64,000 nt of DNA. It comes from Alphaproteobacteria bacterium (GTDB lineage Bacteria > Pseudomonadota > Alphaproteobacteria > Bin95). Below, piece by piece: positions 1 through 64,000 of this stretch. The position numbers and the translations under genes are program-made. How positions within the stretch are numbered: position 1 is the stretch's first letter; every line of letters begins with the position of its first letter. The notes beneath the pieces are model-generated. The model was given only the letters and a program-made list of their open reading frames with translations, was not told the origin of the DNA and ran no database searches. Where the stretch lies: the NCBI GenBank assembly GCA_022827685.1, contig JAJEIH010000049.1, positions 1 through 64,000 of the forward strand, in the 5' to 3' direction.

Positions 1-1
1 A

Positions 2-238
2 TCGATCAGCCAGGGAAAACGGGGATCGAGCCGTGCGCTGCGACGTCGGACGGACGGTCCCGATGACTGGCCTGCTGTAGGGAGATCACTCCGACTACAC
101 GGCGGGCACGACAACCCGCCGCGGAACGCGGCTCAGTTCAAGGAGAATTATGGGAAAGGATCGGGCCGGTTCCGCGCTGGCATTGCCAGGTTGCCCCGGA
201 TCCGTTTGCGCCCTGTCCCACGGCCGGCGGCTGAATAG
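2..238 (+). other. Edge stretch with a partial open frame
   Basis: The stretch before the IS element holds one frame that is open from the window edge to a TAG at 236-238 (about 78 codons). The translation is rich in Arg and Pro and matches no family I recognise. It may be the 3' end of a gene cut by the window or by the IS insertion, or simply high-GC noise. I see no promoter or RNA gene here. Confidence 0.2.
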
Positions 239-260
239 GCTCCCATCGCCTACGTAGTAC

Positions 261-279
261 TAGGCCGTGTACCCATAAG
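261..279 (+). repeat. IS5-like left terminal inverted repeat
   Basis: TAGGCCGTGTACCCATAAG matches the inverted right end (1083-1101) at 17 of 19 positions. The first two bases (TA) are probably the duplicated target. Confidence 0.8.
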
Positions 280-335
280 GGGTTTCTTCATTAGCGAAGC
301 TGTGATTCAAGCTCCCAACTTCAGGGAGCGAGGAC

Positions 336-698
336 ATGGGCCGCTACGATCTGACGGACTTCGAATGGCGAGTGATCGAGCCGTTGCTGCCGAACAAGCC
401 GCGGGGCGTGCCGCGGGTGGACGACCGGCGCGTGTTGAACGGCATTCTGTGGGTGCTTCGCACGGGGGCGCCGTGGCGTGACCTGCCGGAGCGCTACGGG
501 CCCTATACGACCTGCTACAACCGGTTCAACCGCTGGCGCAAGAAGGGTATCTGGGATCGGTTGATGGATGCGGTGGTGGAGGCTTACGACGGCAATGTGC
601 AGATGATCGACAGTTCGAGCGTCCGGGTTCACCAGCATGCGGCGGGATCAAAAAAGGGGGTCCGGATCGTTGCATGGGTCGTTCCCGTGGCGGACTGA
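336..698 (+). CDS. IS5-family transposase, upstream frame (OrfA)
   Basis: First reading frame of a DDE transposase, starting at ATG 336 after an AGGGAGCGAGGAC leader. It contains the N-terminal DUF4096-type domain of IS5/IS427 transposases (the motif LTDFEWRVIEPLLP near the start, then GAPWRDLPERYGP around residues 47-59), followed by the first catalytic Asp region (IDSSSVRVHQHAAG). The frame loses family similarity after the A-run at 650-655. The full enzyme is expected from a -1 shift into the frame ending at 1102. On its own this product would lack the rest of the catalytic triad. Confidence 0.85.
   Translation: MGRYDLTDFEWRVIEPLLPNKPRGVPRVDDRRVLNGILWVLRTGAPWRDLPERYGPYTTCYNRFNRWRKKGIWDRLMDAVVEAYDGNVQMIDSSSVRVHQHAAGSKKGVRIVAWVVPVAD
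650..656 (+). other. A AAA AAG slippery site for -1 frameshifting
   Basis: The heptamer A AAA AAG lies in the correct phase of the upstream frame (codons 651-653 and 654-656) and is followed by GGGG. Slipping back one base gives Ser-Lys-Lys-Gly-Gly-Pro-Asp and continues into the downstream frame without a stop, restoring the usual IS5 transposase sequence. This matches the programmed frameshifting known for IS427-group elements. Confidence 0.75.
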
Positions 699-1102
699 CC
701 ACGAAGATCCACGCCGTGGCGGACGTGAGCGGCCTGCCGATCCGCTATGACCTCAGCCCCGGCCAGGCGCACGACACCACGGCCGCCGGCGCCATGCTGG
801 CGACCCTGGAGCCCGACAGTTTCCTCGTCGCCGACAAGGCCTATGACGCCAAATGGATCCGTGACCTGATCGAGCAACGCGATGCCGTCCCGATCATTCC
901 CGACCGCGAAGGTGCGAAGACCAGGCACGCCTTCTCCAAACCCTTGTATCGATTGCGAAACCGGATCGAACGCGCCTTCAACAAGCTCAAGCAGTTCCGC
1001 CGAATCGCCACACGATACGAAAAGCTCGCCGCCAACTTCCTCGCCATGATCAAGATCGCAACCGTCAGGCTCTGGCTACGAGCTTATGAGTCCACGGCCT
1101 AA
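674..1102 (+). CDS. IS5-family transposase, downstream frame (OrfB)
   Basis: Second half of the DDE transposase in the -1 frame. It starts with the conserved GRSRGGLTTKIHAV segment and contains a second catalytic Asp (FLVADKAYDA) and the C-terminal RNRIERAFNKLKQFRR segment with the catalytic Glu. It is probably made mostly as a fusion with the upstream frame. ATG 674 could also give a separate product. The stop codon TAA (1100-1102) uses the TA of the target duplication, so the element relies on its insertion site to end its own gene. Confidence 0.85.
   Translation: MGRSRGGLTTKIHAVADVSGLPIRYDLSPGQAHDTTAAGAMLATLEPDSFLVADKAYDAKWIRDLIEQRDAVPIIPDREGAKTRHAFSKPLYRLRNRIERAFNKLKQFRRIATRYEKLAANFLAMIKIATVRLWLRAYESTA
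1083..1101 (-). repeat. IS5-like right terminal inverted repeat
   Basis: The complement reads TAGGCCGTGGACTCATAAG, pairing with 261-279. It overlaps the last codons and the stop of the transposase gene. Confidence 0.8.
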
Positions 1103-1162
1103 TGCCAGCGGCACCGGGTTGAGCCTCACGGGCAAATGCCGCCCGGCACCCCCGCCTCTCTT

Positions 1163-1280
1163 CATCCTGAGTAGCCGACCGGATTGGCTGTCCTGAGCTT
1201 GTCGAAGGGGAGGTGTATCGAAGGGTCGTCCCGCCGGTGGCGCGTCCCTCGATAAGCGGCTGGCGCCGCTACTCGGGATG
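1163..1280. repeat. Palindromic intergenic repeat
   Basis: CATCCTGAGTAGC at 1163-1175 is mirrored by GCTACTCGGGATG at 1268-1280 with one mismatch. Between them lie TGTCCTGAGCTTGTCGAAGG and CCCTCGATAAGCGG, sequences typical of dispersed palindromic repeats in alphaproteobacterial intergenic DNA. The copy number in this genome cannot be judged from one window. Confidence 0.5.
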
Positions 1281-1500
1281 AGGACAAAGGATCGCGGCTA
1301 CGATAGGGAGGCACCGCGCCATCGGTTCCGATCAACGACCGCTGGTATAATTCGGCTTGGATCGTCTCGCGGATGACGCCTTGCCAGTCACGGGCCTATC
1401 ATGCACTGGACCCTTGGCCTACCGGTCTCGCTGTCCAGAGCTTCGGGGTACTCGCATTCGCTCGTTGGTACGTTTGCGTGATCTATTTTGCAGTTTTATC

Positions 1501-1528
1501 TTGCACACTTGAAAAAGCATGATATCCT
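1501..1528 (+). promoter_or_regulatory. Putative sigma70-like promoter of the XRE/ImmA gene
   Basis: TTGCAC at 1501-1506 and TATCCT at 1523-1528 are separated by 16 bases, and a Shine-Dalgarno GGAGG (1535-1539) precedes ATG 1547. The leader would be short. An alternative -35 is TTGAAA at 1510. Confidence 0.4.
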
Positions 1529-1546
1529 GACATTGGAGGCTACGCG

Positions 1547-2659
1547 ATGCAGCCACGTCTGGGAAAACGAATTCGAGCACTGCGCGAGGCCAGGAAGCTC
1601 TCGCAGGACGATCTTGCCCGGATCTTCGGGTTCAGAGACCGGCAGACCGTTTCCGCCATGGAGACCGGCGTCAGGCGCATGACGGCGGAGGAGCTCGTGG
1701 TCGCGGTCGAAAAGCTGGGTGCTCCTCTCGACTACTTCACGAATCCCTTCCTGCTGGTGGGCGAGGGGCGCTTTTCGTGGCGACAGGACGGAGTCGATGG
1801 TGAACGGCTGGCAGCCTATGAACGCAAAGCAGGACAATGGATAGGGGCATACCGCCATCTGGCGGCGCAGGTCGGATGCCCGAGCCCGCTGCTGCGCCGG
1901 TCGCTTGCCCTTGCTTCCGACGCCTCGCCGCAGGATGTCATACGAGCCGGGGAGAGGTTCGCCGACGAGTTCGACCTGGGCGAGGCGCCCGGAGCCCGTC
2001 TGGCCGAGGCGATGGAACGGGAACTCCACATCCTGGTGCTCATGGTGGACGCGGAGCCGGGCATTTCCGGCGCGGCCTGCCGCCTGCCCGAACTGGACGC
2101 CGTGCTGATTGCCCGCCACGAGCTTCTGGGGCGCCGGCATTTCGACCTCGCCCATGAGTTGTTCCATATCCTGACCTGGGACACGATGCCGCCCGAGCAT
2201 TCCGAAGCGTCGCGGGAGACCGGCGGCAAGCGGGTCGAGCGGCTCGCCAACAAATTCGCCGCGGCGTTGCTGATGCCGACAGACCGGCTGGAGCCGTTCG
2301 GCCGCTGGGCCGGCCTTGCCGGCGAACCCCTGATCGCGCGGCTCAACTCTGCCGCCAATGAGTTGCAGGTGAGTTCGTCGGCGCTGCGGTGGCGCCTGGT
2401 CGGACTCGGTGAGCTGGACCAGGCGACGGCGCAGGGCATCCCCGAGGCGGCCTTGCACAAGAACGGCCGCGAGAGCGCAGAGGACGTTTTTCCCGCCCGG
2501 TTCTCGCGGCGGTTCGTCGAGGTTATCGGACAGGCTCTGGAGCAGGGCTGCTTGTCCTTGCAGCATGCAATCGATCTGCTGGCTCTGCCCGTCGGGGAGC
2601 TTGAAGAATTGTTTGCGGCGCATGGCGTCGCGTGTCCACGCGGCTTGGGCGGGGGATGA
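1547..2659 (+). CDS. XRE-family regulator with ImmA/IrrE metallopeptidase domain
   Basis: A 370-residue two-domain protein. Residues about 5-60 form a Cro/CI helix-turn-helix (ARKLSQDDLARIFG). The C-terminal part is a COG2856 zinc protease with HELFH at 203-207 and a downstream RLANKFAAALLMP helix that supplies the third ligand. Proteins of this build (ImmA, IrrE relatives) bind DNA and cleave repressors or antitoxins in response to stress. The start is fixed by GGAGG seven bases upstream. It opens a co-directional accessory gene group. No dedicated repressor partner is evident next to it, so its target may be itself or a nearby product. Confidence 0.9.
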   Translation: MQPRLGKRIRALREARKLSQDDLARIFGFRDRQTVSAMETGVRRMTAEELVVAVEKLGAPLDYFTNPFLLVGEGRFSWRQDGVDGERLAAYERKAGQWIGAYRHLAAQVGCPSPLLRRSLALASDASPQDVIRAGERFADEFDLGEAPGARLAEAMERELHILVLMVDAEPGISGAACRLPELDAVLIARHELLGRRHFDLAHELFHILTWDTMPPEHSEASRETGGKRVERLANKFAAALLMPTDRLEPFGRWAGLAGEPLIARLNSAANELQVSSSALRWRLVGLGELDQATAQGIPEAALHKNGRESAEDVFPARFSRRFVEVIGQALEQGCLSLQHAIDLLALPVGELEELFAAHGVACPRGLGGG

Positions 2660-2776
2660 AACCGTCTGCCGCAGGGCTTGTTCAACCGGGATTGGCGGAA
2701 CCGTTAGCGCCATACCGACAGGATCGGGTCGTCGAACAGGGCCGCCCGGCTTCCACAACAGGAGAAGGAGAAAACC

Positions 2777-3121
2777 ATGCCGATACCCATCATCGTTCCG
2801 ATCGCCGCCGCGGCCGCAGCCGGGACCATCGGTTTCCTTATCGGCCGGGAGATGGCCTCGACGTCCGAATATGACGACGACGCGATCTTCGCCCCCGACC
2901 TGGAGGACGGTCCGACTGACCATGGGGAGCAAGACGCCTCCGCAACGACAAGCATGAGCGAAGCCGAGGCGCTTGAGATTCTGGAACTGGAGCCGGGCGC
3001 CACGCCGGATGCCATCAGGGAGGCCCACCGCCGCCTTATTCAGCATCTTCATCCCGATCGGGGGGGATCGGACTACCTGGCCGGACTGGTCAACCGTGCG
3101 AAGGACGTGTTGCTCGCTTAA
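2777..3121 (+). CDS. Small membrane-anchored J-domain protein
   Basis: The protein has 114 residues. An N-terminal hydrophobic segment (residues 3-22) precedes an acidic linker and a C-terminal J-like domain (about 60-114) with the HPD motif at 92-94. The domain resembles the short Pam18/DjlA-like J domains that stimulate DnaK ATPase at a membrane. The phrase HPDRGGSDYLA and the closing NRAKDVLL match the alphaproteobacterial DnaJ-domain proteins, which are usually about twice as long. A strong purine-rich ribosome site (GGAGAAGGAG) precedes the start. The client is unknown. Confidence 0.8.
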   Translation: MPIPIIVPIAAAAAAGTIGFLIGREMASTSEYDDDAIFAPDLEDGPTDHGEQDASATTSMSEAEALEILELEPGATPDAIREAHRRLIQHLHPDRGGSDYLAGLVNRAKDVLLA

Positions 3122-3198
3122 CCGGCCCAACCAGGATGGCCCGTTTTCGCTGCCCCGCCCTCTCCAGCCGCCGCGGGCGCAGAGTCTCTCTTTCCCGC

Positions 3199-3230
3199 TT
3201 GACCACGGGGGGGGGGGGTAGAGTTATGCT
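3199..3230 (+). promoter_or_regulatory. Possible promoter with a 12-G spacer tract
   Basis: TTGACC (3199-3204) is followed by AC and a run of 12 G (3207-3218), then TAGAGT (3219-3224) and TATGCT (3225-3230). The spacer to the two -10 candidates would be 14 or 20 bases; neither is optimal, and a change of three G in either direction would give 17. The site lies about 35 bases before the YkgJ-like gene. Confidence 0.3.
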
Positions 3231-3262
3231 TGAGGGCTCGGATTTGAGAGGGAACGGACAGG

Positions 3263-3562
3263 ATGCGGGAAGCGTTTCCCTGCACGGCCTGCGGTGCCTG
3301 CTGCCGCAGCCTCGACGGTTCGCCGCTATTGGCTGCGTTGGACCGCGGTGACGGCGTGTGCAGCCATCTGGACGAGGGGGCGAACCTCTGCCGCATCTAT
3401 GACGAGCGGCCCGAAATATGCCGGGTGGCGGACATGCACCGGTATTTCGCCGACCGTTTTTCCTGGCCGGAATACGTGGAACTGAACCTGCGGGCCTGCG
3501 CCGAACTGCGCGTCCGCGTTTATGGAGAGGGGGAGGATAGCCCATGTTCGTCCAGAACCTGA
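3263..3562 (+). CDS. YkgJ-family cysteine-cluster protein
   Basis: The protein has 99 residues with the UPF0153/YkgJ pattern. CTACGACC holds Cys 7, 10, 13 and 14, and further Cys stand at 33, 43 and 53 (the LCRIYDERPEIC segment). These cysteines are thought to bind zinc or an iron-sulfur cluster; the biochemical role of the family is not settled. The 3' end overlaps the next gene by 19 bases in another frame, which suggests translational coupling. No strong ribosome site is seen, so its translation may be weak or depend on a slightly different start. Confidence 0.8.
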   Translation: MREAFPCTACGACCRSLDGSPLLAALDRGDGVCSHLDEGANLCRIYDERPEICRVADMHRYFADRFSWPEYVELNLRACAELRVRVYGEGEDSPCSSRT

Positions 3563-3936
3563 ACGAACGCCAACAGGGGACGCTGCTGCATTACGCCGAC
3601 GAGGTGATGCGGGCGGACCGGAAAATCGTCCCGGCGGAACTGTTGGCGATTGAAATGCTCCGCAACCAGATGAAACCCGGCGTGAAGGCCGAGGACGTGC
3701 CAATTGAATCCCTTCCGAGTGTGTTCGAGGATCGGTTGAGCCGCGTGTCCTTCCTGCTGGAGCTTGTCGGCATGGGCTACGCCAACGAGGATTTTCACCC
3801 CGAACAGTCCGAACTGGTGAACCAGATCGCCAGAGTATTCGCCTTCCACGAGAACGGCACGGTCGAAGCCATCGAAAAGTGGGTGCAGGACCAACTCGCG
3901 CTGATGAAACAAGCGCAACAGCTGATGGAGGACTGA
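3544..3936 (+). CDS. TerB-like helical protein
   Basis: The protein has 130 residues and is predicted all-helical, with acidic residues in the TerB/tellurite-resistance pattern (HYADEVMRADRKIVPAE near the start, FHPEQSELVNQIARVF later). TerB-like domains are small helical modules found in stress and phage-defence operons, often beside membrane proteins. A GGGGGAGGATAGCCC leader gives a good ribosome site. It overlaps the YkgJ-like gene upstream and lies three bases before the coiled-coil gene downstream, so the three are probably one transcript. Assignment to the superfamily is from pattern only. Confidence 0.65.
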   Translation: MFVQNLNERQQGTLLHYADEVMRADRKIVPAELLAIEMLRNQMKPGVKAEDVPIESLPSVFEDRLSRVSFLLELVGMGYANEDFHPEQSELVNQIARVFAFHENGTVEAIEKWVQDQLALMKQAQQLMED

Positions 3937-3939
3937 GGG

Positions 3940-5226
3940 ATGCCGCTACCATTAATTTTCGTCGGAGGCGCCGTCGGAGCCGCCATAGCATACGCGGCTA
4001 TCCGTGATACAAACAAAGATAAACTCAATGAAAGCCTGGTAAAGGAACTCGTTGAGTGGCGTAAGTTTTGCGCGCAATTGATGTCTAGCCGATCCGACAA
4101 AACGGCAAGTTCAGCCGGTAAATCCCATATCCACACTGGCTCTTCCCTTCAAGCCTCCTCATCCAGTTTGGAAATACAGAACGAAGACGGGGGAATAATT
4201 CTGTCTATTTCTGAAATTAATGACCCGAAACCAGAAAGCTGGAAAAGTGTCCATGAGTCCGGGAAAAGCTCAATTTCCAGATTAAATCCACTTTTGTCAG
4301 CTGTTCCACTTGCGGCAATTGGTGGAAACGTAGCTACAACCAAGTACATGGTGGTGCAATGCGCCGGCGTTCTAACGAAGGTGGCGGATGGAGAAGGGTT
4401 TCGGGCCATCGTTCGAGATGGGAAAAAGATTGTAGAACAAGCTCGATTGTTTTCACCGGAACAGCTTACACGCATTGTTACCGTGGGAGCTGTTTGGCAA
4501 ATTGCATCAATTGCCGTAGCGCAAAAACATATGCATGACATAAACGAAAAGCTACAAATTATTGATCGAAAAATTGGCGAGATACAAAAATTTCAAGAGA
4601 ACGAAAGAACATCAAAAATATTGGCATGCAGGAAATATTTTCAACAGATTTATGAAGATATAAAGCAAGAGAATTTATCGACCAATTCGCAAATTGGTAT
4701 TGAATTTCAGTGTCAAAAAATGCAGGAGATTGAAGAGCATCTGAGGTTGGAAATTAAAGCAAAGATAGATGAAATCATGGGAAACAAATTTGGAGATGAA
4801 TTCGATAGAATATTGAAGCAATGGATGAAGAATATGCTGGAATTGATGGTTTGCATCGAGACAAGGATCCTTGGTTACCAACTTATGGCGATTGGGGGCC
4901 AGGACCCGAATTCTGTGGATAATCGCCTCGGTGGAATTCGACAAGAAATTGCGCGGGTGGAAGATGATGTGAGCCTCCTCGCAAACCATATTGTCGAGAC
5001 GGTGAGTGAAGAGGCATCGTTTTGGGGCAATTTGGGTAAAGTCGAGCAGAGCTTGGCATTGTTACAAAGTTTGGGGATACCCGACAAAATTGGAAGCTCA
5101 CTCGACCATGTGGGAGAGGAGGTCGCTATCGCTCGAAGCATTGTCCAGCAGCGACAAGCACCGCAGGAAATAGTGCTGAAGGTAAACGAAGGGAAAATTG
5201 AAGGATTTTCTATCGCCGAGAGCTGA
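3940..5226 (+). CDS. Unrecognised AT-rich coiled-coil protein with hydrophobic segments
   Basis: The protein has 428 residues. Residues 3-21 are a Gly/Ala-rich hydrophobic segment, about 60-115 are Ser-rich and polar, 117-139 and 180-194 are hydrophobic, and the rest is long charged helices likely to form coiled coil (about 198-300 and 340-400). I do not recognise the family. The layout, paired hydrophobic hairpin plus long helices, recalls membrane-inserting helical proteins, but that is inference. Base composition is clearly lower in GC than its neighbours, pointing to recent transfer. It follows the TerB-like gene by three bases, so it probably works with the TerB/YkgJ pair. Confidence 0.7.
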   Translation: MPLPLIFVGGAVGAAIAYAAIRDTNKDKLNESLVKELVEWRKFCAQLMSSRSDKTASSAGKSHIHTGSSLQASSSSLEIQNEDGGIILSISEINDPKPESWKSVHESGKSSISRLNPLLSAVPLAAIGGNVATTKYMVVQCAGVLTKVADGEGFRAIVRDGKKIVEQARLFSPEQLTRIVTVGAVWQIASIAVAQKHMHDINEKLQIIDRKIGEIQKFQENERTSKILACRKYFQQIYEDIKQENLSTNSQIGIEFQCQKMQEIEEHLRLEIKAKIDEIMGNKFGDEFDRILKQWMKNMLELMVCIETRILGYQLMAIGGQDPNSVDNRLGGIRQEIARVEDDVSLLANHIVETVSEEASFWGNLGKVEQSLALLQSLGIPDKIGSSLDHVGEEVAIARSIVQQRQAPQEIVLKVNEGKIEGFSIAES

Positions 5227-5880
5227 AGGTGTTTGGGATAGTCCTTGACAAGGCGGCGGTAGAATTTACAGGCTTCTGAAGAATGTTTGGAGCAGTTCCT
5301 GGGTACCGATCGGGCATAAGTCTGGCATGGCGATGCTGGAGTCGTTCGGCTGATCGGGTTCATGCGGCGCGGCTGTTGGTGCATTTGGTCGGGTTATTGG
5401 CGTTGGCTTGTTCGGGCAATGAGGTCTGTATCTTTAGTTAGATCGCCAGTGAATTTAGTGTAAGAACAAACTGCCGAGGGGCGTCGTCCACTGGCTGCCT
5501 GGCTGGTCAAGCGTTCGGGCGATCAAAGCCGTTGTGCAATGGACATTTAGTCCCAGCGGCGCTTGAGAGTCCCATACCCCGGAAATGTCTCTTGTGTCAT
5601 CCGGAGGGGCTCACCCTGAAGGGCGCACCATCGATCCGGGTGTGGGTGCGGGTGCTGGGGGCGCTGGTGTCAATGGCGATTCCGTCAACGCAGGAAATTG
5701 CGATGCGTTCCGTCACACTGGCGCCGACAAGGCTTCCTGTCCTCAGTGCCGCGCCACTGCGCCGAAATCCGCCGCCTCGTTCCCTCCGAGCAAATCGACC
5801 AAACCGACACGTTCATGCCGAAAATCGCCCGTAAGGAGCCCGACTCACCACGTTCTTCCACAACCTGCTAGAGTCGGCCG
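5227..5880. other. Gene-poor gap before the relaxase
   Basis: In 654 bases I find no convincing gene. Short open frames exist on the + strand around 5532-5905, but they lack ribosome sites and family signals. A minus-strand stretch (about 5240-5390) contains a phrase, FYRRLVKDY, faintly like the C-terminus of IS5-type transposases, too weak to call. A MobF element would be expected to carry its transfer origin close to the relaxase gene, so oriT could lie here, but no clear nick-site consensus is readable. Confidence 0.4.
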
Positions 5881-8800
5881 ATGGTCGCAACGGTGTTCAA
5901 CCTGACCTCGGCTTCCTCGACGGTGCATTACTTCCGCCGCGAGGGTCACGGGCTCGGCGGGAGCCTGCCGGCGAACGACCCCGGAACAGGTCCGGGGCAG
6001 GCTGAGGCGGAGGACTACTACGCACGTAAGGGCGACGAGCATCGCAAGGCGAGCCGGTGGCGGGGGCGCGGCGCGGCGGCGCTGGGGCTGACGGGCCATG
6101 TCGAGCCCGGAGAGTTCCGGCGCGTGCTGCAGGGTTATGTGCCGGGCACGGATATCCGGTTGGGCCGGCTGCGCGACGGCGCGCATGAGCACCGGCCGGG
6201 CCTGGACATCACGCTGTCGGCGCCGAAGTCGGTATCGCTCGAGGCGCTGCTGAGCGGTCCGGGTTCTGCCAGGGCGATGCGCGCGCACGATGCGGCGGTG
6301 CGGGCGACGCTGGACCATATCGAGACGCGGCTGCTGCGGACCCGGCGCTGGAGCCGGGAGGAGCGGCGCTCGGTGCAGGTGAACGCGCCGGCCCTGGTGG
6401 CGGCGACCTTCCGGCACATCACGAGCCGCAACAACGACCCGCAGCTTCACACCCATTGCGTGGTCGCGAACATGACGCGGGACGGCGGGCAGTGGCGGAG
6501 CGCGGAGATCGGGCTGCTGCGCCGGTTGGAGAAGCTGATCGGGGCCTTCTACCGCAACGAGCTGGCGCACCGTCTGCGCCGGGAGGGCTTCGCGCTCAGG
6601 CCGTCGATGATCGGTCGGGTTCCGGGGTTCGAGATTTCGGGCTGGCCGCGGGCGGCGCTGGAAGCGTTCTCGAGCCGCCGGCGGCAGATCGTGAAATACA
6701 TCCGGGAGAAGGGCTGGCGTTACAATGCGCGCACGGCGCAGGCGGCGACGCTGGCGACGCGGGTGCGCAAGAACGAGCCGCGCCGGGCGGAGCTTGAGGC
6801 GCTGTGGCGGGATTTCGCGGAGGAGCACGGGCTTGCCAAGCGGACGCTCCGGAAGATCGGGGTGCGGCATGCGGCGCCGCCGACGGCGCTGGAGATCGCC
6901 TGGCGGGCGCTGGAGCAGCTGGAGGAGCGGGCCAGCGTGTTCCCCGCGAGAGACGCGCTGGCGCTCGCGCTCGCGCACTCGCCGGGTCTCTACCGGCTTG
7001 AGGAGATCGAGGGGGCCTTTGCAGAGCTCCAGCGGGACAAGCACCTGCTGCCGGCGATCCGGCGCGGTGTGGGCGAGGCCTGGACGACGGCGCGGGCGGT
7101 CACGGCCGAGCGCGAGGTGCGCGAGCGGACGGTCGCCAACATCGGTGCTGTCAGGTCGCTCTCCGTAGCTTCCGTCCCCGAAGAGACGCTGGCGGGCCTG
7201 ACCGAAGGCCAGCGCGAGGCTGTGAGGCTGATCCTGGAGAGCCGGGACCGGGTGGTCGGGGTGCAGGGCTATGCCGGCACCGGCAAGACCACCATGCTGC
7301 GCCGGGCCGTGTCCTGCATGGGAGAAAGGCGGGTGCTGGGCCTGGCGCCGTCGGCTTCGGCCGCCCGGACGCTGTCGCGCGAGACGGGCCTCGCCTGCCG
7401 GACGCTGCAATGGTTCCTCACGCGCTGCGAAGAGGTAGCGGACGGGGTAGCCGATGCCAGGACGCTCGCGGCGCTGAGAGAGCGCTACCGGGGCGCGGTG
7501 GTGGTGGTGGACGAGATGTCGCTGGCCGGCACGGCGCAGGCGAGAGCGCTGCTGCGGATCGCGGACCGTCTGGAGGTGGCGCGTCTGGTGCTGGTGGGCG
7601 ACAGCCGGCAGCTGCGCGGCGTGCAGGCGGGCCAGCCCTTCCGGCAGATGCAGCAGGCGGGCATGGCGGTGGCGGAGATGGACGACATTCGCCGGCAGAA
7701 GAACCCGGACCTGCTCGCCGCCGTCCAGGACATGGTCGAGGGCGAGCCGGGCGAGGCTCTGGAGCGGCTGGGGGGCAACCTGCGGGAACTGCCGGCCGAG
7801 GAGATCGCAGGCATGGCGGCCCGGCTCTGGCTCAGGCTCTCGCCCGGGGCGCGGGAAGGTACGGCGCTGCTGGTGCCGACGCGCGCGCTCAGGGCCGGGG
7901 TCGAGGAGGCGGTGCGCGAGGGTCTCGAAGCCGAGGGCGCGCTCGGCGGGGCTTCCATCGAGATCGAAACCCTGGTTCCGCTCAACCTGACGCGCGCCGA
8001 GACGGGGGACGTGCGCAACTGGCGCGAGGGCGACATCGCGCTCTTCAACCGCGAGCGGAAGAACTACCGCATCCGCAAGGACGACGCCTGCGTCGTAATG
8101 GAGGTCGAGGAGGACCGGGTGATCCTCGCCCATCCCGACGGCAGGCCGCGCCACCTGAAGCCCGATGGCGACCTGCGCTACCGGCTCGACCTGTTCGAGG
8201 CGAAGACGCTCACCATCCGCGAGGGCGAGCGGCTGCGCTGGACGCGCAACGACCGGGAGCGCGGCCTCGTCAACGGCGACCGGGTGGAGGTGCTGGAGAT
8301 CCGCGGCGGGTCTCTCCGCATGCGCCTTTCGGACGGGCGCGAGATGCAGTTCGCCCGGGACGACCCGCAACTGCGGCATCTGGCATACGCCTATGCGTCC
8401 ACCGTGCATGCCGCCCAGGGGCAGACGCATGACCGTGTGATCGCAGTGCTGGACACGGGCGCCGGGCCGCTGGTGAACCAGCAGACGCTCTACGTGCAGC
8501 TCAGCCGGGCGCGCGAGGAGGCGGTGGTGCTGACCGACAACCGCGAGCAGCTGGTGGAGACGCTGGAGGCGAATACGGGCGAGCGGCTGACGGCGCTGGA
8601 GGCCATCGGCGAGACGGAAGCGATGAAGGCGCCGGCGAAGCGTGCGGTCTCCGGGGAGGCGGCGTCGGCGTTCCTGGACGGCCTGCGCGCGGAGCGGGAG
8701 CGACTGGCGGAGAAGGAGGCGGCCCTGCGCCGGCTGGCGGAGGTCGAAGCGGCGTATATGGCGGCGCGTGCGGCGGCGGAAAAGGCCGAAGGCGCCTTCG

Positions 8801-10158
8801 CCGCCCTGCCGGCGGTCGCGCTCGACGACAGGCAGACTCTCCGCGACCGCATTGCGGCCGCCGAATTTGCCGAACAAGCCGCGCAAGAGGTCGCCGCCGC
8901 CGCCGATGCGGTGCTGGATGCGGCAGAGGCGGCGGGCCGCGCCCCGCCGCTCGACGATGCCGCGATGGAGGCGGCGAAGACGGACGAAGCCGGGGCCGGG
9001 GCGCGCCTGGAGGCATACCGGTCGCTGGAGAGGGCCATGTCGGCAGCCGACAGGGCGTCGCAACGGCTGGCTCCTGAAGGCGTACTCCTGGACGAAGATA
9101 TCGACGAGGCTTCGAGGCAGCGCCATGGCGCCGCCGCCCGGGAGGCGGCCGCCGCCTTCGACGGGGTTGCGGCAAAGGCGCGGGCGGCCGGTGAGCCGTC
9201 GCTGGCCGCGGACGCGCGGGAGAAGGCTTCGGATCTTGGGCTGGCGGCGCTGCACTGGAGCTACAAGCTGGCGAGCCGACGGTTCGCCCTGGCGTGGCGG
9301 GCCGAACGGAAAATGAAGCCGCCGCGGACGGTCTGGGACGTGCGGCACTGGCGGGACCTGCGCGAGCGGCAGGCGGACGCGCGGACCGAGGCGGCGGACA
9401 CGGCCGAGGCGGTCGCGGCGGCGGTCGAGCCGAAGAACGCGGAGGTGGCGGCCCGGTGGCGCGGGCAGGCCGCCGACTACCGCAGGCAGGCCGGCGCGAT
9501 GCGCGGCACGCTGGAGGCACTGGACGGTCTGGCGGCGCTCGTGGGGACCGCGGAGGCCACGCTGGACGACGCGGCCGCATGGAAGGCGGCGGCGGAGGCG
9601 GCGGAGACGGTGCTGGAGGGCGCGGGCGGCGCGTTCCGGGACGAGGAGAAGGCCGCCGCCGCTGTGGCGCAGAAGCGGCGCGAGGCGGTCCGGGAGCGGT
9701 ATGACAACCTGACCGCGCTATGGGACGGTTTCCAGGAAGGCCTGCGGGCGGAGGGGAAGGTGGCGTTCGCGGAGGAGCGGGCCGGGACGTTTTTCGAGGT
9801 GGCCCGCGACCTGCTCCGCAGTCCGGACCTTGACGACGGGGCGAAGGAGGAGCTCCGGGCGTTTCTGCGCGAGCGCGAGGAGGTGCAGCCGAAGGTCGCC
9901 CGGCGCGGCGAGGCGGCGGCAGCGCAGTGGGACGGGATTCTCGCCCGGGCGAAGGCGCAGCGGCTGCGGCCGTTCGCCCTGCCGGAGAGCGCGGCCGTCG
10001 TCGGGGAGATGCGCAGTCTCACCGCCCGCCATCCGGAGCACCTGACGCCGGAGCGCGAGAAGGCGTTCAGGGACGTCGTCGCCAGACACCACCGCCATGA
10101 GGAGCGCCTGCGGGAGCTTGGCCGGGGCCTCTCCGAGGGCGGCGGCAGGAGCATATGA
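5881..10158 (+). CDS. MobF-family conjugative relaxase-helicase
   Basis: A 1425-residue TrwC/TraI-type protein that nicks oriT, becomes linked to the 5' end and unwinds the strand for transfer. The relaxase domain (about 1-290) has Tyr 17 and the Tyr 46-47 pair (DYYARKG), LSAPKSVS at 112-119 and the metal-binding His 179, 190 and 192 (DPQLHTH). An SF1 helicase follows with Walker A GYAGTGKTT at about 463-471 and VVVDEMSLAG further on. The last 450 residues are Ala/Glu/Arg-rich helix without a named domain. Compared with TrwC, about 20 extra residues separate the two tyrosine sites. No coupling protein or T4SS genes are in the window, so the element is mobilisable rather than self-transmissible on this evidence. 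Confidence 0.93.
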   Translation: MVATVFNLTSASSTVHYFRREGHGLGGSLPANDPGTGPGQAEAEDYYARKGDEHRKASRWRGRGAAALGLTGHVEPGEFRRVLQGYVPGTDIRLGRLRDGAHEHRPGLDITLSAPKSVSLEALLSGPGSARAMRAHDAAVRATLDHIETRLLRTRRWSREERRSVQVNAPALVAATFRHITSRNNDPQLHTHCVVANMTRDGGQWRSAEIGLLRRLEKLIGAFYRNELAHRLRREGFALRPSMIGRVPGFEISGWPRAALEAFSSRRRQIVKYIREKGWRYNARTAQAATLATRVRKNEPRRAELEALWRDFAEEHGLAKRTLRKIGVRHAAPPTALEIAWRALEQLEERASVFPARDALALALAHSPGLYRLEEIEGAFAELQRDKHLLPAIRRGVGEAWTTARAVTAEREVRERTVANIGAVRSLSVASVPEETLAGLTEGQREAVRLILESRDRVVGVQGYAGTGKTTMLRRAVSCMGERRVLGLAPSASAARTLSRETGLACRTLQWFLTRCEEVADGVADARTLAALRERYRGAVVVVDEMSLAGTAQARALLRIADRLEVARLVLVGDSRQLRGVQAGQPFRQMQQAGMAVAEMDDIRRQKNPDLLAAVQDMVEGEPGEALERLGGNLRELPAEEIAGMAARLWLRLSPGAREGTALLVPTRALRAGVEEAVREGLEAEGALGGASIEIETLVPLNLTRAETGDVRNWREGDIALFNRERKNYRIRKDDACVVMEVEEDRVILAHPDGRPRHLKPDGDLRYRLDLFEAKTLTIREGERLRWTRNDRERGLVNGDRVEVLEIRGGSLRMRLSDGREMQFARDDPQLRHLAYAYASTVHAAQGQTHDRVIAVLDTGAGPLVNQQTLYVQLSRAREEAVVLTDNREQLVETLEANTGERLTALEAIGETEAMKAPAKRAVSGEAASAFLDGLRAERERLAEKEAALRRLAEVEAAYMAARAAAEKAEGAFAALPAVALDDRQTLRDRIAAAEFAEQAAQEVAAAADAVLDAAEAAGRAPPLDDAAMEAAKTDEAGAGARLEAYRSLERAMSAADRASQRLAPEGVLLDEDIDEASRQRHGAAAREAAAAFDGVAAKARAAGEPSLAADAREKASDLGLAALHWSYKLASRRFALAWRAERKMKPPRTVWDVRHWRDLRERQADARTEAADTAEAVAAAVEPKNAEVAARWRGQAADYRRQAGAMRGTLEALDGLAALVGTAEATLDDAAAWKAAAEAAETVLEGAGGAFRDEEKAAAAVAQKRREAVRERYDNLTALWDGFQEGLRAEGKVAFAEERAGTFFEVARDLLRSPDLDDGAKEELRAFLREREEVQPKVARRGEAAAAQWDGILARAKAQRLRPFALPESAAVVGEMRSLTARHPEHLTPEREKAFRDVVARHHRHEERLRELGRGLSEGGGRSI

Positions 10159-10284
10159 GCCGGCGCCGGCCGTGTTTCCCGGCCGCCTGACGTCCCCTGC
10201 GGCGGATTGCGCCCGCCCGGCCGCCGGCAAGCGGGGCTGGTATCCTCATCTGTCCTTCAGCACGGCGACAGGACGACTGCGATC

Positions 10285-10659
10285 ATGCCGAAGACCCTGA
10301 AGACCCTGAACATCCGGTGGCTGCGTTCGTTCATTGCGGCGGCGGAACGGGGCGCCGCCAGTCACGCCGCCAGGGCGGCCGGGATCAGCCAGCCCACCGT
10401 GTCGATACATATACGGCAGCTCGAAAAGGCGCTCGGGCGGACCCTGTTCGAACGGCGCCGCCCCCTGCGCCTGTCGGAGGCCGGCGAGGCCCTGCTGCCG
10501 AAGGCCCGCCGCGTCGTCGAGCTGCATGACGGGCTTTTCCTGGAAAGCCCGCCCGTCGAGGATGCCCGCGAAAGGCGGCGCAAGAACGCCGTGCGCCTCC
10601 TGAAGCAAGCGCTCGGCGAACTCGACGGCGGGCGCGATGCGGCGGGGGACCGGCCATGA
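10285..10659 (+). CDS. LysR-type helix-turn-helix protein lacking the effector domain
   Basis: The protein has 124 residues. Residues about 8-66 are a LysR-family winged helix (IRWLRSFIAAAERG, ISQPTVSIHIRQLEKALG, GRTLFERRR). The usual 200-residue effector-binding domain is absent; a short basic helix ends the protein. The ATG at 10285 is the start that gives a normal LysR N-terminus. The stop overlaps the start of the next gene (ATGA at 10656-10659), so the two are translationally coupled. It is compact and intact rather than frameshifted, so it may be a constitutive DNA-binding accessory factor of the mobile element. Confidence 0.75.
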   Translation: MPKTLKTLNIRWLRSFIAAAERGAASHAARAAGISQPTVSIHIRQLEKALGRTLFERRRPLRLSEAGEALLPKARRVVELHDGLFLESPPVEDARERRRKNAVRLLKQALGELDGGRDAAGDRP

Positions 10660-11498
10660 CGGTTGCGCCGGTCGTCCCCGGCGCCCCGGTGCGGGCTTCG
10701 GTGAAATGGTACGATGCAGACAGCGGCTGCGGCTTCCTCATGGCGGAAGACGGCCCGGACGGGATTTTCTGCCATGCGTCGGCGCTGGAGGCGGTCGGCC
10801 TCGCCCGGCTTGTCGCGGGCGCCGTCGTCACCTGCGAGGCTGCGCCGGGCCGCCACGGCCCGCAGGTCCTGCGCATCCTCGGGGTCGATTTCAGGCCGGC
10901 ATTACCCGCGCCGCTGTCCGCCGGCGAAGCAACCGGCGCCGGACAGGGGGCGCCCGGTCCCGGCACCGCCCCTCCCGGGCGCCGGGTCCGTCCCGGTTTG
11001 CGGGTCCGGGCGCTGGTGAAATGGTTCCTGCCGCACAAGGGCTACGGGTTCCTGGAGCGCGAGGACGGGTCCGGCGACCTGTTCTGCCATATGGGCCCCG
11101 TGGCGGCGGCGGGCCTGGAGACGCTGCCGCAGGGCGCTCTGGTGAGTTGCGAGGTCGCGCAGGGCGACAGGGGGCCGCAGGTGTCCCGCATCCTCGGTGT
11201 CGATCCGCCGGCCGGGCCGGCCGGAGCGCAGGAGCGGCGGCCCGGCGCGCCGCCTCTCCGCCCGCGCGAGACCCCGCCCCCGGCAGCCGGCCCGGAGATG
11301 CAGGGGACGGTGAAGTTCTACGACCCCGCCCGGGGGTTCGGGTTCATCCTCCCCGACGATGACGGGCGGGACATATTCGTCCATTACGGCGCCCTGTCCG
11401 GCGCCGGGCTGGAGACCCTGGAAGACGGAGAGCGCGTCAGCTTCCGGGTGGAGGAGACACGGCGCGGCCCCCAGGCCAGGGATGTCGGGCTGCTGTGA
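10656..11498 (+). CDS. Protein with three cold-shock domains
   Basis: The protein has 280 residues with three CspA-like domains at about 13-78, 116-183 and 216-280, joined by Pro/Gly-rich linkers. Domains 2 and 3 keep the nucleic-acid-binding motifs (KGYGFL with DLFCHM; RGFGFI with DIFVHY). Domain 1 is altered (SGCGFL, GIFCHA). Cold-shock domains bind single-stranded DNA or RNA and melt structure. Most bacterial family members have one domain, a few alphaproteobacterial ones two. Position behind the relaxase and coupling to the LysR-like gene suggest a role with single-stranded transfer DNA or plasmid RNA, but this is inference. Confidence 0.85.
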   Translation: MTVAPVVPGAPVRASVKWYDADSGCGFLMAEDGPDGIFCHASALEAVGLARLVAGAVVTCEAAPGRHGPQVLRILGVDFRPALPAPLSAGEATGAGQGAPGPGTAPPGRRVRPGLRVRALVKWFLPHKGYGFLEREDGSGDLFCHMGPVAAAGLETLPQGALVSCEVAQGDRGPQVSRILGVDPPAGPAGAQERRPGAPPLRPRETPPPAAGPEMQGTVKFYDPARGFGFILPDDDGRDIFVHYGALSGAGLETLEDGERVSFRVEETRRGPQARDVGLL

Positions 11499-11613
11499 CG
11501 CCGCGCCAGCCATCCTTGCCGTCGGCGGCCGGCGCGATGCATTCCATGGCTTTCGGGAACCGCGGCATGCCCGCCCCGCGATGCAGGAGCCGCGTTCCCG
11601 GCACCACAACCGC

Positions 11614-11746
11614 TATACAATTCAGGCCCCGAAAGCCACATAACAAGTTATACAATCCGGAAATATATGACACAGTAAATATTGTATATGATTTTCATAT
11701 TCAGTAATAATGACAGCATGTTGATGGCATGAATAAACTATACAAT
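11614..11746. repeat. AT-rich stretch with repeated TATACAAT
   Basis: Between the convergent arms of the mobilisation module lies an AT-rich segment carrying TATACAAT at 11614-11621, 11649-11656 and 11739-11746 and its complement ATTGTATA at 11681-11688. First-base spacings are 35, 32 and 58. The composition contrasts sharply with the 65-70% GC surroundings. It could hold iterons of a replication or transfer origin, sites for the RHH proteins, or a terminator region. Confidence 0.5.
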
Positions 11747-11790
11747 ATATAAATAATATCTGTAACGAAACCATATGGCACTCTATCCGA

Positions 11791-12246
11791 TCATCCCGCC
11801 CCGGCCGTTTCCCCGCCGCCGGCCCGCATTACCGCCCGGCGTACAAGGGCGGCAGCGCGCTCCGGGCCGGTGACAGACGCCAGCAGCGCTTCCATCTCAC
11901 CCCTTCGGCCTTCACGCGCCATTTCGTCGAGGCGCGCCTCGAACAGCAGCGCGACCGTCTCGCGAAGCCCGGTGTAGGCGCAGGCGTTGCCGGAAAGGCC
12001 CGACAGCGCCGCCGCCGCGCCGAGTGCGGCATCGTGCATGCCTCGTTGCTGCTTTCCGTCCAGAACCAGCGCATGCCCGGCCTCCCCGGCGCCGAAGCCC
12101 TCGCGCTTCAGCACCCGGCCCACGATGTATGGCGAGGTCCGCATGCCGGCCCGCTCCGCAAGCTCCCGCATCCGCGCCCATTGCACCGGCGTGCAGGAGA
12201 TCGAATGCGAGACCGAGAGCTCTTCGGGCGCCTTCCGCCCCCTCAT
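11791..12246 (-). CDS. Ribbon-helix-helix-like accessory protein, third paralogue
   Basis: The protein has 151 residues. The start at 12246 overlaps the previous stop (ATGA), giving a coupled start. The conserved region CTPVQWARMRELAERAGM followed by SPYIVGRVL has the same layout as the two genes upstream and as MobC/RHH-type relaxosome proteins (strand, helix with W, helix A, turn, helix B). The rest is Ala-rich helix. It is the last gene of the three-gene minus-strand operon that converges on the relaxase operon. The role in oriT binding is inferred from context. Confidence 0.6.
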   Translation of the reverse strand: MRGRKAPEELSVSHSISCTPVQWARMRELAERAGMRTSPYIVGRVLKREGFGAGEAGHALVLDGKQQRGMHDAALGAAAALSGLSGNACAYTGLRETVALLFEARLDEMAREGRRGEMEALLASVTGPERAAALVRRAVMRAGGGETAGAG

Positions 12247-12602
12247 GGCGGCCCGTCGTCCCCGAACAGGTCCGGCGCGCCGCCATCGGACCGCGGCGGA
12301 ACGCCCCGCCTCCTTCCAGCCCGTTGCCGGGACCGGAGCTCGCTGACGAGGAATACGAGCGCCTCGGCCAGCGTTACCCCGCTGCCGGGCAGGGGGCCGG
12401 CAAGCTCTTCGCCGAGGGCGGCAAGGCGGAGCGTGCTGTCGTGCAGGGCCCGCTGCTCGTCGCCCGTCAGCGCCATCCGGCAGTCCTCGCCCAGCACCTC
12501 CCTCAGGATGAAGGCCGAGGTCGTCATCCCCGCCTCCTCCGCCAGGTCCTGCATTGCCCGCCAGTCGGACCGCGGGCAGGTGATGCAATATTGCCGCGCC
12601 AT
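12243..12602 (-). CDS. Ribbon-helix-helix-like accessory protein, second paralogue
   Basis: The protein has 119 residues. It begins with a short strand-like ITCPRSDW, then AMQDLAEEAGMTTSAFILREVL, the pattern of MobC-type plasmid mobilisation proteins. The C-terminus is charged and Pro/Gly-rich. It starts one base after the stop of the first paralogue and overlaps the third by four bases, so all three are made from one message. Sequence identity to its siblings is low outside the DW-x-x-x-A-M-S/T core, so the duplications are old. Confidence 0.6.
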   Translation of the reverse strand: MARQYCITCPRSDWRAMQDLAEEAGMTTSAFILREVLGEDCRMALTGDEQRALHDSTLRLAALGEELAGPLPGSGVTLAEALVFLVSELRSRQRAGRRRGVPPRSDGGAPDLFGDDGPP

Positions 12603-12603
12603 C

Positions 12604-12948
12604 TCAGCCCTCCCGCCCGTCGACCGCTACCGACGCCTCGGCTTCCTCCACCAGCCGCCGCCAGACGCCGCCCCGGCCCTCGTCCTCGAACCGCATGCGC
12701 TCGGCCAGCACGAGAAGGCGCAGGTCCACCAGCGCGCGGCGCTTCGCCGACAGGGGTAGGTCTTCCGTGCTCTCCGCCGCCGGCTCCGCAGGCGCGAGCC
12801 CGCGCGAGATGAGGAACTCCGAGGCCGACATGTCCGCCCTGTCGGCGCGGCTGCGGACCAGGCGCCAGTCGCTGTCGGTGGCCATCACCGAGCGCGGTCT
12901 CTTCCTGCCGTCATCCGCCGCCATCACATTTCTCCCGACCCGAGACAC
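12604..12948 (-). CDS. Ribbon-helix-helix-like accessory protein, first paralogue
   Basis: The protein has 114 residues. After a basic N-terminus (GRKRPRSVMAT) comes SDWRLVRSRADRADMSASEFLISRGL, the clearest match of the three to the MobC/RHH pattern. It is the promoter-proximal gene of the three-gene operon; a GATACA/TGTATC palindrome stands 40 bases upstream. In plasmids such proteins bind oriT next to the relaxase and also repress their own operon. Start at 12948 (ATG); a second ATG at codon 9 is possible. Confidence 0.6.
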   Translation of the reverse strand: MSRVGRNVMAADDGRKRPRSVMATDSDWRLVRSRADRADMSASEFLISRGLAPAEPAAESTEDLPLSAKRRALVDLRLLVLAERMRFEDEGRGGVWRRLVEEAEASVAVDGREG

Positions 12949-12987
12949 AGGCGTGACCTACGCCTCCGGACCGTGAACCACAAGAAC

Positions 12988-13006
12988 GATACATCCATGT
13001 TGTATC
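12988..13006 (-). promoter_or_regulatory. Palindrome upstream of the RHH operon, possible operator
   Basis: GATACA (12988-12993) and TGTATC (13001-13006) form a perfect 6-bp inverted repeat around TCCATGT, about 40 bases before the start of the first RHH gene. Autorepression by RHH proteins at such sites is common. No clear -35/-10 pair was identified. Confidence 0.35.
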
Positions 13007-13226
13007 CATGTTCATATCGCATGACCTTCTCCTGTCCGGCTCAAGATATGTGCTCAGACAACCATAGTCTCCAATCACCATAAAATCCCCAATCCGTTAC
13101 TGAAAGGCCACTTTCGTCCAAATGCCCTACGCGTAATGGCGACACAATGTGCTTGCATCGGTCCCCGTAATCAACTACTATAAGCCACCTTACGAGGAAA
13201 GCAGCGCTTCGGTCAACAGGGTGTTC

Positions 13227-13751
13227 CTATACTATCCTATTTGGATAGGCTTGGCACACCGGGCAGCCCGGCGTGTGCCCCGGCGCCAGATGCGCGGTAA
13301 TGCCGGGGAACACCTCGCCGCCATCCGCGATCCGCTCCGTCTTCGGGAAGAGCCCGAGTTCGCGCACATAGAGCTCCGGCACCACCGTTTCGCCCCAGGG
13401 CTCGCCCAGCGCCCAGTCGAGCTCGACCGCGCCCACCGCTACCCGGGCGTTGGGGAACAGCACCCAGTTGACCGCATGGTCGTAGTGGGTGTGGGTCAGC
13501 AGCAGGTCGGTGATGTCGGAGGGCCCGAGGCCACGCGCGGCAAGCTCCGACACCAGCAGCTTGCGGTGGCCGAACGCGCCGCAATCCACCAGCGCCAGCC
13601 TCTCGCCGCGCCGGATCAGCACGATGGTGCTCCAGCCGAGCGAGCCGTGGCGGACGGATTTGCCCGGAAAGCCGGTGACCAGGATGTCGATCTCCCAGCC
13701 GCCGACCGCGAAGGCCGACCCGTTGACCGGTTCCGGAATTTGCTGCGTCAT
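13227..13751 (-). pseudogene. 3'-truncated metallo-beta-lactamase-fold hydrolase
   Basis: An MBL-fold gene starting at ATG 13751 (a second ATG lies at 13763). It keeps the first metal motif HTHYDH and reaches the second (HLAPGHTPG, where APGHTPGH is usual), then diverges into about ten unrelated residues and stops. Family members continue 60-100 residues with the remaining metal ligands, so this product lacks them. The loss coincides with the edge of the accessory region, so the gene was probably cut by integration or deletion. It is divergent from the CoA-transferase gene, a normal chromosomal neighbour. Confidence 0.75.
13232..13248. repeat. Short perfect inverted repeat at the probable element junction
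   Basis: CTATCC-TATTT-GGATAG (6-bp stem, 5-base loop) lies just inside the divergent tail of the truncated MBL gene. It may be part of an attachment or recombination site, or a small terminator. Confidence 0.3.
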
Positions 13752-13801
13752 GGCGGCGAGCATAGCCGGCCCGGCAATGAGGACAAGAAGGAGCGGCCCC
13801 C

Positions 13802-14995
13802 ATGAGCGCGGCCCTGAACGGCGTCAGGATCATCGACATGACCCACAACCAGGCGGGCCCCGCCTGCACGCAGGTGCTGGCCTGGCTCGGCGCCGAGGTC
13901 ATCAAGCTGGAGGAGCCGGGCCGGGGCGAGGCCGCCCGCCGGGCCATGCCCGACATACCGGGCCAGGACGGGCTGTTCTTCCTGGTGCTGAACGCCAACA
14001 AGAAGAGCCTGACGCTCAACCTCAAGACCGGGGACGGCAAGGCGCTGTTCAGGAAGCTGATCGCGGAAGTGGACATGCTGGTCGAGAATTTCTCGCCGGG
14101 CGCGCTCGACCGGCTCGGCCTCGGCTACGACGTGCTCGCCGAGATCAATCCGCGCCTCATCTACGGCACCATCAAGGGCTTCGGCAGCTACGGGCCGAAC
14201 TCCGGCTACAAGGCCTTCGAGCCCATCGCGCAGGCCATGGGCGGGGCGATGAGCGTCACCGGCTTCCCCGACAACCCGCCGACCTACACCTGGCCCGCCA
14301 TCGGCGATTCCGGCACCGGCATGCACCTCGCCATCGGCCTGCTCGCCGCGCTCCAGCAGCGCCACCAGACGGGCAAGGGCCAGAAGGTCGAGGTCGCCAT
14401 GCAGGAGGCGGTGGTCAACATATTGCGCGTCAGCCTGCGCGACCACCAGCGCCAGGGCATGGTGCAGCCCCGGCGTGGCAACCAGCTCGGCCAGACCGTG
14501 CCGGGCACCACCTTTGCTTGCGCGCCGGGGGGCCCGAACGACTATGTCTATATCTTCTGCCAGCCGCAGATGTATGAGGGCTTCCGCCGCGTGGTGGACC
14601 TAGCCGAACTCGACGACCCGCGCTTCGAGACGCCGGCGGGCCGCTGGGAGCACCGCGAGGACTACAACGCGCTGGTCGAGAGCTGGACCCGCCAGCGCAG
14701 CAAATTCGAGGTGATGAAGCTGCTCGGCGCCGCCGGCGTGCCCTGCGGGGCCTGCCAGGATACGGGCGAGGTGCTGGCCGACCCGCATCTGCGCGAGCGG
14801 GACATGATCGTGGAGGTGGATTACCCCGGCCGCGGCGCCTACCAGACCGTCGGCTGCCCGATCAAGCTCTCCGACTCCCCCGCCGACATCCGCCGCCCGC
14901 CCACCTTGAGCGAGCACACGAACGAGGTGCTGGCCGAACATTGCGGCATCGACGCCAAAACCGCGGCGCGGCTCAGGGAGGAGGGCGTGATCTGA
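13802..14995 (+). CDS. Class III CoA-transferase, formyl-CoA transferase-like (CaiB/BaiF)
   Basis: The protein has 397 residues. Family III transferases move CoA between carboxylic acids through a catalytic Asp. Here Asp 169 in AIGDSGTGMH stands at the position known for formyl-CoA:oxalate CoA-transferase (Frc Asp169). The N-terminus (GVRIIDMTHNQAGPACTQVLAWLGAEVIKLE) and the VENFSPG and GYKAFE segments are typical. Frc enzymes are slightly longer (about 416-428). No oxalyl-CoA decarboxylase is nearby, so the acid substrate cannot be named. It stands alone, divergent from the truncated MBL gene. Confidence 0.9.
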   Translation: MSAALNGVRIIDMTHNQAGPACTQVLAWLGAEVIKLEEPGRGEAARRAMPDIPGQDGLFFLVLNANKKSLTLNLKTGDGKALFRKLIAEVDMLVENFSPGALDRLGLGYDVLAEINPRLIYGTIKGFGSYGPNSGYKAFEPIAQAMGGAMSVTGFPDNPPTYTWPAIGDSGTGMHLAIGLLAALQQRHQTGKGQKVEVAMQEAVVNILRVSLRDHQRQGMVQPRRGNQLGQTVPGTTFACAPGGPNDYVYIFCQPQMYEGFRRVVDLAELDDPRFETPAGRWEHREDYNALVESWTRQRSKFEVMKLLGAAGVPCGACQDTGEVLADPHLRERDMIVEVDYPGRGAYQTVGCPIKLSDSPADIRRPPTLSEHTNEVLAEHCGIDAKTAARLREEGVI

Positions 14996-15012
14996 CGGCC
15001 GGCCGGCTTGAA

Positions 15013-15060
15013 TTTTCGGACTTGACATGCCCCTCATATGTTCGTTTTAAGTTCCGAAAA
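15013..15060 (+). promoter_or_regulatory. Promoter of the restriction-modification operon flanked by an inverted repeat
   Basis: TTGACA (15022-15027), a 17-base spacer and TTTTAA (15045-15050) form a good sigma70-type promoter. TTTTCGGA (15013-15020) and TTCCGAAAA (15052-15060) flank it as an inverted repeat with a one-base insertion, so a repressor could bridge or cover the promoter. The transcript would begin just before the small gene at 15084. Confidence 0.6.
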
Positions 15061-15083
15061 CTATTGGCGGAATGAGAGAGGGC

Positions 15084-15257
15084 ATGGCCCGACTATCAGG
15101 CGAAAGCGTCACGGCTCACGTCGCGAATCGCGCGGCAAATCGCATTCATGCACAGGCCGCCGCTTCCCCGGAGGGCGAATCGCTGCAATCCTTCATTGAT
15201 GATCATGTGGGCGAGGAAACCGTGATCTGCTTGGCGTCGGGAGCGCGAGGCGCATGA
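15084..15257 (+). CDS. Small protein leading the restriction-modification operon
   Basis: The protein has 57 residues from ATG 15084, chosen because GAGAGAGGG precedes it; an in-frame ATG at 15072 would add four residues. The stop overlaps the methylase start (ATGA at 15254-15257). The sequence is Ala-rich with no helix-turn-helix, so it is not a typical C-protein controller. I do not recognise it. It may mainly couple translation, or be a small regulator of the system. Confidence 0.45.
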   Translation: MARLSGESVTAHVANRAANRIHAQAAASPEGESLQSFIDDHVGEETVICLASGARGA

Positions 15258-16093
15258 CGGGCGCGCGGGCCGTCATAGAGTGCGCCGACAATCTCGACTT
15301 CATGGAAGGCATCGGGGATGGCGCGTTCAAGCTGATCGTCACCTCGCCGCCTTACAATCTCGGCAAGTCGTATGAGCGCGCGCGGCTGTCGCTGGACGCC
15401 TGGGTCGAGAGCCAGCGGCGCGTGGTTGCGGAATGCGTCCGGCTGCTGGACGACAGGGGCTCGATCTGCTGGCAGGTCGGCAACAGCGTCGCGGGCGGCG
15501 AGATTTTCCCGCTCGACTCGATCCTCTACCCGGTGTTCGCCGGGCAGGGGTTGAAGCTGCGCAACCGCATCGTGTGGCATTTCGGGCACGGGCTGCATTG
15601 CTCGAAACGCCTGTCCGGGCGTTACGAGACCGTCAACTGGTGGACGAAAGGCGATGACTACACCTGGCATCTGGACCCGATCCGGGTGCCGTCGAAATAT
15701 CCCGGCAAGCGCCACTTCAAGGGGCCGCGCGCCGGGGAATTGTCCGGCAACCCGAAGGGCAAGAACCCCTCCGACGTGTGGCAGTTCCCGAATGTGAAGA
15801 ACAACCACCCGGAAAAGACCGTCCACCCGTGCCAGTTCCCCGTGGAGCTGGTGGAACGGCTGGTGCTGTCCATGACGGATGAGGGCGACGCGGTGTTCGA
15901 CCCCTATCTCGGCGTCGGCTCCTCCGCCGTGGCGGCGCTCAGGCACGGGCGGTCGGCCTGGGGCTGCGATATTGTGCCCCGCTATATCGAGATCGCGCGG
16001 GACCGGATCGACCGGTTGCAGGAAGGAACGCTGAGGACGCGCCCGATGGGCAAGCCGATCTACGACCCGGCCTTGCCCAACGGCGGGCATTGA
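15254..16093 (+). CDS. Type II DNA methyltransferase (beta class, N4-cytosine or N6-adenine)
   Basis: The protein has 279 residues. The catalytic motif IV (TSPPYN, 30-35) precedes the AdoMet-binding motif I (FDPYLGVGSS, 215-224), the order of beta-class amino-methyltransferases. SPPY occurs in both N4-C and N6-A enzymes. Length is normal for a solitary type II methylase. Its stop TGA overlaps the nuclease start, so methylase and nuclease are made in a coupled order with protection first. It should protect the site cut by the nuclease encoded next to it. Confidence 0.9.
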   Translation: MTGARAVIECADNLDFMEGIGDGAFKLIVTSPPYNLGKSYERARLSLDAWVESQRRVVAECVRLLDDRGSICWQVGNSVAGGEIFPLDSILYPVFAGQGLKLRNRIVWHFGHGLHCSKRLSGRYETVNWWTKGDDYTWHLDPIRVPSKYPGKRHFKGPRAGELSGNPKGKNPSDVWQFPNVKNNHPEKTVHPCQFPVELVERLVLSMTDEGDAVFDPYLGVGSSAVAALRHGRSAWGCDIVPRYIEIARDRIDRLQEGTLRTRPMGKPIYDPALPNGGH

Positions 16094-16704
16094 TGCGGGT
16101 CGGCGCAAAATACTCCCACCTGAACGGCGAAGAATATCTGCTGGTCCACCGGCGGAAGCTCTGGCGCGAGGTCCAGGACGTTATCGCCGCCGTGGATGCA
16201 CAGGCCTGCAAGACGAAAGTGTCGAAAGAAAAGACGATGCGCGGCCGGATGCTCTATTCGCCGCTGGACATGAACGCCGCGTTCAAGCGCAGGCTGGAGA
16301 CTGCCGGCTGGGAAGAGCGCCGCAACACCTTCTGGGTTACGGAGAATGAGCGACTGTTGCGCGGCATCTACGGCCTGCCCGCTGCCGAACAGAAGGCCGC
16401 GATCGAAGCGGCCGGGCATGAGCCGATCATGTCCTACAACCAGACCGATTTCGTGAAGGATCGCGTCGCGGTCGAGGTCCAGTTCGGCAAATACACCTTC
16501 GTGGCGCACGACCTGTTCGTGAAGCATCTGAGCTTCTATGTCTCGGACATAATCGATGTGGGGATCGAAATCCTCCCCATGAAAGAGCTTGAAAAGGAGA
16601 TGTCGAGCGGCGTGCCCTACTATGAGCGCGACTTGCTCAACGTCCTGAGGCAGGGACGCGGCGTCCCCGCCGTCCCCCTCGTCCTGATAGGCGTCCTGCC
16701 ATGA
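16093..16704 (+). CDS. Type II restriction endonuclease, BglII/BstYI-like
   Basis: The protein has 203 residues from ATG 16093 (TTG 16090 is an alternative). It has the BglII/BstYI signature: Asp 119, Glu 128 and Gln 130 in TDFVKDRVAVEVQFGKY reproduce the D-x8-E-x-Q spacing of BglII (Asp84, Glu93, Gln95), and FVKHLSFYVSDIIDVGIEI plus MSSGVPYYE are family hallmarks. Such enzymes cut palindromes with a GATC core, for example AGATCT or RGATCY; the exact site cannot be read from sequence. It overlaps the methylase gene by one base. Confidence 0.88.
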   Translation: MRVGAKYSHLNGEEYLLVHRRKLWREVQDVIAAVDAQACKTKVSKEKTMRGRMLYSPLDMNAAFKRRLETAGWEERRNTFWVTENERLLRGIYGLPAAEQKAAIEAAGHEPIMSYNQTDFVKDRVAVEVQFGKYTFVAHDLFVKHLSFYVSDIIDVGIEILPMKELEKEMSSGVPYYERDLLNVLRQGRGVPAVPLVLIGVLP

Positions 16705-16744
16705 TCGAAAGGTAGAGCCGCCGTCGACCGCCAGGGGGTAGCGC

Positions 16745-17101
16745 ATGACTCGGATCTTCGACCCGGCTTTCGTCGAGAAGCACGACTTCCATCACGCCCG
16801 CTACGGCCTCGGCGCGGTCGTGGTCGCCGTTCCGAAAGGCCCGGACCCGGAGACGACCGAGAAACGCCGAAGCCGTGGCCTGCACGCGGCGCGGCTGTTC
16901 GCCGAACGCAACGACGGAAGCACCCCTGTCTTCGACCCGATACTGGCCATCGAGGAGCAATCCGGTGTCGTGCGCATGACGTTGGAATTCGAACGCAGGA
17001 GTCCGGCGAGGCCCCAATACATTCGCGCGGCGGCGGTCATCGAACGTGTCGTGCTCGTTGAGCGGGTTACTCTGGAGATTATCCATGCCGACGAACGCTG
17101 A
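16745..17101 (+). CDS. Unrecognised small protein between the RM and NurA-HerA genes
   Basis: The protein has 118 residues, beginning MTRIFDPAFVEKHDF after a GGGGGTAGCGC leader. It shows alternating strand-like segments (GAVVVAVP, GVVRMTLEFERR, AAAVIERVVLVERVTLEII) and no motif I can name. It is co-directional with the nuclease gene 40 bases upstream and 158 bases before NurA. Since the opposite strand is also open over much of this stretch, the coding call is only moderate. Confidence 0.45.
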   Translation: MTRIFDPAFVEKHDFHHARYGLGAVVVAVPKGPDPETTEKRRSRGLHAARLFAERNDGSTPVFDPILAIEEQSGVVRMTLEFERRSPARPQYIRAAAVIERVVLVERVTLEIIHADER

Positions 17102-17259
17102 GTGAAGCGCCTCGGCCTGGAGTGCTACCGTCCCGCCCGCATTCGTCCTGCCGGCCCGGCAAGGCGGAGGCGAAACCCGGAGTCGCATTTTTGATCCCGC
17201 GCCCTTCCTTGGTATGCTGTTAATCTCAGGGGGAAGAAACAAAGCGGCATATCGGAGAA

Positions 17260-18399
17260 ATGCTGGAGCCTGCCAGCCAGACCGCCTTGCGGGACGAGAT
17301 CGCACGGCAGATCGGAGAAGACCGCGCCGTTCTCGACCGGCTGCGCGCCGAAGTCCGGCCGTTGGTTTCCCAAACTCGGCCGATTCGCGCACGATCCGCA
17401 ACGTCGATCTCATTGGTCGCGGCCGACGGCGGCAATAACCAGCTCCGCTTCGACCCTTTTCTCGTCCAACTGGTCCGCGTCGTCGACAGCGGCAGCAACG
17501 AATACTGCCTGGAAGCGGTTTCGCCGACCATGAGCGTCTCCCGCCTTTCCGCTTGCCAGTTTTCCGGCGCCGGAGGACCGACGGCCCTCGGACGGCTTAT
17601 GCGGTATCTCGGCGTCGAGGACCTTTCCGAGCTCAGTCACATGATTCGTCCGGGCGGACGCGACAGGCCGAATTCGCCGCGCTGGGTTCAGGTCTATCGG
17701 GAATTGGTCGAGTGGGCGACACTCTTCGCCATAGTCCGGGAAAAGGACTTCGCAACCGATACGCTAATCGTTTTCGACGGTTTCCTGCGCAGCCAGATAT
17801 TTGCAAAAGACCTGTTCCGGAAATACCGCGAAGGGATCCGGGAAGGCATCGACCGCCAATTCAAGTCCTACAAGCGCCGCCTCTATCTTGTCGGCGTCGC
17901 CAAGCGCAGCAAAGTCCTCGACCGGTATCGGCTTGCGATGGCTCTGGAAAGGGTGATGCAATCCTCCTTTCCATGTTATGTGGAAATCCCTCGGGAGCTT
18001 GAAGAGAAGGCATATATCTGGCCCGATTACGCGAGGGGAGACGATAATCTGGCTGAAGGCGGCGAAATAAACAGGTTCGTTGCCGGGAAAATGTTTTTCG
18101 TCAAGTTCGGCAACAATCCGCGCGATCCGATATGGCCTGTCGATATATTCCTGCCGCAAGCGTCCGACCATTCAAAAATTTTCGGCTCTCTGCTCAATGA
18201 TGCCGTAGCCGGTTTCCCGGTCCCGTTTTATCCCCGCTCGCTGCAAAAAGCACACGAAAACGCTGCGCTCGTGGATTTCGATATGGACGTTCTGCAAGAC
18301 ATGATTTTTGCGGGGTTGCGCGATGTGCTTGGAGACGAAGCGCCGTCGCTCGATGCATTTCGTCTGCATGACGCCTATCCCGCGTCGCACCGGTATTAG
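17260..18399 (+). CDS. nurA: NurA-family nuclease
   Basis: The protein has 379 residues. NurA folds like RNase H and acts as a 5'-3' nuclease with the HerA translocase. The first metal ligand Asp 56 lies in SLVAADGGNN and a second acidic site in IVFDGFLRS (Asp 172). Length suits NurA. The ribosome site GGAGAA touches the start. The HerA-like ATPase gene follows after 15 bases, which is the usual operon in archaea and in bacterial defence loci. In this context (beside RM and toxin-antitoxin genes) a phage-defence role is more likely than general end resection. Confidence 0.88.
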   Translation: MLEPASQTALRDEIARQIGEDRAVLDRLRAEVRPLVSQTRPIRARSATSISLVAADGGNNQLRFDPFLVQLVRVVDSGSNEYCLEAVSPTMSVSRLSACQFSGAGGPTALGRLMRYLGVEDLSELSHMIRPGGRDRPNSPRWVQVYRELVEWATLFAIVREKDFATDTLIVFDGFLRSQIFAKDLFRKYREGIREGIDRQFKSYKRRLYLVGVAKRSKVLDRYRLAMALERVMQSSFPCYVEIPRELEEKAYIWPDYARGDDNLAEGGEINRFVAGKMFFVKFGNNPRDPIWPVDIFLPQASDHSKIFGSLLNDAVAGFPVPFYPRSLQKAHENAALVDFDMDVLQDMIFAGLRDVLGDEAPSLDAFRLHDAYPASHRY

Positions 18400-18414
18400 C
18401 CGCGGGGAAAATCG

Positions 18415-20535
18415 ATGGATTTATTTCCGAAACAGCAGGTCGTCGGGGTCTTTCGCGGGTTCCGGGAAGGCGGCCTGGAGTTCCATGCCGATCTGGCGCT
18501 TCCGTACCGCAACGACTTTCAACGCATCCCGATGCACGGCCAGTTCGTGCTCGTCCAGCTCGAAAGCCCGGAGGAGGCGGTATTGGGCCGCATCGCTTCC
18601 TTCTCTTCGGAAGGAAAACTGTCCTTCGGCACGGGTGAGGAATACAACATACGCGCGGTTCAGGAAGAACGACAGGTCCCGGAGGACCTCAGGGAACAGT
18701 ATCTCAAGTACCGGCTGAATATCCGCGTGCTCGGGGTGTTGCGGAACAGCGACGACGGGTTGATTTTCGTGCCGTCCCACCGGCGCCTTCCGCATGTCGG
18801 CAGCGCCGTGGCGTTTCCCTCTGGGGAGGTGCTCCGGGAAGTGTGCGGGCATAACGACGAAGGGGCGCCGATCGGCCACTTCGCTCTCGGCGAGTATATC
18901 TATACAGGCGGCGCGTTGGACAAGCAGCCGGATAGCTGGATGCGCGTCGAATCGCCGGAAATCGAGGTTCGCTTCCCGATATCGAGCCTGGTATCCCGGC
19001 GAAGCTTTATTTTCGCGCGCGCGGGTTTCGGCAAATCGAACCTGAACAAATTGCTTTTCAGCAAGCTCTACGAAACGACGCCCACGGTCCGGAAGCGCGG
19101 CAGTCGCGATGTTCCCGTGGGCACGGTGATCTTCGATCCCGACGGGGAATATTTCTGGCCGGACGACAAGGGAAGGCCCGGCCTCTGCGACGTGCCCCAC
19201 CTTCAGGACAAGCTGGTTGTCTTCACGGCGCGTTCGACATCGAGCGGTTACTACGGGTCTTTTACGGCCGGCGACGTCAAACTCGATATCCGGCAACTGC
19301 GCCCAAGCGACGTCATTTCCATTTCCCTGCCGCCCGAGCGGCAGGACCAGCAGAATGTTGCAAAGCTGCGGGCACTCTCCGGGGAGAGGTGGTCGCGCCT
19401 GGTCGATCTCATCGACCGCGACAGGGGCGGCGCCGATCCCAACGAGATCGGCGAAATCCTCAATCTGACCATGCCCAACCAGGAAGCCGAAGCCATTGCG
19501 GCCCGGTCCAATATGACGAGAGTGGTCGGGATGCTGCACGACCGGAGCAGCCAGTTCATGGGGTTGCTGATGAAGGCTCTCGAGGCGGGGAAAATCTGCG
19601 TCGTCGATGTCTCCCAGATGCGCGGCGAACAGTCCTTCATCCTGGCGGGCATCGTTCTCCGGCGGATTTTCGACCGGAACCAGGAGGAGTTCACGAAAGC
19701 CCAACCGCGCACCGTTCCCACAATCGCGGTGATCGAGGAGGCGCAGTCCGTTCTCAACGACCGCTCGACGGCCGCCGAGCCGTATATCTCATGGGTCAAG
19801 GAGGGCCGCAAATACGATCTGGGAGCGCTGCTGATAACCCAGCAGCCGGGCTCGATCCCGAACGAGATACTGAGCCAGGGCGACAATTGGTTCATCTTCC
19901 ACCTTCTTTCCGCCGGCGACCTCGCGAGCGCCAAGCGGGCGAACGCGCATTTCAGCGACGACCTCCTCAGTTCCCTGCTGAACGAACCGATACCGGGCCA
20001 GGGCGTGTTCTGGAGTTCGGCCGCCGGCAGGCCGTATCCGGTGTCAATGCGCGCCCGGCTGTTCGAGGAACTCTACAGCGTGGCCGATCCCGACTACTCA
20101 CGGGTGCCGGTTCCGACATTCGCCGGAGAGCTGCGGGAGGCTGCCGAAACCCACGCCCGGCGGGCCATGTCGGCAGGCAGGGAAGAGGCCGGAACCGGAG
20201 ACAGCGAAACGCCGGAAATTGCCGCTGACGATAACGGCGGCGAGGGTCAACAGGATCTTGAAGTCTATTACCGGAAGCTTGCCCTGAATGCCGTGAAGGA
20301 AAACCGGAATATTATGAACCGCCTGGCGGGCAACGGCGCCGCATGGGGTCATCTGGTCAGTGTGATCGAGGAGGCGCTTCCGGAGACGCTCGATAACCGG
20401 AACCGCAAGGCTTACGAGCTTGTTCGAGTGACGATTGCAGAACTTTTTGGGCTGGAAGGGCAGGGTTGGCATACGTTCAAGCACGCCAAGACCGGCAAGA
20501 CCTATGTGCGGAAAGGACCGGGAGGAGACAATTGA
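18415..20535 (+). CDS. herA: HerA-like FtsK/VirB4-superfamily ATPase
   Basis: The protein has 706 residues. An N-terminal HAS-barrel-like region precedes a P-loop ATPase with Walker A ARAGFGKS (201-208), a DPDGEYFW segment (about 241-248), Walker B TIAVIEEAQ (436-444) and LLITQQPGS sensor (473-480). HerA forms hexameric rings that pump duplex DNA to the partner nuclease. The C-terminal 130 residues are specific to this protein and include a helical region and a basic GWHTFKHAKTGKTYVRKGPG tail that might bind DNA. It pairs with the NurA gene just upstream. Confidence 0.9.
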   Translation: MDLFPKQQVVGVFRGFREGGLEFHADLALPYRNDFQRIPMHGQFVLVQLESPEEAVLGRIASFSSEGKLSFGTGEEYNIRAVQEERQVPEDLREQYLKYRLNIRVLGVLRNSDDGLIFVPSHRRLPHVGSAVAFPSGEVLREVCGHNDEGAPIGHFALGEYIYTGGALDKQPDSWMRVESPEIEVRFPISSLVSRRSFIFARAGFGKSNLNKLLFSKLYETTPTVRKRGSRDVPVGTVIFDPDGEYFWPDDKGRPGLCDVPHLQDKLVVFTARSTSSGYYGSFTAGDVKLDIRQLRPSDVISISLPPERQDQQNVAKLRALSGERWSRLVDLIDRDRGGADPNEIGEILNLTMPNQEAEAIAARSNMTRVVGMLHDRSSQFMGLLMKALEAGKICVVDVSQMRGEQSFILAGIVLRRIFDRNQEEFTKAQPRTVPTIAVIEEAQSVLNDRSTAAEPYISWVKEGRKYDLGALLITQQPGSIPNEILSQGDNWFIFHLLSAGDLASAKRANAHFSDDLLSSLLNEPIPGQGVFWSSAAGRPYPVSMRARLFEELYSVADPDYSRVPVPTFAGELREAAETHARRAMSAGREEAGTGDSETPEIAADDNGGEGQQDLEVYYRKLALNAVKENRNIMNRLAGNGAAWGHLVSVIEEALPETLDNRNRKAYELVRVTIAELFGLEGQGWHTFKHAKTGKTYVRKGPGGDN

Positions 20536-20563
20536 AGGCGGATGCGGCCGCCGTTCCGGCGCC

Positions 20564-20848
20564 TCAGCCGGCGACCCGTTCGAGACCCACCGTCAGCCTT
20601 GTGCCGGTCGCTTCGGCGTAGCGGCGCAGTGTGGCGAAGGACGGCGACACCCGGCCGCCTTCCAGCCGCGCGATGGCGGACTGCGTCGTGCCGAGCCGCC
20701 GGGCAAGCTCCGCCTGGGTCAGCCTTGCCTCCGTGCGGGCGCGCACCAGCGCCTCGACAAGCGCATATTCCTCGTCGGCCCGCGCATATTCCTTGCGGAA
20801 CTCCGGGTCCTCCATGAAGCGGGTCTTCAGGTCCTTGAGCTTCGTCAT
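20564..20848 (-). CDS. higA: XRE-family antitoxin of a HigBA-type module
   Basis: The protein has 94 residues. A helical N-terminus (residues 1-35) precedes a Cro/CI helix-turn-helix (ARLTQAELARRLGTTQSAIARLEGG, about 38-64). Its start overlaps the end of the toxin gene by four bases. Toxin-first order and an XRE antitoxin are the HigBA arrangement. It should neutralise the RelE-like toxin and repress the operon. It is convergent with the HerA gene, 28 bases apart. Confidence 0.88.
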   Translation of the reverse strand: MTKLKDLKTRFMEDPEFRKEYARADEEYALVEALVRARTEARLTQAELARRLGTTQSAIARLEGGRVSPSFATLRRYAEATGTRLTVGLERVAG

Positions 20849-21177
20849 CGTATCGCCTGCCTCATTCGTTTCCTTGCAGTCTCAAGCGCCTGACGCGGTG
20901 TCTTGCGGGATTTCTTGGCGAAGACATGCAGGACAATCACCCGCCGTCCGGTCGCCGTCACGTAGATTCCCCGCGCGATTCCCTCTTGAGCCTTGACACG
21001 CAGTTCCCAGAGCTTGCCCTCAAGATGTTTGACATGCGGCGCATGCAGCGCCTCCAGCCCGACATTCTCCACTGTCTCCAGCAACCGGACCAACCGGGCG
21101 CGCAGCCCCGCCGGCAGACCCTCGATTTCAGTGTCGACGGCCGAAACGGTTTCGACCGTCCATCTCACATTGTTCAT
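20845..21177 (-). CDS. higB: RelE/HigB-type toxin (Gp49-like)
   Basis: The protein has 110 residues with the RelE-like fold pattern: N-terminal helices, then HAPHVKHLEGKLWELRVKA, RGIYVTATGRRVIVLHVFAKKSRKTPRQ. The KLWELR and FAKKSRKTP phrases are hallmarks of phage-derived Gp49/HigB ribosome-dependent mRNA nucleases. It is the first gene of the module and starts inside a palindromic operator. ATG 21177 is used here; a GTG at codon 4 is an alternative that would leave a short leader. Confidence 0.88.
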   Translation of the reverse strand: MNNVRWTVETVSAVDTEIEGLPAGLRARLVRLLETVENVGLEALHAPHVKHLEGKLWELRVKAQEGIARGIYVTATGRRVIVLHVFAKKSRKTPRQALETARKRMRQAIR

Positions 21178-21194
21178 ATAGCGTATCCGCTATA
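21177..21194 (-). promoter_or_regulatory. Palindromic operator at the toxin start
   Basis: TATAGCG-TATC-CGCTATA is a perfect 7-4-7 palindrome touching the toxin start codon. On the minus strand TTGCAA lies 17 bases before TATATG, so promoter and operator coincide, typical of autorepressed toxin-antitoxin operons. The message may have little or no leader. Confidence 0.65.
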
Positions 21195-21418
21195 AATTTG
21201 CAACGGCCGCGTTCGCCGCGCTACCTGCCATGTTCGGGCGCACCCGGCCTATGACGACATCGGCACCTTTGAATATGTCGCCGGTTTTCTCGTTACCGCA
21301 ATGATGCTCGACTCCAATCTGCATGCCCGTTCGGCATATATGAGACAGGAATTAATCTACCGCTCCCAATTCCTTCAGTGCCGGCCCACGCGCCCCTTCC
21401 GTGTCCGCTTGCCGCCGT

Positions 21419-22519
21419 TCACCCCCGCTGCGCAATCGCCCAGCCGGTCTCCGCAAGCTGCCGCGCCTTGGCGCCGCGTTGGACGGCGTCGGGGGAGCTG
21501 GCGTTGCCGTCGAGGCCGCGCTTGTAAACCCCCTGGCTGATGGCGGCGAGGCGGAAGAGCGAGAAGGCGAGGTAGAAGGGCCAGTCGGGGATGCCGCCGC
21601 GGCCGGTGCGCTGGCAATAGGCCGCCACATAGTCCTCCTCGGACGGGATGCCGGTCGCGGCGTGGTTCATGTCGCCGAGGAAGCCGCGCACATCGTCGCC
21701 GGAGTGGTAGGGCAGGCAGTTGTAGGCGAGGTCCGAGAGCGGGTTGCCGAGCGTGCCGAGCTCCCAATCCACCACCGCCAGCACGCGCGGTTCGGTCGGG
21801 TGGAGGATCATGTTCTCCAGCCGGTAGTCGCCATGCACGATCGTGGTTTCGTCGTCGGCCGGCATGTTCTCGCCGAGCCAGGCGGCGAGATTGTCCATCT
21901 CCGGGATCTCGTCGGTCTTGCTCATTTCGTACTGGCCGCCCCAGCGGCGCACCTGGCGGGCCATGTAGCCGCCCTCGCGCCCGTAGCCCTCCAGCCCGAC
22001 GGCGCGGAAATCGACATTGTGGAGCGCGGCGAGCGCGGCGTTCATGGCGTCATAGGCGGCGGCGCGCTCGGCCGGGGCCATGTCCGGCAGCATGAGGTTG
22101 CGCGCCACCCGGCCCTCGACATGCTCCATGATGTAGAAGGCGCGGCCGATCACCTCCTCGTCCTCGCAGAGCGCCCAGGCCCGCGCCACCGGCACGTCCG
22201 TCTCCGCGAGCGCCGAGATCACCCGGAACTCGCGGTCCACCGCATGGGCGGAGGGCAGCAGCTTGCCGGGCGGCTTCTTGCGCATGACGTAGCGCCGGCC
22301 CCCGCCGTCCTCCAGCAGGAAGGTCGGGTTCGACATGCCGCCCCGGAACTGCGAGACCCGGAGCGGCGGCGCGAAGCCGGGCACCTCGCTCGCCATGAAA
22401 TCCGCAAGCCGGTCCTCGGGAAAGCGGTGCTGGTCCAGCACCGGCGCGGCGCGGGCGGTGGTGGTGGTCGCAGGCTCGGCGGCCGTCTCGGTTGATGCTT
22501 GGGCGGACATAGGCGGCAT
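21419..22519 (-). CDS. Phosphotransferase (APH/ACAD11-like family)
   Basis: About 366 residues. It is a kinase-fold protein of the aminoglycoside-phosphotransferase superfamily, closest in pattern to the N-terminal domain of ACAD11-type proteins. Visible are SQFRGGMSNPTFLLEDGG, YVMRKKPPG (ATP-binding Lys), the catalytic IVHGDYRLENMI (HGD-x4-N) and VVDWELGTLGNPLSDLA. These proteins are linked to 4-hydroxy-acyl-CoA breakdown rather than drug resistance. AAGGAG precedes two ATGs (22519 and 22510); the second has a more usual spacing. No operon partner is adjacent. Confidence 0.85.
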   Translation of the reverse strand: MPPMSAQASTETAAEPATTTTARAAPVLDQHRFPEDRLADFMASEVPGFAPPLRVSQFRGGMSNPTFLLEDGGGRRYVMRKKPPGKLLPSAHAVDREFRVISALAETDVPVARAWALCEDEEVIGRAFYIMEHVEGRVARNLMLPDMAPAERAAAYDAMNAALAALHNVDFRAVGLEGYGREGGYMARQVRRWGGQYEMSKTDEIPEMDNLAAWLGENMPADDETTIVHGDYRLENMILHPTEPRVLAVVDWELGTLGNPLSDLAYNCLPYHSGDDVRGFLGDMNHAATGIPSEEDYVAAYCQRTGRGGIPDWPFYLAFSLFRLAAISQGVYKRGLDGNASSPDAVQRGAKARQLAETGWAIAQRG

Positions 22520-22687
22520 GGCTCCTTCGCGCCCCGCCAGATTAGCCCGCATTTCTCACCGATGTCATGGTGCCGGCGTGAATTCCCGCAGCCGGGCGGC
22601 CGGACCGAACGGATTCGGCCGGCGCGCGGGCCCGCGGGCGAAGATTGCTATTCGTTCGCTTGCAATGATATATTTCTCTTTAATTAC

Positions 22688-22715
22688 TTGACATATTTCG
22701 ATCTAATGATAGTAT
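22688..22715 (+). promoter_or_regulatory. Sigma70-like promoter upstream of repeat A (left copy)
   Basis: TTGACA (22688-22693), 16-base spacer, TAGTAT (22710-22715), in a local AT-rich patch. It points toward repeat A, which begins 76 bases downstream. A matching promoter stands the same way before the right copy of repeat A. Confidence 0.55.
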
Positions 22716-22790
22716 GGTGCGAAAGGAAGGGCGCGGCGTTCGCGGGGCCGCTCCGTCCTCCGGTTCGCGCCGGCGCGAAAAAACCACCGG

Positions 22791-22904
22791 GAAGCTGACA
22801 GGAGAAGTGCGTCCTCCGTCTCGCGCGCGCAATCAGGCGCGCGAACCGCGCCGCCGCGATACGCGCGCCGGCACGCGCACAGGCACCCGCGCAGGATACG
22901 CGCG
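22791..22904 (+). repeat. Palindrome-rich repeat A, left copy
   Basis: An 84-bp core (22821-22904) is identical, but for one A/G difference, to the complement of 32376-32459; similarity extends back to 22791. It is built of CG-alternating palindromes, for example TCGCGCGC and GCGCGCGA around GCAATCAG, and would fold strongly as RNA. The translation in one frame is Arg-rich, but the differences between copies do not favour silent positions, so conservation looks like that of DNA or RNA, not protein. Confidence 0.75.
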
Positions 22905-23197
22905 AATCAGGGTCCCGCCGCATGGGCCGCGACGGCGGCCGGAGGAGAGAACAGAGTGAAACGAAACGAGATGAGGGAACGACATGCAAGAGGCGGGCAG
23001 ACAGAGCTTCGGCGGAACGGCTCCAATGCCGGATTTCTCCTCTACCGCTTGCGGGAGAGGTCGGGAAAGGGTCCAGCGGCCGCGTCGCAGGGCAGCGCCT
23101 TGCCGGGTCGAAAAAGGGCCTCCCACGCAAGCGAAGGAGGGGGATTCAAGGACGGACGAACTCCATGCCGGAACCGGCTGCAGGATATGAGCACTGC

Positions 23198-23279
23198 GCA
23201 TGCAGAACATGACATCTCATGACATATCGCGAGGGAGGCCGGGCGCGCCTCATGACAGAACATGACATTCCATGACATG
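23198..23279 (+). repeat. CATGACAT-rich repeat B, left copy
   Basis: Begins with GCATGC and contains five ATGACA(T) units: two near 23208-23226, then GCCGGGCGCGCCTCATGACA and two more near the end. The complement of 31809-31899 has the same units in the same order, with a differing middle. It sits 180 bases before the TRAP binding-protein gene. Confidence 0.7.
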
Positions 23280-23458
23280 CCGGTGGCGTGGGCGCCTTGG
23301 GCCGGCCGGGCCCGCCCCATTGCAATTGATTCCCCCCGGACGGTGCTCTACGCTCTTCGAACCGAACGCTGCGGGCCATACGGGTTTGCCAGCGCTCCGG
23401 CAGCGGAGGCGGGCGGCCCGGCCGGGAAAGGCTGACAGCGCAACAGCGAGGACACTCC

Positions 23459-24553
23459 ATGAAACGCCGTAAATTCGTTCAGGGCGCCGCGACCGCCGGT
23501 GTCGCCGCCGCCGCATCGACGCTGGCGGCCCCCGCCATCTCGCAAGGGCTCAAGCAGTGGAAGCTGGCCATGTCCTGGCCGCTCAACTCGCCGGGGCTGG
23601 GCACCTCCGGGCAACGGGTCGCCCAGCGCATCACGCAGCTGTCCGGCGGCAAGATCGAAGTCAAGGTCTATGGCGGCGGCGAGCTGGTGCCGGCCTTCGG
23701 CGTCTTCGACGCCGTCAGCGCCGGCGACGCCGACATGTATCATTCGGCCGAGTATTACTGGCAGGGCAAGCACAAAGGCTTCAACTTCTTCACCGCCGTG
23801 CCCTACGGGCTGACCGGCATCGAGCACGCCGCCTGGATGAAATATGGCGGCGGGCAGGAGCTCTGGGACGAGCTGGCGGCCGGGTTCAACCTCAAGGGCT
23901 TCCAGGGGTCCAGCACCGGCACGCAGATGGGCGGCTGGTACCGCGAGCCGATCCAGAAGCTGGACGACTTCAAGGGCCTCAAGTTCCGCATGCCGGGCAT
24001 CGGCGGCGAGGTGCTGCGCGCGCTCGGCGTCACGGTCGTCAACCTGCCGGTGGCGGAGATCTACCCGTCGCTCGCATCCGGCGCCATCGACGCCGCGGAA
24101 TGGGTCGGCCCCTGGCACGACCTCGCCTTCGGCTTCCACAAGATCACCAAGCATTACTTCTATCCGGGCTTCCACGAGCCCGGCACCTCCGCCAGCGTCG
24201 TGATGAACAAGACGCTGTGGGACAGCCTGACCGCCGAGGAACAGGCCCTGGTGACGACGGTGGTCGAGGCGGAGTCCTACATCCAGTTCGCCGAGTTCAA
24301 CGCCCGCAACCTGGGCTCGCTGAACAAGCTGCTCAGCGAGCACGGCGTGCAGCTGCACCAGTATCCGGAGGACATGCTGATCGCCATCGGCAATGTCGCC
24401 GGCGAGGTCGTGCGCGACATCGGCAACACCGACGACATGACCAAGCGCATCTATGACAGCTTCATCGCCTATCGCAAGCAGGCCATCGACTGGGCCAAGA
24501 TCGGCGAGCAGGGCTACATGAACGCGCGGGTCCTGCCGTTCAACTACGGTTAA
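23459..24553 (+). CDS. dctP: TRAP transporter substrate-binding protein (operon 1)
   Basis: The protein has 364 residues. The N-terminus KRRKFVQGAATAG followed by a hydrophobic stretch ending at AISQG is a Tat-type signal. The mature protein has the DctP fold, with KFRMPGIGGEVLRALGVTVVNLP carrying the carboxylate-binding Arg, and YPSLASGAIDAAEWVGPW. The pattern resembles TakP-type binders of keto acids. It captures substrate in the periplasm for the DctQM permease encoded downstream. A hairpin-rich 94-base gap separates it from dctQ. Confidence 0.92.
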   Translation: MKRRKFVQGAATAGVAAAASTLAAPAISQGLKQWKLAMSWPLNSPGLGTSGQRVAQRITQLSGGKIEVKVYGGGELVPAFGVFDAVSAGDADMYHSAEYYWQGKHKGFNFFTAVPYGLTGIEHAAWMKYGGGQELWDELAAGFNLKGFQGSSTGTQMGGWYREPIQKLDDFKGLKFRMPGIGGEVLRALGVTVVNLPVAEIYPSLASGAIDAAEWVGPWHDLAFGFHKITKHYFYPGFHEPGTSASVVMNKTLWDSLTAEEQALVTTVVEAESYIQFAEFNARNLGSLNKLLSEHGVQLHQYPEDMLIAIGNVAGEVVRDIGNTDDMTKRIYDSFIAYRKQAIDWAKIGEQGYMNARVLPFNYG

Positions 24554-24647
24554 GGCGCCGGCGGCCGACAAGGCCGTCATGCGCCGGGCGAGACGCCCGC
24601 GCCACCCCGGCGCGGGCTCTCTGCTCATGCCCTGAAGCCAGCGGGGA

Positions 24648-25202
24648 ATGCCGGTGAGCGCACTGAAGCAACTCGTCCGGGCGATCGATACCGCGAACGA
24701 GCATCTGGGCCGGGTCGTGTCCTGGTTCGCCCTCTTCATGGTGCTGATGCAGTTCGCTGTCGTCCTGCTGCGCTACGTGTTCGGGCTCGGCTTCATCCCG
24801 ATGCAGGAATCCGTGCTGTTCATGCACTCCATCCTGTTCCTGGTCGGCGCGGGCTACACGCTGCTGCATGACGGCCATGTCCGGGTCGATATCTTCTACG
24901 GAGCGGCCACGCCGGAGCGCAAGGCGCTGATCGACTTCATCGGCGTGCTCGTCTTCCTGTGGCCGCTCTGCGCCGTCATGACCTGGAAGGGCCTTACCTA
25001 TGTCGGCGCCTCCGTGCGCGTGCTGGAAGGCTCGCCCGAAGGCACCTTCATGCCGTTCTGGCTGCTGAAATCGCTGCTGCTCGTCTTTCCGTTCGTGCTG
25101 TCGCTGCAGGGGCTGTCCATGCTCGTGCATGCGCTGTTCGTCATGCGCGGCCTCGAACGCCCGGCCGGTGCGGCCGCCGAAGACCGGGGGCCCGGCGTAT
25201 GA
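24648..25202 (+). CDS. dctQ: TRAP transporter small permease (operon 1)
   Basis: The protein has 184 residues with four membrane segments (about 20-45, 58-80, 98-120, 138-165) in the DctQ layout. ATG 24648 is taken as start; a GTG six bases later is possible. The stop overlaps the dctM start (ATGA). The gap before it contains CGGGCG-AGA-CGCCCG and other GC hairpins, likely to set the ratio of binding protein to permease. Confidence 0.88.
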   Translation: MPVSALKQLVRAIDTANEHLGRVVSWFALFMVLMQFAVVLLRYVFGLGFIPMQESVLFMHSILFLVGAGYTLLHDGHVRVDIFYGAATPERKALIDFIGVLVFLWPLCAVMTWKGLTYVGASVRVLEGSPEGTFMPFWLLKSLLLVFPFVLSLQGLSMLVHALFVMRGLERPAGAAAEDRGPGV

Positions 25203-26785
25203 CGATCAACGAATATCTCGTCTGCTTCATGTTCGTCAGCGTGTGCGGCTTCCTGATGGCGGGCTTCCCCGTCGCCTTCACGCTTGCGGGCGTCGCGCTG
25301 CTGTTCGCCGGCATCAGCGCGGCTCTGGGCGTCTTCGACTTCGCCTTCCTCGGCATCTTCCCGAACCGCGTGTACGGCAACGCCATGATCAGCGAGATCC
25401 TCGTCGCGGTCCCGCTGTTCGTCTTCATGGGCGTCATGCTGGAGCGGTCCAAGGTCGCCGAGGAGCTGCTCGACACGATGGGCATGCTGTTCGGCGCAAT
25501 GCGCGGCGGCCTCGGCATTTCCGTCTGCGTGGTCGGCGCGCTGCTGGCCGCCTCGACCGGCATCGTCGGCGCGACCGTCGTGACCATGGGGCTGCTCTCG
25601 CTGCCGACCATGCTCCGGCGCGGCTACAGCGCCTCGCTCGCCTGCGGGTCGATCTGTGCCTCCGGCACGCTCGGCCAGATCATCCCGCCCTCGCTCGTCC
25701 TCGTCGTGCTGGGCGACCAGATCTCGGACGCCTACCAGGAGGCGCAGCGCAAGCTCGGCAATTTCGCCCCGGACCCCGTGTCGGTCGGCGACCTGTTCGC
25801 GGGCGCGCTGCTCCCCGGCCTCGCCCTGGTCGGCATGTACATCCTCTACCAGATGTTCATCGCGTGGCTGCGGCCCGAATCCTCGCCGCCGATCCCGCGC
25901 GACGAGCTGGTGCAGGGCCGCACGAACCGCGAGATCGCCATGCAGGTCGCCCGCGCGCTGGTCGCGCCCGTGGTGCTGATCGTCGCGGTGCTGGGCTCCA
26001 TCCTCGCCGGCATCGCCACGCCGACGGAAGCGGCGGCGGTCGGCGCGATCGGCGCGACGCTGCTGGGAGGACTGAGGCTGGACCCCGACAAGGGCCGGCC
26101 GATCTACGCTGCCGCCGTCGGGCTGGTGGTCGTGCTGTTCCTGACCGGCTTCATGGACCTGCGGATTTCGCGGGACGACATTCCGGCGATGGACGGGGTC
26201 GGCATCGCCGTCGCCGTGCTCTGCTGCATCGCGCTCGCCTGGGGCATCTGGGTCAGCCTCGCCCGCGTTTACGGCAGCGGCGGCCTGCATGAGGTCATGC
26301 GCAGCACGACGCGGGTCAGCGCCATGGTGTTCGGCATCGTCATCGGCGCGCAGCTGTTCTCCTCCGTCTTCCGCGGCCTCGGCGGCGACGACCTCGTCCA
26401 CGGCTTCCTGACCTCGCTGCCGGGCGGCGTGGTGGGCGCAATGTTCTTCGTCATGGCGCTCATGTTCCTGCTGGGCTTCGTGCTCGACTTCATCGAGATC
26501 ACCTTTGTGGTCGTGCCCATCGTGGCACCGATCCTGCTGCTGATGGACCTCAATCCCGTCTGGCTCGGGATCATGATCGCGCTCAACCTGCAGACCTCGT
26601 TCCTGACGCCGCCCTTCGGCTTTGCGCTCTTCTACCTGCGCGGCGTGGCGCCGCCCGAGGTGACGACGGTCCAGATCTACCGGGGCGTGGCGCCCTTCGT
26701 CGCGATCCAGGTGCTGGCGCTCGGCGTGGTCGCGGCTATTCCCGAGCTCACCACCTGGCTGCCGAAGGTCGTGTTCGGCTCCTGA
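25199..26785 (+). CDS. dctM: TRAP transporter large permease (operon 1)
   Basis: The protein has 528 residues, longer than the usual 425-435: an extra hydrophilic and membrane stretch of about 90 residues sits in the middle (roughly 285-380). Conserved DctM parts are GIVGATVVTMGLLSLPTMLRRGY, IIPPSLVLVVLGDQ, PTEAAAVGAIGATLLG and LNLQTSFLTPPFGFALFY. This long form is typical for dctM genes paired with TakP-like binding proteins. It couples sodium influx to substrate uptake. Confidence 0.92.
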   Translation: MTINEYLVCFMFVSVCGFLMAGFPVAFTLAGVALLFAGISAALGVFDFAFLGIFPNRVYGNAMISEILVAVPLFVFMGVMLERSKVAEELLDTMGMLFGAMRGGLGISVCVVGALLAASTGIVGATVVTMGLLSLPTMLRRGYSASLACGSICASGTLGQIIPPSLVLVVLGDQISDAYQEAQRKLGNFAPDPVSVGDLFAGALLPGLALVGMYILYQMFIAWLRPESSPPIPRDELVQGRTNREIAMQVARALVAPVVLIVAVLGSILAGIATPTEAAAVGAIGATLLGGLRLDPDKGRPIYAAAVGLVVVLFLTGFMDLRISRDDIPAMDGVGIAVAVLCCIALAWGIWVSLARVYGSGGLHEVMRSTTRVSAMVFGIVIGAQLFSSVFRGLGGDDLVHGFLTSLPGGVVGAMFFVMALMFLLGFVLDFIEITFVVVPIVAPILLLMDLNPVWLGIMIALNLQTSFLTPPFGFALFYLRGVAPPEVTTVQIYRGVAPFVAIQVLALGVVAAIPELTTWLPKVVFGS

Positions 26786-26798
26786 AGCCGCGCCGCCT

Positions 26799-27341
26799 CT
26801 ACTCCACCTCGCCCGACGCCGTGATCTGCGCGGCGTTGTTGGGGGCCTGCTCGATCTTGCGGACCACGTCCATGCCGTCCACCACATGGCCGAAGACGAC
26901 ATGCTTGCCGTCGAGCCAGGGCGTCGGCACGGTGGTGATGAAGAATTGCGAGCCGTTCGTGTTCGGCCCCGCATTGGCCATGGAGAGCAGGCCCGGCCGG
27001 TCGTGGACGAGAGTGAAATTCTCGTCCTCGAACCGGTCTCCGTAGATCGACTTGCCGCCGCGGCCGTCGCCGCTGGTGAAATCCCCGCCTTGGATCATAA
27101 AGTCGGGGATGACGCGGTGGAAGCGCGAGCCGGCATAGCCGAAGCCGGGCTCGCCGGTGGCGAGCGCACGGAAGTTCTCCGCCGTCTTCGGCGCCACGTC
27201 CTTGCGCAGCTCCAGCACGATGCGGCCGGCCTGCTGGCCGTCGATGGAAATGTCGAAATAGACCTTGGGGTTCTGGGCCTGGGCGTCCGTCACGATGAGT
27301 GCTCCGAGGAAAGCGAAAAGGGAAAGGACATGTCTCAGCAT
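26799..27341 (-). CDS. Periplasmic cyclophilin-type peptidyl-prolyl isomerase
   Basis: 180 residues from ATG 27341, supported by GAGGAAG six bases upstream and a clean signal peptide ([18 protein letters not shown]). A coupled ATG at 27356 overlaps the upstream stop and would add five residues. Cyclophilin motifs: [15 protein letters not shown] with catalytic Arg, [22 protein letters not shown]. It assists folding of exported proteins. It is the downstream partner of the thioesterase gene. Confidence 0.9.
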
Positions 27342-27352
27342 CGAAGGCTTCC

Positions 27353-27778
27353 TCATCCGACCTGGGTGCCGTAGGTGCCGCGGCCGACCGCGACCAACCT
27401 GCCCTGCTCGTCGAAAATGTCGATATCGACCACCGCGACCGTCCGCCCTGCCCGGCGCACCTTCGCCTTGCCGGTGAGCGCGGTGTTGGAGGCCGGGCGC
27501 AGGAAGTCCGTGCGGTAGTTGATGGTCGGCACGCCGCCGCCCCGGTTTACCACCAGCGCATAGTCGCCGACCGTGTCGATGAAGGCGGAGATGACGCCGC
27601 CGTGATACTGGCCCGTGCCGTGCGCGCGCTCGAACTCCGGGCGCATCTCCAGGCGCATGGTGACCTCCTCGGCCTCCGCATCGGCGTGGGTCACGGTGAT
27701 GCCCATGCCGGCATTGAAGGGCGAGGTGTCGATCTTGGCCTGGAGGTCGGCGACGGTGAGCGGCAGCGTGTCTGTCAT
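27353..27778 (-). CDS. PaaI-type hotdog thioesterase
   Basis: The protein has 141 residues. A hotdog-fold acyl-CoA thioesterase with [16 protein letters not shown], in which the HGG-x-x-x-x-x-x-D pattern supplies the active site, and [11 protein letters not shown]. It likely hydrolyses aromatic or medium-chain acyl-CoA. It overlaps the start region of the cyclophilin gene by ATGA. It is divergent from the acyl-CoA ligase, which may generate its substrates. Confidence 0.88.
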
Positions 27779-27902
27779 GGGCCGAGGCGAATAGCACAGG
27801 CGGCCGGGCGCGCGCCAGCGGGTGCGGCAGTCCTGCGCAGGCGGGGACAGGCCCGCCGCCAGCGGCTATTCTCCCGCGCCGGCAGGAAGGGGGCAGGCAT
27901 CC

Positions 27903-29408
27903 ATGCGCATCAATCTCGGCGACCTTGCAGACCGCAACAGGGACCCGGACCGGCCCGCCATCGTCGATGCGGCCGATTGGGAAGCCGCGCCCGTGCGCAG
28001 CCACCGCTGGCTCGAGGAGCGCATCCGCGCCACCGCCCGCGCGCTGCTCGCCCGAGGGCTCGAACGGGGCGAGCGCGTCGCGATCTTCGCCGCCAACAGC
28101 GCCGACTGGCTCGCCGTCTATTTCGGCGCCATGCGCGCGGGCCTGGTCGCCGTGCCGGTCAACTGGCGCTTCCCCGACGAGACCGTGGCCCATGTGCTGC
28201 GGGACAGCGGCTCCCGGCTGGTATTCGTGGACGGGGACCGCCGGACCCGCGCGCCGGACGGCCTGCCGGCGGTCGAATTCGGCCCGGACTTCGAGGCCTT
28301 CCTCGATCCGGGCGCGTTCGAGACCGTCGTGCCCGACTCCGGCGAGGTCGCGCAGATCCTCTACACCTCGGGCTCGACCGGGCTGCCCAAGGGCGTGCCG
28401 CTCACCCATGCGGGCCATCTCTGGGTGCTCGAGATGCGCTTCCGCGCGAACCCCGAGATCGCCCGCCACCGCTATCTCGTCGCCGCCCCCCTCTACCACA
28501 TGAACGCGCTCGCCAGCTCCAAGTTTGTCGTCGCCGGCCATGCGAGCATGGCGCTGCTCGGGCAGTTCACCGCCCCGCGCTACCTGGAGGCGGTGCCGCG
28601 CTTCGGCTGCACCTGGCTCACCTCCGTGCCGACCATGATCGCGCTGGCGCTGCAGGAGCGGGAGACGATCGCGCGGCTCGACCTGTCCTCTGTCGAGGTG
28701 GTGACGATGGGCTCGGCGCCCGCCACGGCCGCGCTGTTCGCCGAGACCCGCCGCGCCTTCCCCAATGCCCGCATCGCCTATTCCTACGGCACCACGGAGG
28801 CGGGCCCGGTCGTGTTCGGCGCGCACCCCGACGGCCTGCCGACGCCCGACCTGGCACTCGGCGCGCGCCTCGACGGGGTGGATGTCCGCCTGGCCGCAGG
28901 CGGCGATCTCGACGCCGGGGAGGGCGAGCTCCAGATGCGCTGCCCGGCCAACATGCCGGGCTATCTCAACCTGCCGGCGAAGACCGCCGAGGCCGTGACC
29001 GCGGACGGCTTCTACCGCACCGGCGACGTCATGCGCCGGGACGAAGACGGCTTCTACTATTTCGTCGGCCGCGTGGACGACATGTTCACCGTCAATGGCG
29101 AGAATGTCTGGCCCTCCGAGGTCGAGAAGGTGCTGGAGGGCCATCCCGACATCGCCCAGGCCTGCCTCGTGCCGGTGCCGGACCCGGTGCGCGGCAACAT
29201 GCCGGTCGCCTTCGTGGCGACCCGCCCGGGCGCGCGGCTCGACGCCGACGCCGTCAAGGCCCATGCGCTGGCCGAGGCGCCCGCCTACATGCACCCCCGC
29301 CGGGTGCATTTCCTCGCCGAGCTGCCGCTCGCCAGCACCAACAAGGTGGACCGCGCCCTCCTCGCCCAAAGGGCGCAGTCGGCGGAGGAGGCCGGCGCCG
29401 CCCTATAG
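27903..29408 (+). CDS. AMP-forming acyl-CoA synthetase/ligase
   Basis: The protein has 501 residues. ANL-superfamily motifs in order: [13 protein letters not shown] at about 152-164, SYGTTEAG in the middle, YRTGD and [21 protein letters not shown] (hinge), and TNKVDR with the catalytic Lys near the end. It activates a carboxylic acid to its CoA ester; the acid cannot be named. The start ATG 27903 gives a normal N-terminus. The 3' end overlaps the convergent dienelactone hydrolase-like gene by six bases. Confidence 0.9.
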
Positions 29409-30278
29409 CGCGGCTTCGAACAGCGCCAGCATCCGGCTCCAGGCCCGCTCCGCCTGCGCTTCGTCGTAAACGGCGGAGTCCGGCGGGCACCAGCCATGCA
29501 GCGTGCCGGCATAGACCTCGATCTCCGCCGGCAGGCCCGCCGCATCGAAGGCCCGGCGGAGCGCGGTCTTCGCCTCCGGGTCCTTCGCGTCGTCGTTCTC
29601 GGCGATGGCGAACAGGTAATGCGCGCGCATGCTGCCGACGAGCAGGTGCGGGCTGTCCGGCCTGTCGGTCACGAGCCTGCCGCCGTGGAAGGAGGCGCCG
29701 GCGCCGATCCGGTCGGGGAAGGCCGCCGCGGTGCGCATGGTCATGGAGCCGCCCATGCAGTAGCCCGTCGTCCCCATCCTGCGGTCCTTCGCCACCGCCT
29801 CCCGGCCGTCGAGGAAGCCGACAAAGGCCTTCGCGTCCGCCACCGTCCTCTCCGGGGTGAGCGAGCGCATCAGCGGGAAGACCTTGCTGCGCACCGCCTC
29901 GTCCCGGAAGGAGGCGCCCTCCGGCAGGATCGGCGCCCGCTCGGCGCGGTAATAGGGGTTGACGACCAGCACCGCATAGCCCGATTCGGCCAGCCGCCGC
30001 GCCATCTGCCGGAAGGCGGGCCTGAGCCCGAGCGCGTCCGGCCAGATCAGCACGCCCGGATGGGCGCCGCTGGCGGGATGCACGAAATGGCAGTCCGCCA
30101 CGCCGTCGGGCGTCGGCACCTCGACATCCGCCGCCGCCACCTCCAGCGCGTCCGCGGCGCGGGGCAGCAGCATCGCCATCCCCGCCCCGACCGACAGCGC
30201 CCCGAAGGCGCGCCGGGTCAGGCGTCCCGACCGGCGCAGATGCTCCTCCGCCTCGCGGACCGTTCTCTCATCGCACAT
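29403..30278 (-). CDS. Dienelactone hydrolase-family protein with Tat signal
   Basis: The protein has 291 residues. RLTRRAFGALSVGAG near residue 20 is a twin-arginine signal, so the enzyme is probably exported. The alpha/beta-hydrolase fold of the dienelactone hydrolase family shows VNPYYRAERAP, nucleophile Cys in GYCMGGS, and a C-terminal His in GTLHGW. It is the last of three overlapping minus-strand genes (alpha/beta hydrolase, ChaC-like, this one). Substrate unknown. Confidence 0.87.
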   Translation of the reverse strand: MCDERTVREAEEHLRRSGRLTRRAFGALSVGAGMAMLLPRAADALEVAAADVEVPTPDGVADCHFVHPASGAHPGVLIWPDALGLRPAFRQMARRLAESGYAVLVVNPYYRAERAPILPEGASFRDEAVRSKVFPLMRSLTPERTVADAKAFVGFLDGREAVAKDRRMGTTGYCMGGSMTMRTAAAFPDRIGAGASFHGGRLVTDRPDSPHLLVGSMRAHYLFAIAENDDAKDPEAKTALRRAFDAAGLPAEIEVYAGTLHGWCPPDSAVYDEAQAERAWSRMLALFEAAL

Positions 30279-30870
30279 GATCGCCTCCCGTTTCTCCCGT
30301 TGTCCCGTGTTCCGCCCCGCAGCCGGGCCCGTCCCGCCGGGCGAGGTCCTCGACCCGGCGCTCCAGCGCGAAGACATGCGGGTCGTCGATCTCCAGCCGG
30401 CGCAATTCGCCCGCGAGCCTGCGGAGATAGTCGATATTGGTGCCGCTCGGGCCGGCCGAGCGCAGGATCTGCGCCGCCATCTCCGGCAAGGGAGCGGGAC
30501 CCAGAAAGGCATGGTTGCCGACCGGCGCCACGTAAACCGCGCCCTCGGCCGCGCCCTCGCGGAATTCCAGCCGCACGGTCTCGCGCCGGTAGCCGTTCTT
30601 CTCGCGGTAGTCGAGCTCGTCCCAGGTCCGGCCCGTCGCCGCCGCCTCGACGAAATAGGCCATGCCCCCGCAGCGCGCGCCCGCCTCGGGCACCAGCGTC
30701 ACCACCCGGCCGGGCGCATGCGCCACCCCGCGATGGTCGTGCGAACCCTGCCAGAAGCGGCGCGTCCAGCCCTCCACATGCGCGACCCGCCTTTCGCGGA
30801 ACGGAATGTCCGGCCGCCAGATGAGCGAGCCGTAGCCGAACACCCACACGCCCTCCGCCTGCCCGCTCAT
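30268..30870 (-). CDS. ChaC-like gamma-glutamylcyclotransferase
   Basis: The protein has 200 residues. VFGYGSLIWRPD near the N-terminus is the substrate-loop signature of ChaC enzymes, which degrade glutathione to 5-oxoproline and Cys-Gly; the catalytic Glu is expected in the YREKNGYRRE segment. Its start overlaps the stop of the upstream hydrolase (ATGA) and its end overlaps the next gene by 11 bases, so it belongs to a tight three-gene operon. Confidence 0.88.
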   Translation of the reverse strand: MSGQAEGVWVFGYGSLIWRPDIPFRERRVAHVEGWTRRFWQGSHDHRGVAHAPGRVVTLVPEAGARCGGMAYFVEAAATGRTWDELDYREKNGYRRETVRLEFREGAAEGAVYVAPVGNHAFLGPAPLPEMAAQILRSAGPSGTNIDYLRRLAGELRRLEIDDPHVFALERRVEDLARRDGPGCGAEHGTTGETGGDHVR

Positions 30871-31748
30871 GGCGAGCGCGCGACGTGGTCGAGGACGGCG
30901 CGGGCGGTGAACTCCGGGTCCTCCTCCGGCACGAAATGCCCGCAATCCTCCGCGACCAGGCCGCGCACGTCGGTCGCCACCCGGCGCAGCGACGCCTCGA
31001 CCTCGCCCGCGCGCCCGAAGGCGTCCGTCCTGCCGCCGCCGATGGCGAGCACCGGCATGGGCAGGCGGAAGCCGGTCGCGAGCAGGGCGGCGTTGTCGGC
31101 CGCGTCCTGCGGCAGGTTGCGGTAATAGGCGAAGCCCGCGCGGAGCGCCTCCGGGTCGCTGTAGGTGCGCAGATATTCCGCCCGCGCCTCGGCGTCGATG
31201 GCGTCGGGCCGCGCGGAATAGGCCCGGTAGAACCAGCCGAGATAGACGTCCTCGCGCCCGCCGACCAGCGCCTCCGGCAGCTCCGGGGTGCGGTGGAAGG
31301 CATGGTGCCAGCGCCGTCCGCCCTGCGAGAAGTCCCCGCCGTCGCCGGGGATCACCACGTCGATCACCGTCAGGCTCGCCGCGGCCTCCGGCCGCCTTGC
31401 GGCGAGCGCGAAGGCGGTCGGCCCGCCCCAGTCATGGCCGACGATGTGCCAGCGCTCGAGGCCGAGATGCCCGGAGAGCAGCCGGTCTATGTCCCCGGCG
31501 ACGCTCTGCTTGTCGTAGCCGCCCGCCGGCCGCGAGGAGTCGCCGAGGCCCCGCAGGTCCGGCGCGATCACCGGATGGCGCTCGGCGATCGGGGGCATGA
31601 CATGGCGCCACTCGAACCAGGTCTCGGGCCAGCCGTGCAGCAGCACCACCGGCGGCGCGCTCCCGGGGTCCGCGCCCGCCGAGACATAGTGGATCGTGAC
31701 CTCGCCGAGCTCGGCGAAGGCATGGGCGAATTCCGGGGGCGGGGTCAT
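30867..31748 (-). CDS. Alpha/beta hydrolase, epoxide-hydrolase/dehalogenase-like
   Basis: 293 residues from ATG 31748, after a GAAGGAG site. LLHGWPETWFEWR carries the oxyanion HGWP motif, VGHDWGGPTAF the nucleophilic Asp, and DCGHFVPEE the catalytic His; this set is typical of epoxide hydrolases and haloacid dehalogenases. It leads a three-gene operon. Repeat B lies about 60 bases upstream of the start, in the same orientation relative to the gene as the copy before TRAP operon 1. Confidence 0.88.
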   Translation of the reverse strand: MTPPPEFAHAFAELGEVTIHYVSAGADPGSAPPVVLLHGWPETWFEWRHVMPPIAERHPVIAPDLRGLGDSSRPAGGYDKQSVAGDIDRLLSGHLGLERWHIVGHDWGGPTAFALAARRPEAAASLTVIDVVIPGDGGDFSQGGRRWHHAFHRTPELPEALVGGREDVYLGWFYRAYSARPDAIDAEARAEYLRTYSDPEALRAGFAYYRNLPQDAADNAALLATGFRLPMPVLAIGGGRTDAFGRAGEVEASLRRVATDVRGLVAEDCGHFVPEEDPEFTARAVLDHVARSP

Positions 31749-31808
31749 GCGCGCTCCTTCGCTGGCACGGCCGGGCGTCCGCCGCCCGGAGGTGGAGGGT
31801 CCGGCGGA

Positions 31809-31899
31809 CATGTCATGATATGTCATGTTGTGTCATGAGGCGCGCCCGGCGTCCAAGTGATGTGTCATGGAATGTCATGAGATGTCATGTTCGGCATGC
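31809..31899 (-). repeat. CATGACAT-rich repeat B, right copy
   Basis: The complement begins GCATGCCGAACATGACAT and has six ATGACA units, with GCCGGGCGCGCCTCATGACA in common with the left copy (23198-23279). It is about nine bases longer, in the middle. It lies directly before the hydrolase operon. Confidence 0.7.
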
Positions 31900-32018
31900 G
31901 TGTTGGGCATGTTCCGTGATCCATCCAGGCATAACGTTCCGCTCATTGCCCTCCCCTCCCGCCTGCAGGCTGGCGCAGTTGCATGGTCCTTGTCCGTCGC
32001 CCCGGATCGGGTCCCTTT

Positions 32019-32159
32019 CGTCACCCCGGACTTGATCCGGGGTCCATCCATGGCTCCCGATGCCGCCGCAGCCGGTGAAGTGCAAGCTCAGCCGCCGGAG
32101 CCGCCGCGAGAACCGGGGCTGGACCCCGGATCGGCGCTGGCGCGCCGTCCGGGGTGACG
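32019..32159. repeat. Nested-palindrome intergenic element
   Basis: CGTCACCCCGGAC (32019-32031) is mirrored exactly by GTCCGGGGTGACG (32147-32159), and inside it GATCCGGGGTCCA (32034-32046) by TGGACCCCGGATC (32120-32132). This is the layout of the widespread alphaproteobacterial palindromic elements. It supplies the last codons and the stop of the small minus-strand gene. Confidence 0.75.
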
Positions 32160-32338
32160 AAAGGGGCGCGAAGCGCGGCGCGCCCGGCGCGGTGGCGTTC
32201 GGCCAGTGCGCGGTCGTCCTCCGGCGGCGGCGCTGCGGGGATGTCCTCCGCACAGGCGCCGGCAAGGGCCGCGGCGGCGGGGGCGAGCCTTTCGGCCAGC
32301 ATCGCCGCCAGTTCCGGGCGGGGGTCGGTTGGCGTCAT
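32021..32338 (-). CDS. Small unrecognised protein ending inside a palindromic repeat
   Basis: 105 residues from ATG 32338, chosen for a very strong ribosome site (AAGGAGGAACG). The first 58 residues are Ala/Pro-rich helix (PELAAMLAERLAPAAAALAG). From about residue 60 on, the sequence is simply the translation of the palindromic element at 32019-32159, so the original 3' end was probably replaced when that element inserted. Function unknown; it sits between repeats A and B in the leader of the hydrolase operon. Confidence 0.45.
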   Translation of the reverse strand: MTPTDPRPELAAMLAERLAPAAAALAGACAEDIPAAPPPEDDRALAERHRAGRAALRAPFVTPDGAPAPIRGPAPVLAAAPAAELALHRLRRHREPWMDPGSSPG

Positions 32339-32375
32339 CGTTCCTCCTTCTCCGACGGGGAGCGGGTCCCTTTTC

Positions 32376-32489
32376 CGCGCGTATCCTGCGCGGGCGCCTG
32401 TGCGCGTGCCGGCGCGCGTATCGCGGCGGCGCGGTTCGCGCGCCTGATTGCGCGCGCGAAGCAGAGGGCGCACCCCTCCCGTCAGCTTC
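32376..32489 (-). repeat. Palindrome-rich repeat A, right copy
   Basis: Its complement matches 22791-22904; the 84-bp core 32376-32459 differs at one position. The orientation is opposite to the left copy on the chromosome, but the same relative to promoter and downstream operon. Confidence 0.75.
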
Positions 32490-32568
32490 TCACGGGTTTT
32501 CAGAAAGTGGCGCCGCCCGGCCGCGCAGCACCCGGGACGCGGCTCCGGATGCCGCTTCCCTGGGGACC

Positions 32569-32595
32569 ATCATAACACAATCCGCCAGATGTCAA
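32569..32595 (-). promoter_or_regulatory. Sigma70-like promoter upstream of repeat A (right copy)
   Basis: On the minus strand TTGACA (32595-32590), 15-base spacer, TATGAT (32574-32569). It reads into repeat A, which starts 80 bases downstream. The arrangement mirrors the left copy (76 bases). Confidence 0.55.
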
Positions 32596-32680
32596 GCCCA
32601 AATCACGAACAAAAAGCAATTTCAGCAGATTTTTTTCAGTCCCGCAGACATCGGAAGGACCGGCCTTCCGCCCCGGCCGA

Positions 32681-33121
32681 CTACCGCTCCAGGTCCGGCT
32701 CCCTGCCCCCGGCGGCTTCCCTGCCGTCGAAGCGGCCTTCATAGATGGGCCGCGCGCCGGTGGTGGGGCCGGGATATTGCATGAAGACGATGGTGCAGCC
32801 CGTCTCGGTGTGCATCTCGTGTTCGAAATGCGGGTCTTCCATATAGACCATGTCGCCAGCGGTGAGCGTCCGGTCGCCAAAGCGGCATTCGCCCTCCGCC
32901 ACATACCAGAGCTGGGCGAATTCGTGCCTGTGCAGCGGAAAGCCCGCCCCCGGCTCATAGGTGACGAGGCCGGCATTGGGCGTGTTCGGGCGCTCCGGCG
33001 TCGGGTGGAAGACCATCCGCGTCACATTGGCGAACCGGCCCCGGTGCCCCGGATGGTCCGCCGGGCGGCGCACGACGGGGGCGTGGTGGGTTGCGGGGGT
33101 TTCAGTCCCGGACTTGGACAT
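32681..33121 (-). CDS. Single-domain cupin protein
   Basis: The protein has 146 residues. Cupin motif 1 is PLHRHEFAQLWYVAEGECRFGD and motif 2 PHFEHEMHTETGC, with His/Glu ligands for a metal. Such proteins act as dioxygenases, isomerases or sensors of small molecules; nothing in the sequence fixes the substrate. It stands alone on the minus strand, downstream of TRAP operon 2. Confidence 0.8.
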   Translation of the reverse strand: MSKSGTETPATHHAPVVRRPADHPGHRGRFANVTRMVFHPTPERPNTPNAGLVTYEPGAGFPLHRHEFAQLWYVAEGECRFGDRTLTAGDMVYMEDPHFEHEMHTETGCTIVFMQYPGPTTGARPIYEGRFDGREAAGGREPDLER

Positions 33122-33166
33122 TCGGCGGTCCTCCTGCGCAGCCGGACAGGGGGCGATTCGATCCGG

Positions 33167-33370
33167 TTACGTCTTTTGTCCCTGCCGATTCTCGACTCCG
33201 GTCATCCTGTCCTCAAGGCGCCCCATGGCGTCGCGCAAGCCTTCAAAGGCGCCTTCCAGGCGCGCCACGCGCTCCGACAAGCTGCGCACATCCCGGTGCA
33301 GAGACCACAAGAACGCGATGATGCCGACGATGCCAGCCAGCTGGAGAGTATCTGCGTTCAGCCAATCCAT
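33167..33370 (-). CDS. Small protein with one membrane segment and a coiled coil
   Basis: 67 residues from ATG 33370. NADTLQLAGIVGIIAFLWSLH is a single membrane helix, followed by heptad-like SLSERVARLEGAFEGLRDAMGRLEDRM. It resembles small phage or membrane-scaffold proteins (holin-partner style), but no family can be named. A longer open frame upstream exists without support. Confidence 0.55.
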   Translation of the reverse strand: MDWLNADTLQLAGIVGIIAFLWSLHRDVRSLSERVARLEGAFEGLRDAMGRLEDRMTGVENRQGQKT

Positions 33371-33563
33371 GCGGCGATCTTCCCGTTCCCGGATCTTCCA
33401 CGGAGCATGAGGACGATCCACCTTATATGGGGACTCCATTCCATTCAACGGTCGGATTGTACCGGACAACATCCGGCCAGTTCTGCAGGGCAATCGCTCC
33501 CGGGCCTGTCGTGCTGCGGTTCGGGGCGCAGCGCCGTCTTCCCCCGTCGCTCCGGCCAGCGCC

Positions 33564-34847
33564 CTAGTTGAACACCGACTGGACGATGGAGTTGGGCAGC
33601 CAGAGGGCGAGGATGGGGAAGAGCAGCACGAGGACGAGCACGATGCCGTCCGTACACAGGAACGGGATCGCGCCCTTCATCACCCGTGTCACCGGCACCC
33701 CGGTCGTGCCGCTCACAGCGAACAGGTTGAGGCCGACCGGCGGGATCACGCCGCCCATCTCCACCGCCAGCGCGAACAATATGCCGAGATGGATCGGGTC
33801 GATGCCGAGCGTCAGCGAGACGGGATAGATGATCGGCACCGTCAGCGCCAGGATCGCCACGCCCGTCAGGAACATGGACAGGATCAGCAGCACGACCAGC
33901 AGCACGATGAGGAAGCCCATGGCCGAGAGGCCCTGCGCGCCCACCCAGGTGGCGACCTCCTGCGGCCAGCCCTTGTTGGCGAGCAGGAACTGGAAGACGC
34001 CGACGCAGCCGAGCAGGAAGAAGACGATGGCGGTGAGGTTGGCCGCGCGCATGGTGGTCGGCAGCAGCTCGCGCAGGAACGCGCCCCGCCGGGCCGCAAG
34101 GCCGTAGATCAGCGCATAGGCGCAGGACGCCGCGCCCGCCTCCGTCGGCGTGAACACGCCGCCATAGAGGCCACCCAGCACGAAGACCGGCATCAGGATG
34201 GCCGGCAGCGCCTCGACGGTGGAATGCCAGAGATTGCCGAAGCTGAACTCGCCCGCGGGCAGCTTCAGCTTCCAGGCGATGAAGACGATGATGACCGCAT
34301 CCGAGATCGCCAGCATGATGCCGGGCACGAAGCCGGCGAAGAACAGCTTGACGATGGACTCCTCGGTGATGATGCCGAACAGGATGAGGGTGATCGAAGG
34401 CGGGATCAGAATGGCGATGCCGCCGCCGCAGGCGATGACGCCCGCCGCCATCCAGACCGGATAGCCGCGCCGGATCATCTCCGGATAGGCGATGACGCCC
34501 ATCGCCGCCGCCATGGCGGTGCTGGAGCCGGAGATGGCGCCGAACAGCACGGCCGCGATCAGCGTGGCGTAGGCGAAGCCGCCCGGCAGCCAGCCGATGA
34601 TGGCGTCGGCGAATTTGAACAGCTTGGAGATCAGCCCCGTGCGCTCCATGAGGAAGCCCGCATAGATGAAGAACGGGATCGCCATGAGGGTGTATTTGTT
34701 GACGAAGCTGAAGAAGGCGCGAAACGCGGTGTTCGCCGACAGCACCGGGTCGTAGAGGATGAAGGCGACCGCCGCCCCGCCGAGCGCGACGCCGATGGGC
34801 GCGCCGAGGGCGAGCAGCGCGATGAGGCCTGAGCCGAGCCAGCCCAT
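33564..34847 (-). CDS. dctM: TRAP transporter large permease (operon 2)
   Basis: The protein has 427 residues, standard DctM length with about 12 membrane segments. Family parts: NKYTLMAIPFFIYAGFLMERTG, GAISGSSTAMAAAMG, ILIPPSITLILFG, PTEAGAASCAYALIYG, VEMGGVIPPVGLNLFA. It starts one base after the dctQ stop. Substrate unknown. Confidence 0.93.
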   Translation of the reverse strand: MGWLGSGLIALLALGAPIGVALGGAAVAFILYDPVLSANTAFRAFFSFVNKYTLMAIPFFIYAGFLMERTGLISKLFKFADAIIGWLPGGFAYATLIAAVLFGAISGSSTAMAAAMGVIAYPEMIRRGYPVWMAAGVIACGGGIAILIPPSITLILFGIITEESIVKLFFAGFVPGIMLAISDAVIIVFIAWKLKLPAGEFSFGNLWHSTVEALPAILMPVFVLGGLYGGVFTPTEAGAASCAYALIYGLAARRGAFLRELLPTTMRAANLTAIVFFLLGCVGVFQFLLANKGWPQEVATWVGAQGLSAMGFLIVLLVVLLILSMFLTGVAILALTVPIIYPVSLTLGIDPIHLGILFALAVEMGGVIPPVGLNLFAVSGTTGVPVTRVMKGAIPFLCTDGIVLVLVLLFPILALWLPNSIVQSVFN

Positions 34848-34848
34848 G

Positions 34849-35445
34849 TCAGATCTCGATCCCTTCCTCGACCGGGGCCCAGGGGAACACGGTCTTGCCG
34901 CGCAGCGCCTGAATGTCCTGGTAGAGGTGGAAGAGCGTGACGAGCGCCATCAGCCCGAAGCCGATGACGAGGCAGGCCTGGAACGGCCAGATCAGGATCA
35001 CCATGCTCTGCGTGGTGCGCCCGAGCATCTCGGCGCGCTCCACCGCCGGGACGCCCCAGTATGCCAGCGCCGTGAACAGGGTGAGCGAGATGGCGGACAC
35101 GAAGACCCGGATCGCCAGCACGGTGCGGACGTAGCCCCGGCTGCGCAGCAGGTCCAGCAGCGCCAGCACGGCCAGATGCGAGCGCGAGGCCTGTGTGACG
35201 GCGAAATAGATGAAGACCGCCGCGATGGAGACATAGGTGACCGCGTCCTGCCCCCAGTCGAACACCACGCCCAGAATGTAGCGGCGCACGATCTCGATGC
35301 AGGCGAGCAGCGTGCCGCTGAGCAGGATGACGGCGGCGATGCGGGCCACGATCCTGTCGAGCAGGAAATGCAGCCCGCGGTAGGCGCGGTCTATCGCCAG
35401 CTCGACGCCGGCAGGCTCGGTCGTCTCGGGGGAACTCCCGTTCAT
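34849..35445 (-). CDS. dctQ: TRAP transporter small permease (operon 2)
   Basis: The protein has 198 residues with four predicted membrane segments and a conserved IEIVRRYILGVVFDWGQD phrase of the DctQ family. It lies between dctP and dctM; a strong hairpin separates it from dctP (35479-35507). Confidence 0.9.
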   Translation of the reverse strand: MNGSSPETTEPAGVELAIDRAYRGLHFLLDRIVARIAAVILLSGTLLACIEIVRRYILGVVFDWGQDAVTYVSIAAVFIYFAVTQASRSHLAVLALLDLLRSRGYVRTVLAIRVFVSAISLTLFTALAYWGVPAVERAEMLGRTTQSMVILIWPFQACLVIGFGLMALVTLFHLYQDIQALRGKTVFPWAPVEEGIEI

Positions 35446-35478
35446 CCGGGCCGCCTCCAGCTCACGCGGGCAAAGGGA

Positions 35479-35507
35479 CTGCGGGGGGCCCGGACGGCCC
35501 CCCGCAG
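35479..35507 (-). terminator. GC hairpin between dctP and dctQ (operon 2)
   Basis: CTGCGGGGGGCC-CGGAC-GGCCCCCCGCAG, a perfect 12-bp stem with a five-base loop and no U-run, lies between the binding-protein stop and the permease start. It more likely protects or partly terminates the dctP message than ends the operon. Confidence 0.6.
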
Positions 35508-35521
35508 CGACGGTTCAGCCG

Positions 35522-36643
35522 TTACTTCTTCTTGGCGAAGCGCTTGAACCAGGGCTCGATCTCGGCGCAGTCCGTGTCCTCGAGCCAGTGCGAGCCCATC
35601 GGGTTGGCGGCGACCGCGGCCTTCGCCTCCTCGGCGAAGCGGTCCACCCACTCATCGGCGCCGCCCGGCGTGCTCTTCTTGATGTGGTCGGCCGTGCCCG
35701 AGCCCAGCGCGTCGGCCAGCACGCCCGCCTCCTCGGCGGTCATGATGTAGATGCCGGGCTTGGACGGGTCCTCGGTGCCGTATTTGTCGATCATGCGCTT
35801 GTCGTTGCACCAGTTGGCCTTCTTCGCGAACGGCAGCATCTCCTCGACGATCAGCCTCTCGATGATCGCCTGCTGCTCCGAATCGAGCGAGTTCCACCAG
35901 CTCATGCTGGCGCCGATCCAGTAATAGTCGCCGACGATGCCGTTGATGCCGGCGACGGTGAAGAAGGGCGCCTGGTCCTTGACGACGTTGAAGCCGCCGA
36001 GGCTGGTCAGCAGGCCGTCGATGACGCCGGTCTCGAGGGCCGGCGGCACGTCGCCGAAGGCCATCGTGGTCGGGTTCGCGCCCCAGGCGGACAGCGCGGC
36101 GTTCTCGACCGGGCTCATGGAGCGGATCTTGCGCCCGGCGAAGTCTTCCGGCTTGAGCAGGCGGGAGCCCGAGCCCGCGCCCATGTAGAAGCTGAGATGG
36201 GCGGAGCCGAAGATCTTGATGTCGTGCAGCTCCTCGAAGCGCTTCACCAGCATCTTGTAGGTGTCGAAGCCGTCAATGGCGTCGATGGCGCCCGGCGTGG
36301 TCAGCAGCATCGGGCCCACCACCACGGCCATGAAGGGATCGATCTGGGCCGTCTTGCCGAACTGGCCCCAGGTCATCTCCAGATTGCCTTCGGTCATGGC
36401 CTCGACCGCCTCCGGCACCGAATAGAGCGCCTTGGAGGGGAAGAGCAGCACCTCGGAGCCCGGGATTTCCTCGGCCAGGCGTTCCTGGAACAGGATTTCC
36501 GCCAGGGCTGCCGGATGCGGCGGCGGCGTGTGGTCGGATGCGATGCGGATCTTGACGGGATCGGGCGCCGATGAAGCGGGCAGAATCCCCGCCACGGCCA
36601 GCGCCGCCGCGGCAAGGCCGGTGAGTGCGGTGCGGATGAGCAT
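35522..36643 (-). CDS. dctP: TRAP transporter substrate-binding protein (operon 2)
   Basis: The protein has 373 residues. A Sec signal (LIRTALTGLAAAALAVAGILPASSA) precedes a DctP-family domain with FAGRKIRSMSPVENAALSAWGANPTTMAFGDVPPALETGVIDGL, in which the conserved Arg binds a carboxylate. First gene of the minus-strand P-Q-M operon. The ligand is unknown. Confidence 0.9.
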   Translation of the reverse strand: MLIRTALTGLAAAALAVAGILPASSAPDPVKIRIASDHTPPPHPAALAEILFQERLAEEIPGSEVLLFPSKALYSVPEAVEAMTEGNLEMTWGQFGKTAQIDPFMAVVVGPMLLTTPGAIDAIDGFDTYKMLVKRFEELHDIKIFGSAHLSFYMGAGSGSRLLKPEDFAGRKIRSMSPVENAALSAWGANPTTMAFGDVPPALETGVIDGLLTSLGGFNVVKDQAPFFTVAGINGIVGDYYWIGASMSWWNSLDSEQQAIIERLIVEEMLPFAKKANWCNDKRMIDKYGTEDPSKPGIYIMTAEEAGVLADALGSGTADHIKKSTPGGADEWVDRFAEEAKAAVAANPMGSHWLEDTDCAEIEPWFKRFAKKK

Positions 36644-36742
36644 GTAGAGCCTCCCTCGGTTTACAGCAGGGTGACCTTAGAGGCTTTGCGGGGCAGGCGG
36701 AAGTGCCGCCGTCGATGCAGGGGGCGGGGGCAGGCTACCGGG

Positions 36743-37249
36743 TCAATCGGCCTCGGGATAATCGGCCGGGCGCAGCAGCCGGGTGAGCGTGCCCGCGCTG
36801 ACCGCGCCCCAGTCCGCAGCGTCGAATTTCAGCACGGCGAGCCCGGAGGTCGGCATGCCCAGCGCCAGGCGCGAGAGCGAGGCCGGCTCGCCTTCCCGGG
36901 CGAGATGGCGGCCGGCATCGGAGATCGTCGGATTGTGGCCGATCACCAGCACGCGCGAGACGCCGGCGTCTTCGATCCCGCGAACGAGGCCCAGCAATTC
37001 CGGCACGTGGCCGTCATAGAGGTCCGGCGTGAACCGCACCGCCGGGCCGTCCCCGAGCGCGAGGCCGTCCAGCGTCTCGCGCGTGCGGCGCGCGTCCGAG
37101 CAGATGACGAAGTCGGGCAGGAGGCCCTCGGCAGCGAGGTAGCGCCCGGCGGCGGCCGACTGGCGCCGGCCCCTTCCGGTCAGCCCCCGCTCGCGATCCG
37201 GCGCGCCGACGCCCGCCTTGGCGTGGCGGAGCAGCAGCAGCGTCTTCAT
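36743..37249 (-). CDS. SixA-type histidine phosphatase
   Basis: 168 residues from ATG 37249 (GGTGGAG upstream). LLLLRHAKAG carries the RHG-like phospho-acceptor His, VICSDARRTRETL and VLVIGHNPTI the other active-site residues. The small RHAK-type proteins are SixA-like phosphohistidine phosphatases. It is 25 bases downstream of frmA's end on the same strand. Confidence 0.88.
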   Translation of the reverse strand: MKTLLLLRHAKAGVGAPDRERGLTGRGRRQSAAAGRYLAAEGLLPDFVICSDARRTRETLDGLALGDGPAVRFTPDLYDGHVPELLGLVRGIEDAGVSRVLVIGHNPTISDAGRHLAREGEPASLSRLALGMPTSGLAVLKFDAADWGAVSAGTLTRLLRPADYPEAD

Positions 37250-37274
37250 CGCACTCCACCCTCCGCCGGGCGCA

Positions 37275-38384
37275 TCAGAAATGGATGACGCTGCGGATCG
37301 ACTTGCCTTCATGCATGAGGTCGAAGGCCTCGTTGATCGCCTCCAGGCCCATGGTGTGGGTCACCATGTCGTCGATCTCGACCTTGCCGTCCATGTACCA
37401 GTCCACGATCTTCGGCACGTCGCGCCGGCCCTTGAAGCCGCCGAAGGCCGTGCCGCGCCAGACCCGCCCGGTCACCAGCTGGAACGGGCGGGTGGAGATT
37501 TCCTGGCCCGCGCCCGCCACGCCGATGATGATGCTCTCGCCCCAGCCGCGATGGGCGCATTCCAGCGCCTGGCGCATGGTCTCCACAAGGCCGATGCACT
37601 CGAAGGAATAGTCCGCGCCGCCGTCGGTGAGATCGACGAGATAGGGCACCAGGTCGCCCTCGACCTCTTTCGGGTTGACGAAATGGGTCATGCCGAAGCG
37701 CTCGGCGCGCGGGGCCTTGGCGGGGTTGATGTCCACGCCGACGATCTTGTTGGCGCCGGCGAGGCGCGCGCCCTGGATGACGGAAAGCCCGACGCCGCCG
37801 AGGCCGAACACGACGACATTGGCGCCCGGCTCGACCTTCGCCGTGTTCAGCACCGCGCCGAGGCCGGTGGTGACGCCGCAGCCGATGAGGCAGACCTTGT
37901 CGAAGGGCGCGTCCTCGCGGATCTTCGCCGCGGCGATCTCCGGCATGACGGTGTGGTTGGAGAAGGTCGAGGTGCCCATGTAGTGGAACAGCCTGTCGCC
38001 GCCGATTGAGAAGCGGCTGGTGCCGTCCGGCATCAGGCCCTGGCCCTGGGTCTCGCGGATCGCGACGCAGAGATTGGTCTTGCCGGAGAGGCAGAATTTG
38101 CACTGGCGGCATTCCGGCGTGTAGAGCGGGATCACGTGGTCGCCGGGCTTGAGCGAGGTGACGCCGGGCCCGGTATCGACGACCACGCCGGCCCCCTCAT
38201 GGCCGAGAATGGCCGGGAAGAGGCCCTCCGGGTCGGCGCCGGAGAGCGTGTAGGCGTCGGTGTGGCAGACGCCGGTCGCCCTGATCTCCACCAGGATCTC
38301 GCCCTCGCGCGGGCCGTCGAGTTCCACGGTTTCGATGCTGAGCGGCTTGCCGGCTTCCAGGGCTACGGCGGCGCGGGTCTGCAT
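37275..38384 (-). CDS. frmA: S-(hydroxymethyl)glutathione dehydrogenase (class III alcohol dehydrogenase)
   Basis: The protein has 369 residues. It oxidises the adduct of formaldehyde and glutathione to S-formylglutathione. Catalytic zinc: [17 protein letters not shown] and GHEGAGVV; structural zinc: [18 protein letters not shown] site: [15 protein letters not shown]; the class III phrase [16 protein letters not shown]. No frmB esterase or FrmR repressor is adjacent. Start ATG 38384, overlapped by the tail of the upstream membrane-protein gene. Confidence 0.95.
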
Positions 38385-38812
38385 GAGCGGCGTCCTCCCC
38401 TCGATGATCGCAGGCTGGGTTCAGCGTAGCCCGGATTTCCCGCCGATGTCACGGCCTGCGTGGCGTTCAGGCGGCTGAGCGCTCCGTATGCCGACCAGGC
38501 CGGCAGGCTGAGCAGGACCGCGTAGCAGGCCATGCTCCAGGGCCCCGACACGCTGCCGGCGAGCGCGGCCGGGGCCGTGAGCGCGCCGAGCGGCGCCGCG
38601 ACCGCCCACGCCGTCCCCCTCCGCCCGGCGCGGCGGAGCGCGAGCCACGCCCCGGCCAGCGGCAGGCCGCAGGGCATGGCGGCGACCGCCACCCACCATT
38701 GCCCGGCATCGACCGGCAGCGGGAATATCCGCGCCAGCAGCGCCGCCGCAACCCCGGCGGGAAGCCACAGCAGCGCCGCCGGAAGGAAGCAGGCCCAACG
38801 GACGCCGGTCAT
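38363..38812 (-). CDS. Small multi-span membrane protein, unrecognised
   Basis: 149 residues from ATG 38812. Four hydrophobic segments (about 5-28, 36-60, 70-92, 94-112) make it an integral membrane protein; the last 30 residues are basic and Ser/Arg-rich and overlap the frmA start by 22 bases. No family recognised. The long overlap may mean the true end or start differs, or that it couples frmA translation. Confidence 0.5.
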
Positions 38813-38834
38813 CGCAGGCACGCGCCCGCCCGGC

Positions 38835-39542
38835 CTAGTCGTTGGCGAGCGCCGGGAGGTCGTTGAGGTAGGCGAGCACGGCCTCCAGCGGCTCCACATC
38901 GCCGAACTTGGCGTCGATGTCGAAGAGGTTCCACTCCACCGCGCCCGGCACCCGGTCGCCGACCGCCTCGCGCACCACGATGGGGCGGAAGCCGTCGGCG
39001 ATGGCGTCCTCGACGCTGTGGCGCACGCATCCCGCCATGGTCACGCCGGTGACGATGACGGTGTCCACCCGCTGGGCACGGAGGTAGCCGGCGAGCCAGG
39101 TGCCGTGGAAGGCGCTGGCCCGCTTCTTGAGGATGACCTGCTCGCCGGGCTCGGGCGCCAGGCGGTCGTCTATGGCGGTCGCTTCGGAGCCCTCCGAGAG
39201 GATTTCCGTCGGGATCTTCAGGTGCCAGAGGCCGGTATCCGGGTGGGGCCCCGCGGGGTTGCGGTAGGCGGTGGAAGTGAAGACGACGGGAATGCGTTTC
39301 TCCCGCGCCGCCGCCAGCAGGGCCCGGTTGGCGGGGATGATCTCCTCCATGTTGTCGCAGGTGAAGGGATAGTCCGGCCGGGTCCAGGCATTGGCCATGT
39401 CGATGACCAGTAGCGCGGGCCGGGTGCCGTAGCCGATACGGCGCTGGAAGCCGCGCTCCCGGTAGATTTCCGAATCCCCGGCGAAGATGGTCTCCAGGGC
39501 GGCCTTCACTTCAGGCGTGGTCACGGGCATGGGATACGGCAT
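38835..39542 (-). CDS. Isochorismatase-family cysteine hydrolase (N-carbamoylsarcosine amidase-like)
   Basis: The protein has 235 residues. Catalytic triad readable as Asp in LLVIDMANAW, Lys in LKKRASAFHGT and Cys in VTGVTMAGCVRHS. The family hydrolyses amides such as N-carbamoylsarcosine, nicotinamide or ureidoacrylate. ATG 39542 and 39530 are both possible starts; AAGGA touches the first and is eleven bases from the second. Substrate not assignable. Confidence 0.87.
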   Translation of the reverse strand: MPYPMPVTTPEVKAALETIFAGDSEIYRERGFQRRIGYGTRPALLVIDMANAWTRPDYPFTCDNMEEIIPANRALLAAAREKRIPVVFTSTAYRNPAGPHPDTGLWHLKIPTEILSEGSEATAIDDRLAPEPGEQVILKKRASAFHGTWLAGYLRAQRVDTVIVTGVTMAGCVRHSVEDAIADGFRPIVVREAVGDRVPGAVEWNLFDIDAKFGDVEPLEAVLAYLNDLPALAND

Positions 39543-39744
39543 CCTTCACTTGCGGCATGGCGGGGTCAGTCTACGACACGATAGGCCCCGCCGTCCCGCA
39601 CGGTCAAAGACGAAGAGGGCCGTTATACCAACGGTCTCGATGTGGGAGCCATGGGAAGAATTGGCGCGTCAATATACTTGACAAACCGCAGAATGGTTAT
39701 CCATCCTCTGCCTTCGTGCTGCGATGCAACGGCTAGGAAAGCCT

Positions 39745-40047
39745 ATGAGGCGTATGTTGTTGGCCGCTATGGCGGCATTTTTACTCTGGCCATCAGCTGT
39801 CGTTGCTCAGGATGTCAGGGTTGAAAAGGACGCTCTTTTTGGATCCGAGTTCAAGAAGCTGGAGAATCGTCAGGAAGTCCTCAACGCGTTCGCCACCATG
39901 ATTCGTGCGCACGGTTGGAGGTGCGACTCGATTTCGGTAGCTCGAAAATTCGTATTCTCGCGAGGTTTTACCGTGATCTGCAATAACTATGCCTATGAAT
40001 ATGGGATCGAGGATCGTGGTGGGCGTTGGGTTGTGACCCTAGAATAG
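39745..40047 (+). CDS. Small secreted protein, unrecognised
   Basis: 100 residues from ATG 39745, preceded by AGGAAAG. RRMLLAAMAAFLLWPSAVVAQ is a signal peptide. The mature part has two Cys (in WRCDS and TVICNN) that may form a disulfide and a strand-rich C-terminus (YEYGIEDRGGRWVVTLE) of the kind seen in many small periplasmic proteins. A TTGACA-N15-TATCCA pair lies 40 bases upstream. Confidence 0.55.
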   Translation: MRRMLLAAMAAFLLWPSAVVAQDVRVEKDALFGSEFKKLENRQEVLNAFATMIRAHGWRCDSISVARKFVFSRGFTVICNNYAYEYGIEDRGGRWVVTLE

Positions 40048-40053
40048 CCACAC

Positions 40054-40158
40054 CTACGATGGCTGCGGTGGTTTCTCCTTCACTAGCGGCTTTACAATGC
40101 GCCGCAGCGTCTCGATGAAGCGGTCAGATTGACTCTTCTGCCCGTTTCGCCCAGTCAC
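40054..40158 (-). pseudogene. Possible remnant small gene after the PIN remnant
   Basis: A 34-codon frame from GTG 40158 reads KSQSDRFIETLRRIVKPLVKEKPP. It resembles the small alphaproteobacterial proteins of the form QSDRFIETAREL...FDETLRRIVK, with the middle missing, so it looks internally deleted. It lies downstream of the DUF433/PIN pair. Confidence 0.3.
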
Positions 40159-40235
40159 AAACGGTCCCCTTCATAGTCATATGTCCAGCAGCCTACCGGC
40201 TTTCAGTATTTATGTCGATGAGGTAGACAGACCAA

Positions 40236-40382
40236 TCACTGGTTCCTGCCGACCTCCAACAGCCATTCTTCGTCCGCGGCATCATGCCGGAATAAGTCGG
40301 CATGTCTTCTCACTTCGAGACCGGAAGCCTCTAGGATATCCGGGAAAAGACGGCCCCGGTCCCGGTCGGTAAAGAATATCAC
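40236..40382 (-). pseudogene. Truncated VapC45/DUF5615-type PIN-like toxin
   Basis: Directly after the DUF433 gene (two bases beyond its stop) a GTG opens 48 codons reading IFFTDRDRGRLFPDILEASG and then DAADEEWLLEVGRNQ, the N-terminal part of PIN-like toxins that usually run to about 120-140 residues. TGA at 40236-40238 ends it where GRRGWV is expected, and no continuation is seen in other frames. The catalytic acidic Asp of the start (TDRD) is present but the rest of the nuclease site is lost. Confidence 0.6.
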
Positions 40383-40384
40383 AC

Positions 40385-41056
40385 TTAGGCAGCTCTTTCG
40401 TAAATTGCCGCTTGCCTGATATCCTCCAATGTCAAATTATAATCATTGGCAATTTCTTCTTCCGTTTCATTTGCATCCAGACGGGCTACAATCGCACCGG
40501 TTGAAATTCCGCGGCAAGAAATAACGGGGCGGCCGAACGCTATGTAGGGATCTATTGCAATAATCTGGTTTTCCCCGTCCACGGGATGAAATCTTTTCGG
40601 AAGGTGAAACTCATCGCGATCGATCGATTTCAACAACTCCTTTAGTATCGCTTTCATGGCAAGCTGCCCAGACTTGGTGACATTAGTCAGATCACCGTAT
40701 TTTTCGAGAAAAACTTCTCCGGCATTCGTCAGCAATTGATCACTCAGGAACAGTCTTTCCGTACTACATGCCCTCTTTGCCGCTTCCTTGGCTACAAGCG
40801 CAGATTGTATGGACACTCCATGTTTTGTCCTGAGTGCGCGAAGCGTATGACACTCGACAAGATTGTTGAAGGAAAGGCGCAAGGGGTTTTCGCAAGCGGG
40901 CTCGACCAGCCGGTCCGGGTCGGCGCTTCGCCGCCTGTCGGGGCGGCCGACAACCCGCACCCACGACCGGAGCGTCGGTACAGGCATTTTCAGATAGCCC
41001 GCTGCCTCCGGAACCGTGTAGGCCGGCCTGTCCCTGATATCTTCGGGTTTCGACAT
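40385..41056 (-). CDS. DUF433-family antitoxin with N-terminal HTH
   Basis: 223 residues from ATG 41056. The N-terminus YTVPEAAGYLKMPVPTLRSWV is a MerR/excisionase-like helix-turn-helix. The C-terminal DUF433 domain reads PYIAFGRPVISCRGISTGAIVARL and EEEIANDYNLTLEDI. Such proteins are antitoxins for PIN-like toxins encoded immediately downstream. Here the toxin is broken, so this is an orphan antitoxin. GC is lower than in the neighbours. Confidence 0.82.
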   Translation of the reverse strand: MSKPEDIRDRPAYTVPEAAGYLKMPVPTLRSWVRVVGRPDRRRSADPDRLVEPACENPLRLSFNNLVECHTLRALRTKHGVSIQSALVAKEAAKRACSTERLFLSDQLLTNAGEVFLEKYGDLTNVTKSGQLAMKAILKELLKSIDRDEFHLPKRFHPVDGENQIIAIDPYIAFGRPVISCRGISTGAIVARLDANETEEEIANDYNLTLEDIRQAAIYERAA

Positions 41057-41135
41057 GGTCGTCGCCGCCGCTCCGCACGCCGCTTTCCGGGCCGCCGACA
41101 ACATGAATCGGCGCCGCCCGGAAGGCAAGGGCCGC

Positions 41136-41666
41136 CTACAGGTCCTTGAGCGACTCCCGGTGGACCTGGGCGTTCCGGGCGTAGTGGGCGACCTGGCGGC
41201 GGAAGCCTTGGAGCGCTTCCGGGGCGAGGTCGCGCATCTTCTTGGCGGGCGTGCCGGCCCAGAGTTCGCCGCCCGGAATGCGCTTGCCCGGCGCGAGCAG
41301 GGAGCCGGCTGCGAGCATGGCGTCGCCCTCGACCACACAGCCGTCCAGCACCGTCGCGCTCATGCCGATGAAGGCGCGGTCCTCCAGCCGGCAGCCGTGG
41401 ATCATGCAGCGGTGGCCGACCAGCACCTCGTCGCCGATGACGGTGTCGAAGGCGCCGCCGGTGACATGCACCACGGTGCCGTCCTGGATGTTCGTGCCCG
41501 CGCCGATGCGGATGCGGCCGACATCGCCGCGCACCACGGCGTTGTACCAAACGCTGGCGCCGGCCCCGATCTCCACATCGCCGATCACAACGGCGCCCGG
41601 CGCTATGAAGACGTCCTCCGCGAGCTTCGGCCAGATGCCCCGATAGGGCAGGACCCTGCCCCTCAC
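41136..41666 (-). CDS. Gamma-carbonic anhydrase-family hexapeptide protein
   Basis: The protein has 176 residues of left-handed beta-helix hexapeptide repeats (FIAPGAVVIGDVEIGAGASV and on). Zinc-ligand positions appear in NIQDGTVVHVTGG and GHRCMIHGCRL. The family includes YrdA/PaaY-like proteins; carbonic anhydrase activity is not guaranteed. It overlaps argC by four bases, so both are co-translated. Confidence 0.88.
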   Translation of the reverse strand: MRGRVLPYRGIWPKLAEDVFIAPGAVVIGDVEIGAGASVWYNAVVRGDVGRIRIGAGTNIQDGTVVHVTGGAFDTVIGDEVLVGHRCMIHGCRLEDRAFIGMSATVLDGCVVEGDAMLAAGSLLAPGKRIPGGELWAGTPAKKMRDLAPEALQGFRRQVAHYARNAQVHRESLKDL

Positions 41667-42712
41667 GGATACATCGCTTCCAGCTCGAGCCCGGTCGTCT
41701 CCTCCCAGCCCTGCATGGCGTTCATGTTCTGCACCGCTTGCCCGGACGCGCCCTTGACGAGATTGTCGATGGCCGAGACCAGGATCGCCCGGCCGGGCGC
41801 GCGGTCCGCCGCCACGCCGATATCGCAGCGGTTGGTGCCCCGCACATGGCGCGTCGCCGGCGCGCCGGAGGGCAGCACATGCACGAAGGGCTCGCCCGCA
41901 TAGCGCGCGGCGAGCCGCTCGCGCAGCCCGTCCGCCGTCTCGCCGTCGGCAAGCTCGACATAGATGGTCGAGAGGATGCCCCGGTTCATGGGCGCCAGAT
42001 GCGGGGTGAAGCTGACGGTGACGGGCGCGCCCGCCGCTTCGCCGAGCCCCTGCTCGATCTCCGGGGCATGGCGGTGCCGGCCGATGCCGTAGGCGTGGAT
42101 GCCGTCCTGCACTTCCGGGAACAGGATGTCCTCGCGCAGCGACCGCCCGGCCCCGGTGACGCCGGACTTGGCGTCCACGATGATGTTGCGGGCCTCGACC
42201 GCGCCCGCCTCGATCAGCGGCACCAGCGGGAGCTGCGCGCTTGTCGGGTAGCAGCCCGGATTGGCGACCAGCCGGGCGCGCGCCACTTCAGGTCGCTTGA
42301 TTTCGGTCAGCCCGTAAACCGCGCTCTTCTGCAGCTCCGGCGCCCGGTGGGCGTGGCCGTACCACTCGGCATAGGTTTCGATGTCGGCGAGGCGGAAGTC
42401 GGCCGACAGGTCCACCACCTTCAGATGGTCCGGGAGCACCGCCACCGTCTCCTGCGTCGTGCCGTGCGGCAGGCAGCAGAACACGACGTCATGGGCGCCG
42501 AAATCCACATCCCCGATGCGCACCAGGTCCGGCAGGCCGAGCGCGGCCAGATGCGGGAACACCGCGCCGAAGGGCTCGCCCGCGCGCCGGTCGGCGGTGA
42601 GCGTGCGGATTTCGATATGCGGATGGCGGGCCAGCAGGCGGATCAACTCCGCGCCGGTATAGCCGCTCGCGCCCAGGATCGCCGCCCGGGCCCGGTTTCC
42701 GATCTGGGGCAT
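41663..42712 (-). CDS. argC: N-acetyl-gamma-glutamyl-phosphate reductase
   Basis: The protein has 349 residues. Third step of arginine synthesis, NADPH reduction of N-acetylglutamyl phosphate. GASGYTGAELIRLLARHP binds NADPH; VANPGCYPTSAQLPL holds the catalytic Cys; HRHAPEIEQGL follows. Length matches the long (type 1) form. It lies 48 bases after rpsI, the usual alphaproteobacterial order rplM-rpsI-argC. Confidence 0.95.
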   Translation of the reverse strand: MPQIGNRARAAILGASGYTGAELIRLLARHPHIEIRTLTADRRAGEPFGAVFPHLAALGLPDLVRIGDVDFGAHDVVFCCLPHGTTQETVAVLPDHLKVVDLSADFRLADIETYAEWYGHAHRAPELQKSAVYGLTEIKRPEVARARLVANPGCYPTSAQLPLVPLIEAGAVEARNIIVDAKSGVTGAGRSLREDILFPEVQDGIHAYGIGRHRHAPEIEQGLGEAAGAPVTVSFTPHLAPMNRGILSTIYVELADGETADGLRERLAARYAGEPFVHVLPSGAPATRHVRGTNRCDIGVAADRAPGRAILVSAIDNLVKGASGQAVQNMNAMQGWEETTGLELEAMYP

Positions 42713-42760
42713 GAGGCGCTCTCCCTTCCCTCTGGCGCGGACCCCCGCGCCGGAATGGCG

Positions 42761-43255
42761 CTACCGTTTCGAGAACTGGAAGCTGCGCCGCGCCTTCGGC
42801 TTGCCGTATTTCTTGCGTTCGACGCGGCGCGCGTCGCGGGTCAGGAACCCGCCCTGCTTGAGCGCCGGGCGCAGGCCCGGCTCGAAGCAGGTGAGCGCCT
42901 TGGCGATGCCGTGGCGCACCGCGCCGGCCTGGCCGGACTGGCCGCCGCCGCGCACCGTGCAGATGACGTCATACTGGTTCGTGCGGTTCACCGCGACGAA
43001 GGGCTGGGCGATCAGCATGCGGTGGGTCGGCCGCGGGAAATAGGTGTCCTCCGGCCTGCCGTTCACCGTCACCCGGCCGGCGCCGGGGCGGATCCAGACG
43101 CGCGCCACCGACTCCTTGCGCTTGCCCGTGGCGTAGGCCCGCCCGAAATCGTCGATCTCCGGCGCCGCGGGGGCTGCCGGGGCCGGGCGCTCGGGCGCGT
43201 CCTCGCCTTCGAGAACCTGCTTCAGATCGGCGAGCGTGCGGGTGTCCTCGGCCAT
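42761..43255 (-). CDS. rpsI: 30S ribosomal protein S9
   Basis: The protein has 164 residues. The S9 domain runs from [20 protein letters not shown] to the basic C-terminus [17 protein letters not shown] that reaches the P site. An N-terminal extension of about 35 residues, Ala/Pro-rich, is usual in alphaproteobacteria. Five bases separate it from rplM. Confidence 0.97.
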
Positions 43256-43260
43256 GGCCT

Positions 43261-43722
43261 TCAGGCCCTCCTGGCGTTCTTGGGGTTCATGGCGGCGATG
43301 TCGAGCGGCGCGGGCTTCTGGCCGTCATGGCGGTGCTCGGGGCCGGCATAGACATGCAGCTTCGAAATGACCTGCCGGCCGAGCTTCGTCTTCGGCAGCA
43401 TCCGCTCGACGGCCTTGACGACGATCTGCTCCGGGCGCCGGGCGCGCTGCTCGCGCACCGTCCGCGAGCGGATGCCGCCCGGATAGCCGGTATGCCAGTT
43501 ATAGACCTTGTCGTCTTCCTTCGCGCCGGTCAGCGCCACCTTGTCCGCGTTGACGACGACGACATGGTCGCCGCAGTCGATATGCGGCGTGTAAAGCGCC
43601 TTGTGCTTGCCGCGCAGCCGCATGGCGACGATGGAGGCGAGCCGCCCGAGCACCAGCCCGTCGGCGTCGATCAGCCACCATTTCCGCTCGACCTCGGCCG
43701 GCTTGGCGGAGTATGTGTTCAT
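43261..43722 (-). CDS. rplM: 50S ribosomal protein L13
   Basis: The protein has 153 residues with the typical [14 protein letters not shown] start, [13 protein letters not shown] centre and [17 protein letters not shown] segment. First gene of the rplM-rpsI operon; a good promoter lies 35-62 bases upstream. Confidence 0.97.
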
Positions 43723-43756
43723 CCGTCACTCTTCCCTGGAGCGGCTTGGGCGGCGC

Positions 43757-43784
43757 AACATAGCGGCATCAGAGCGCCTGTCAA
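43757..43784 (-). promoter_or_regulatory. Sigma70-type promoter of rplM-rpsI
   Basis: On the minus strand TTGACA (43784-43779), 16-base spacer, TATGTT (43762-43757), 35 bases before the rplM start. No other candidate is nearby. Confidence 0.65.
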
Positions 43785-43821
43785 CGAGCCGCAGCCCGTT
43801 TGCCGCCGGGAGACCGAAGCC

Positions 43822-44601
43822 ATGAGCGAGCCGATCCTGCTGCGCGACGATGCGGACGCCGTCGCCACCCTGACCTTGAACCGGCCGGCGCAGCGCAACG
43901 CGCTCTCCCGCCCGATGATCGCGGCGCTGTCCTCGGCGCTGGAGGAGATCGGCGGGGACCGCTCGGTGCGCGCCGTGGTGATTGCCGGCAACGGCCCCGG
44001 CTACTGCGCCGGACACGACCTGAAGGAAATCCGCGCGAGGCCCGACCGCGCCTTCTACGACCTGCTGTTCGCCGAATGCAGCCGGCTGATGACGCGCATC
44101 GTACGCCAGCCCCAGCCGGTGATCGCCCGCGTCCACGGCATCGCGACCGCGGCCGGCTGCCAGCTCGTCGCCAGCTGCGACCTTGCCGTGGCGAGCGAGG
44201 AGGCGCGGTTTGCAACCCCCGGCGTCAATATCGGCCTGTTCTGCTCGACGCCGATGGTGGCGCTCTCGCGCGCCGTCTCGCGCAAGCACGCGATGGAGAT
44301 GCTGCTGACCGGAGACCTCATGGACGCCCAGGCGGCGTGGCGGTTCGGGCTCGTCAACCGGGTCGTACCCGCCGCCGCGCTCGAAACCGAAACGCAGGCG
44401 CTTGCCGCGAAGATCGCCGGCAAGTCGGGCGCCGTGGTGAAGATCGGCAAGGAAGCCTTCTACCGCCAGCTCGAAATGGGGCTGGACGAGGCCTACGGCT
44501 ACACCAGCGGCGTCATCGCGGCGAACATGGAGATGCGCGACGCCGAAGAAGGCGTCGATGCCTTCATCGCCAAGCGCGAACCCGTCTGGCAGCACCGCTG
44601 A
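43822..44601 (+). CDS. Enoyl-CoA hydratase/isomerase, ECHDC3-like
   Basis: 259 residues from ATG 43822. Crotonase fold with oxyanion phrases GPGYCAGHDLKEI and GIATAAGCQLVASCDLAVA; TPGVNIGLFCSTPMVALSR is characteristic of the ECHDC3 branch. The exact reaction of this branch is unsettled. It is divergent from rplM; the promoter may lie in the shared 99-base gap. Confidence 0.88.
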   Translation: MSEPILLRDDADAVATLTLNRPAQRNALSRPMIAALSSALEEIGGDRSVRAVVIAGNGPGYCAGHDLKEIRARPDRAFYDLLFAECSRLMTRIVRQPQPVIARVHGIATAAGCQLVASCDLAVASEEARFATPGVNIGLFCSTPMVALSRAVSRKHAMEMLLTGDLMDAQAAWRFGLVNRVVPAAALETETQALAAKIAGKSGAVVKIGKEAFYRQLEMGLDEAYGYTSGVIAANMEMRDAEEGVDAFIAKREPVWQHR

Positions 44602-44619
44602 GGGGGCGAAGACGCCCCC
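44602..44619. terminator. Hairpin between convergent crotonase and SDR genes
   Basis: GGGGGCG-AAGA-CGCCCCC, a perfect 7-bp stem directly after the crotonase stop and 14 bases from the end of the convergent SDR gene. It could terminate both; there is no T-run. Confidence 0.5.
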
Positions 44620-44632
44620 CGCAGAATAACCG

Positions 44633-45382
44633 CTAATAGGTCGCGCGACCGCCGGAGACGTCGAAGACGGCGCCGGTCTGGAAGCTGCATTCCGACGAGC
44701 TGAGCCAGGCGATGATGTTCGCCACCTCCTCGACCGTGCCGAAGCGGCCCATCGGGATCTTGGAGCGCATCATCTCGATATGCGCCTCGGTGATCTGCTT
44801 GAAGATGTCGGTCTCGACCGCCGCGGGCGCGACGCAGTTGACGAGAACGCCGGTGCCCACCGTCTCCTTACCGAGCGACTTGGTGAGCCCGATGACGGCC
44901 GCCTTGGCCGCGCTGTAGGCGGCCGCGTTGGCGTTGCCCTCCTTGCCGGCGATGGAGGCCGTGTTGACGATGCGCCCGTAACCGCGCGCCATCATGCCCG
45001 GCAGGGCGGCGCGGCAGCCGTAATAGACGCCGTTGAGGTCGAGATCGATGACGGCGTGCCAGTCCTCGAGCGGATAGTCCCAGGCGGGCCCGGCCGGCCC
45101 GGCGATGCCGGCATTGTTGCAGAGGATCGAGACCGGGCCGAGCCGGGCCTCCGTCGCCGCGAGCGCCGCCTCGACGGCGGCGTAATCCGTCACATCGACG
45201 GCGAAGGAGGCCGCCCGCCCGCCGAGGCCGGTCGCAGCCGCCTCGCCCGCCGCCGCGTCCATGTCCCAGACCGCAATCGCGGCGCCGTCGCGGTGGAGGC
45301 GCCGCGCTATGGCGAGGCCGATGCCCCGCGCGCCGCCCGTCACTATGGCCGTCTGGTTCGTGAAGTCGTATTGCGCCGTCAT
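44633..45382 (-). CDS. Short-chain dehydrogenase/reductase
   Basis: 249 residues from ATG 45382. Classical SDR: cofactor site TGGARGIGLAIA, NNAG, catalytic Tyr-x3-Lys in AAAYSAAKAAV, and VAPAAVETDIF after it. The Asp in WDMDAAAGE favours NAD. Similar to FabG-type 3-oxoacyl or sugar dehydrogenases; substrate unknown. Confidence 0.9.
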   Translation of the reverse strand: MTAQYDFTNQTAIVTGGARGIGLAIARRLHRDGAAIAVWDMDAAAGEAAATGLGGRAASFAVDVTDYAAVEAALAATEARLGPVSILCNNAGIAGPAGPAWDYPLEDWHAVIDLDLNGVYYGCRAALPGMMARGYGRIVNTASIAGKEGNANAAAYSAAKAAVIGLTKSLGKETVGTGVLVNCVAPAAVETDIFKQITEAHIEMMRSKIPMGRFGTVEEVANIIAWLSSSECSFQTGAVFDVSGGRATY

Positions 45383-45456
45383 GGCCTCTCCTGCCTTTTC
45401 CTCGTCCCGCCTTCCGGGATAGCGTAGCGCCCAAGCCTGCAACATGGGGGGCTGCT

Positions 45457-46218
45457 ATGGCGAGCCTGAAAGAAATGGCCGGACATCGGGGCGTCAAGCT
45501 CGGAGCCTGCATCATGGAGTTCGAGAGCCCCGGAATCGGCCATATCTACCGGGCGGCCGGGGCGGATTTCGTCTTCGTCGATTGCGAGCACAGCGGCATC
45601 GGCATCGAGGGGCTGAAGCGAATCCTGCGCTATCTGGAAGCCGCCGGCATGCCGCATTTCGTCCGCCGCGCAGGCAAGACCTATCCCGATATCGCGACCG
45701 CGCTGGACGCCGGGGCCGAAGGGCTGCTGCTGCCGATGGCCGGCTCCGCCGAGGAAGTGCGGACGCTCGCGGGATACATGAAATACCCGCCCGACGGCGT
45801 GCGCGGCGTCGCGCTGGGGGTGGCGCATGACCGTTACGCGGCAGGCCCGCCCGAAGAGGCGCTGGCCGCCGCCAACGCCCGCACCGTCTGCATTCCCCTG
45901 ATAGAGACGGCCGAAGGCGTCGAGAATGTCGAGGCCATCGCCGCGCTGCCCGAGGTCGATCTGCTCTGGATCGGCCATTTCGACCTGAGCTGCAGCCTCG
46001 GCGTGCCGGGCGCGTTCGACCATCCGGACTTCATCGCCGCCCACCAGCGCATCGTCGCGGCCGCCCACGCCGCCGGCAAGAGCATCGGCCGCCTGACGGG
46101 ATCGCCGGAAGACGGCCGGCGCCTGATCGGCGAGGGCGTGGATTTCATCTGCTACGGCACCGATGCGAGCCTCCTCCTCCAGGCGGCCAGGGCGGGCTTC
46201 GACGCCATGCGCGGCTGA
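45457..46218 (+). CDS. HpcH/HpaI-family aldolase (citrate lyase beta-like)
   Basis: The protein has 253 residues. FVFVDCEHSGIGIE, GAEGLLLPMAGSAEEVR and CIPLIETAEGVENV mark a metal-dependent class II aldolase that cleaves 2-keto-3-deoxy acids or related compounds to pyruvate and an aldehyde. The substrate is not given by the sequence. It is divergent from the SDR gene, 74 bases apart, and the two may share a pathway. Confidence 0.88.
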   Translation: MASLKEMAGHRGVKLGACIMEFESPGIGHIYRAAGADFVFVDCEHSGIGIEGLKRILRYLEAAGMPHFVRRAGKTYPDIATALDAGAEGLLLPMAGSAEEVRTLAGYMKYPPDGVRGVALGVAHDRYAAGPPEEALAAANARTVCIPLIETAEGVENVEAIAALPEVDLLWIGHFDLSCSLGVPGAFDHPDFIAAHQRIVAAAHAAGKSIGRLTGSPEDGRRLIGEGVDFICYGTDASLLLQAARAGFDAMRG

Positions 46219-46655
46219 CCCCGGAGGCCGCGTCCCGGCGGCGCGGACTTTCCGAACGGGGCGGCAACAGGACGGAGCAGTTGCCGCCATCCGCTCCTCG
46301 CGCCGGCCGCGGGCGCGGCTTGAATAGCGGCATTTGATCGCATGCCGGCCCTCCGGCACGCCCGCAGGCAGACGGAAAGGCTTGATTTAAGTCAAGAATG
46401 CGCGAATCTGGGGCATGATGAAGTCAGGTTGGAGGCTATGCACTTCCGGCATGGATTTTCACCGTGCCGGCATTTTCATTTCCGTTTTCAGTCCTTTACT
46501 CAATCGGTTTTGAGTGTGCGCCGCATCGGGCTTTTGGCGATAAGCTTGCCCTATAGTCCGCTAACCGGCGCGCGGGGTTCGACGCTGGATGGTCAGGCAA
46601 CGCATGTTCCGCATTTTGCGAATTTGTTCGTCCGGGTTGCTTGCTGAATCGTAAC
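46219..46655. other. Gap with an anaerobox and no certain gene
   Basis: These 437 bases hold the FNR/FixK-type site at 46382-46395, an inverted CCGGCA/TGCCGG pair around 46446-46470, and an open frame 46438-46647 (69 codons, TTGGAGG before its ATG) whose His/Arg-rich product matches nothing known. That frame is not called as a gene. Confidence 0.45.
46382..46395. promoter_or_regulatory. FNR/FixK-type anaerobox
   Basis: TTGATTTAAGTCAA differs from the TTGAT-N4-ATCAA consensus at one position, and CTTGA/TCAAG extends its symmetry. It is about 56 bases before an ATG with TTGGAGG (46438) and 260 bases before the LysR gene. Regulation by oxygen through a CRP/FNR-family protein is likely, but the target gene is uncertain. 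Confidence 0.55.
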
Positions 46656-47555
46656 ATGTTCGAGAAACGCAGCGATCTGGTCCGGTTCCTTGCGGTCGTC
46701 GAAGCGGGCAGGATCGCGACGGCCGCCGACAGGCTGGCGATCACCCAGCCGGCGCTCACCCGCGTCATCGCCAGGCTGGAGCGCCAATTCGGGGGCCGGC
46801 TGTTCGAGCGCCTGCCCCACGGCGTGCGCCTGACCGCGCTGGGCGATACCGTCAGCGGCCTGGCAAGGCGCATTCTGCGGGAGATCGAGGCTGCGGAAGA
46901 GGTCCTGGACGCGGCCCGGTCGGGGCGAACCGGCAGCTTCCGCATCACCGCCAGCCCGACATGGGTCGAAACGGTCGTGCCGGCGGCGCTGGCCCGCTTC
47001 CATGAAGACTGTCCGGGGATCGAGGTCAGGGTTGACATGGCCAGCCGCCAGGAAGGGCTGCGGCTGCTCGTCGACGGCGAAAGCGACCTGCATTGCGGCG
47101 GCATCGACACCAGCGAAATCCTGCACGCATCGCTCAGACGCGAGCGCTTTCTGGATGTGACCGCTGGCGTCGTCGCCTGGCGCGACCATCCGCTCTTCTC
47201 GCGCGATGTCTCCAATGAAGACCTCGTCCGCTATCCCTGGATCGACTTTTGCCGCGAGCCCTCGCTGGCCACCCTTCTGGACCAGCTCTACCAGGCCACG
47301 AATATCCGCGCGAAAACCGTCGTCCAGACCGGCAGCGCCTGCCTGTCGGTCCTGAACGGCGGTTCCTATCTCGCCCTGCTGCCGTTTTCATTTCTGGACC
47401 GCCTTCCGGGACAGTTCATCCGGCCGTTGCCGGCAGAGGTCGGGCGTTCCCGCTACCGGTCGGGTTATGTCGTGCGCCGCTCCGCCGAGGAACTGCCCCC
47501 GTTCCGCCGCCTGCTGCAGATCGTGCGCGAGACGGCCCTCGAACGAAGCGGATAA
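46656..47555 (+). CDS. LysR-family transcriptional regulator
   Basis: 299 residues from ATG 46656. Helix-turn-helix at about 18-37 (RIATAADRLAITQPALTRVI) and a full effector domain with GSFRITASPTWVETVVPAALARFHEDCPGIEV. Divergent LysR control is not possible here, as the aldolase lies upstream on the same strand; it may control the hydantoinase gene downstream, which starts 119 bases after its end. Confidence 0.9.
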   Translation: MFEKRSDLVRFLAVVEAGRIATAADRLAITQPALTRVIARLERQFGGRLFERLPHGVRLTALGDTVSGLARRILREIEAAEEVLDAARSGRTGSFRITASPTWVETVVPAALARFHEDCPGIEVRVDMASRQEGLRLLVDGESDLHCGGIDTSEILHASLRRERFLDVTAGVVAWRDHPLFSRDVSNEDLVRYPWIDFCREPSLATLLDQLYQATNIRAKTVVQTGSACLSVLNGGSYLALLPFSFLDRLPGQFIRPLPAEVGRSRYRSGYVVRRSAEELPPFRRLLQIVRETALERSG

Positions 47556-47674
47556 CGCGCCGCGCCCTGCGGATTCGGGCTCCGGGCGCCGGTCATGGTG
47601 ACGGCCTCGCTATCCGTTGCTACCTTCCGCGCCATGGGCGGACCGCCGCCCAGTCCGGACAAGAGCGATGACAT

Positions 47675-49768
47675 ATGGAACATGCTGAAGCCCGCTGGCG
47701 CCTCGGGATCGACATCGGCGGCACCTTTACCGACATCGTCTGCCTCGACGGCAACGGCCAGCTGCTCACCCGCAAGGTTTCCTCCTCGGTGGACAATTAC
47801 GCCCGCGCGATCGTCGAGGCGCTCGCCGGCCTGATCGCCGAGGGCGCGTTCGCGGGCGCGGACATCGCCGAGCTGCGCCACGGCACCACGGTCGCCTCCA
47901 ACGCCATCCTGGAAGGCAAGGGCGCAAAGACCGGGCTGATCGCCACCGAAGGCTTCCGCGACATCCTGGAGATCCGCAATCTGCGCATGCCGCGCCTCTA
48001 CGACATCGCCTGGCAGAAGCCGCCGCCGCTGGTGCCGCGCTATCTGCGCCGCACGGTGGCCGAGCGCGTGACGCATGACGGCAGGACCCAGGCGCCGCTC
48101 GATCCGGAAGAGGCGGAAGCGGCCGTCCGGCGGCTGCTCGACGAAGGCGTGGAGGCCATCGCCGTGGCGCTGCTGCACAGCTACGCCAACCCTGCGCATG
48201 AGGAAATCGTCGCCGGGATCGTCGAGCGCCTCGCGCCGGATGTCGAGACCAGCATCAGCCACCGCGTGCTCCCCGAGGCGAAGGAATATGAGCGCACCTC
48301 CACCACGGTCGTGAACGCCTGCCTGAAGCCGGTCGTCTCGCGCTACCTGGCCGGGCTGGAGGAAGGCTTCGCCGATATCGGCACCCGCGCGCCGCTGCTG
48401 CTGATGCAGTCGAGCGGCGGGCTGATGCCGTCGCAGGCGGCGCGCAACCTGCCCATGCACATCGTCGAGTCCGGCCCTGCGGGCGGGGTCATCGGCGCGC
48501 AGGCGCTTGCCAGATCCGCCGGCCTCGACAATGTCCTCACCTTCGACATGGGCGGCACGACCGCCAAGGCGTCCATCGTCGAGCGCGGCACGGTTTCGCG
48601 CGCGCTCGAATTCAGCGTCGGCGCCGGCGTGATCGCCGGCTCCCGGCTGATGACGGGCGCGGGCTATGTGGTCAAGACGCCGGCCATCGACCTCGCGGAA
48701 GTCGGCGCCGGCGGCGGCTCGCTGCTCCGCCTCGACGCCGCGGGCGGCCTGCAGGTGGGCCCGGAGAGCGCCGGCGCCGATCCCGGCCCCGTCTGCTACG
48801 GCGCGGGCGGCACGGAACCGACCCTCACCGACGCCAACCTGCTGCTCGGATACCTCAATCCGGGCCATCTCGTCGGCGGCGCGCTGAAGCTCGACTTCGA
48901 GGCGGCGCGCGAGTCCTTCGAGCGCTCCGTGGCGCAGCCGATGGGCCTGGCGCCGGAGGACGCGGCGCTCGGCGCCCATCGCATCGCCGCCTCGAACATG
49001 ATCCGCGCCATTCGCGCCGTCTCCTCCGAGCGGGGGCGCGACCCGCGCGACTACGCCCTGTTCGCCTTCGGCGGCAACGGGCCGCTCTTCGCCGCCGGCA
49101 TGGCGCGCGAGCTTGCGATCCGGACGGTGCTGGTGCCGCCTTCGCCCGGCCTGTTCTCCTCCTTCGGCCTGCTCCATGCCGAGGTCGAGCACCACTACTC
49201 CCACGCCCACAGGCGCATCCTGCGCGGAACCGACCCGGCGGAGCTCGAAGCGGCATGGGCCGCGCTGGAGGCGGAGGCGAATGCGCAGCTGGAGGCGGAC
49301 GGCATCCCGTCCGAACGGCGCACGCTCGTCCGCAGCGCGCAGCTCCACTATCACGGCCAGATTTTCGAGTTGCAGGTCGCGGCGCCGCCGGGGCCGGTGG
49401 ACGCGGCATGGGTCGCGGCGCTGGAGGAGGCCTTCGGCGTCGAGCATGAGCGCACCTACGGCCACCGCGCCGGGCCGGAGGAGCCCGTGGAGCTGATGAC
49501 CGTCCAGGTGGTCGGGCGCGGGCTCGGCAGCGACAGCACGCCACCGCCTCCACCGCCCGAACCGTCCGGCGGGGCCGGCAGCCGCCGCGCCTGGTTCGGC
49601 CGCGAGCACGGATGGCGGGAGGCCGCGGTGCTCGCGCGCGGCGACCTCGGGCCGGACCCGCTTCCGGGCCCGCTGATCGTCGAGGAATACGACGCCACCT
49701 GCCTCGTCCCGCCGCAGGATTCGGCCCGGCTGGACGGCTACGGCAACATCATCGTCGAAATCGGCTGA
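47675..49768 (+). CDS. Hydantoinase/oxoprolinase family protein, HyuA-like
   Basis: The protein has 697 residues. ATP-grasp-less hydantoinase A fold: RLGIDIGGTFTDIV at the start, HGTTVASNAILEGKGAKTGL, VESGPAGGVIGAQ, TFDMGGTTAKASI. These ATP-dependent enzymes open hydantoin, 5-oxoproline or acetophenone rings, normally with a HyuB subunit encoded next door. No hyuB gene follows here, so the partner is elsewhere, the protein acts alone, or the pair was split. Confidence 0.9.
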   Translation: MEHAEARWRLGIDIGGTFTDIVCLDGNGQLLTRKVSSSVDNYARAIVEALAGLIAEGAFAGADIAELRHGTTVASNAILEGKGAKTGLIATEGFRDILEIRNLRMPRLYDIAWQKPPPLVPRYLRRTVAERVTHDGRTQAPLDPEEAEAAVRRLLDEGVEAIAVALLHSYANPAHEEIVAGIVERLAPDVETSISHRVLPEAKEYERTSTTVVNACLKPVVSRYLAGLEEGFADIGTRAPLLLMQSSGGLMPSQAARNLPMHIVESGPAGGVIGAQALARSAGLDNVLTFDMGGTTAKASIVERGTVSRALEFSVGAGVIAGSRLMTGAGYVVKTPAIDLAEVGAGGGSLLRLDAAGGLQVGPESAGADPGPVCYGAGGTEPTLTDANLLLGYLNPGHLVGGALKLDFEAARESFERSVAQPMGLAPEDAALGAHRIAASNMIRAIRAVSSERGRDPRDYALFAFGGNGPLFAAGMARELAIRTVLVPPSPGLFSSFGLLHAEVEHHYSHAHRRILRGTDPAELEAAWAALEAEANAQLEADGIPSERRTLVRSAQLHYHGQIFELQVAAPPGPVDAAWVAALEEAFGVEHERTYGHRAGPEEPVELMTVQVVGRGLGSDSTPPPPPPEPSGGAGSRRAWFGREHGWREAAVLARGDLGPDPLPGPLIVEEYDATCLVPPQDSARLDGYGNIIVEIG

Positions 49769-49782
49769 CGGAGGCTCCGCCC

Positions 49783-50337
49783 ATGGCCCGCATCGCCTAT
49801 GCCGCCCGCGAGAACCTGCCGCCCGCCCTGCATCCTCTGATGGACGACGCGGCGTCCTACGGTCCCTTCGCCAGCCTGGTCGGCGCGCTCGGCCGCCGGC
49901 CGGTCATTCTGGAGCACATCTTCGGCCTGCTGACCGCGCTCCGGCGGGAAGCCGTGCTGCCGCGCCGCTATCTGGAGCTGGCGCTGGTCGCGGTCTCGCA
50001 ACGCAATGCCTGCGACTACTGCGTGGCCCATCACGGGCCGATGCTGACCGTGGAGGGCATGAGCGCCGCCGGCGTCGCCAGCCTGCTGGAGGACCCGGCA
50101 AACCATCCGGAACTGGACGAGATCGACCGGCTGGTGGTCGATTACGCCGTCCAGGTCAACGACAGTGCGGGGAGAATGCGGGACGGCATCTTCGAGCGCC
50201 TGAAAGCGCATTTCAGCGAGGAGCAGATCGTCGAACTGACCTGGCGGATTGCGCTCTGCGGCGCCTTCAACCGCTTCAACGACGCCCTGCAGCTCGATCT
50301 GGAGCCGGAAGCGCAGGCGGCCCTGGACGCCGCCTGA
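49783..50337 (+). CDS. AhpD-like carboxymuconolactone decarboxylase-family protein
   Basis: 184 residues from ATG 49783 (GGAGG upstream). NACDYCVAHHGPML is the CxxC-x3-H redox site of AhpD-type proteins, so a peroxidase or alkyl-hydroperoxide-linked role is more likely than decarboxylation. It starts 14 bases after the hydantoinase stop and probably shares its transcript. Confidence 0.85.
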   Translation: MARIAYAARENLPPALHPLMDDAASYGPFASLVGALGRRPVILEHIFGLLTALRREAVLPRRYLELALVAVSQRNACDYCVAHHGPMLTVEGMSAAGVASLLEDPANHPELDEIDRLVVDYAVQVNDSAGRMRDGIFERLKAHFSEEQIVELTWRIALCGAFNRFNDALQLDLEPEAQAALDAA

Positions 50338-50344
50338 AACGGGC

Positions 50345-50402
50345 GCGGCGCCTTTCGGCGCCGCGGTCCCGGAAAAGCGCGGCCGGCCCGAAGGCCGGCC
50401 GC
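50345..50402. terminator. Two GC hairpins between convergent genes
   Basis: GCGGCGCC-TTTC-GGCGCCGC (50345-50364) and a second perfect stem, GCGGCCGGCC paired with GGCCGGCCGC around CGAA (50379-50402). They lie between the AhpD-like gene and the convergent Cys-rich gene and probably terminate one each. Confidence 0.6.
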
Positions 50403-50416
50403 TGCCCATGAGGGCG

Positions 50417-50755
50417 TCAGTTGCTCTTGGGCTTGCAGGGGTTGCAAGCGCCGCAAACTTTCTTGGGCTTGCAGGGATTGCACGCACCGCAGGCGGGCTT
50501 GCAGGGGTTGCACGCGCCGCAGGCAGGCTTGCAGGGGCTGCACGCGCCGCAAGCGGGCTTGCAGGGGCTGCACGCGCCGCAGGCCGGCTTGCAGGGATTG
50601 CACACGCATTCCGGCTTGCAGGGGTTGCATGCGCAGGCTGCGGGCTTGCAGGCCGCATAGGCCGTGCCGGCGAGGCTGGTCGCGCCGACGGCGCCGACAG
50701 CCATGCCAACGCCGATGACCGCCGTGGAAAGCAGGCGGGCCTTATAGGATTTCAT
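50417..50755 (-). CDS. Secreted Cys-rich repeat protein (C[NS]PCK repeats)
   Basis: 112 residues from ATG 50755 (GGGAGAACTGCC upstream). A signal peptide (RLLSTAVIGVGMAVGAVGATSLAGTAYA) is followed by about 79 residues containing 22 Cys, arranged as seven C[NS]PCK units, mostly spaced by PACGA, then KPKSN. The spacing is regular (ten residues, 30 bases). Such density suggests metal binding or many disulfides. Each C-x-P-C-K is one residue (Lys for Arg) away from the C-x-P-x-R motif used by formylglycine-generating enzymes, and a SUMF1-domain gene is divergent from it across 179 bases. Confidence 0.75.
   Translation of the reverse strand: MKSYKARLLSTAVIGVGMAVGAVGATSLAGTAYAACKPAACACNPCKPECVCNPCKPACGACSPCKPACGACSPCKPACGACNPCKPACGACNPCKPKKVCGACNPCKPKSN
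50433..50640 (-). repeat. 30-base tandem repeats coding the C[NS]PCKP units
   Basis: About seven units of roughly 30 bases, each with GGCTTGCAGGG and GCACGCGCCGCA-like parts on the + strand, with a few codon changes and one shorter unit at the 5' end of the gene. Unit number could vary between strains by recombination. Confidence 0.65.
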
Positions 50756-50934
50756 GGCAGTTCTCCCGATTTTGGTTTTCCCGATAATGCACCGGACGAT
50801 CCGGAAATCGCCTGCCGCCATGCTAACCGATATGGCAGCCGGTAAAATGGACGTTTCCGGTCACAACTGCGTGAGCGGGCCTTGCATGCGGGCCTCAGGA
50901 AGGATCGCCTGACCGTCGAAAAAGGGGCGGAGAG

Positions 50935-51792
50935 ATGCGCGTTGCGCTAGCGGGAGCAATGATTCTGGCGGCTTGCGGAACTGCCGCCGCGGACCTGCCG
51001 GAAACGGTCCCGGTGCCGGCCGGAGCTTTCATCGCCGGCTCGGATGCAGCCGAGCGCGAGGCCGCCTACCGGCTGGACGAAGCCGCCTACGGCCACTCGG
51101 TCACCCGCCGGCAGGGCTGGTATGACGGCGAGCGCGACCGCCGGACGCTGAGCCTGCCGGGCTTCCGGATCGCCCGCACGCCCGTCACCAATGCGCAATA
51201 TGCGGCCTTCATCGCCGAGACGGGGCACAGGGCGCCCGATGTCGATGCTAGGACCTGGAAGGGCTACGGCCTGATCCACCCCTATCCCCGCACCCGCCGC
51301 CACGCCTGGGAGGGAGGGCATCCGCCGGAAGGCCGGGCGCGGCACCCTGTCGTGCTGGTCTCGCATGAGGACGCGCGGGCCTACACGGCGTGGCTCTCGG
51401 CGCGCACCGGGCGCGTCTGGCGGCTGCCGACAGAGCTCGAATGGGAGAAGGCGGCGCGCGGCACGGATGGCCGCAGGTTCCCCTGGGGCGACGAATTCGC
51501 GCCCGGACGCCTCAACAGCCATGACGGCGGCCCGTTCGACACGCTGCCGGTCGGCCGGTTCCCGGACGGCGCCTCGCCCTTCGGCCTGCTGGACGCCGCG
51601 GGCCAGGTCTTCGAGTGGACCGCGACCGAGGCCCGGGCCGGGCGTTTCCTGGTCAAGGGCGGGTCCTGGGACGACAGCGGCTGCGGCGTCTGCCGCCCGG
51701 CCGCCCGCCACAGCCGCCCGGCGGGGCTGAAGCACATCCTGATCGGCTTCCGCCCGGTGCTGGAGGGGCTGGCCCCGCTCAGCGGCCCCTGA
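50935..51792 (+). CDS. Exported SUMF1/formylglycine-generating-enzyme-like protein
   Basis: The protein has 285 residues. A short signal (MRVALAGAMILAACG, possible lipobox LAAC) precedes a SUMF1/FGE-sulfatase domain: FRIARTPVTNAQYAAFI, RLPTELEWEKAARG, FPWGDEF, SPFGLLDAAGQVFEWTA, VKGGSWDDSGC, and GFRPV near the end. True FGEs have two catalytic Cys; here the aligned region has Cys 250 and Cys 253 (CGVC) but not the first one at its usual place. Other SUMF1 proteins act as EgtB or PvdO types, so the reaction is open. It overlaps the convergent crotonase gene by 14 bases. Confidence 0.85.
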   Translation: MRVALAGAMILAACGTAAADLPETVPVPAGAFIAGSDAAEREAAYRLDEAAYGHSVTRRQGWYDGERDRRTLSLPGFRIARTPVTNAQYAAFIAETGHRAPDVDARTWKGYGLIHPYPRTRRHAWEGGHPPEGRARHPVVLVSHEDARAYTAWLSARTGRVWRLPTELEWEKAARGTDGRRFPWGDEFAPGRLNSHDGGPFDTLPVGRFPDGASPFGLLDAAGQVFEWTATEARAGRFLVKGGSWDDSGCGVCRPAARHSRPAGLKHILIGFRPVLEGLAPLSGP

Positions 51793-52567
51793 ACGGCCGG
51801 GGCGCGCGCTTCTCCTTGAAGGCAAGCGCCGCCTCGTGGAAATCCTCGGTCAGATAGAGCCGTTCCGGCTGCGCGGCGGCGGAGAGTTCGGAACGCACCC
51901 GCGCAATCTCGCGCCGGCGCGCCCGGACGGTCGAACGCACGCTCAAGGGCGGGTTGGCGTTCAGCGTCTCCGCGAGTTCGCGGGCGGCTTCGAGATGGCC
52001 GCCCGCGGGCGCAAGGCGGTTTATGGCGCCGGCGGCCGCGGCCTCCTCGGCAGTGAACCACCGCCCGGTCAGCGCCACCTCGTCGCCGAAGGCGCCGGCC
52101 CCGCGCAGCCGCATCAGCCCCCAATAGACCGACCCGCCGAGCCCGCGCGATGTCTCCGTGATCTGGAAGCGCGTGCCGGCCTCGGCCACCAGCAGGTCGC
52201 AGTCGAGCGCGATGCCGACCGCGAGCCCCATGACATAGCCGTGCACGGCGGCGACCACCGGCTTCCAGTTGACCGCGTGGGTGAAAAGGCGCCCGGAATC
52301 CGCCCCGCGCCCCTGCGGGCCGCCGAAGCGCTCCAGCTCCTCGCGCGGCCGCAGCTGCCGGCGCAGCACGTCCGCCCCGGTGGAGAAGGCGCGCCCCGCC
52401 CCGTGCAGCACCGCGACATTGGCTTGCGCGTCGGTGTCGAAGCGGGCCAGCGCCTCCGAAAGCGCTTCCACCGCCGCATCGTCGAAGGCGTTCAGCTTCT
52501 CGGGCCGGTTGAGCGTGATCGTGACGATCGCGCCGTCGCGTTCGTAGAGGGCCGTCTCGCGGGTCAT
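51779..52567 (-). CDS. Enoyl-CoA hydratase/isomerase-family protein
   Basis: The protein has 262 residues with crotonase landmarks: TITLNRPEKLNAFDD, GAGRAFSTGADV and VHGYVMGLAVGIALDCDLLVA, then ETSRGLGGSVYWGL. The first catalytic Glu of hydratases is not evident, so isomerase or thioesterase chemistry is possible. Last gene of the minus-strand block that includes TRAP operon 3. Confidence 0.85.
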   Translation of the reverse strand: MTRETALYERDGAIVTITLNRPEKLNAFDDAAVEALSEALARFDTDAQANVAVLHGAGRAFSTGADVLRRQLRPREELERFGGPQGRGADSGRLFTHAVNWKPVVAAVHGYVMGLAVGIALDCDLLVAEAGTRFQITETSRGLGGSVYWGLMRLRGAGAFGDEVALTGRWFTAEEAAAAGAINRLAPAGGHLEAARELAETLNANPPLSVRSTVRARRREIARVRSELSAAAQPERLYLTEDFHEAALAFKEKRAPRPFRGR

Positions 52568-52688
52568 GGACGTCGCCTTGCAGAAAACTCGGGTCGGGGC
52601 GACGAGAATAGCGGGCGCCGCGAGCCGGGCGCAAACCGGGGCATGGATTACCGTCGAAAGCCGCCCGGGAGCCGGTGAGCCGGCAGCG

Positions 52689-53057
52689 CTACCCGAGCTG
52701 CTTCCAGAAGGCGTCCTTTCGTGTGAGCAGGCCGTCGCGGACCTTGTAGATGTCCATGCCGCGCACGGTCCTCCGGCTGCCGCCCGGCGCGTCGGCCGTC
52801 ACCTCGTAGGTCTGGATGACGGTGTCGCCGATCACTTCGAAACCACCATTGCCGAACACCGGTCCGCCGCCAGGCGCGGACCAGCGGTCGGCCATGGCCT
52901 GCAGGGCTGCTTCCTTGCCGACAAAGTCCTCGCCCGTCGGCTGGCTCCAGACGAAATCGTCGGCCAAGGTCGGCGCAACCAGCGCCGTGTCGTGCTTCGC
53001 GAAGCCTTTCACGAACGCCCTGAACAGCTTTTCGGTCGCTTCTTTGCGCTCGCTCAT
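52689..53057 (-). CDS. SnoaL/NTF2-like protein
   Basis: The protein has 122 residues with the small cone fold of the NTF2-like superfamily: FAKHDTALVAPTLADDFVWSQP and RRTVRGMDIYKVRDGLLTRKDAFWKQL. Members act as ketosteroid-isomerase-like enzymes or ligand binders; no substrate can be given. It starts 13 bases after dctM on the same strand. Confidence 0.8.
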   Translation of the reverse strand: MSERKEATEKLFRAFVKGFAKHDTALVAPTLADDFVWSQPTGEDFVGKEAALQAMADRWSAPGGGPVFGNGGFEVIGDTVIQTYEVTADAPGGSRRTVRGMDIYKVRDGLLTRKDAFWKQLG

Positions 53058-53070
53058 TCGTTCGTTCCTC

Positions 53071-54414
53071 CTAGTCGCCGAGCAGCACCAGGGACAACCA
53101 GGGCGTCGCCGTCACGATGATCCACACGATCATCAGCGGGATCAGCAATTTGAAGATCTGCCGGATGATCAGGTCGTAGTTGATCCTCAGGACCCCCGAA
53201 ACCACAAACAGGTTCAGGCCGTAGGGTGGCGTGATGAACCCGATCGTGGTGCCGACGACGAAGACCACGCCCCAATGGATCGGGTCGATGCCGATGCTCT
53301 CCGCCACCGGCGCCAGGATGGGGCCGAGAATGAGGACCACGGCAACCGATTCCGTGATCGCGCCCACGAGCAGGATCAACAGCATCATGACGGCGATCAG
53401 CACGGTCGTGCCGTAGTTCTCGCCGAGACCGCCCAGAAAGTCCTGAATCGCCACCGGCAGGCCCATAACGCTGGAGACCTGTTGAAACTGGATGGAAAAC
53501 ACCACCAGCGGCACCAGCAGGCCGGCCAGCCGCGCGCTGTTCAGCATGATGCCCGGTATCTGGCGCAGGCGGAGCCGGCCGCCGAGGGCCGGCACGGAGC
53601 CGACGATGAAGCAGTAGATGGCGACGACCCCGGCGGCCTCCGTCGGGCTGAAATAGCCCCAGTAAATGCCGAAGAAGATCACGCCGATGGCGACAAACCC
53701 CGCCCAGGCCGTCAACGCCGATCTGGCGATTTGCCGGGCGCTCAGGTTACGCAGGCCGACCCCGCGCTCCACCTTTCCGGTCAGCACCACCGCACTGCCG
53801 AGCAGCGCTATGACCATCAACAGGCCCGGAATCATGCCGCCGATAAACAGATCGACGCTGGGCACCTCCATCGTGACGCCGTAGATGAGGAAGATCACGC
53901 TCGGCGGAATGATGACGCCAACGGTGCCGCCCGCCGCAATGATCGCGCCCGACAGGCCCGGACTGACGCCGCGCTCGACCATTTCCGGCCCGAGCAGCCG
54001 CCCCATGGTCGCCGCCGTCGCGGCGTTGGAGCCGGAGATCGCCGCAAACAGGCCGCAGGAGAACATCGCCGTCGCCGCCGTGGCGCCGTGCATGAAGCCG
54101 ACGCAGGAGCGCGAGAACGCGATCAGCCTCCGGCTGATGCCGCCCTCCGTCAGGAAGTCGCCGGTGATGACGAACAGGGGCACGGCCAGGAAGATGAAGT
54201 TCTTGATCGAGTCGTTTGCCGCGATGCCGACATTGGTCAGCGGAAACTCCACGACGAAATAGGAGGACGCCACCACCCAGGCGGCCAGCACCAGCAGGAC
54301 GGGGGTGCCGAGAAAGAACAGCAGGACGGCGATGGCGGTGATGTTCCAGACGTTCAGAACCTCGCGGAGCCAATCGACGAGGAGTTGCAGGGTTGAAAGA
54401 TCGCCTTCGCTCAT
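53071..54414 (-). CDS. dctM: TRAP transporter large permease (operon 3)
   Basis: The protein has 447 residues, standard DctM with segments VPLFVITGDFLTEGGISRRLI, AISGSNAATAATMG, IIPPSVIFLIYGVT, FSPTEAAGVVAIY and GFITPPYGLNLFVVSG. It overlaps dctQ by four bases. Confidence 0.93.
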   Translation of the reverse strand: MSEGDLSTLQLLVDWLREVLNVWNITAIAVLLFFLGTPVLLVLAAWVVASSYFVVEFPLTNVGIAANDSIKNFIFLAVPLFVITGDFLTEGGISRRLIAFSRSCVGFMHGATAATAMFSCGLFAAISGSNAATAATMGRLLGPEMVERGVSPGLSGAIIAAGGTVGVIIPPSVIFLIYGVTMEVPSVDLFIGGMIPGLLMVIALLGSAVVLTGKVERGVGLRNLSARQIARSALTAWAGFVAIGVIFFGIYWGYFSPTEAAGVVAIYCFIVGSVPALGGRLRLRQIPGIMLNSARLAGLLVPLVVFSIQFQQVSSVMGLPVAIQDFLGGLGENYGTTVLIAVMMLLILLVGAITESVAVVLILGPILAPVAESIGIDPIHWGVVFVVGTTIGFITPPYGLNLFVVSGVLRINYDLIIRQIFKLLIPLMIVWIIVTATPWLSLVLLGD

Positions 54415-54917
54415 CGGATTTCCTCCGCCGCGATATGCGGGCCGGTCTTGCCCTGCAACACCCGGACCAGCTGTTGCGCCACCCGGACCATGGTGAAGCC
54501 CCAGCCGAGCGGCACGGCGATGGAGATCGCGGCGATCGGGATGTCGGTGCCGAAGATCTTGATGTTGAAGCGCTCATTCAGCATCACGACGTCCCACGAC
54601 GCGACGATGACGACAGCGCCCAGCACGAACCAGAGCAGGCAGTCGAAGACCTCCATACCCCGGCGAATTCCGTCGGGCATGCGTTCCCGCACGGTGGTGA
54701 AGGAGAGATGCGCGCCGGTGCGCACGCCGGCGGACATGGCGAACCACGAGAGCCAGACGAACGCGCCCATGGCGATCTCCGGCCCCCAGGCTTCCTGTTC
54801 GCCCGTAATCATCCGCCGGATCGTCTCCAGCCCCACTACCAGGATGATCGTCAGATAGGCGAGCAGCATCACCGCCTTTTCGATCCAGGTAATCAGGTCG
54901 TCGAATCGCTGGCCCAT
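54411..54917 (-). CDS. dctQ: TRAP transporter small permease (operon 3)
   Basis: 168 residues from ATG 54917, four membrane segments in the DctQ order, ETIRRMITGEQEAWGPEIA being the conserved first loop. A hairpin (54987-55012) lies between it and the dctP gene. Confidence 0.88.
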   Translation of the reverse strand: MGQRFDDLITWIEKAVMLLAYLTIILVVGLETIRRMITGEQEAWGPEIAMGAFVWLSWFAMSAGVRTGAHLSFTTVRERMPDGIRRGMEVFDCLLWFVLGAVVIVASWDVVMLNERFNIKIFGTDIPIAAISIAVPLGWGFTMVRVAQQLVRVLQGKTGPHIAAEEIR

Positions 54918-54986
54918 CAGACACACCCGCTTTCCCGGACGCCGTCAGGCAGTCCGGGATTTCCGTCCGGAAAAGAATGAAAGAGC

Positions 54987-55012
54987 CCCCGGAAGCCTGG
55001 CGGCTTCCGGGG
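54987..55012 (-). terminator. GC hairpin between dctP and dctQ (operon 3)
   Basis: CCCCGGAAGCC-TGGC-GGCTTCCGGGG, a perfect 11-bp stem. It lies 14 bases after the dctP stop, as in operon 2, and likely gives more binding protein than permease. Confidence 0.6.
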
Positions 55013-55025
55013 TCCGGCTACGCGA

Positions 55026-56210
55026 CTACCACCACTTCTGGGCATTCAGCGGTTGGCCGCGGACTTTCTCTTCGAACTCGGCAATAGCGCCGAACACGTC
55101 GAGGCCCGCCAGATTGTCCAGTTCCTTGCGGATCCCGCTGTAGATCTGCCCGTTGCGCTCGACCGAGCCGCGCTCGCGGAACGCCTCCATCTCGTCCTCG
55201 GTCAGGCGGACATGGCGCATCGTGTCCTGCATCTGCACATAGTTGCTCTCCGGCGTCGGGTTCGGCCCGGCGCCGGTGACTGTGTTCAAGGCGACCAGCA
55301 GATTTTGGTACGATTCTTCGCTCGCCCTGCGGGCGGCTTCGCGAACCACGTCCTGCAGGCGCCCGGGCATGCGCTCCATCGCCCGCAAATTCATGAAACA
55401 CGAGCCCGTTCCGGGGCAGAAGTCCAGCTCGAGCACCTGAGCTGTGACCTTGGTCATGCCGAAGCTCGCGGCCGCGCCGCCCCAGGTCTCCATGCCATCG
55501 ACGACGCCGGACTTCATGCCTTCCAGCGTCTCGGTCCAGGCGAGCGGCACCGGGCTCATGCCGAGCGACTCGGCGAAATTCTGGATCATGGTGGAGTTGG
55601 TGATCCGGAGTTTGCGGCCCTTCAGGCCGTCCGGGTGACGGACCTCCGGCAGGTCGCTGTATTTCAACCCCATGAAGATGTCGCGCAGCTCGTTCGTGCA
55701 ATAGAGGAACTCGACGCCGTACTTTTCCCGCCAGACATCCCGGTAAACCGGGTTCATGGCCGGATCGTGCAGCAGGTTGAGAAGCGATTGCGGATCCCGC
55801 CACAGGAACGGCCAGTCGAGCGCCTGCGCGTGGTAGATGACGGCGGCGGCATTCTGCGCCGAGGAATTGCCCATATCGAGCACGCCGGCCCCGACCCGCT
55901 CGACGCACTGGTTTTCCGCGCAGGCCTGGCCGCTGTCGAGGGTTTGCACGGCGATTTCGCCGTCCGATCCTTCCTCGATCCATTTGGCGAAGTCATAGGC
56001 GCGGGTCTGCAGGAATTCTTCGTTCTTCGGATTTACCACGCTGACGCCGTGGCGGATCGTGTATTTGGCCTTCTTGGCAGCCTGCGCATCCTTGGCAGCG
56101 AACTGGCTGATGAGCGTGGCGGACGTCGTTCCGGCAACGGCGGCAAAGACGGCCGCCTTGGTCCCGTAGTCCGCGGAAATGCGCAGAAAATCGCGTCGAG
56201 AAAGCGTCAT
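55026..56210 (-). CDS. dctP: TRAP transporter substrate-binding protein (operon 3)
   Basis: 394 residues from ATG 56210. A Tat signal TLSRRDFLRIS precedes a hydrophobic stretch. The mature part has the DctP fold with HPDGLKGRKLRITNSTMIQNFAESLGMSPVPLAW and SGVVDGMETWGGA. First gene of operon 3. The upstream neighbour, MmgE/PrpD, is 232 bases away on the same strand. Confidence 0.9.
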   Translation of the reverse strand: MTLSRRDFLRISADYGTKAAVFAAVAGTTSATLISQFAAKDAQAAKKAKYTIRHGVSVVNPKNEEFLQTRAYDFAKWIEEGSDGEIAVQTLDSGQACAENQCVERVGAGVLDMGNSSAQNAAAVIYHAQALDWPFLWRDPQSLLNLLHDPAMNPVYRDVWREKYGVEFLYCTNELRDIFMGLKYSDLPEVRHPDGLKGRKLRITNSTMIQNFAESLGMSPVPLAWTETLEGMKSGVVDGMETWGGAAASFGMTKVTAQVLELDFCPGTGSCFMNLRAMERMPGRLQDVVREAARRASEESYQNLLVALNTVTGAGPNPTPESNYVQMQDTMRHVRLTEDEMEAFRERGSVERNGQIYSGIRKELDNLAGLDVFGAIAEFEEKVRGQPLNAQKWW

Positions 56211-56442
56211 GGCGTAGTTCCTCCCTGGTCGCCTGTTGCTTGTCGGTTCGAGGTGTTGCGGCCCCCTCAGGCTACGATCGCCGGCGGCGCGTCCGCGGCT
56301 TCCGGTATGGCGGCGCCGTTTTCCTTTGTGGGTTCGATTGCGCCGCAGCTTCGCATTACAGGATTGAAACATGGCGGAACCGCATTGGCTAGGGTCCTGT
56401 TGCCGAACAGTCCCGGACGGCTCGTCAGCAGAGCGGCGTCCC

Positions 56443-57861
56443 TCATAAGCCGCAACCCGGCGCCGCCGGTACCAGTCCCTGCATCAGCTCCCTTCCCGTG
56501 TACCTCTCCATATCCAGCACATGGGCGGCCATGGCTTCAGCGCGCGCCTCGCCGAGCGCGGGGGCGGCGTTGGCGTGGAACTTCTCCACGATTTCGGCAT
56601 TGGCGAGCGCCCGGTCGCCGGCGCCGCGATTGACCGGCTCGTGGTGCCTGAAGCGCGCGCCCGACCGGGTCTCGACCTCGACGCCGGCGGAGAAATAGCG
56701 CGGGAAGAGCGAGTCCGGATCCGGTCGGCACTCGACCCGGGCCGCCAGCGCCAGCACTTGCGGGTCGCCGAGCGCGTCCGGTTCCAGCTCCGAGAGGCCG
56801 AGCCGGCCGAGCGCCAGCCCGCAGGCCGCCGCCCAGGGGGCGCTGAAGCGGGCCGCATAGTCTTCCGGCGGCCTGCGTTTCAGCGCCTCCGGCTCCATCA
56901 GCGCCGCGATCAGGTCTTCATGCACCAGCACGGTAATGCCTGCGATATCGTCCGGCTCAAGGCCGTGGTCCCGGCGGAGCGCAATGGCGCTGTCGATGAT
57001 CGCATGGGTGTAATGGCAGGTCGGGAAGGGCTTGACGGCGGATTCGAGCAGCTCCCAGCGCTCGCCCAGCCCGCCCGCAAGCCGTGAGAAATCGACCTCA
57101 TCGGCCTCCTCGCCCATCAGCATCCGGAAGAGGCCGAACCGTCCATCATAGGGCCGCTCGCAGCCCTTGAAACCTGCGCTCGCAAGCCCTGCCGCGGTAA
57201 TGCCGGCCTCCGCCGCCCAGCCGGGGTGGAGGCGCTTGTTCCAGGCGCCGTCCGACCAGAACTCGCGGCTTGCCGCCGCCGTCGAGACGCACACGCCCTG
57301 CGCCGAGGCGAGCGCCGCCCTATCGAGGCCCATGAGCCGCCCGGCGGCGAGCGCGGAGGAAAAGTGCCCCGCGATCCCGGTGGCGTGGAAGCCGCGCCGG
57401 TGGAAGCCGTAATCGGCGGCAAGGCCGATCCGCGCGGCGCATTCCATCGCGGCGATATAGGCGGTGAGAATTTCCGCGCCCGGCGCGTCGCGCTCTTCCC
57501 CCAGCGCCAGCGCGGCGGGCAGCGAAACGGCCGTGCCATGCACCACCGCGCCCGGATGGGTGTCGTCGAAATCGAGGCCGTGGATGAGCGCGGCATTGAG
57601 CGCCGCCGCATCGCGGAGCGAAAGCCGCGCCCCCATCGCCACCACGCCGGACCCGCCCCCGCCGCCGGCCGCCCGGAAGCCCTCCAGCATGACGCGCGCG
57701 AACTCCTGCCGGCTGGACGCCGCCGCCACGCCGAGCGCATCGAGGATCAGATGCCGCGCCCGCTCCCGGACTGCCGCCGGCACGTCTTCCGCGCGCAACT
57801 CCGCCGCAAAGGCAGCCAGCCGCTCCGCCGGGTTGGGCGCCGGTCCGCCGCTGTCCGGCAC
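56443..57861 (-). CDS. MmgE/PrpD-family protein
   Basis: 472 residues from GTG 57861, chosen because GAGGA and the stop of the TauD-like gene immediately precede it. MmgE/PrpD proteins are 2-methylcitrate dehydratase-like lyases; landmarks here are LDALGVAAASS, HGLDFDDTHPGAVVHGTAVSLPAALALGE, HATGIAGHFSSALAAGRLMG, LHPGWAAEAGITAA and FPTCHYTHAIIDSAIAL. Substrate is likely a branched or substituted dicarboxylic acid, perhaps the one imported by TRAP operon 3. Confidence 0.88.
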   Translation of the reverse strand: MPDSGGPAPNPAERLAAFAAELRAEDVPAAVRERARHLILDALGVAAASSRQEFARVMLEGFRAAGGGGGSGVVAMGARLSLRDAAALNAALIHGLDFDDTHPGAVVHGTAVSLPAALALGEERDAPGAEILTAYIAAMECAARIGLAADYGFHRRGFHATGIAGHFSSALAAGRLMGLDRAALASAQGVCVSTAAASREFWSDGAWNKRLHPGWAAEAGITAAGLASAGFKGCERPYDGRFGLFRMLMGEEADEVDFSRLAGGLGERWELLESAVKPFPTCHYTHAIIDSAIALRRDHGLEPDDIAGITVLVHEDLIAALMEPEALKRRPPEDYAARFSAPWAAACGLALGRLGLSELEPDALGDPQVLALAARVECRPDPDSLFPRYFSAGVEVETRSGARFRHHEPVNRGAGDRALANAEIVEKFHANAAPALGEARAEAMAAHVLDMERYTGRELMQGLVPAAPGCGL

Positions 57862-57866
57862 GGTCC

Positions 57867-58754
57867 TCAGGCCGCCTGGGCGGCCGTCATTTCCTCGCCG
57901 GCCACGGTGGTGCGGCGCATGTCGCGGACCTCGTTGACATCGTCGAAGGGGCGCGCGCGGTGCATGGTGCGCCGGTTGTCCCAGATCACGAGATCGTTCA
58001 CGCGCCATTCATGCGCATAGACGAACCGTCGCTGCGTCGCGTGTTCCGTCAGCTCCTCCAGCAGCAGGCGGCCTTCGGGAACCGGCCAGCCGACGATCCT
58101 GCCGGCATGGGCGGAGAGGTAGAGCGACTTCCGCCCGTTCGCCGGGTGGACGCGCACCAGGGCCTGGCGCACGGGGCGGAAATTGGCCTTCTCCTCCTCC
58201 GTCAGGCCCTCGAAGCCGAGCCGGCCGCGCGAGTAGAGCAGCGAATGCTCGCAGACCAGGTCCTCGATCCGCGCCTTCGTCGCCGCATCGAGCGCGTCGT
58301 AAGCCCCCGCCATGTCGGCGAACTCGGTATTGCCGCCGCTCGACGGCAGGATACGCCCGGAGAGCAGCGAGTATTTCGCCGGCACCGCCCGGAAAGAGGA
58401 ATCCGAGTGCCAGAGGCGGTTGCCGAGATTGAACATGCGCCGCCGGTCCTCGCGGTCGAAGGGCCGGTGCTCCTTGGTGAGGTTGGACACGTCCGCCATG
58501 GCGGGGCCGAGCCGGCGCTCATGCTCCTTGGTGATGTTGGACACCGCCGACGGCATCTCCAGCCTGCCGAAGTTCTGCGAGAACGCGGCCTGCTGCTCGT
58601 CGGTCAGCGCCTGGCCCGGAAACACCAGCACGCCGTGCTCCGCCATGCCCGCGTCGAGCTCCTCCGCCATGCCCGCAGGCAGCGCGCGCGTCGTATCGAC
58701 GCCGGAGACCTCGCCCGCGAAGGCCGGGGTCAGCCGGCGGATGCGCAGGCTCAT
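57867..58754 (-). CDS. TauD/TfdA-family 2-oxoglutarate dioxygenase
   Basis: The protein has 295 residues. Iron ligands His 116 and Asp 118 (LWHSDSS) and distal His 265 (RRTMHRARPF); the 2-oxoglutarate-binding Arg follows in MRRTTVAG. The family hydroxylates sulfonates, phenoxyacids or other small acids, releasing sulfite or glyoxylate. It overlaps the cupin gene upstream by four bases and is five bases from MmgE/PrpD, so the three form one operon. Confidence 0.9.
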   Translation of the reverse strand: MSLRIRRLTPAFAGEVSGVDTTRALPAGMAEELDAGMAEHGVLVFPGQALTDEQQAAFSQNFGRLEMPSAVSNITKEHERRLGPAMADVSNLTKEHRPFDREDRRRMFNLGNRLWHSDSSFRAVPAKYSLLSGRILPSSGGNTEFADMAGAYDALDAATKARIEDLVCEHSLLYSRGRLGFEGLTEEEKANFRPVRQALVRVHPANGRKSLYLSAHAGRIVGWPVPEGRLLLEELTEHATQRRFVYAHEWRVNDLVIWDNRRTMHRARPFDDVNEVRDMRRTTVAGEEMTAAQAA

Positions 58755-59275
58755 TGCGCGGCGTCCGCTTCTTCCACCGCCATCAGCGGCGTGCGCTGGA
58801 CCTTCATGGTGTCGCAGCCCTCGATGCGGATCAGGCGGCTCGACGACATCCGCCGCGGCGCATGGACATCGCCGATGTCGTAGAGAAAGGCGTCGCCCGG
58901 CCTCATCTCATAGACGCGGGAGAGCTCGACCCTGCCCGGCCTGCCGTCCCGGGGCGGCTCGACGATACGCCAGTCGGTCATCTCGGTCTCCCCGGACGCC
59001 AGGCCGTAGATCGCCCAGGTCGGCCCGTGGTCGTGCGGCCCGCTCGTGCGCGCGCCCTGATAGACATGGGCGCAGATGCAGAAGCCGTAATCCGGGTCCT
59101 CGTAGATGATCTCGCGCTCGGCGGTCGCATGGGCCCCGAGATGCGTCTCCAGGAACTCCGGGCTCGCCAGCGCCTTCTTCACGCAGGCGAGCACGCCCTC
59201 CCTTCCGGCCCTGCCGCTGTCGGCGGCCAGCGCCTCGCGGCATTCGGCGGCGAATTGCTCAAGCGTGTAGGTCAT
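58751..59275 (-). CDS. Cupin protein with cysteine-dioxygenase-like pattern
   Basis: 174 residues from ATG 59275. GPHDHGPTWAIYGLASGETEMTDW is cupin motif 1 with the His-x-His pair seen in cysteine dioxygenase-like and related enzymes; VYEMRPGDAFLYDIGDVHAPRR is motif 2. It starts the operon with TauD and MmgE/PrpD. It may oxidise a thiol or sulfur-containing acid, or bind a pathway intermediate. Confidence 0.75.
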   Translation of the reverse strand: MTYTLEQFAAECREALAADSGRAGREGVLACVKKALASPEFLETHLGAHATAEREIIYEDPDYGFCICAHVYQGARTSGPHDHGPTWAIYGLASGETEMTDWRIVEPPRDGRPGRVELSRVYEMRPGDAFLYDIGDVHAPRRMSSSRLIRIEGCDTMKVQRTPLMAVEEADAAQ

Positions 59276-59319
59276 CGCGTTCCCCTCCGGCGGTTCATCG
59301 CCGGCAAGGTTAGCGCGGC

Positions 59320-59919
59320 TCACACGGAATCGCCACCTCTGCCGATCATGGTCAGGAACTCGCGCCGCGTCGTCGGGTCGGTGCGGAAGCCGCCCAGCAT
59401 CCGGCTGGTCACGGTGGAGGACGCGGTCTTGTGGATGCCGCGCATCGCCATGCACATATGCGTGGCTTCGATGACCACAGCCACGCCGCGCGGCTTCAGC
59501 ACGCTGTCGATGGCGTCGGCCACCTCGGCGGTGAGCTTCTCCTGGATCTGCAGGCGCTTGGCGAAGATGTCCACCACGCGCGCGAGCTTGGAGATGCCGA
59601 CCACACGGCCCGCCGGCAGGTAGCCGACATGGGCCTTGCCGATGATCGGCACCATGTGGTGCTCGCAATGGCTTTCCAGGCGGATGTCGCGGACCACGAT
59701 CATCTCGTCATAGTCCGCGGTCTCCTCGAAGGTGCGCTCCAGGACCTTCACCGGGTCGTCCGCATAGCCGGCGAAGAACTCGCCATAGGCCCGGAGCACG
59801 CGGTCGGGCGTGCCGAGCAGGCCTTCGCGGTCGGGATCGTCGCCCGCCCAGCGCAGGAGGGTGCGCACCGCCTCTTCGGCCTCGGCGCGGTCCGGGCGGC
59901 TTGGAGGATCGCCGGTCAT
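59320..59919 (-). CDS. folE: GTP cyclohydrolase I
   Basis: 199 residues from ATG 59919 (an in-frame ATG at 59955 is possible). It converts GTP to 7,8-dihydroneopterin triphosphate for folate. Zinc ligands Cys 85 and His 88 in [10 protein letters not shown] and Cys 156 in HMCMAMRG; the phrase [20 protein letters not shown] is diagnostic. It stands apart from other folate genes here. Confidence 0.95.
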
Positions 59920-60147
59920 GTCTTGTCGGCCCTTCGCATCGCGTGGAGGCCGCATTGCTACAACAGCGGCCCGCGCGGGTCGAGACGCGCGCCCGCCATG
60001 CGGGGCGGCAGGCCCGGAAAAGGACCCGCAATTCCGGTCCCGCAGCCGTTTTCCCCCAGCGGCGCCCGTGTAAATTCCGGCATATCCCTGTATAGTCCGC
60101 GCATATTCCGGGGGCATCGAAGGGCCGGCGATGACGGAAGCGGCGCG

Positions 60148-60852
60148 ATGAAGATCGAGGAGCGGAGCGAGGGACCGGCGGTCGTCGTCTCTCCGGCCGG
60201 GCGTCTGGACGCGGTCGGGGCTCCCGATCTGGAAGCCAGGCTCGCCGCCGTCGCGAAGACCGGCCCCGGCCGTCTGGTGGTGGACTGCCGCGAGGTCGCC
60301 TATATCAGCAGCGCCGGCTTGCGCGCCCTGCTCCTCGGCGCCAGGGCCTGCCTCCAGACCGGCTGCGATTTCGCCGTCGCGGCGCTGAGGCCCGAATGCC
60401 GGTCGGTCCTGGACGCCACCGGCCTGCTGATGGTCCTCGACTGCCCGGAGACCGTCGAGGACGCGCTTGCCGCGCCGGCCGCCGAAAGCCCCCGGGAGGC
60501 GGAAGTGGGGCGCGGCTTCGCCATTGCCGAGCGGCAATTGGAACGGGCGGTCCTGCTCACGCTGGACGGGCGGCTGGAGGGCAGGAACGCGCCGATACTG
60601 ACGGAGCGGATCTTCGCCGCCGTCGGGCGCGGCAGCACCCGCGTCGTGCTGGACTGCGAGGGCATGGGCTATGTGGACAGCAGCGGGCTGCGCGCCCTGC
60701 TGGTCTCGGCCAAGCTGTGCAACGAGAAGGGCGGGCGCCTGGTGCTCGCCGCCCTCCTGCCGGAATGCCTGTCGGTCCTCGACATGGGCGGCTTCACCTC
60801 CGTCATCGACTATTTCGAAACCCGCGAAGCGGCGCTGACGGCGCTCGGCTGA
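60148..60852 (+). CDS. Double STAS-domain anti-sigma factor antagonist-like protein
   Basis: 234 residues from ATG 60148. Two SpoIIAA-like STAS domains, about 1-105 and 120-234, each with the phosphorylatable Ser motif ([11 protein letters not shown] and [11 protein letters not shown]). Such proteins bind anti-sigma kinases of the RsbW type and release sigma factors. Fused STAS pairs are rarer than single domains. No kinase or sigma gene is adjacent. A longer open frame upstream is not supported. Confidence 0.85.
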
Positions 60853-61123
60853 GAGCGGGCGGGCGCGTATCGGGGGTTCCCGGAGCGGTTTTATTTCCTG
60901 AAAGCGGTTGAATTCCTGCGCGTTCGCCCTATATCCGGAGCCTGCCGGAACGGGAGCGCGGGGGCATGACCTGGGCATAGGACGGCGGCGGGGCGCCGTC
61001 TTCGAAGGAGCCGGAAGGGCGAAGGCCGGCGGCGGCCGGCAGACAGAAGACGTACGCCCGCCGTTTGCCCGCGTCCGGAATCGGCCCGGCAATTATCCCC
61101 CGCGGTCGGGCCGCCCTGGCGGT

Positions 61124-61501
61124 TCAGCGCCGCCGCCGCGGCTTGAGGGGGCGGCGGCCCCGCCAGCGTTTGACGTCGCGGCGCTTGAGGAATTTCTGCA
61201 CGGCGGCCCGGCTCACCGTGACGCCCCGTTCCGCGAGTGCCGCGCGCAACTCCGCGATGGAGAGGTTCGGGTCGTCCTCCAGCAGGCCGAGCAGGAAGCC
61301 GCGCTCGCCCTCGACCGGCGACGGCGGAGGGCGGCCGGGCTTTCCGGGGCAGAGATGGCCGCGCTCGCGCCGGAGCCTGCACCACGCGCCAACGGTGGTC
61401 TTGCCGATGGCGAACCGCGCCGCCGCCGCTCGCTGGCTCATCCCCGCCTCCACCGCCTCGACCACCCGCCTGCGCAGGTCGAGGGAAAGCGCCCCCGGCA
61501 T
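61124..61501 (-). CDS. IS630-type transposase N-terminal HTH protein (solo)
   Basis: 125 residues from ATG 61501. Helix-turn-helix (AGMSQRAAAARFAIGKTTVGAW) followed by the linker RERGHLCPGKPGRPP and a second winged-helix-like part with LSIAELRAALAERGVTVSRAAVQKFLKR: the DNA-binding half of IS630-family transposases. The catalytic DDE half is absent downstream, and terminal repeats are not seen. It is a remnant, or an OrfA whose partner was lost. Confidence 0.75.
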   Translation of the reverse strand: MPGALSLDLRRRVVEAVEAGMSQRAAAARFAIGKTTVGAWCRLRRERGHLCPGKPGRPPPSPVEGERGFLLGLLEDDPNLSIAELRAALAERGVTVSRAAVQKFLKRRDVKRWRGRRPLKPRRRR

Positions 61502-61749
61502 AGTCGCCGCCCTCCTTGCTTCGGTGGCGCGGAAAAGCACATGCAGGGAACATTGTCAAGCGGCAGACCGGGCGCGCAACGCGGCAAGTGGCCTGTACCG
61601 GCGCGTGGCACCCGGATCGCCGTTCCGTCCGGTGCACAGGCGGGTCCGGCGGCGAAACCCTGCACTTGCCCCCTTCCCTCGCGTCTGTCACCGGTAGCGG
61701 GATATCGGGCGGGAAGGCCGGAACGGCGCTCGCCGGGGAGGTACGTCGA

Positions 61750-62541
61750 ATGAGCGTGAGAATCGAGAAGGACGGCGCCGTGTGGACCGTGATCCACTCC
61801 CGGCCCGAGGCGCGCAACGCGATGGACCCGGAAAGCGCAGCCTCGCTCTACGATGCTTTCCGGGCCTTCGAGGCCGACGACAGCGCCGGCGTCGCTGTGT
61901 TCTGGGGCCAGGGCGGGGCCTTTTGCGCCGGCTGGGACCTGAAGCATGCCGCTGCGCTTTCCGGTGCCGGGGCCCTCAACTCGTTCGATTTCCCCGACGA
62001 GGGCGAGCCGCCCATGGCCACGATGGGACCGAGCCGTCTGGAGCTCTCCAAGCCGGTCATTGCCGCGGTCGCCGGCCCGGCTGTGGCAGGCGGTATGGAA
62101 CTGGCGTTGTGGTGCGACCTCCGGGTGATGGAGGAGACCGCCTTCATGGGCGTCTATTGCCGCCGCTGGGGCATCCCGCTGATCGACGGCGGCACTGTGC
62201 GCCTGCCGCGCCTCGTGGGCGAAGGCCGGGCGATGGACCTGGTCCTGACCGCGCGCCGGGTGGATGCGAATGAGGCGCTTGCCATCGGCCTTTGCGAATA
62301 TGTGGTGCCGCAAGGCGAAGCCCGGCAAAGGGCCGAGGCGCTGGCCCGCGACATCGCCCGCTTTCCGCAAAGCTGCATGAGGGCCGACCGGCGGTCCGTC
62401 CGGGCGCAGCATGGCCTGAGCGAACGTGAGGCGCTGCGCCAGGAGTGGCGGGGGAGCAAGGCCGAAGTCGCCGGGGGCGTCGAGGGCGCGGTGAAATTTG
62501 CAGGGGGTAAGGGGCGCGGCGGAGATTTCCGCGACATATGA
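61750..62541 (+). CDS. Crotonase/enoyl-CoA hydratase-family protein
   Basis: 263 residues from ATG 61750. WTVIHSRPEARNAMD, GGAFCAGWDLKHAA, GPAVAGGMELALWCDLRVM and CRRWGIPLIDGGTVRLPRLVG are crotonase landmarks; the last two match the branch often annotated as carnitinyl-CoA dehydratase-like or general enoyl-CoA hydratase. No operon partner. Confidence 0.85.
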   Translation: MSVRIEKDGAVWTVIHSRPEARNAMDPESAASLYDAFRAFEADDSAGVAVFWGQGGAFCAGWDLKHAAALSGAGALNSFDFPDEGEPPMATMGPSRLELSKPVIAAVAGPAVAGGMELALWCDLRVMEETAFMGVYCRRWGIPLIDGGTVRLPRLVGEGRAMDLVLTARRVDANEALAIGLCEYVVPQGEARQRAEALARDIARFPQSCMRADRRSVRAQHGLSEREALRQEWRGSKAEVAGGVEGAVKFAGGKGRGGDFRDI

Positions 62542-62571
62542 CCGGCCGCTCTCAGGTCCTCCTGTCCTCGC

Positions 62572-62736
62572 AAGATCCGCCTGCGGGAGAATGCGAGCCA
62601 GGCGGTGTTCGCCCGCTACCTCAATGTGACGACGGGCCTTGTGAGCCAGTGGGAGCGGGGCGAGAGACGGCCCCGCGGCGCATCGCTGAAGCTGCTGACC
62701 CTGGTCGCCCGGAACGGCCTCGGGGCGGTCGCGTAG
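62572..62736 (+). pseudogene. Remnant of a NadS/HigA-type antitoxin
   Basis: The frame reads IRLRENASQAVFARYLNVTT then GLVSQWERGERRPRGASLKLLTLVA and stops at TAG 62734-62736. This is the DNA-binding C-terminal half of the antitoxins found beside RelE-like toxins. The N-terminal half and a start codon are missing, and no toxin gene is nearby, so it is decayed. Confidence 0.6.
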
Positions 62737-62825
62737 CGCCTGCGGTCGCCTGAAAAGCAGGCGGATCTCCTCGGAACGCCGCGCCGGAGCCGGCGGCGGA
62801 ATAGCGGCGGCCCGGCTGCCCCGGC

Positions 62826-63203
62826 TCAGCCGTCTTCGGAGCCCCGGCCACCGGCGGGCGAAGCAACGACCTCGGCATCCATGCTCACAGGAACCTGTAT
62901 GGATAGCCAGGGCTCCTTCACGACCGTGGTGGTGTGGCCCTGTCCGGTGTGGTCCTCCATCAGGCAGAGGTCGCCGGGCCTTATTCGCCGGGTGGTGCCG
63001 TCGCCGAAGCCCAGCTCCGCCTCTCCATGCACGGTGATGACGAACTGGCGCCGGGGGCAATTGTGCCAGCCGGGCATCGGCTCCCGGCGAAACACCAGCT
63101 CCTCCCCCGCAGTCGTGGCGAAGCTGAACGTGCCCGCCGCGTTCATCTCGAACTCCTCGATATGGGACTGCCCGTCGCTGCCGGAATAGACGCGGTATTG
63201 CAT
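62826..63203 (-). CDS. Small cupin-like protein
   Basis: The protein has 125 residues. Strand-rich, with PGWHNCPRRQFVITVHGEAELGFGDGT and RPGDLCLMEDHTGQGHTT as cupin motifs. It likely binds a metal or a small acid; function unknown. It stands alone. Confidence 0.75.
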   Translation of the reverse strand: MQYRVYSGSDGQSHIEEFEMNAAGTFSFATTAGEELVFRREPMPGWHNCPRRQFVITVHGEAELGFGDGTTRRIRPGDLCLMEDHTGQGHTTTVVKEPWLSIQVPVSMDAEVVASPAGGRGSEDG

Positions 63204-63416
63204 GCTGTAGCCCTCTCTGCTCTGCCTGCCGATATTCCCGGTTAGTCCGGATAGAGGCCGAAATCGGGGTGGCCCGGGCCCTCCCGCTTGCGGTATGCGC
63301 GCCCGTTCAAGTGCCAGTCCTGCCCGTTATGGGCAAGCGCGCCAGTCGTTCAAGGGAAGGGAAGCGCCTCGCCCCCGGTGAGGAGCCGGCGGCGTCCGGA
63401 ACGCGCCGAAGACCGG

Positions 63417-64000
63417 TCAGTTCAGGCGTTCGCCCGTATCCGGCGCGAAATACGATACCTTGCCGAGATCGAAGGCCAGGGCGAGGGTCGAGCCGGGACG
63501 GGCCTCCGTTTCGGCATGAAGCCGCGCCGTGACCTGCTTGCCGCCGATCAGGGACACGACAAAGGTATCGGCGCCCGCCGGCTCCACCATGTCGATCAGG
63601 CATTCGGCTTCCTGAACGCCGTCGCCGGCGCGGAAGCCCGCCTCGGCTATGTCCTCGGGCCGGAGCCCCACGACCACGTCCCCGGGCAGACCGTCGATGC
63701 GGCCGTCGATCAACACGATCGGCGGGCCCCCGGCCCGTTCGATTTCGATCCTCGTGCCGTTGCCGTGGCGCGACGCCCTGGCCGGGATCAGGTTCATCGC
63801 CGGGCTTCCCATGAAATCGGCCACGAACAGGTTGGTCGGGCGGTTGTATATCTCGGCGGGCGAACCGACCTGCTGCACGACGCCGTCTTTCAGGACCACG
63901 ATCCTGGTCGCGAGCGTCATCGCCTCGATCTGGTCATGGGTCACATAGACCATCGTGGCGCCGAGGTCGCTGTGCAGCTTCTTGATTTCCAGGCGCATCT
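63417..64000 (-). CDS. ABC transporter ATP-binding protein (MalK/UgpC-like), 3' part
   Basis: The window shows the last 194 codons; the gene continues beyond the edge. YVTHDQIEAMTLATRIVVLKDG contains the switch His after the Walker B region, and the C-terminal OB-like regulatory domain (VVGLRPEDI and DTFVVSLIGGKQVTARL) marks the sugar/glycerol-phosphate importer class (MalK, UgpC). The P-loop and signature lie outside the window. Confidence 0.9.
   Translation of the reverse strand, partial: MRLEIKKLHSDLGATMVYVTHDQIEAMTLATRIVVLKDGVVQQVGSPAEIYNRPTNLFVADFMGSPAMNLIPARASRHGNGTRIEIERAGGPPIVLIDGRIDGLPGDVVVGLRPEDIAEAGFRAGDGVQEAECLIDMVEPAGADTFVVSLIGGKQVTARLHAETEARPGSTLALAFDLGKVSYFAPDTGERLN

Follow-up and report, generated by a model that had tools for sequence, protein, structure and literature searches.

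MITEs, such as the Correia elements, are miniature non-autonomous bacterial elements which are short, multicopy and intergenic, with conserved ends and an internal promoter. PICIs such as the SaPIs are phage satellites of approximately 15 kb which encode their own small terminase subunit (TerS), a protein which acts with a large terminase in packaging DNA. In phage P22 the pac site is located within the TerS gene (PMC9611059). In the literature we found neither orphan or dispersed terminases nor a description of a leader combined with TerS and terminal iterons.

The window, a 64,000-nucleotide stretch of alphaproteobacterial DNA, contains two copies of a sequence which we term repeat A. Based upon comparison with further copies and genomes, repeat A and its predicted promoter most probably form the 5' module of a mobile element of ca. 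0.35–1.3 kb, which is dispersed through the genome and specific to the genus. It is this comparison which shows that the parts belong together and that the unit is mobile.

The two copies in the window

The first-pass annotation reported two near-identical copies of an 84-bp repeat, each with a promoter 76 or 80 bases upstream, and proposed that they specify a transcribed, folded RNA. The repeat is real, a single mismatch separating the 84-nt stretches of copies 1 and 2; these sit within a 139-nt region of 88% identity (22780–22918 versus 32362–32500). TTGACA is found ahead of both copies, in the orientation that reads into the repeat, and both distances are reproduced if the repeat is taken to start at the GAAGCTGAC motif. 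Both copies exist, but the genome holds approximately 83, the complete ones each with a matching 3' end. The features of the two window copies are as follows (basis in parentheses).

22650..23280, + strand: element copy 1, A1 type, with AT-rich block, promoter, leader, decayed ORF region and iterons (homology to ~83 copies)
22654..22687, + strand: copy 1 AT-rich conserved block GTTC...TATTTCTCTTTAATTAC, ahead of the promoter (block shared by most copies)
22688–22693 / 22710–22715 (span 22688..22715), + strand: copy 1 predicted promoter, TTGACA / TAGTAT (sequence; family-wide promoter enrichment)
22726..22758, + strand: copy 1 leader 5' hairpin (pairing survives GC/AU/GU changes in 91 diverse leaders)
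22780..22918, + strand: copy 1 conserved leader core, repeat A (family homology)
22821–22904, + strand: copy 1, 84-nt near-identical part of repeat A (sequence)
22956..23222, + strand: copy 1 putative short ORF downstream of the leader, starting with GTG, probably decayed (differs between copies)
23208..23277, + strand: copy 1 3' iterons CATGACAnnn, two then three (family-wide same-strand iterons)
31809..32640, - strand: element copy 2, A2 type, located ahead of an alpha/beta hydrolase gene (family homology)
32595–32590 / 32574–32569 (span 32569..32595), - strand: copy 2 predicted promoter, TTGACA / TATGAT (sequence; near-identical among A2 copies)
32362..32500, - strand: copy 2 conserved leader core (family homology)
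32376–32459, - strand: copy 2, 84-nt near-identical part of repeat A (sequence)
32021..32338, - strand: copy 2 105-aa ORF (MTPTDPRPELAAMLAERLAP...), N-terminus of a D-type protein, cut by the REP-like insert (fuller relatives L062, L091 and L119)
31998..32180, no strand assigned: REP-like inverted repeat of the GTCACCCCGGACTTGATCCGGGG type, inserted in the copy 2 ORF (inverted-repeat pair)
31811..31889, - strand: copy 2 3' iterons (sequence)

Copy 1 lies upstream of a DctP-type transporter gene and copy 2 upstream of the hydrolase gene, in each case on the same strand. Sequences like the REP-like hairpin of copy 2 are also found in other element copies. Elsewhere in the window, positions 50400–50672 consist of tandem repeats with a 30-bp unit (GGCTTGCAGGGGTTGCACGCGCCGCAG...), which probably specify a cysteine-rich repeat protein.

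Organization of the element

At its 5' end the element has a constant module comprising an AT-rich block, a sigma-70-like promoter and a GC-rich leader of approximately 230 nt which bears a 5' hairpin. A variable ORF comes next, and the 3' end is a second constant module, in which CATGACA iterons are arranged on the same strand with a 10-bp period. Complete elements measure approximately 342–1118 bp, or about 1.3 kb with a TerS ORF, and neither a transposase nor an integrase was found inside them.

Promoters were scored as consensus bases out of 12 in the 80 copies with enough upstream sequence. A score of at least 9 was reached in 51 of these; among shuffles the proportion was 7.5%, and of 80 control stretches taken from further upstream none reached it. 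The promoter preceding the repeat is therefore not due to chance. Many of the copies scoring below 9 have TTGCAT. The –35 hexamer is located a median of 95 bp ahead of the core. The AT-rich block, usually GTTC...GAAATA(A/T)TTC, lies ahead of the promoter in most copies. An AT-rich block occupies the promoter position in 75/80, the promoter block being missing from about five, which fits 5' truncation. As dozens of copies, in several species, have kept the promoter with the repeat at an almost unchanging distance, repeat A is very probably transcribed. To this extent, and in having a supported 5' hairpin, the proposed transcribed RNA holds good; it does not, however, form a two-copy family of its own, being instead the leader sequence of a mobile element that also comprises an ORF and terminal iterons.

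In most copies the leader is followed by a ribosome-binding site and a start codon. The iterons (CATGACAnnn) are often arranged as two, a gap of approximately 23 bp, and then three. All copies for which at least 500 bp of sequence follow the core have them, and the copies without them are those cut by contig ends.

Copy number and distribution

A DNA search of the source genome (G000; 4.31 Mb, 167 contigs) gave at least 42 matches, from 40 scored out of 223 candidates. A pattern search gave 87 places, versus one with the reversed control, and after retrieval 83 distinct copies were kept. The assemblies are fragmented and many copies are located at contig ends. Near-identical copies are found at differing genomic places.

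The leader is present in seven of the eight genomes of the genus, with many copies in six congeners (G002–G007); it was not found in congener G001, nor in any of the six genomes searched from two sister genera. Two weak matches in a further genome (G038) were rejected as signs of wider spread; they look like unrelated GC-rich sequence and have no iterons. The named relatives found through the element protein are metagenome-assembled Alphaproteobacteria and Rhodospirillaceae. As these include at least one sponge-derived name (Spongia_Bin9), the source bacterium is a probable sponge symbiont.

Filled and empty sites

At the copy 1 locus the element is present in G007 and absent from five other congeners; all congeners compared retain the transporter gene's own promoter-like region, which directly follows the element. 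At the copy 2 locus G002, G004 and G007 hold different element variants ending at the same iteron junction, while in G003 and G005 the leader is missing and a single iteron-like remnant is left. Empty counterparts were also found for L002 (L306), L006 (L314 and L317), L019 (L300) and L023 (L311). Since sites occupied in one species are vacant in a sister, we take the element to be mobile and repeat A to be its promoter and 5' leader.

Most of the tested sites display synteny on the 3' side only, which suggests that copies are also located at rearrangement breakpoints. Recombination between copies may lie behind part of their scatter. No terminal inverted repeats or target-site duplication, the marks of MITEs and IS-derived elements, were recognised by eye at the compared junctions, which are too diverged to exclude short ones, and at which the precise element ends could not be fixed.

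Structure of the leader

Across 91 leaders the first (5') hairpin keeps its pairing through GC, AU and GU exchanges, and stems of at least nine pairs occur in 29% of leaders as against 6.5% of shuffles. In a hairpin ahead of the ribosome-binding site there are some compensatory changes but also many broken pairs. In the core, 19 predicted pairs include no double change. The compensatory changes looked for in support of a folded RNA are thus present in the 5' hairpin and absent from the core. The folding z-score averages –1.8 for the whole leader (91 leaders) and –0.8 for the core; for the two window copies alone it is +1.0 and –1.25. The whole leader folds modestly better than shuffles. Given the lack of double changes and its z-score, the core appears to be conserved mainly as sequence. 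A search with all 4227 Rfam families gave no match in the window at or above the gathering threshold, and elsewhere only two weak, unrelated matches, in L119 (E up to 5).

Encoded proteins

Three main ORF types were recognised: TerS, a D-type protein (MTETDPRPRLAAALLERLAP...) of unknown family, and a 31-aa peptide (MPKTRSRRNRMEYPEP...). The remaining copies have decayed sequence between leader and iterons, and the ORFs are broken in most copies; those of both window copies are decayed, that of copy 2 being D-type. TerS is encoded by the best-preserved copies; most copies of the element have none. The ORF of L094 matches PF03592 with 47.5 bits (curated cut-off 26.1; E 3.8e-12), and an element ORF matches PHROG TerS (2.4e-13). 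Median dN/dS of the TerS domain, which is under purifying selection, is 0.19 within the genus and 0.31 in the loci of a second clade. That the entire element derives from a virus or phage was considered and rejected; phage and virus collections matched the TerS part alone, at less than 60% identity. One open frame of 463 aa (L126/L128, G000:C18 312–1145) contains two TerS domains and is possibly a fused tandem copy.

The second-clade TerS loci (approximately 57–64% identity) are mostly from other metagenome-assembled genomes, including sponge-associated ones. Their ORFs mostly end at CATGACA-type iterons, and are preceded by a short untranslated region rather than by this leader; the genome of one such locus (L205) also carries leader-type copies. 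An exact GAACN7GAAC box lies ahead of the TerS gene in 9 of the 14 second-clade loci examined. This box is of the alphaproteobacterial LexA type (PMC3091678), and one of the same type (GAACACTTGAAGAAC) is found upstream of recA in the second-clade genome G041.

LexA-type boxes were rejected as a feature of the element promoters in the source genus, where exact GTTCN7GTTC occurs in 4/53 copies, just past the iterons, and never in the promoter region. These boxes (GTTCGATGGGTGTTC and variants, after the last iteron of L002, L006, L008 and L108) may belong to an extended 3' end of that subfamily. The region upstream of recA in the source genome (L325, ~1360–1400) contains GTTCCTGAAATATTCC, which resembles the GTTC...GAAATATTC block before the element promoters. 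SOS-type control common to recA and the element promoters is possible.

Possible mechanism and alternative explanations

The leader would be the transcribed 5' untranslated region of the element ORF, its hairpin presumably protecting the RNA or setting translation. As a conjecture, the 3' iterons could be binding sites for the TerS-type protein made by the few intact copies. This protein would act in trans on decayed copies, of which there are many and which might persist as non-autonomous passengers. One might go further and regard the minimal unit of promoter, RNA leader, orphan TerS and pac-like iterons as a new class of mobile element, spreading because the iterons would allow the DNA around it to be packaged by phage or gene-transfer-agent particles; we hold this to be unlikely.

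The same leader might instead belong to a free-standing family of structured small RNAs with its own promoter, acting in trans, the ORF and iterons being incidental. The retained promoter, the hairpin which survives base changes and the strong sequence conservation of the core would all suit such an RNA. A ribosome-binding site and start codon follow the leader in most copies, however, iterons follow every complete copy, and the core has neither covariation nor an Rfam match; we therefore find this explanation improbable. In its two-copy form it is incomplete, given 83 copies with ORF and iterons. That the leader regulates adjacent host genes in cis might be supposed from the window, where both copies lie upstream of a same-strand gene. 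Over the 53 copies in which orientation was called, by codon-usage score, the downstream gene is on the same strand in 31 and on the opposite strand in 22, so that the element does not behave as a host-gene leader. Furthermore, 12 copies have convergent genes on either side, and in species lacking the element the DctP gene still has a promoter-like region of its own; such a role is very improbable.

Broken ORFs in most copies and one-sided synteny at many sites are what one would expect of decaying relics of an old repeat family, no longer mobile and shuffled by homologous recombination among its copies. Against this are the near-identical copies at different places, the empty sites in close sisters and the purifying selection on TerS, and we consider it rather doubtful that the family consists of relics. 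A mobile element with repeat A in its 5' module remains the reading we prefer.

Comparison with known systems

If true, the multiplication of orphan small terminases, tied to terminal iterons, to dozens of copies would mean that phage packaging genes have been put to an unusual new use as mobile elements. The family also provides these genomes with ready repeats for rearrangement, and the way in which the element moves can be tested directly at its filled and empty sites.

Like the MITEs, the element is short, intergenic and present in many copies, with conserved ends and a promoter inside. Unlike them, it has TerS or other ORFs, a 3' array of direct-repeat iterons and a long 5' RNA leader. 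At the junctions compared, no terminal inverted repeats or target duplications were recognised in it by eye. With phage TerS (PF03592) and pac it shares the TerS N-terminal domain and repeats at the end of the gene, or within the gene in some relatives. It differs from them in its many dispersed copies and in that no large terminase, capsid or tail genes were seen in the short element; iteron binding is here putative. Compared with PICIs the element is far smaller (approximately 1 kb versus 15 kb) and occurs in dozens of copies per genome. The integrase, attachment sites and satellite regulators of PICIs were not found, complete elements leaving no room for them. Like PICIs, it has its own TerS without a full phage, and in the second clade a LexA-type box lies before the TerS gene.
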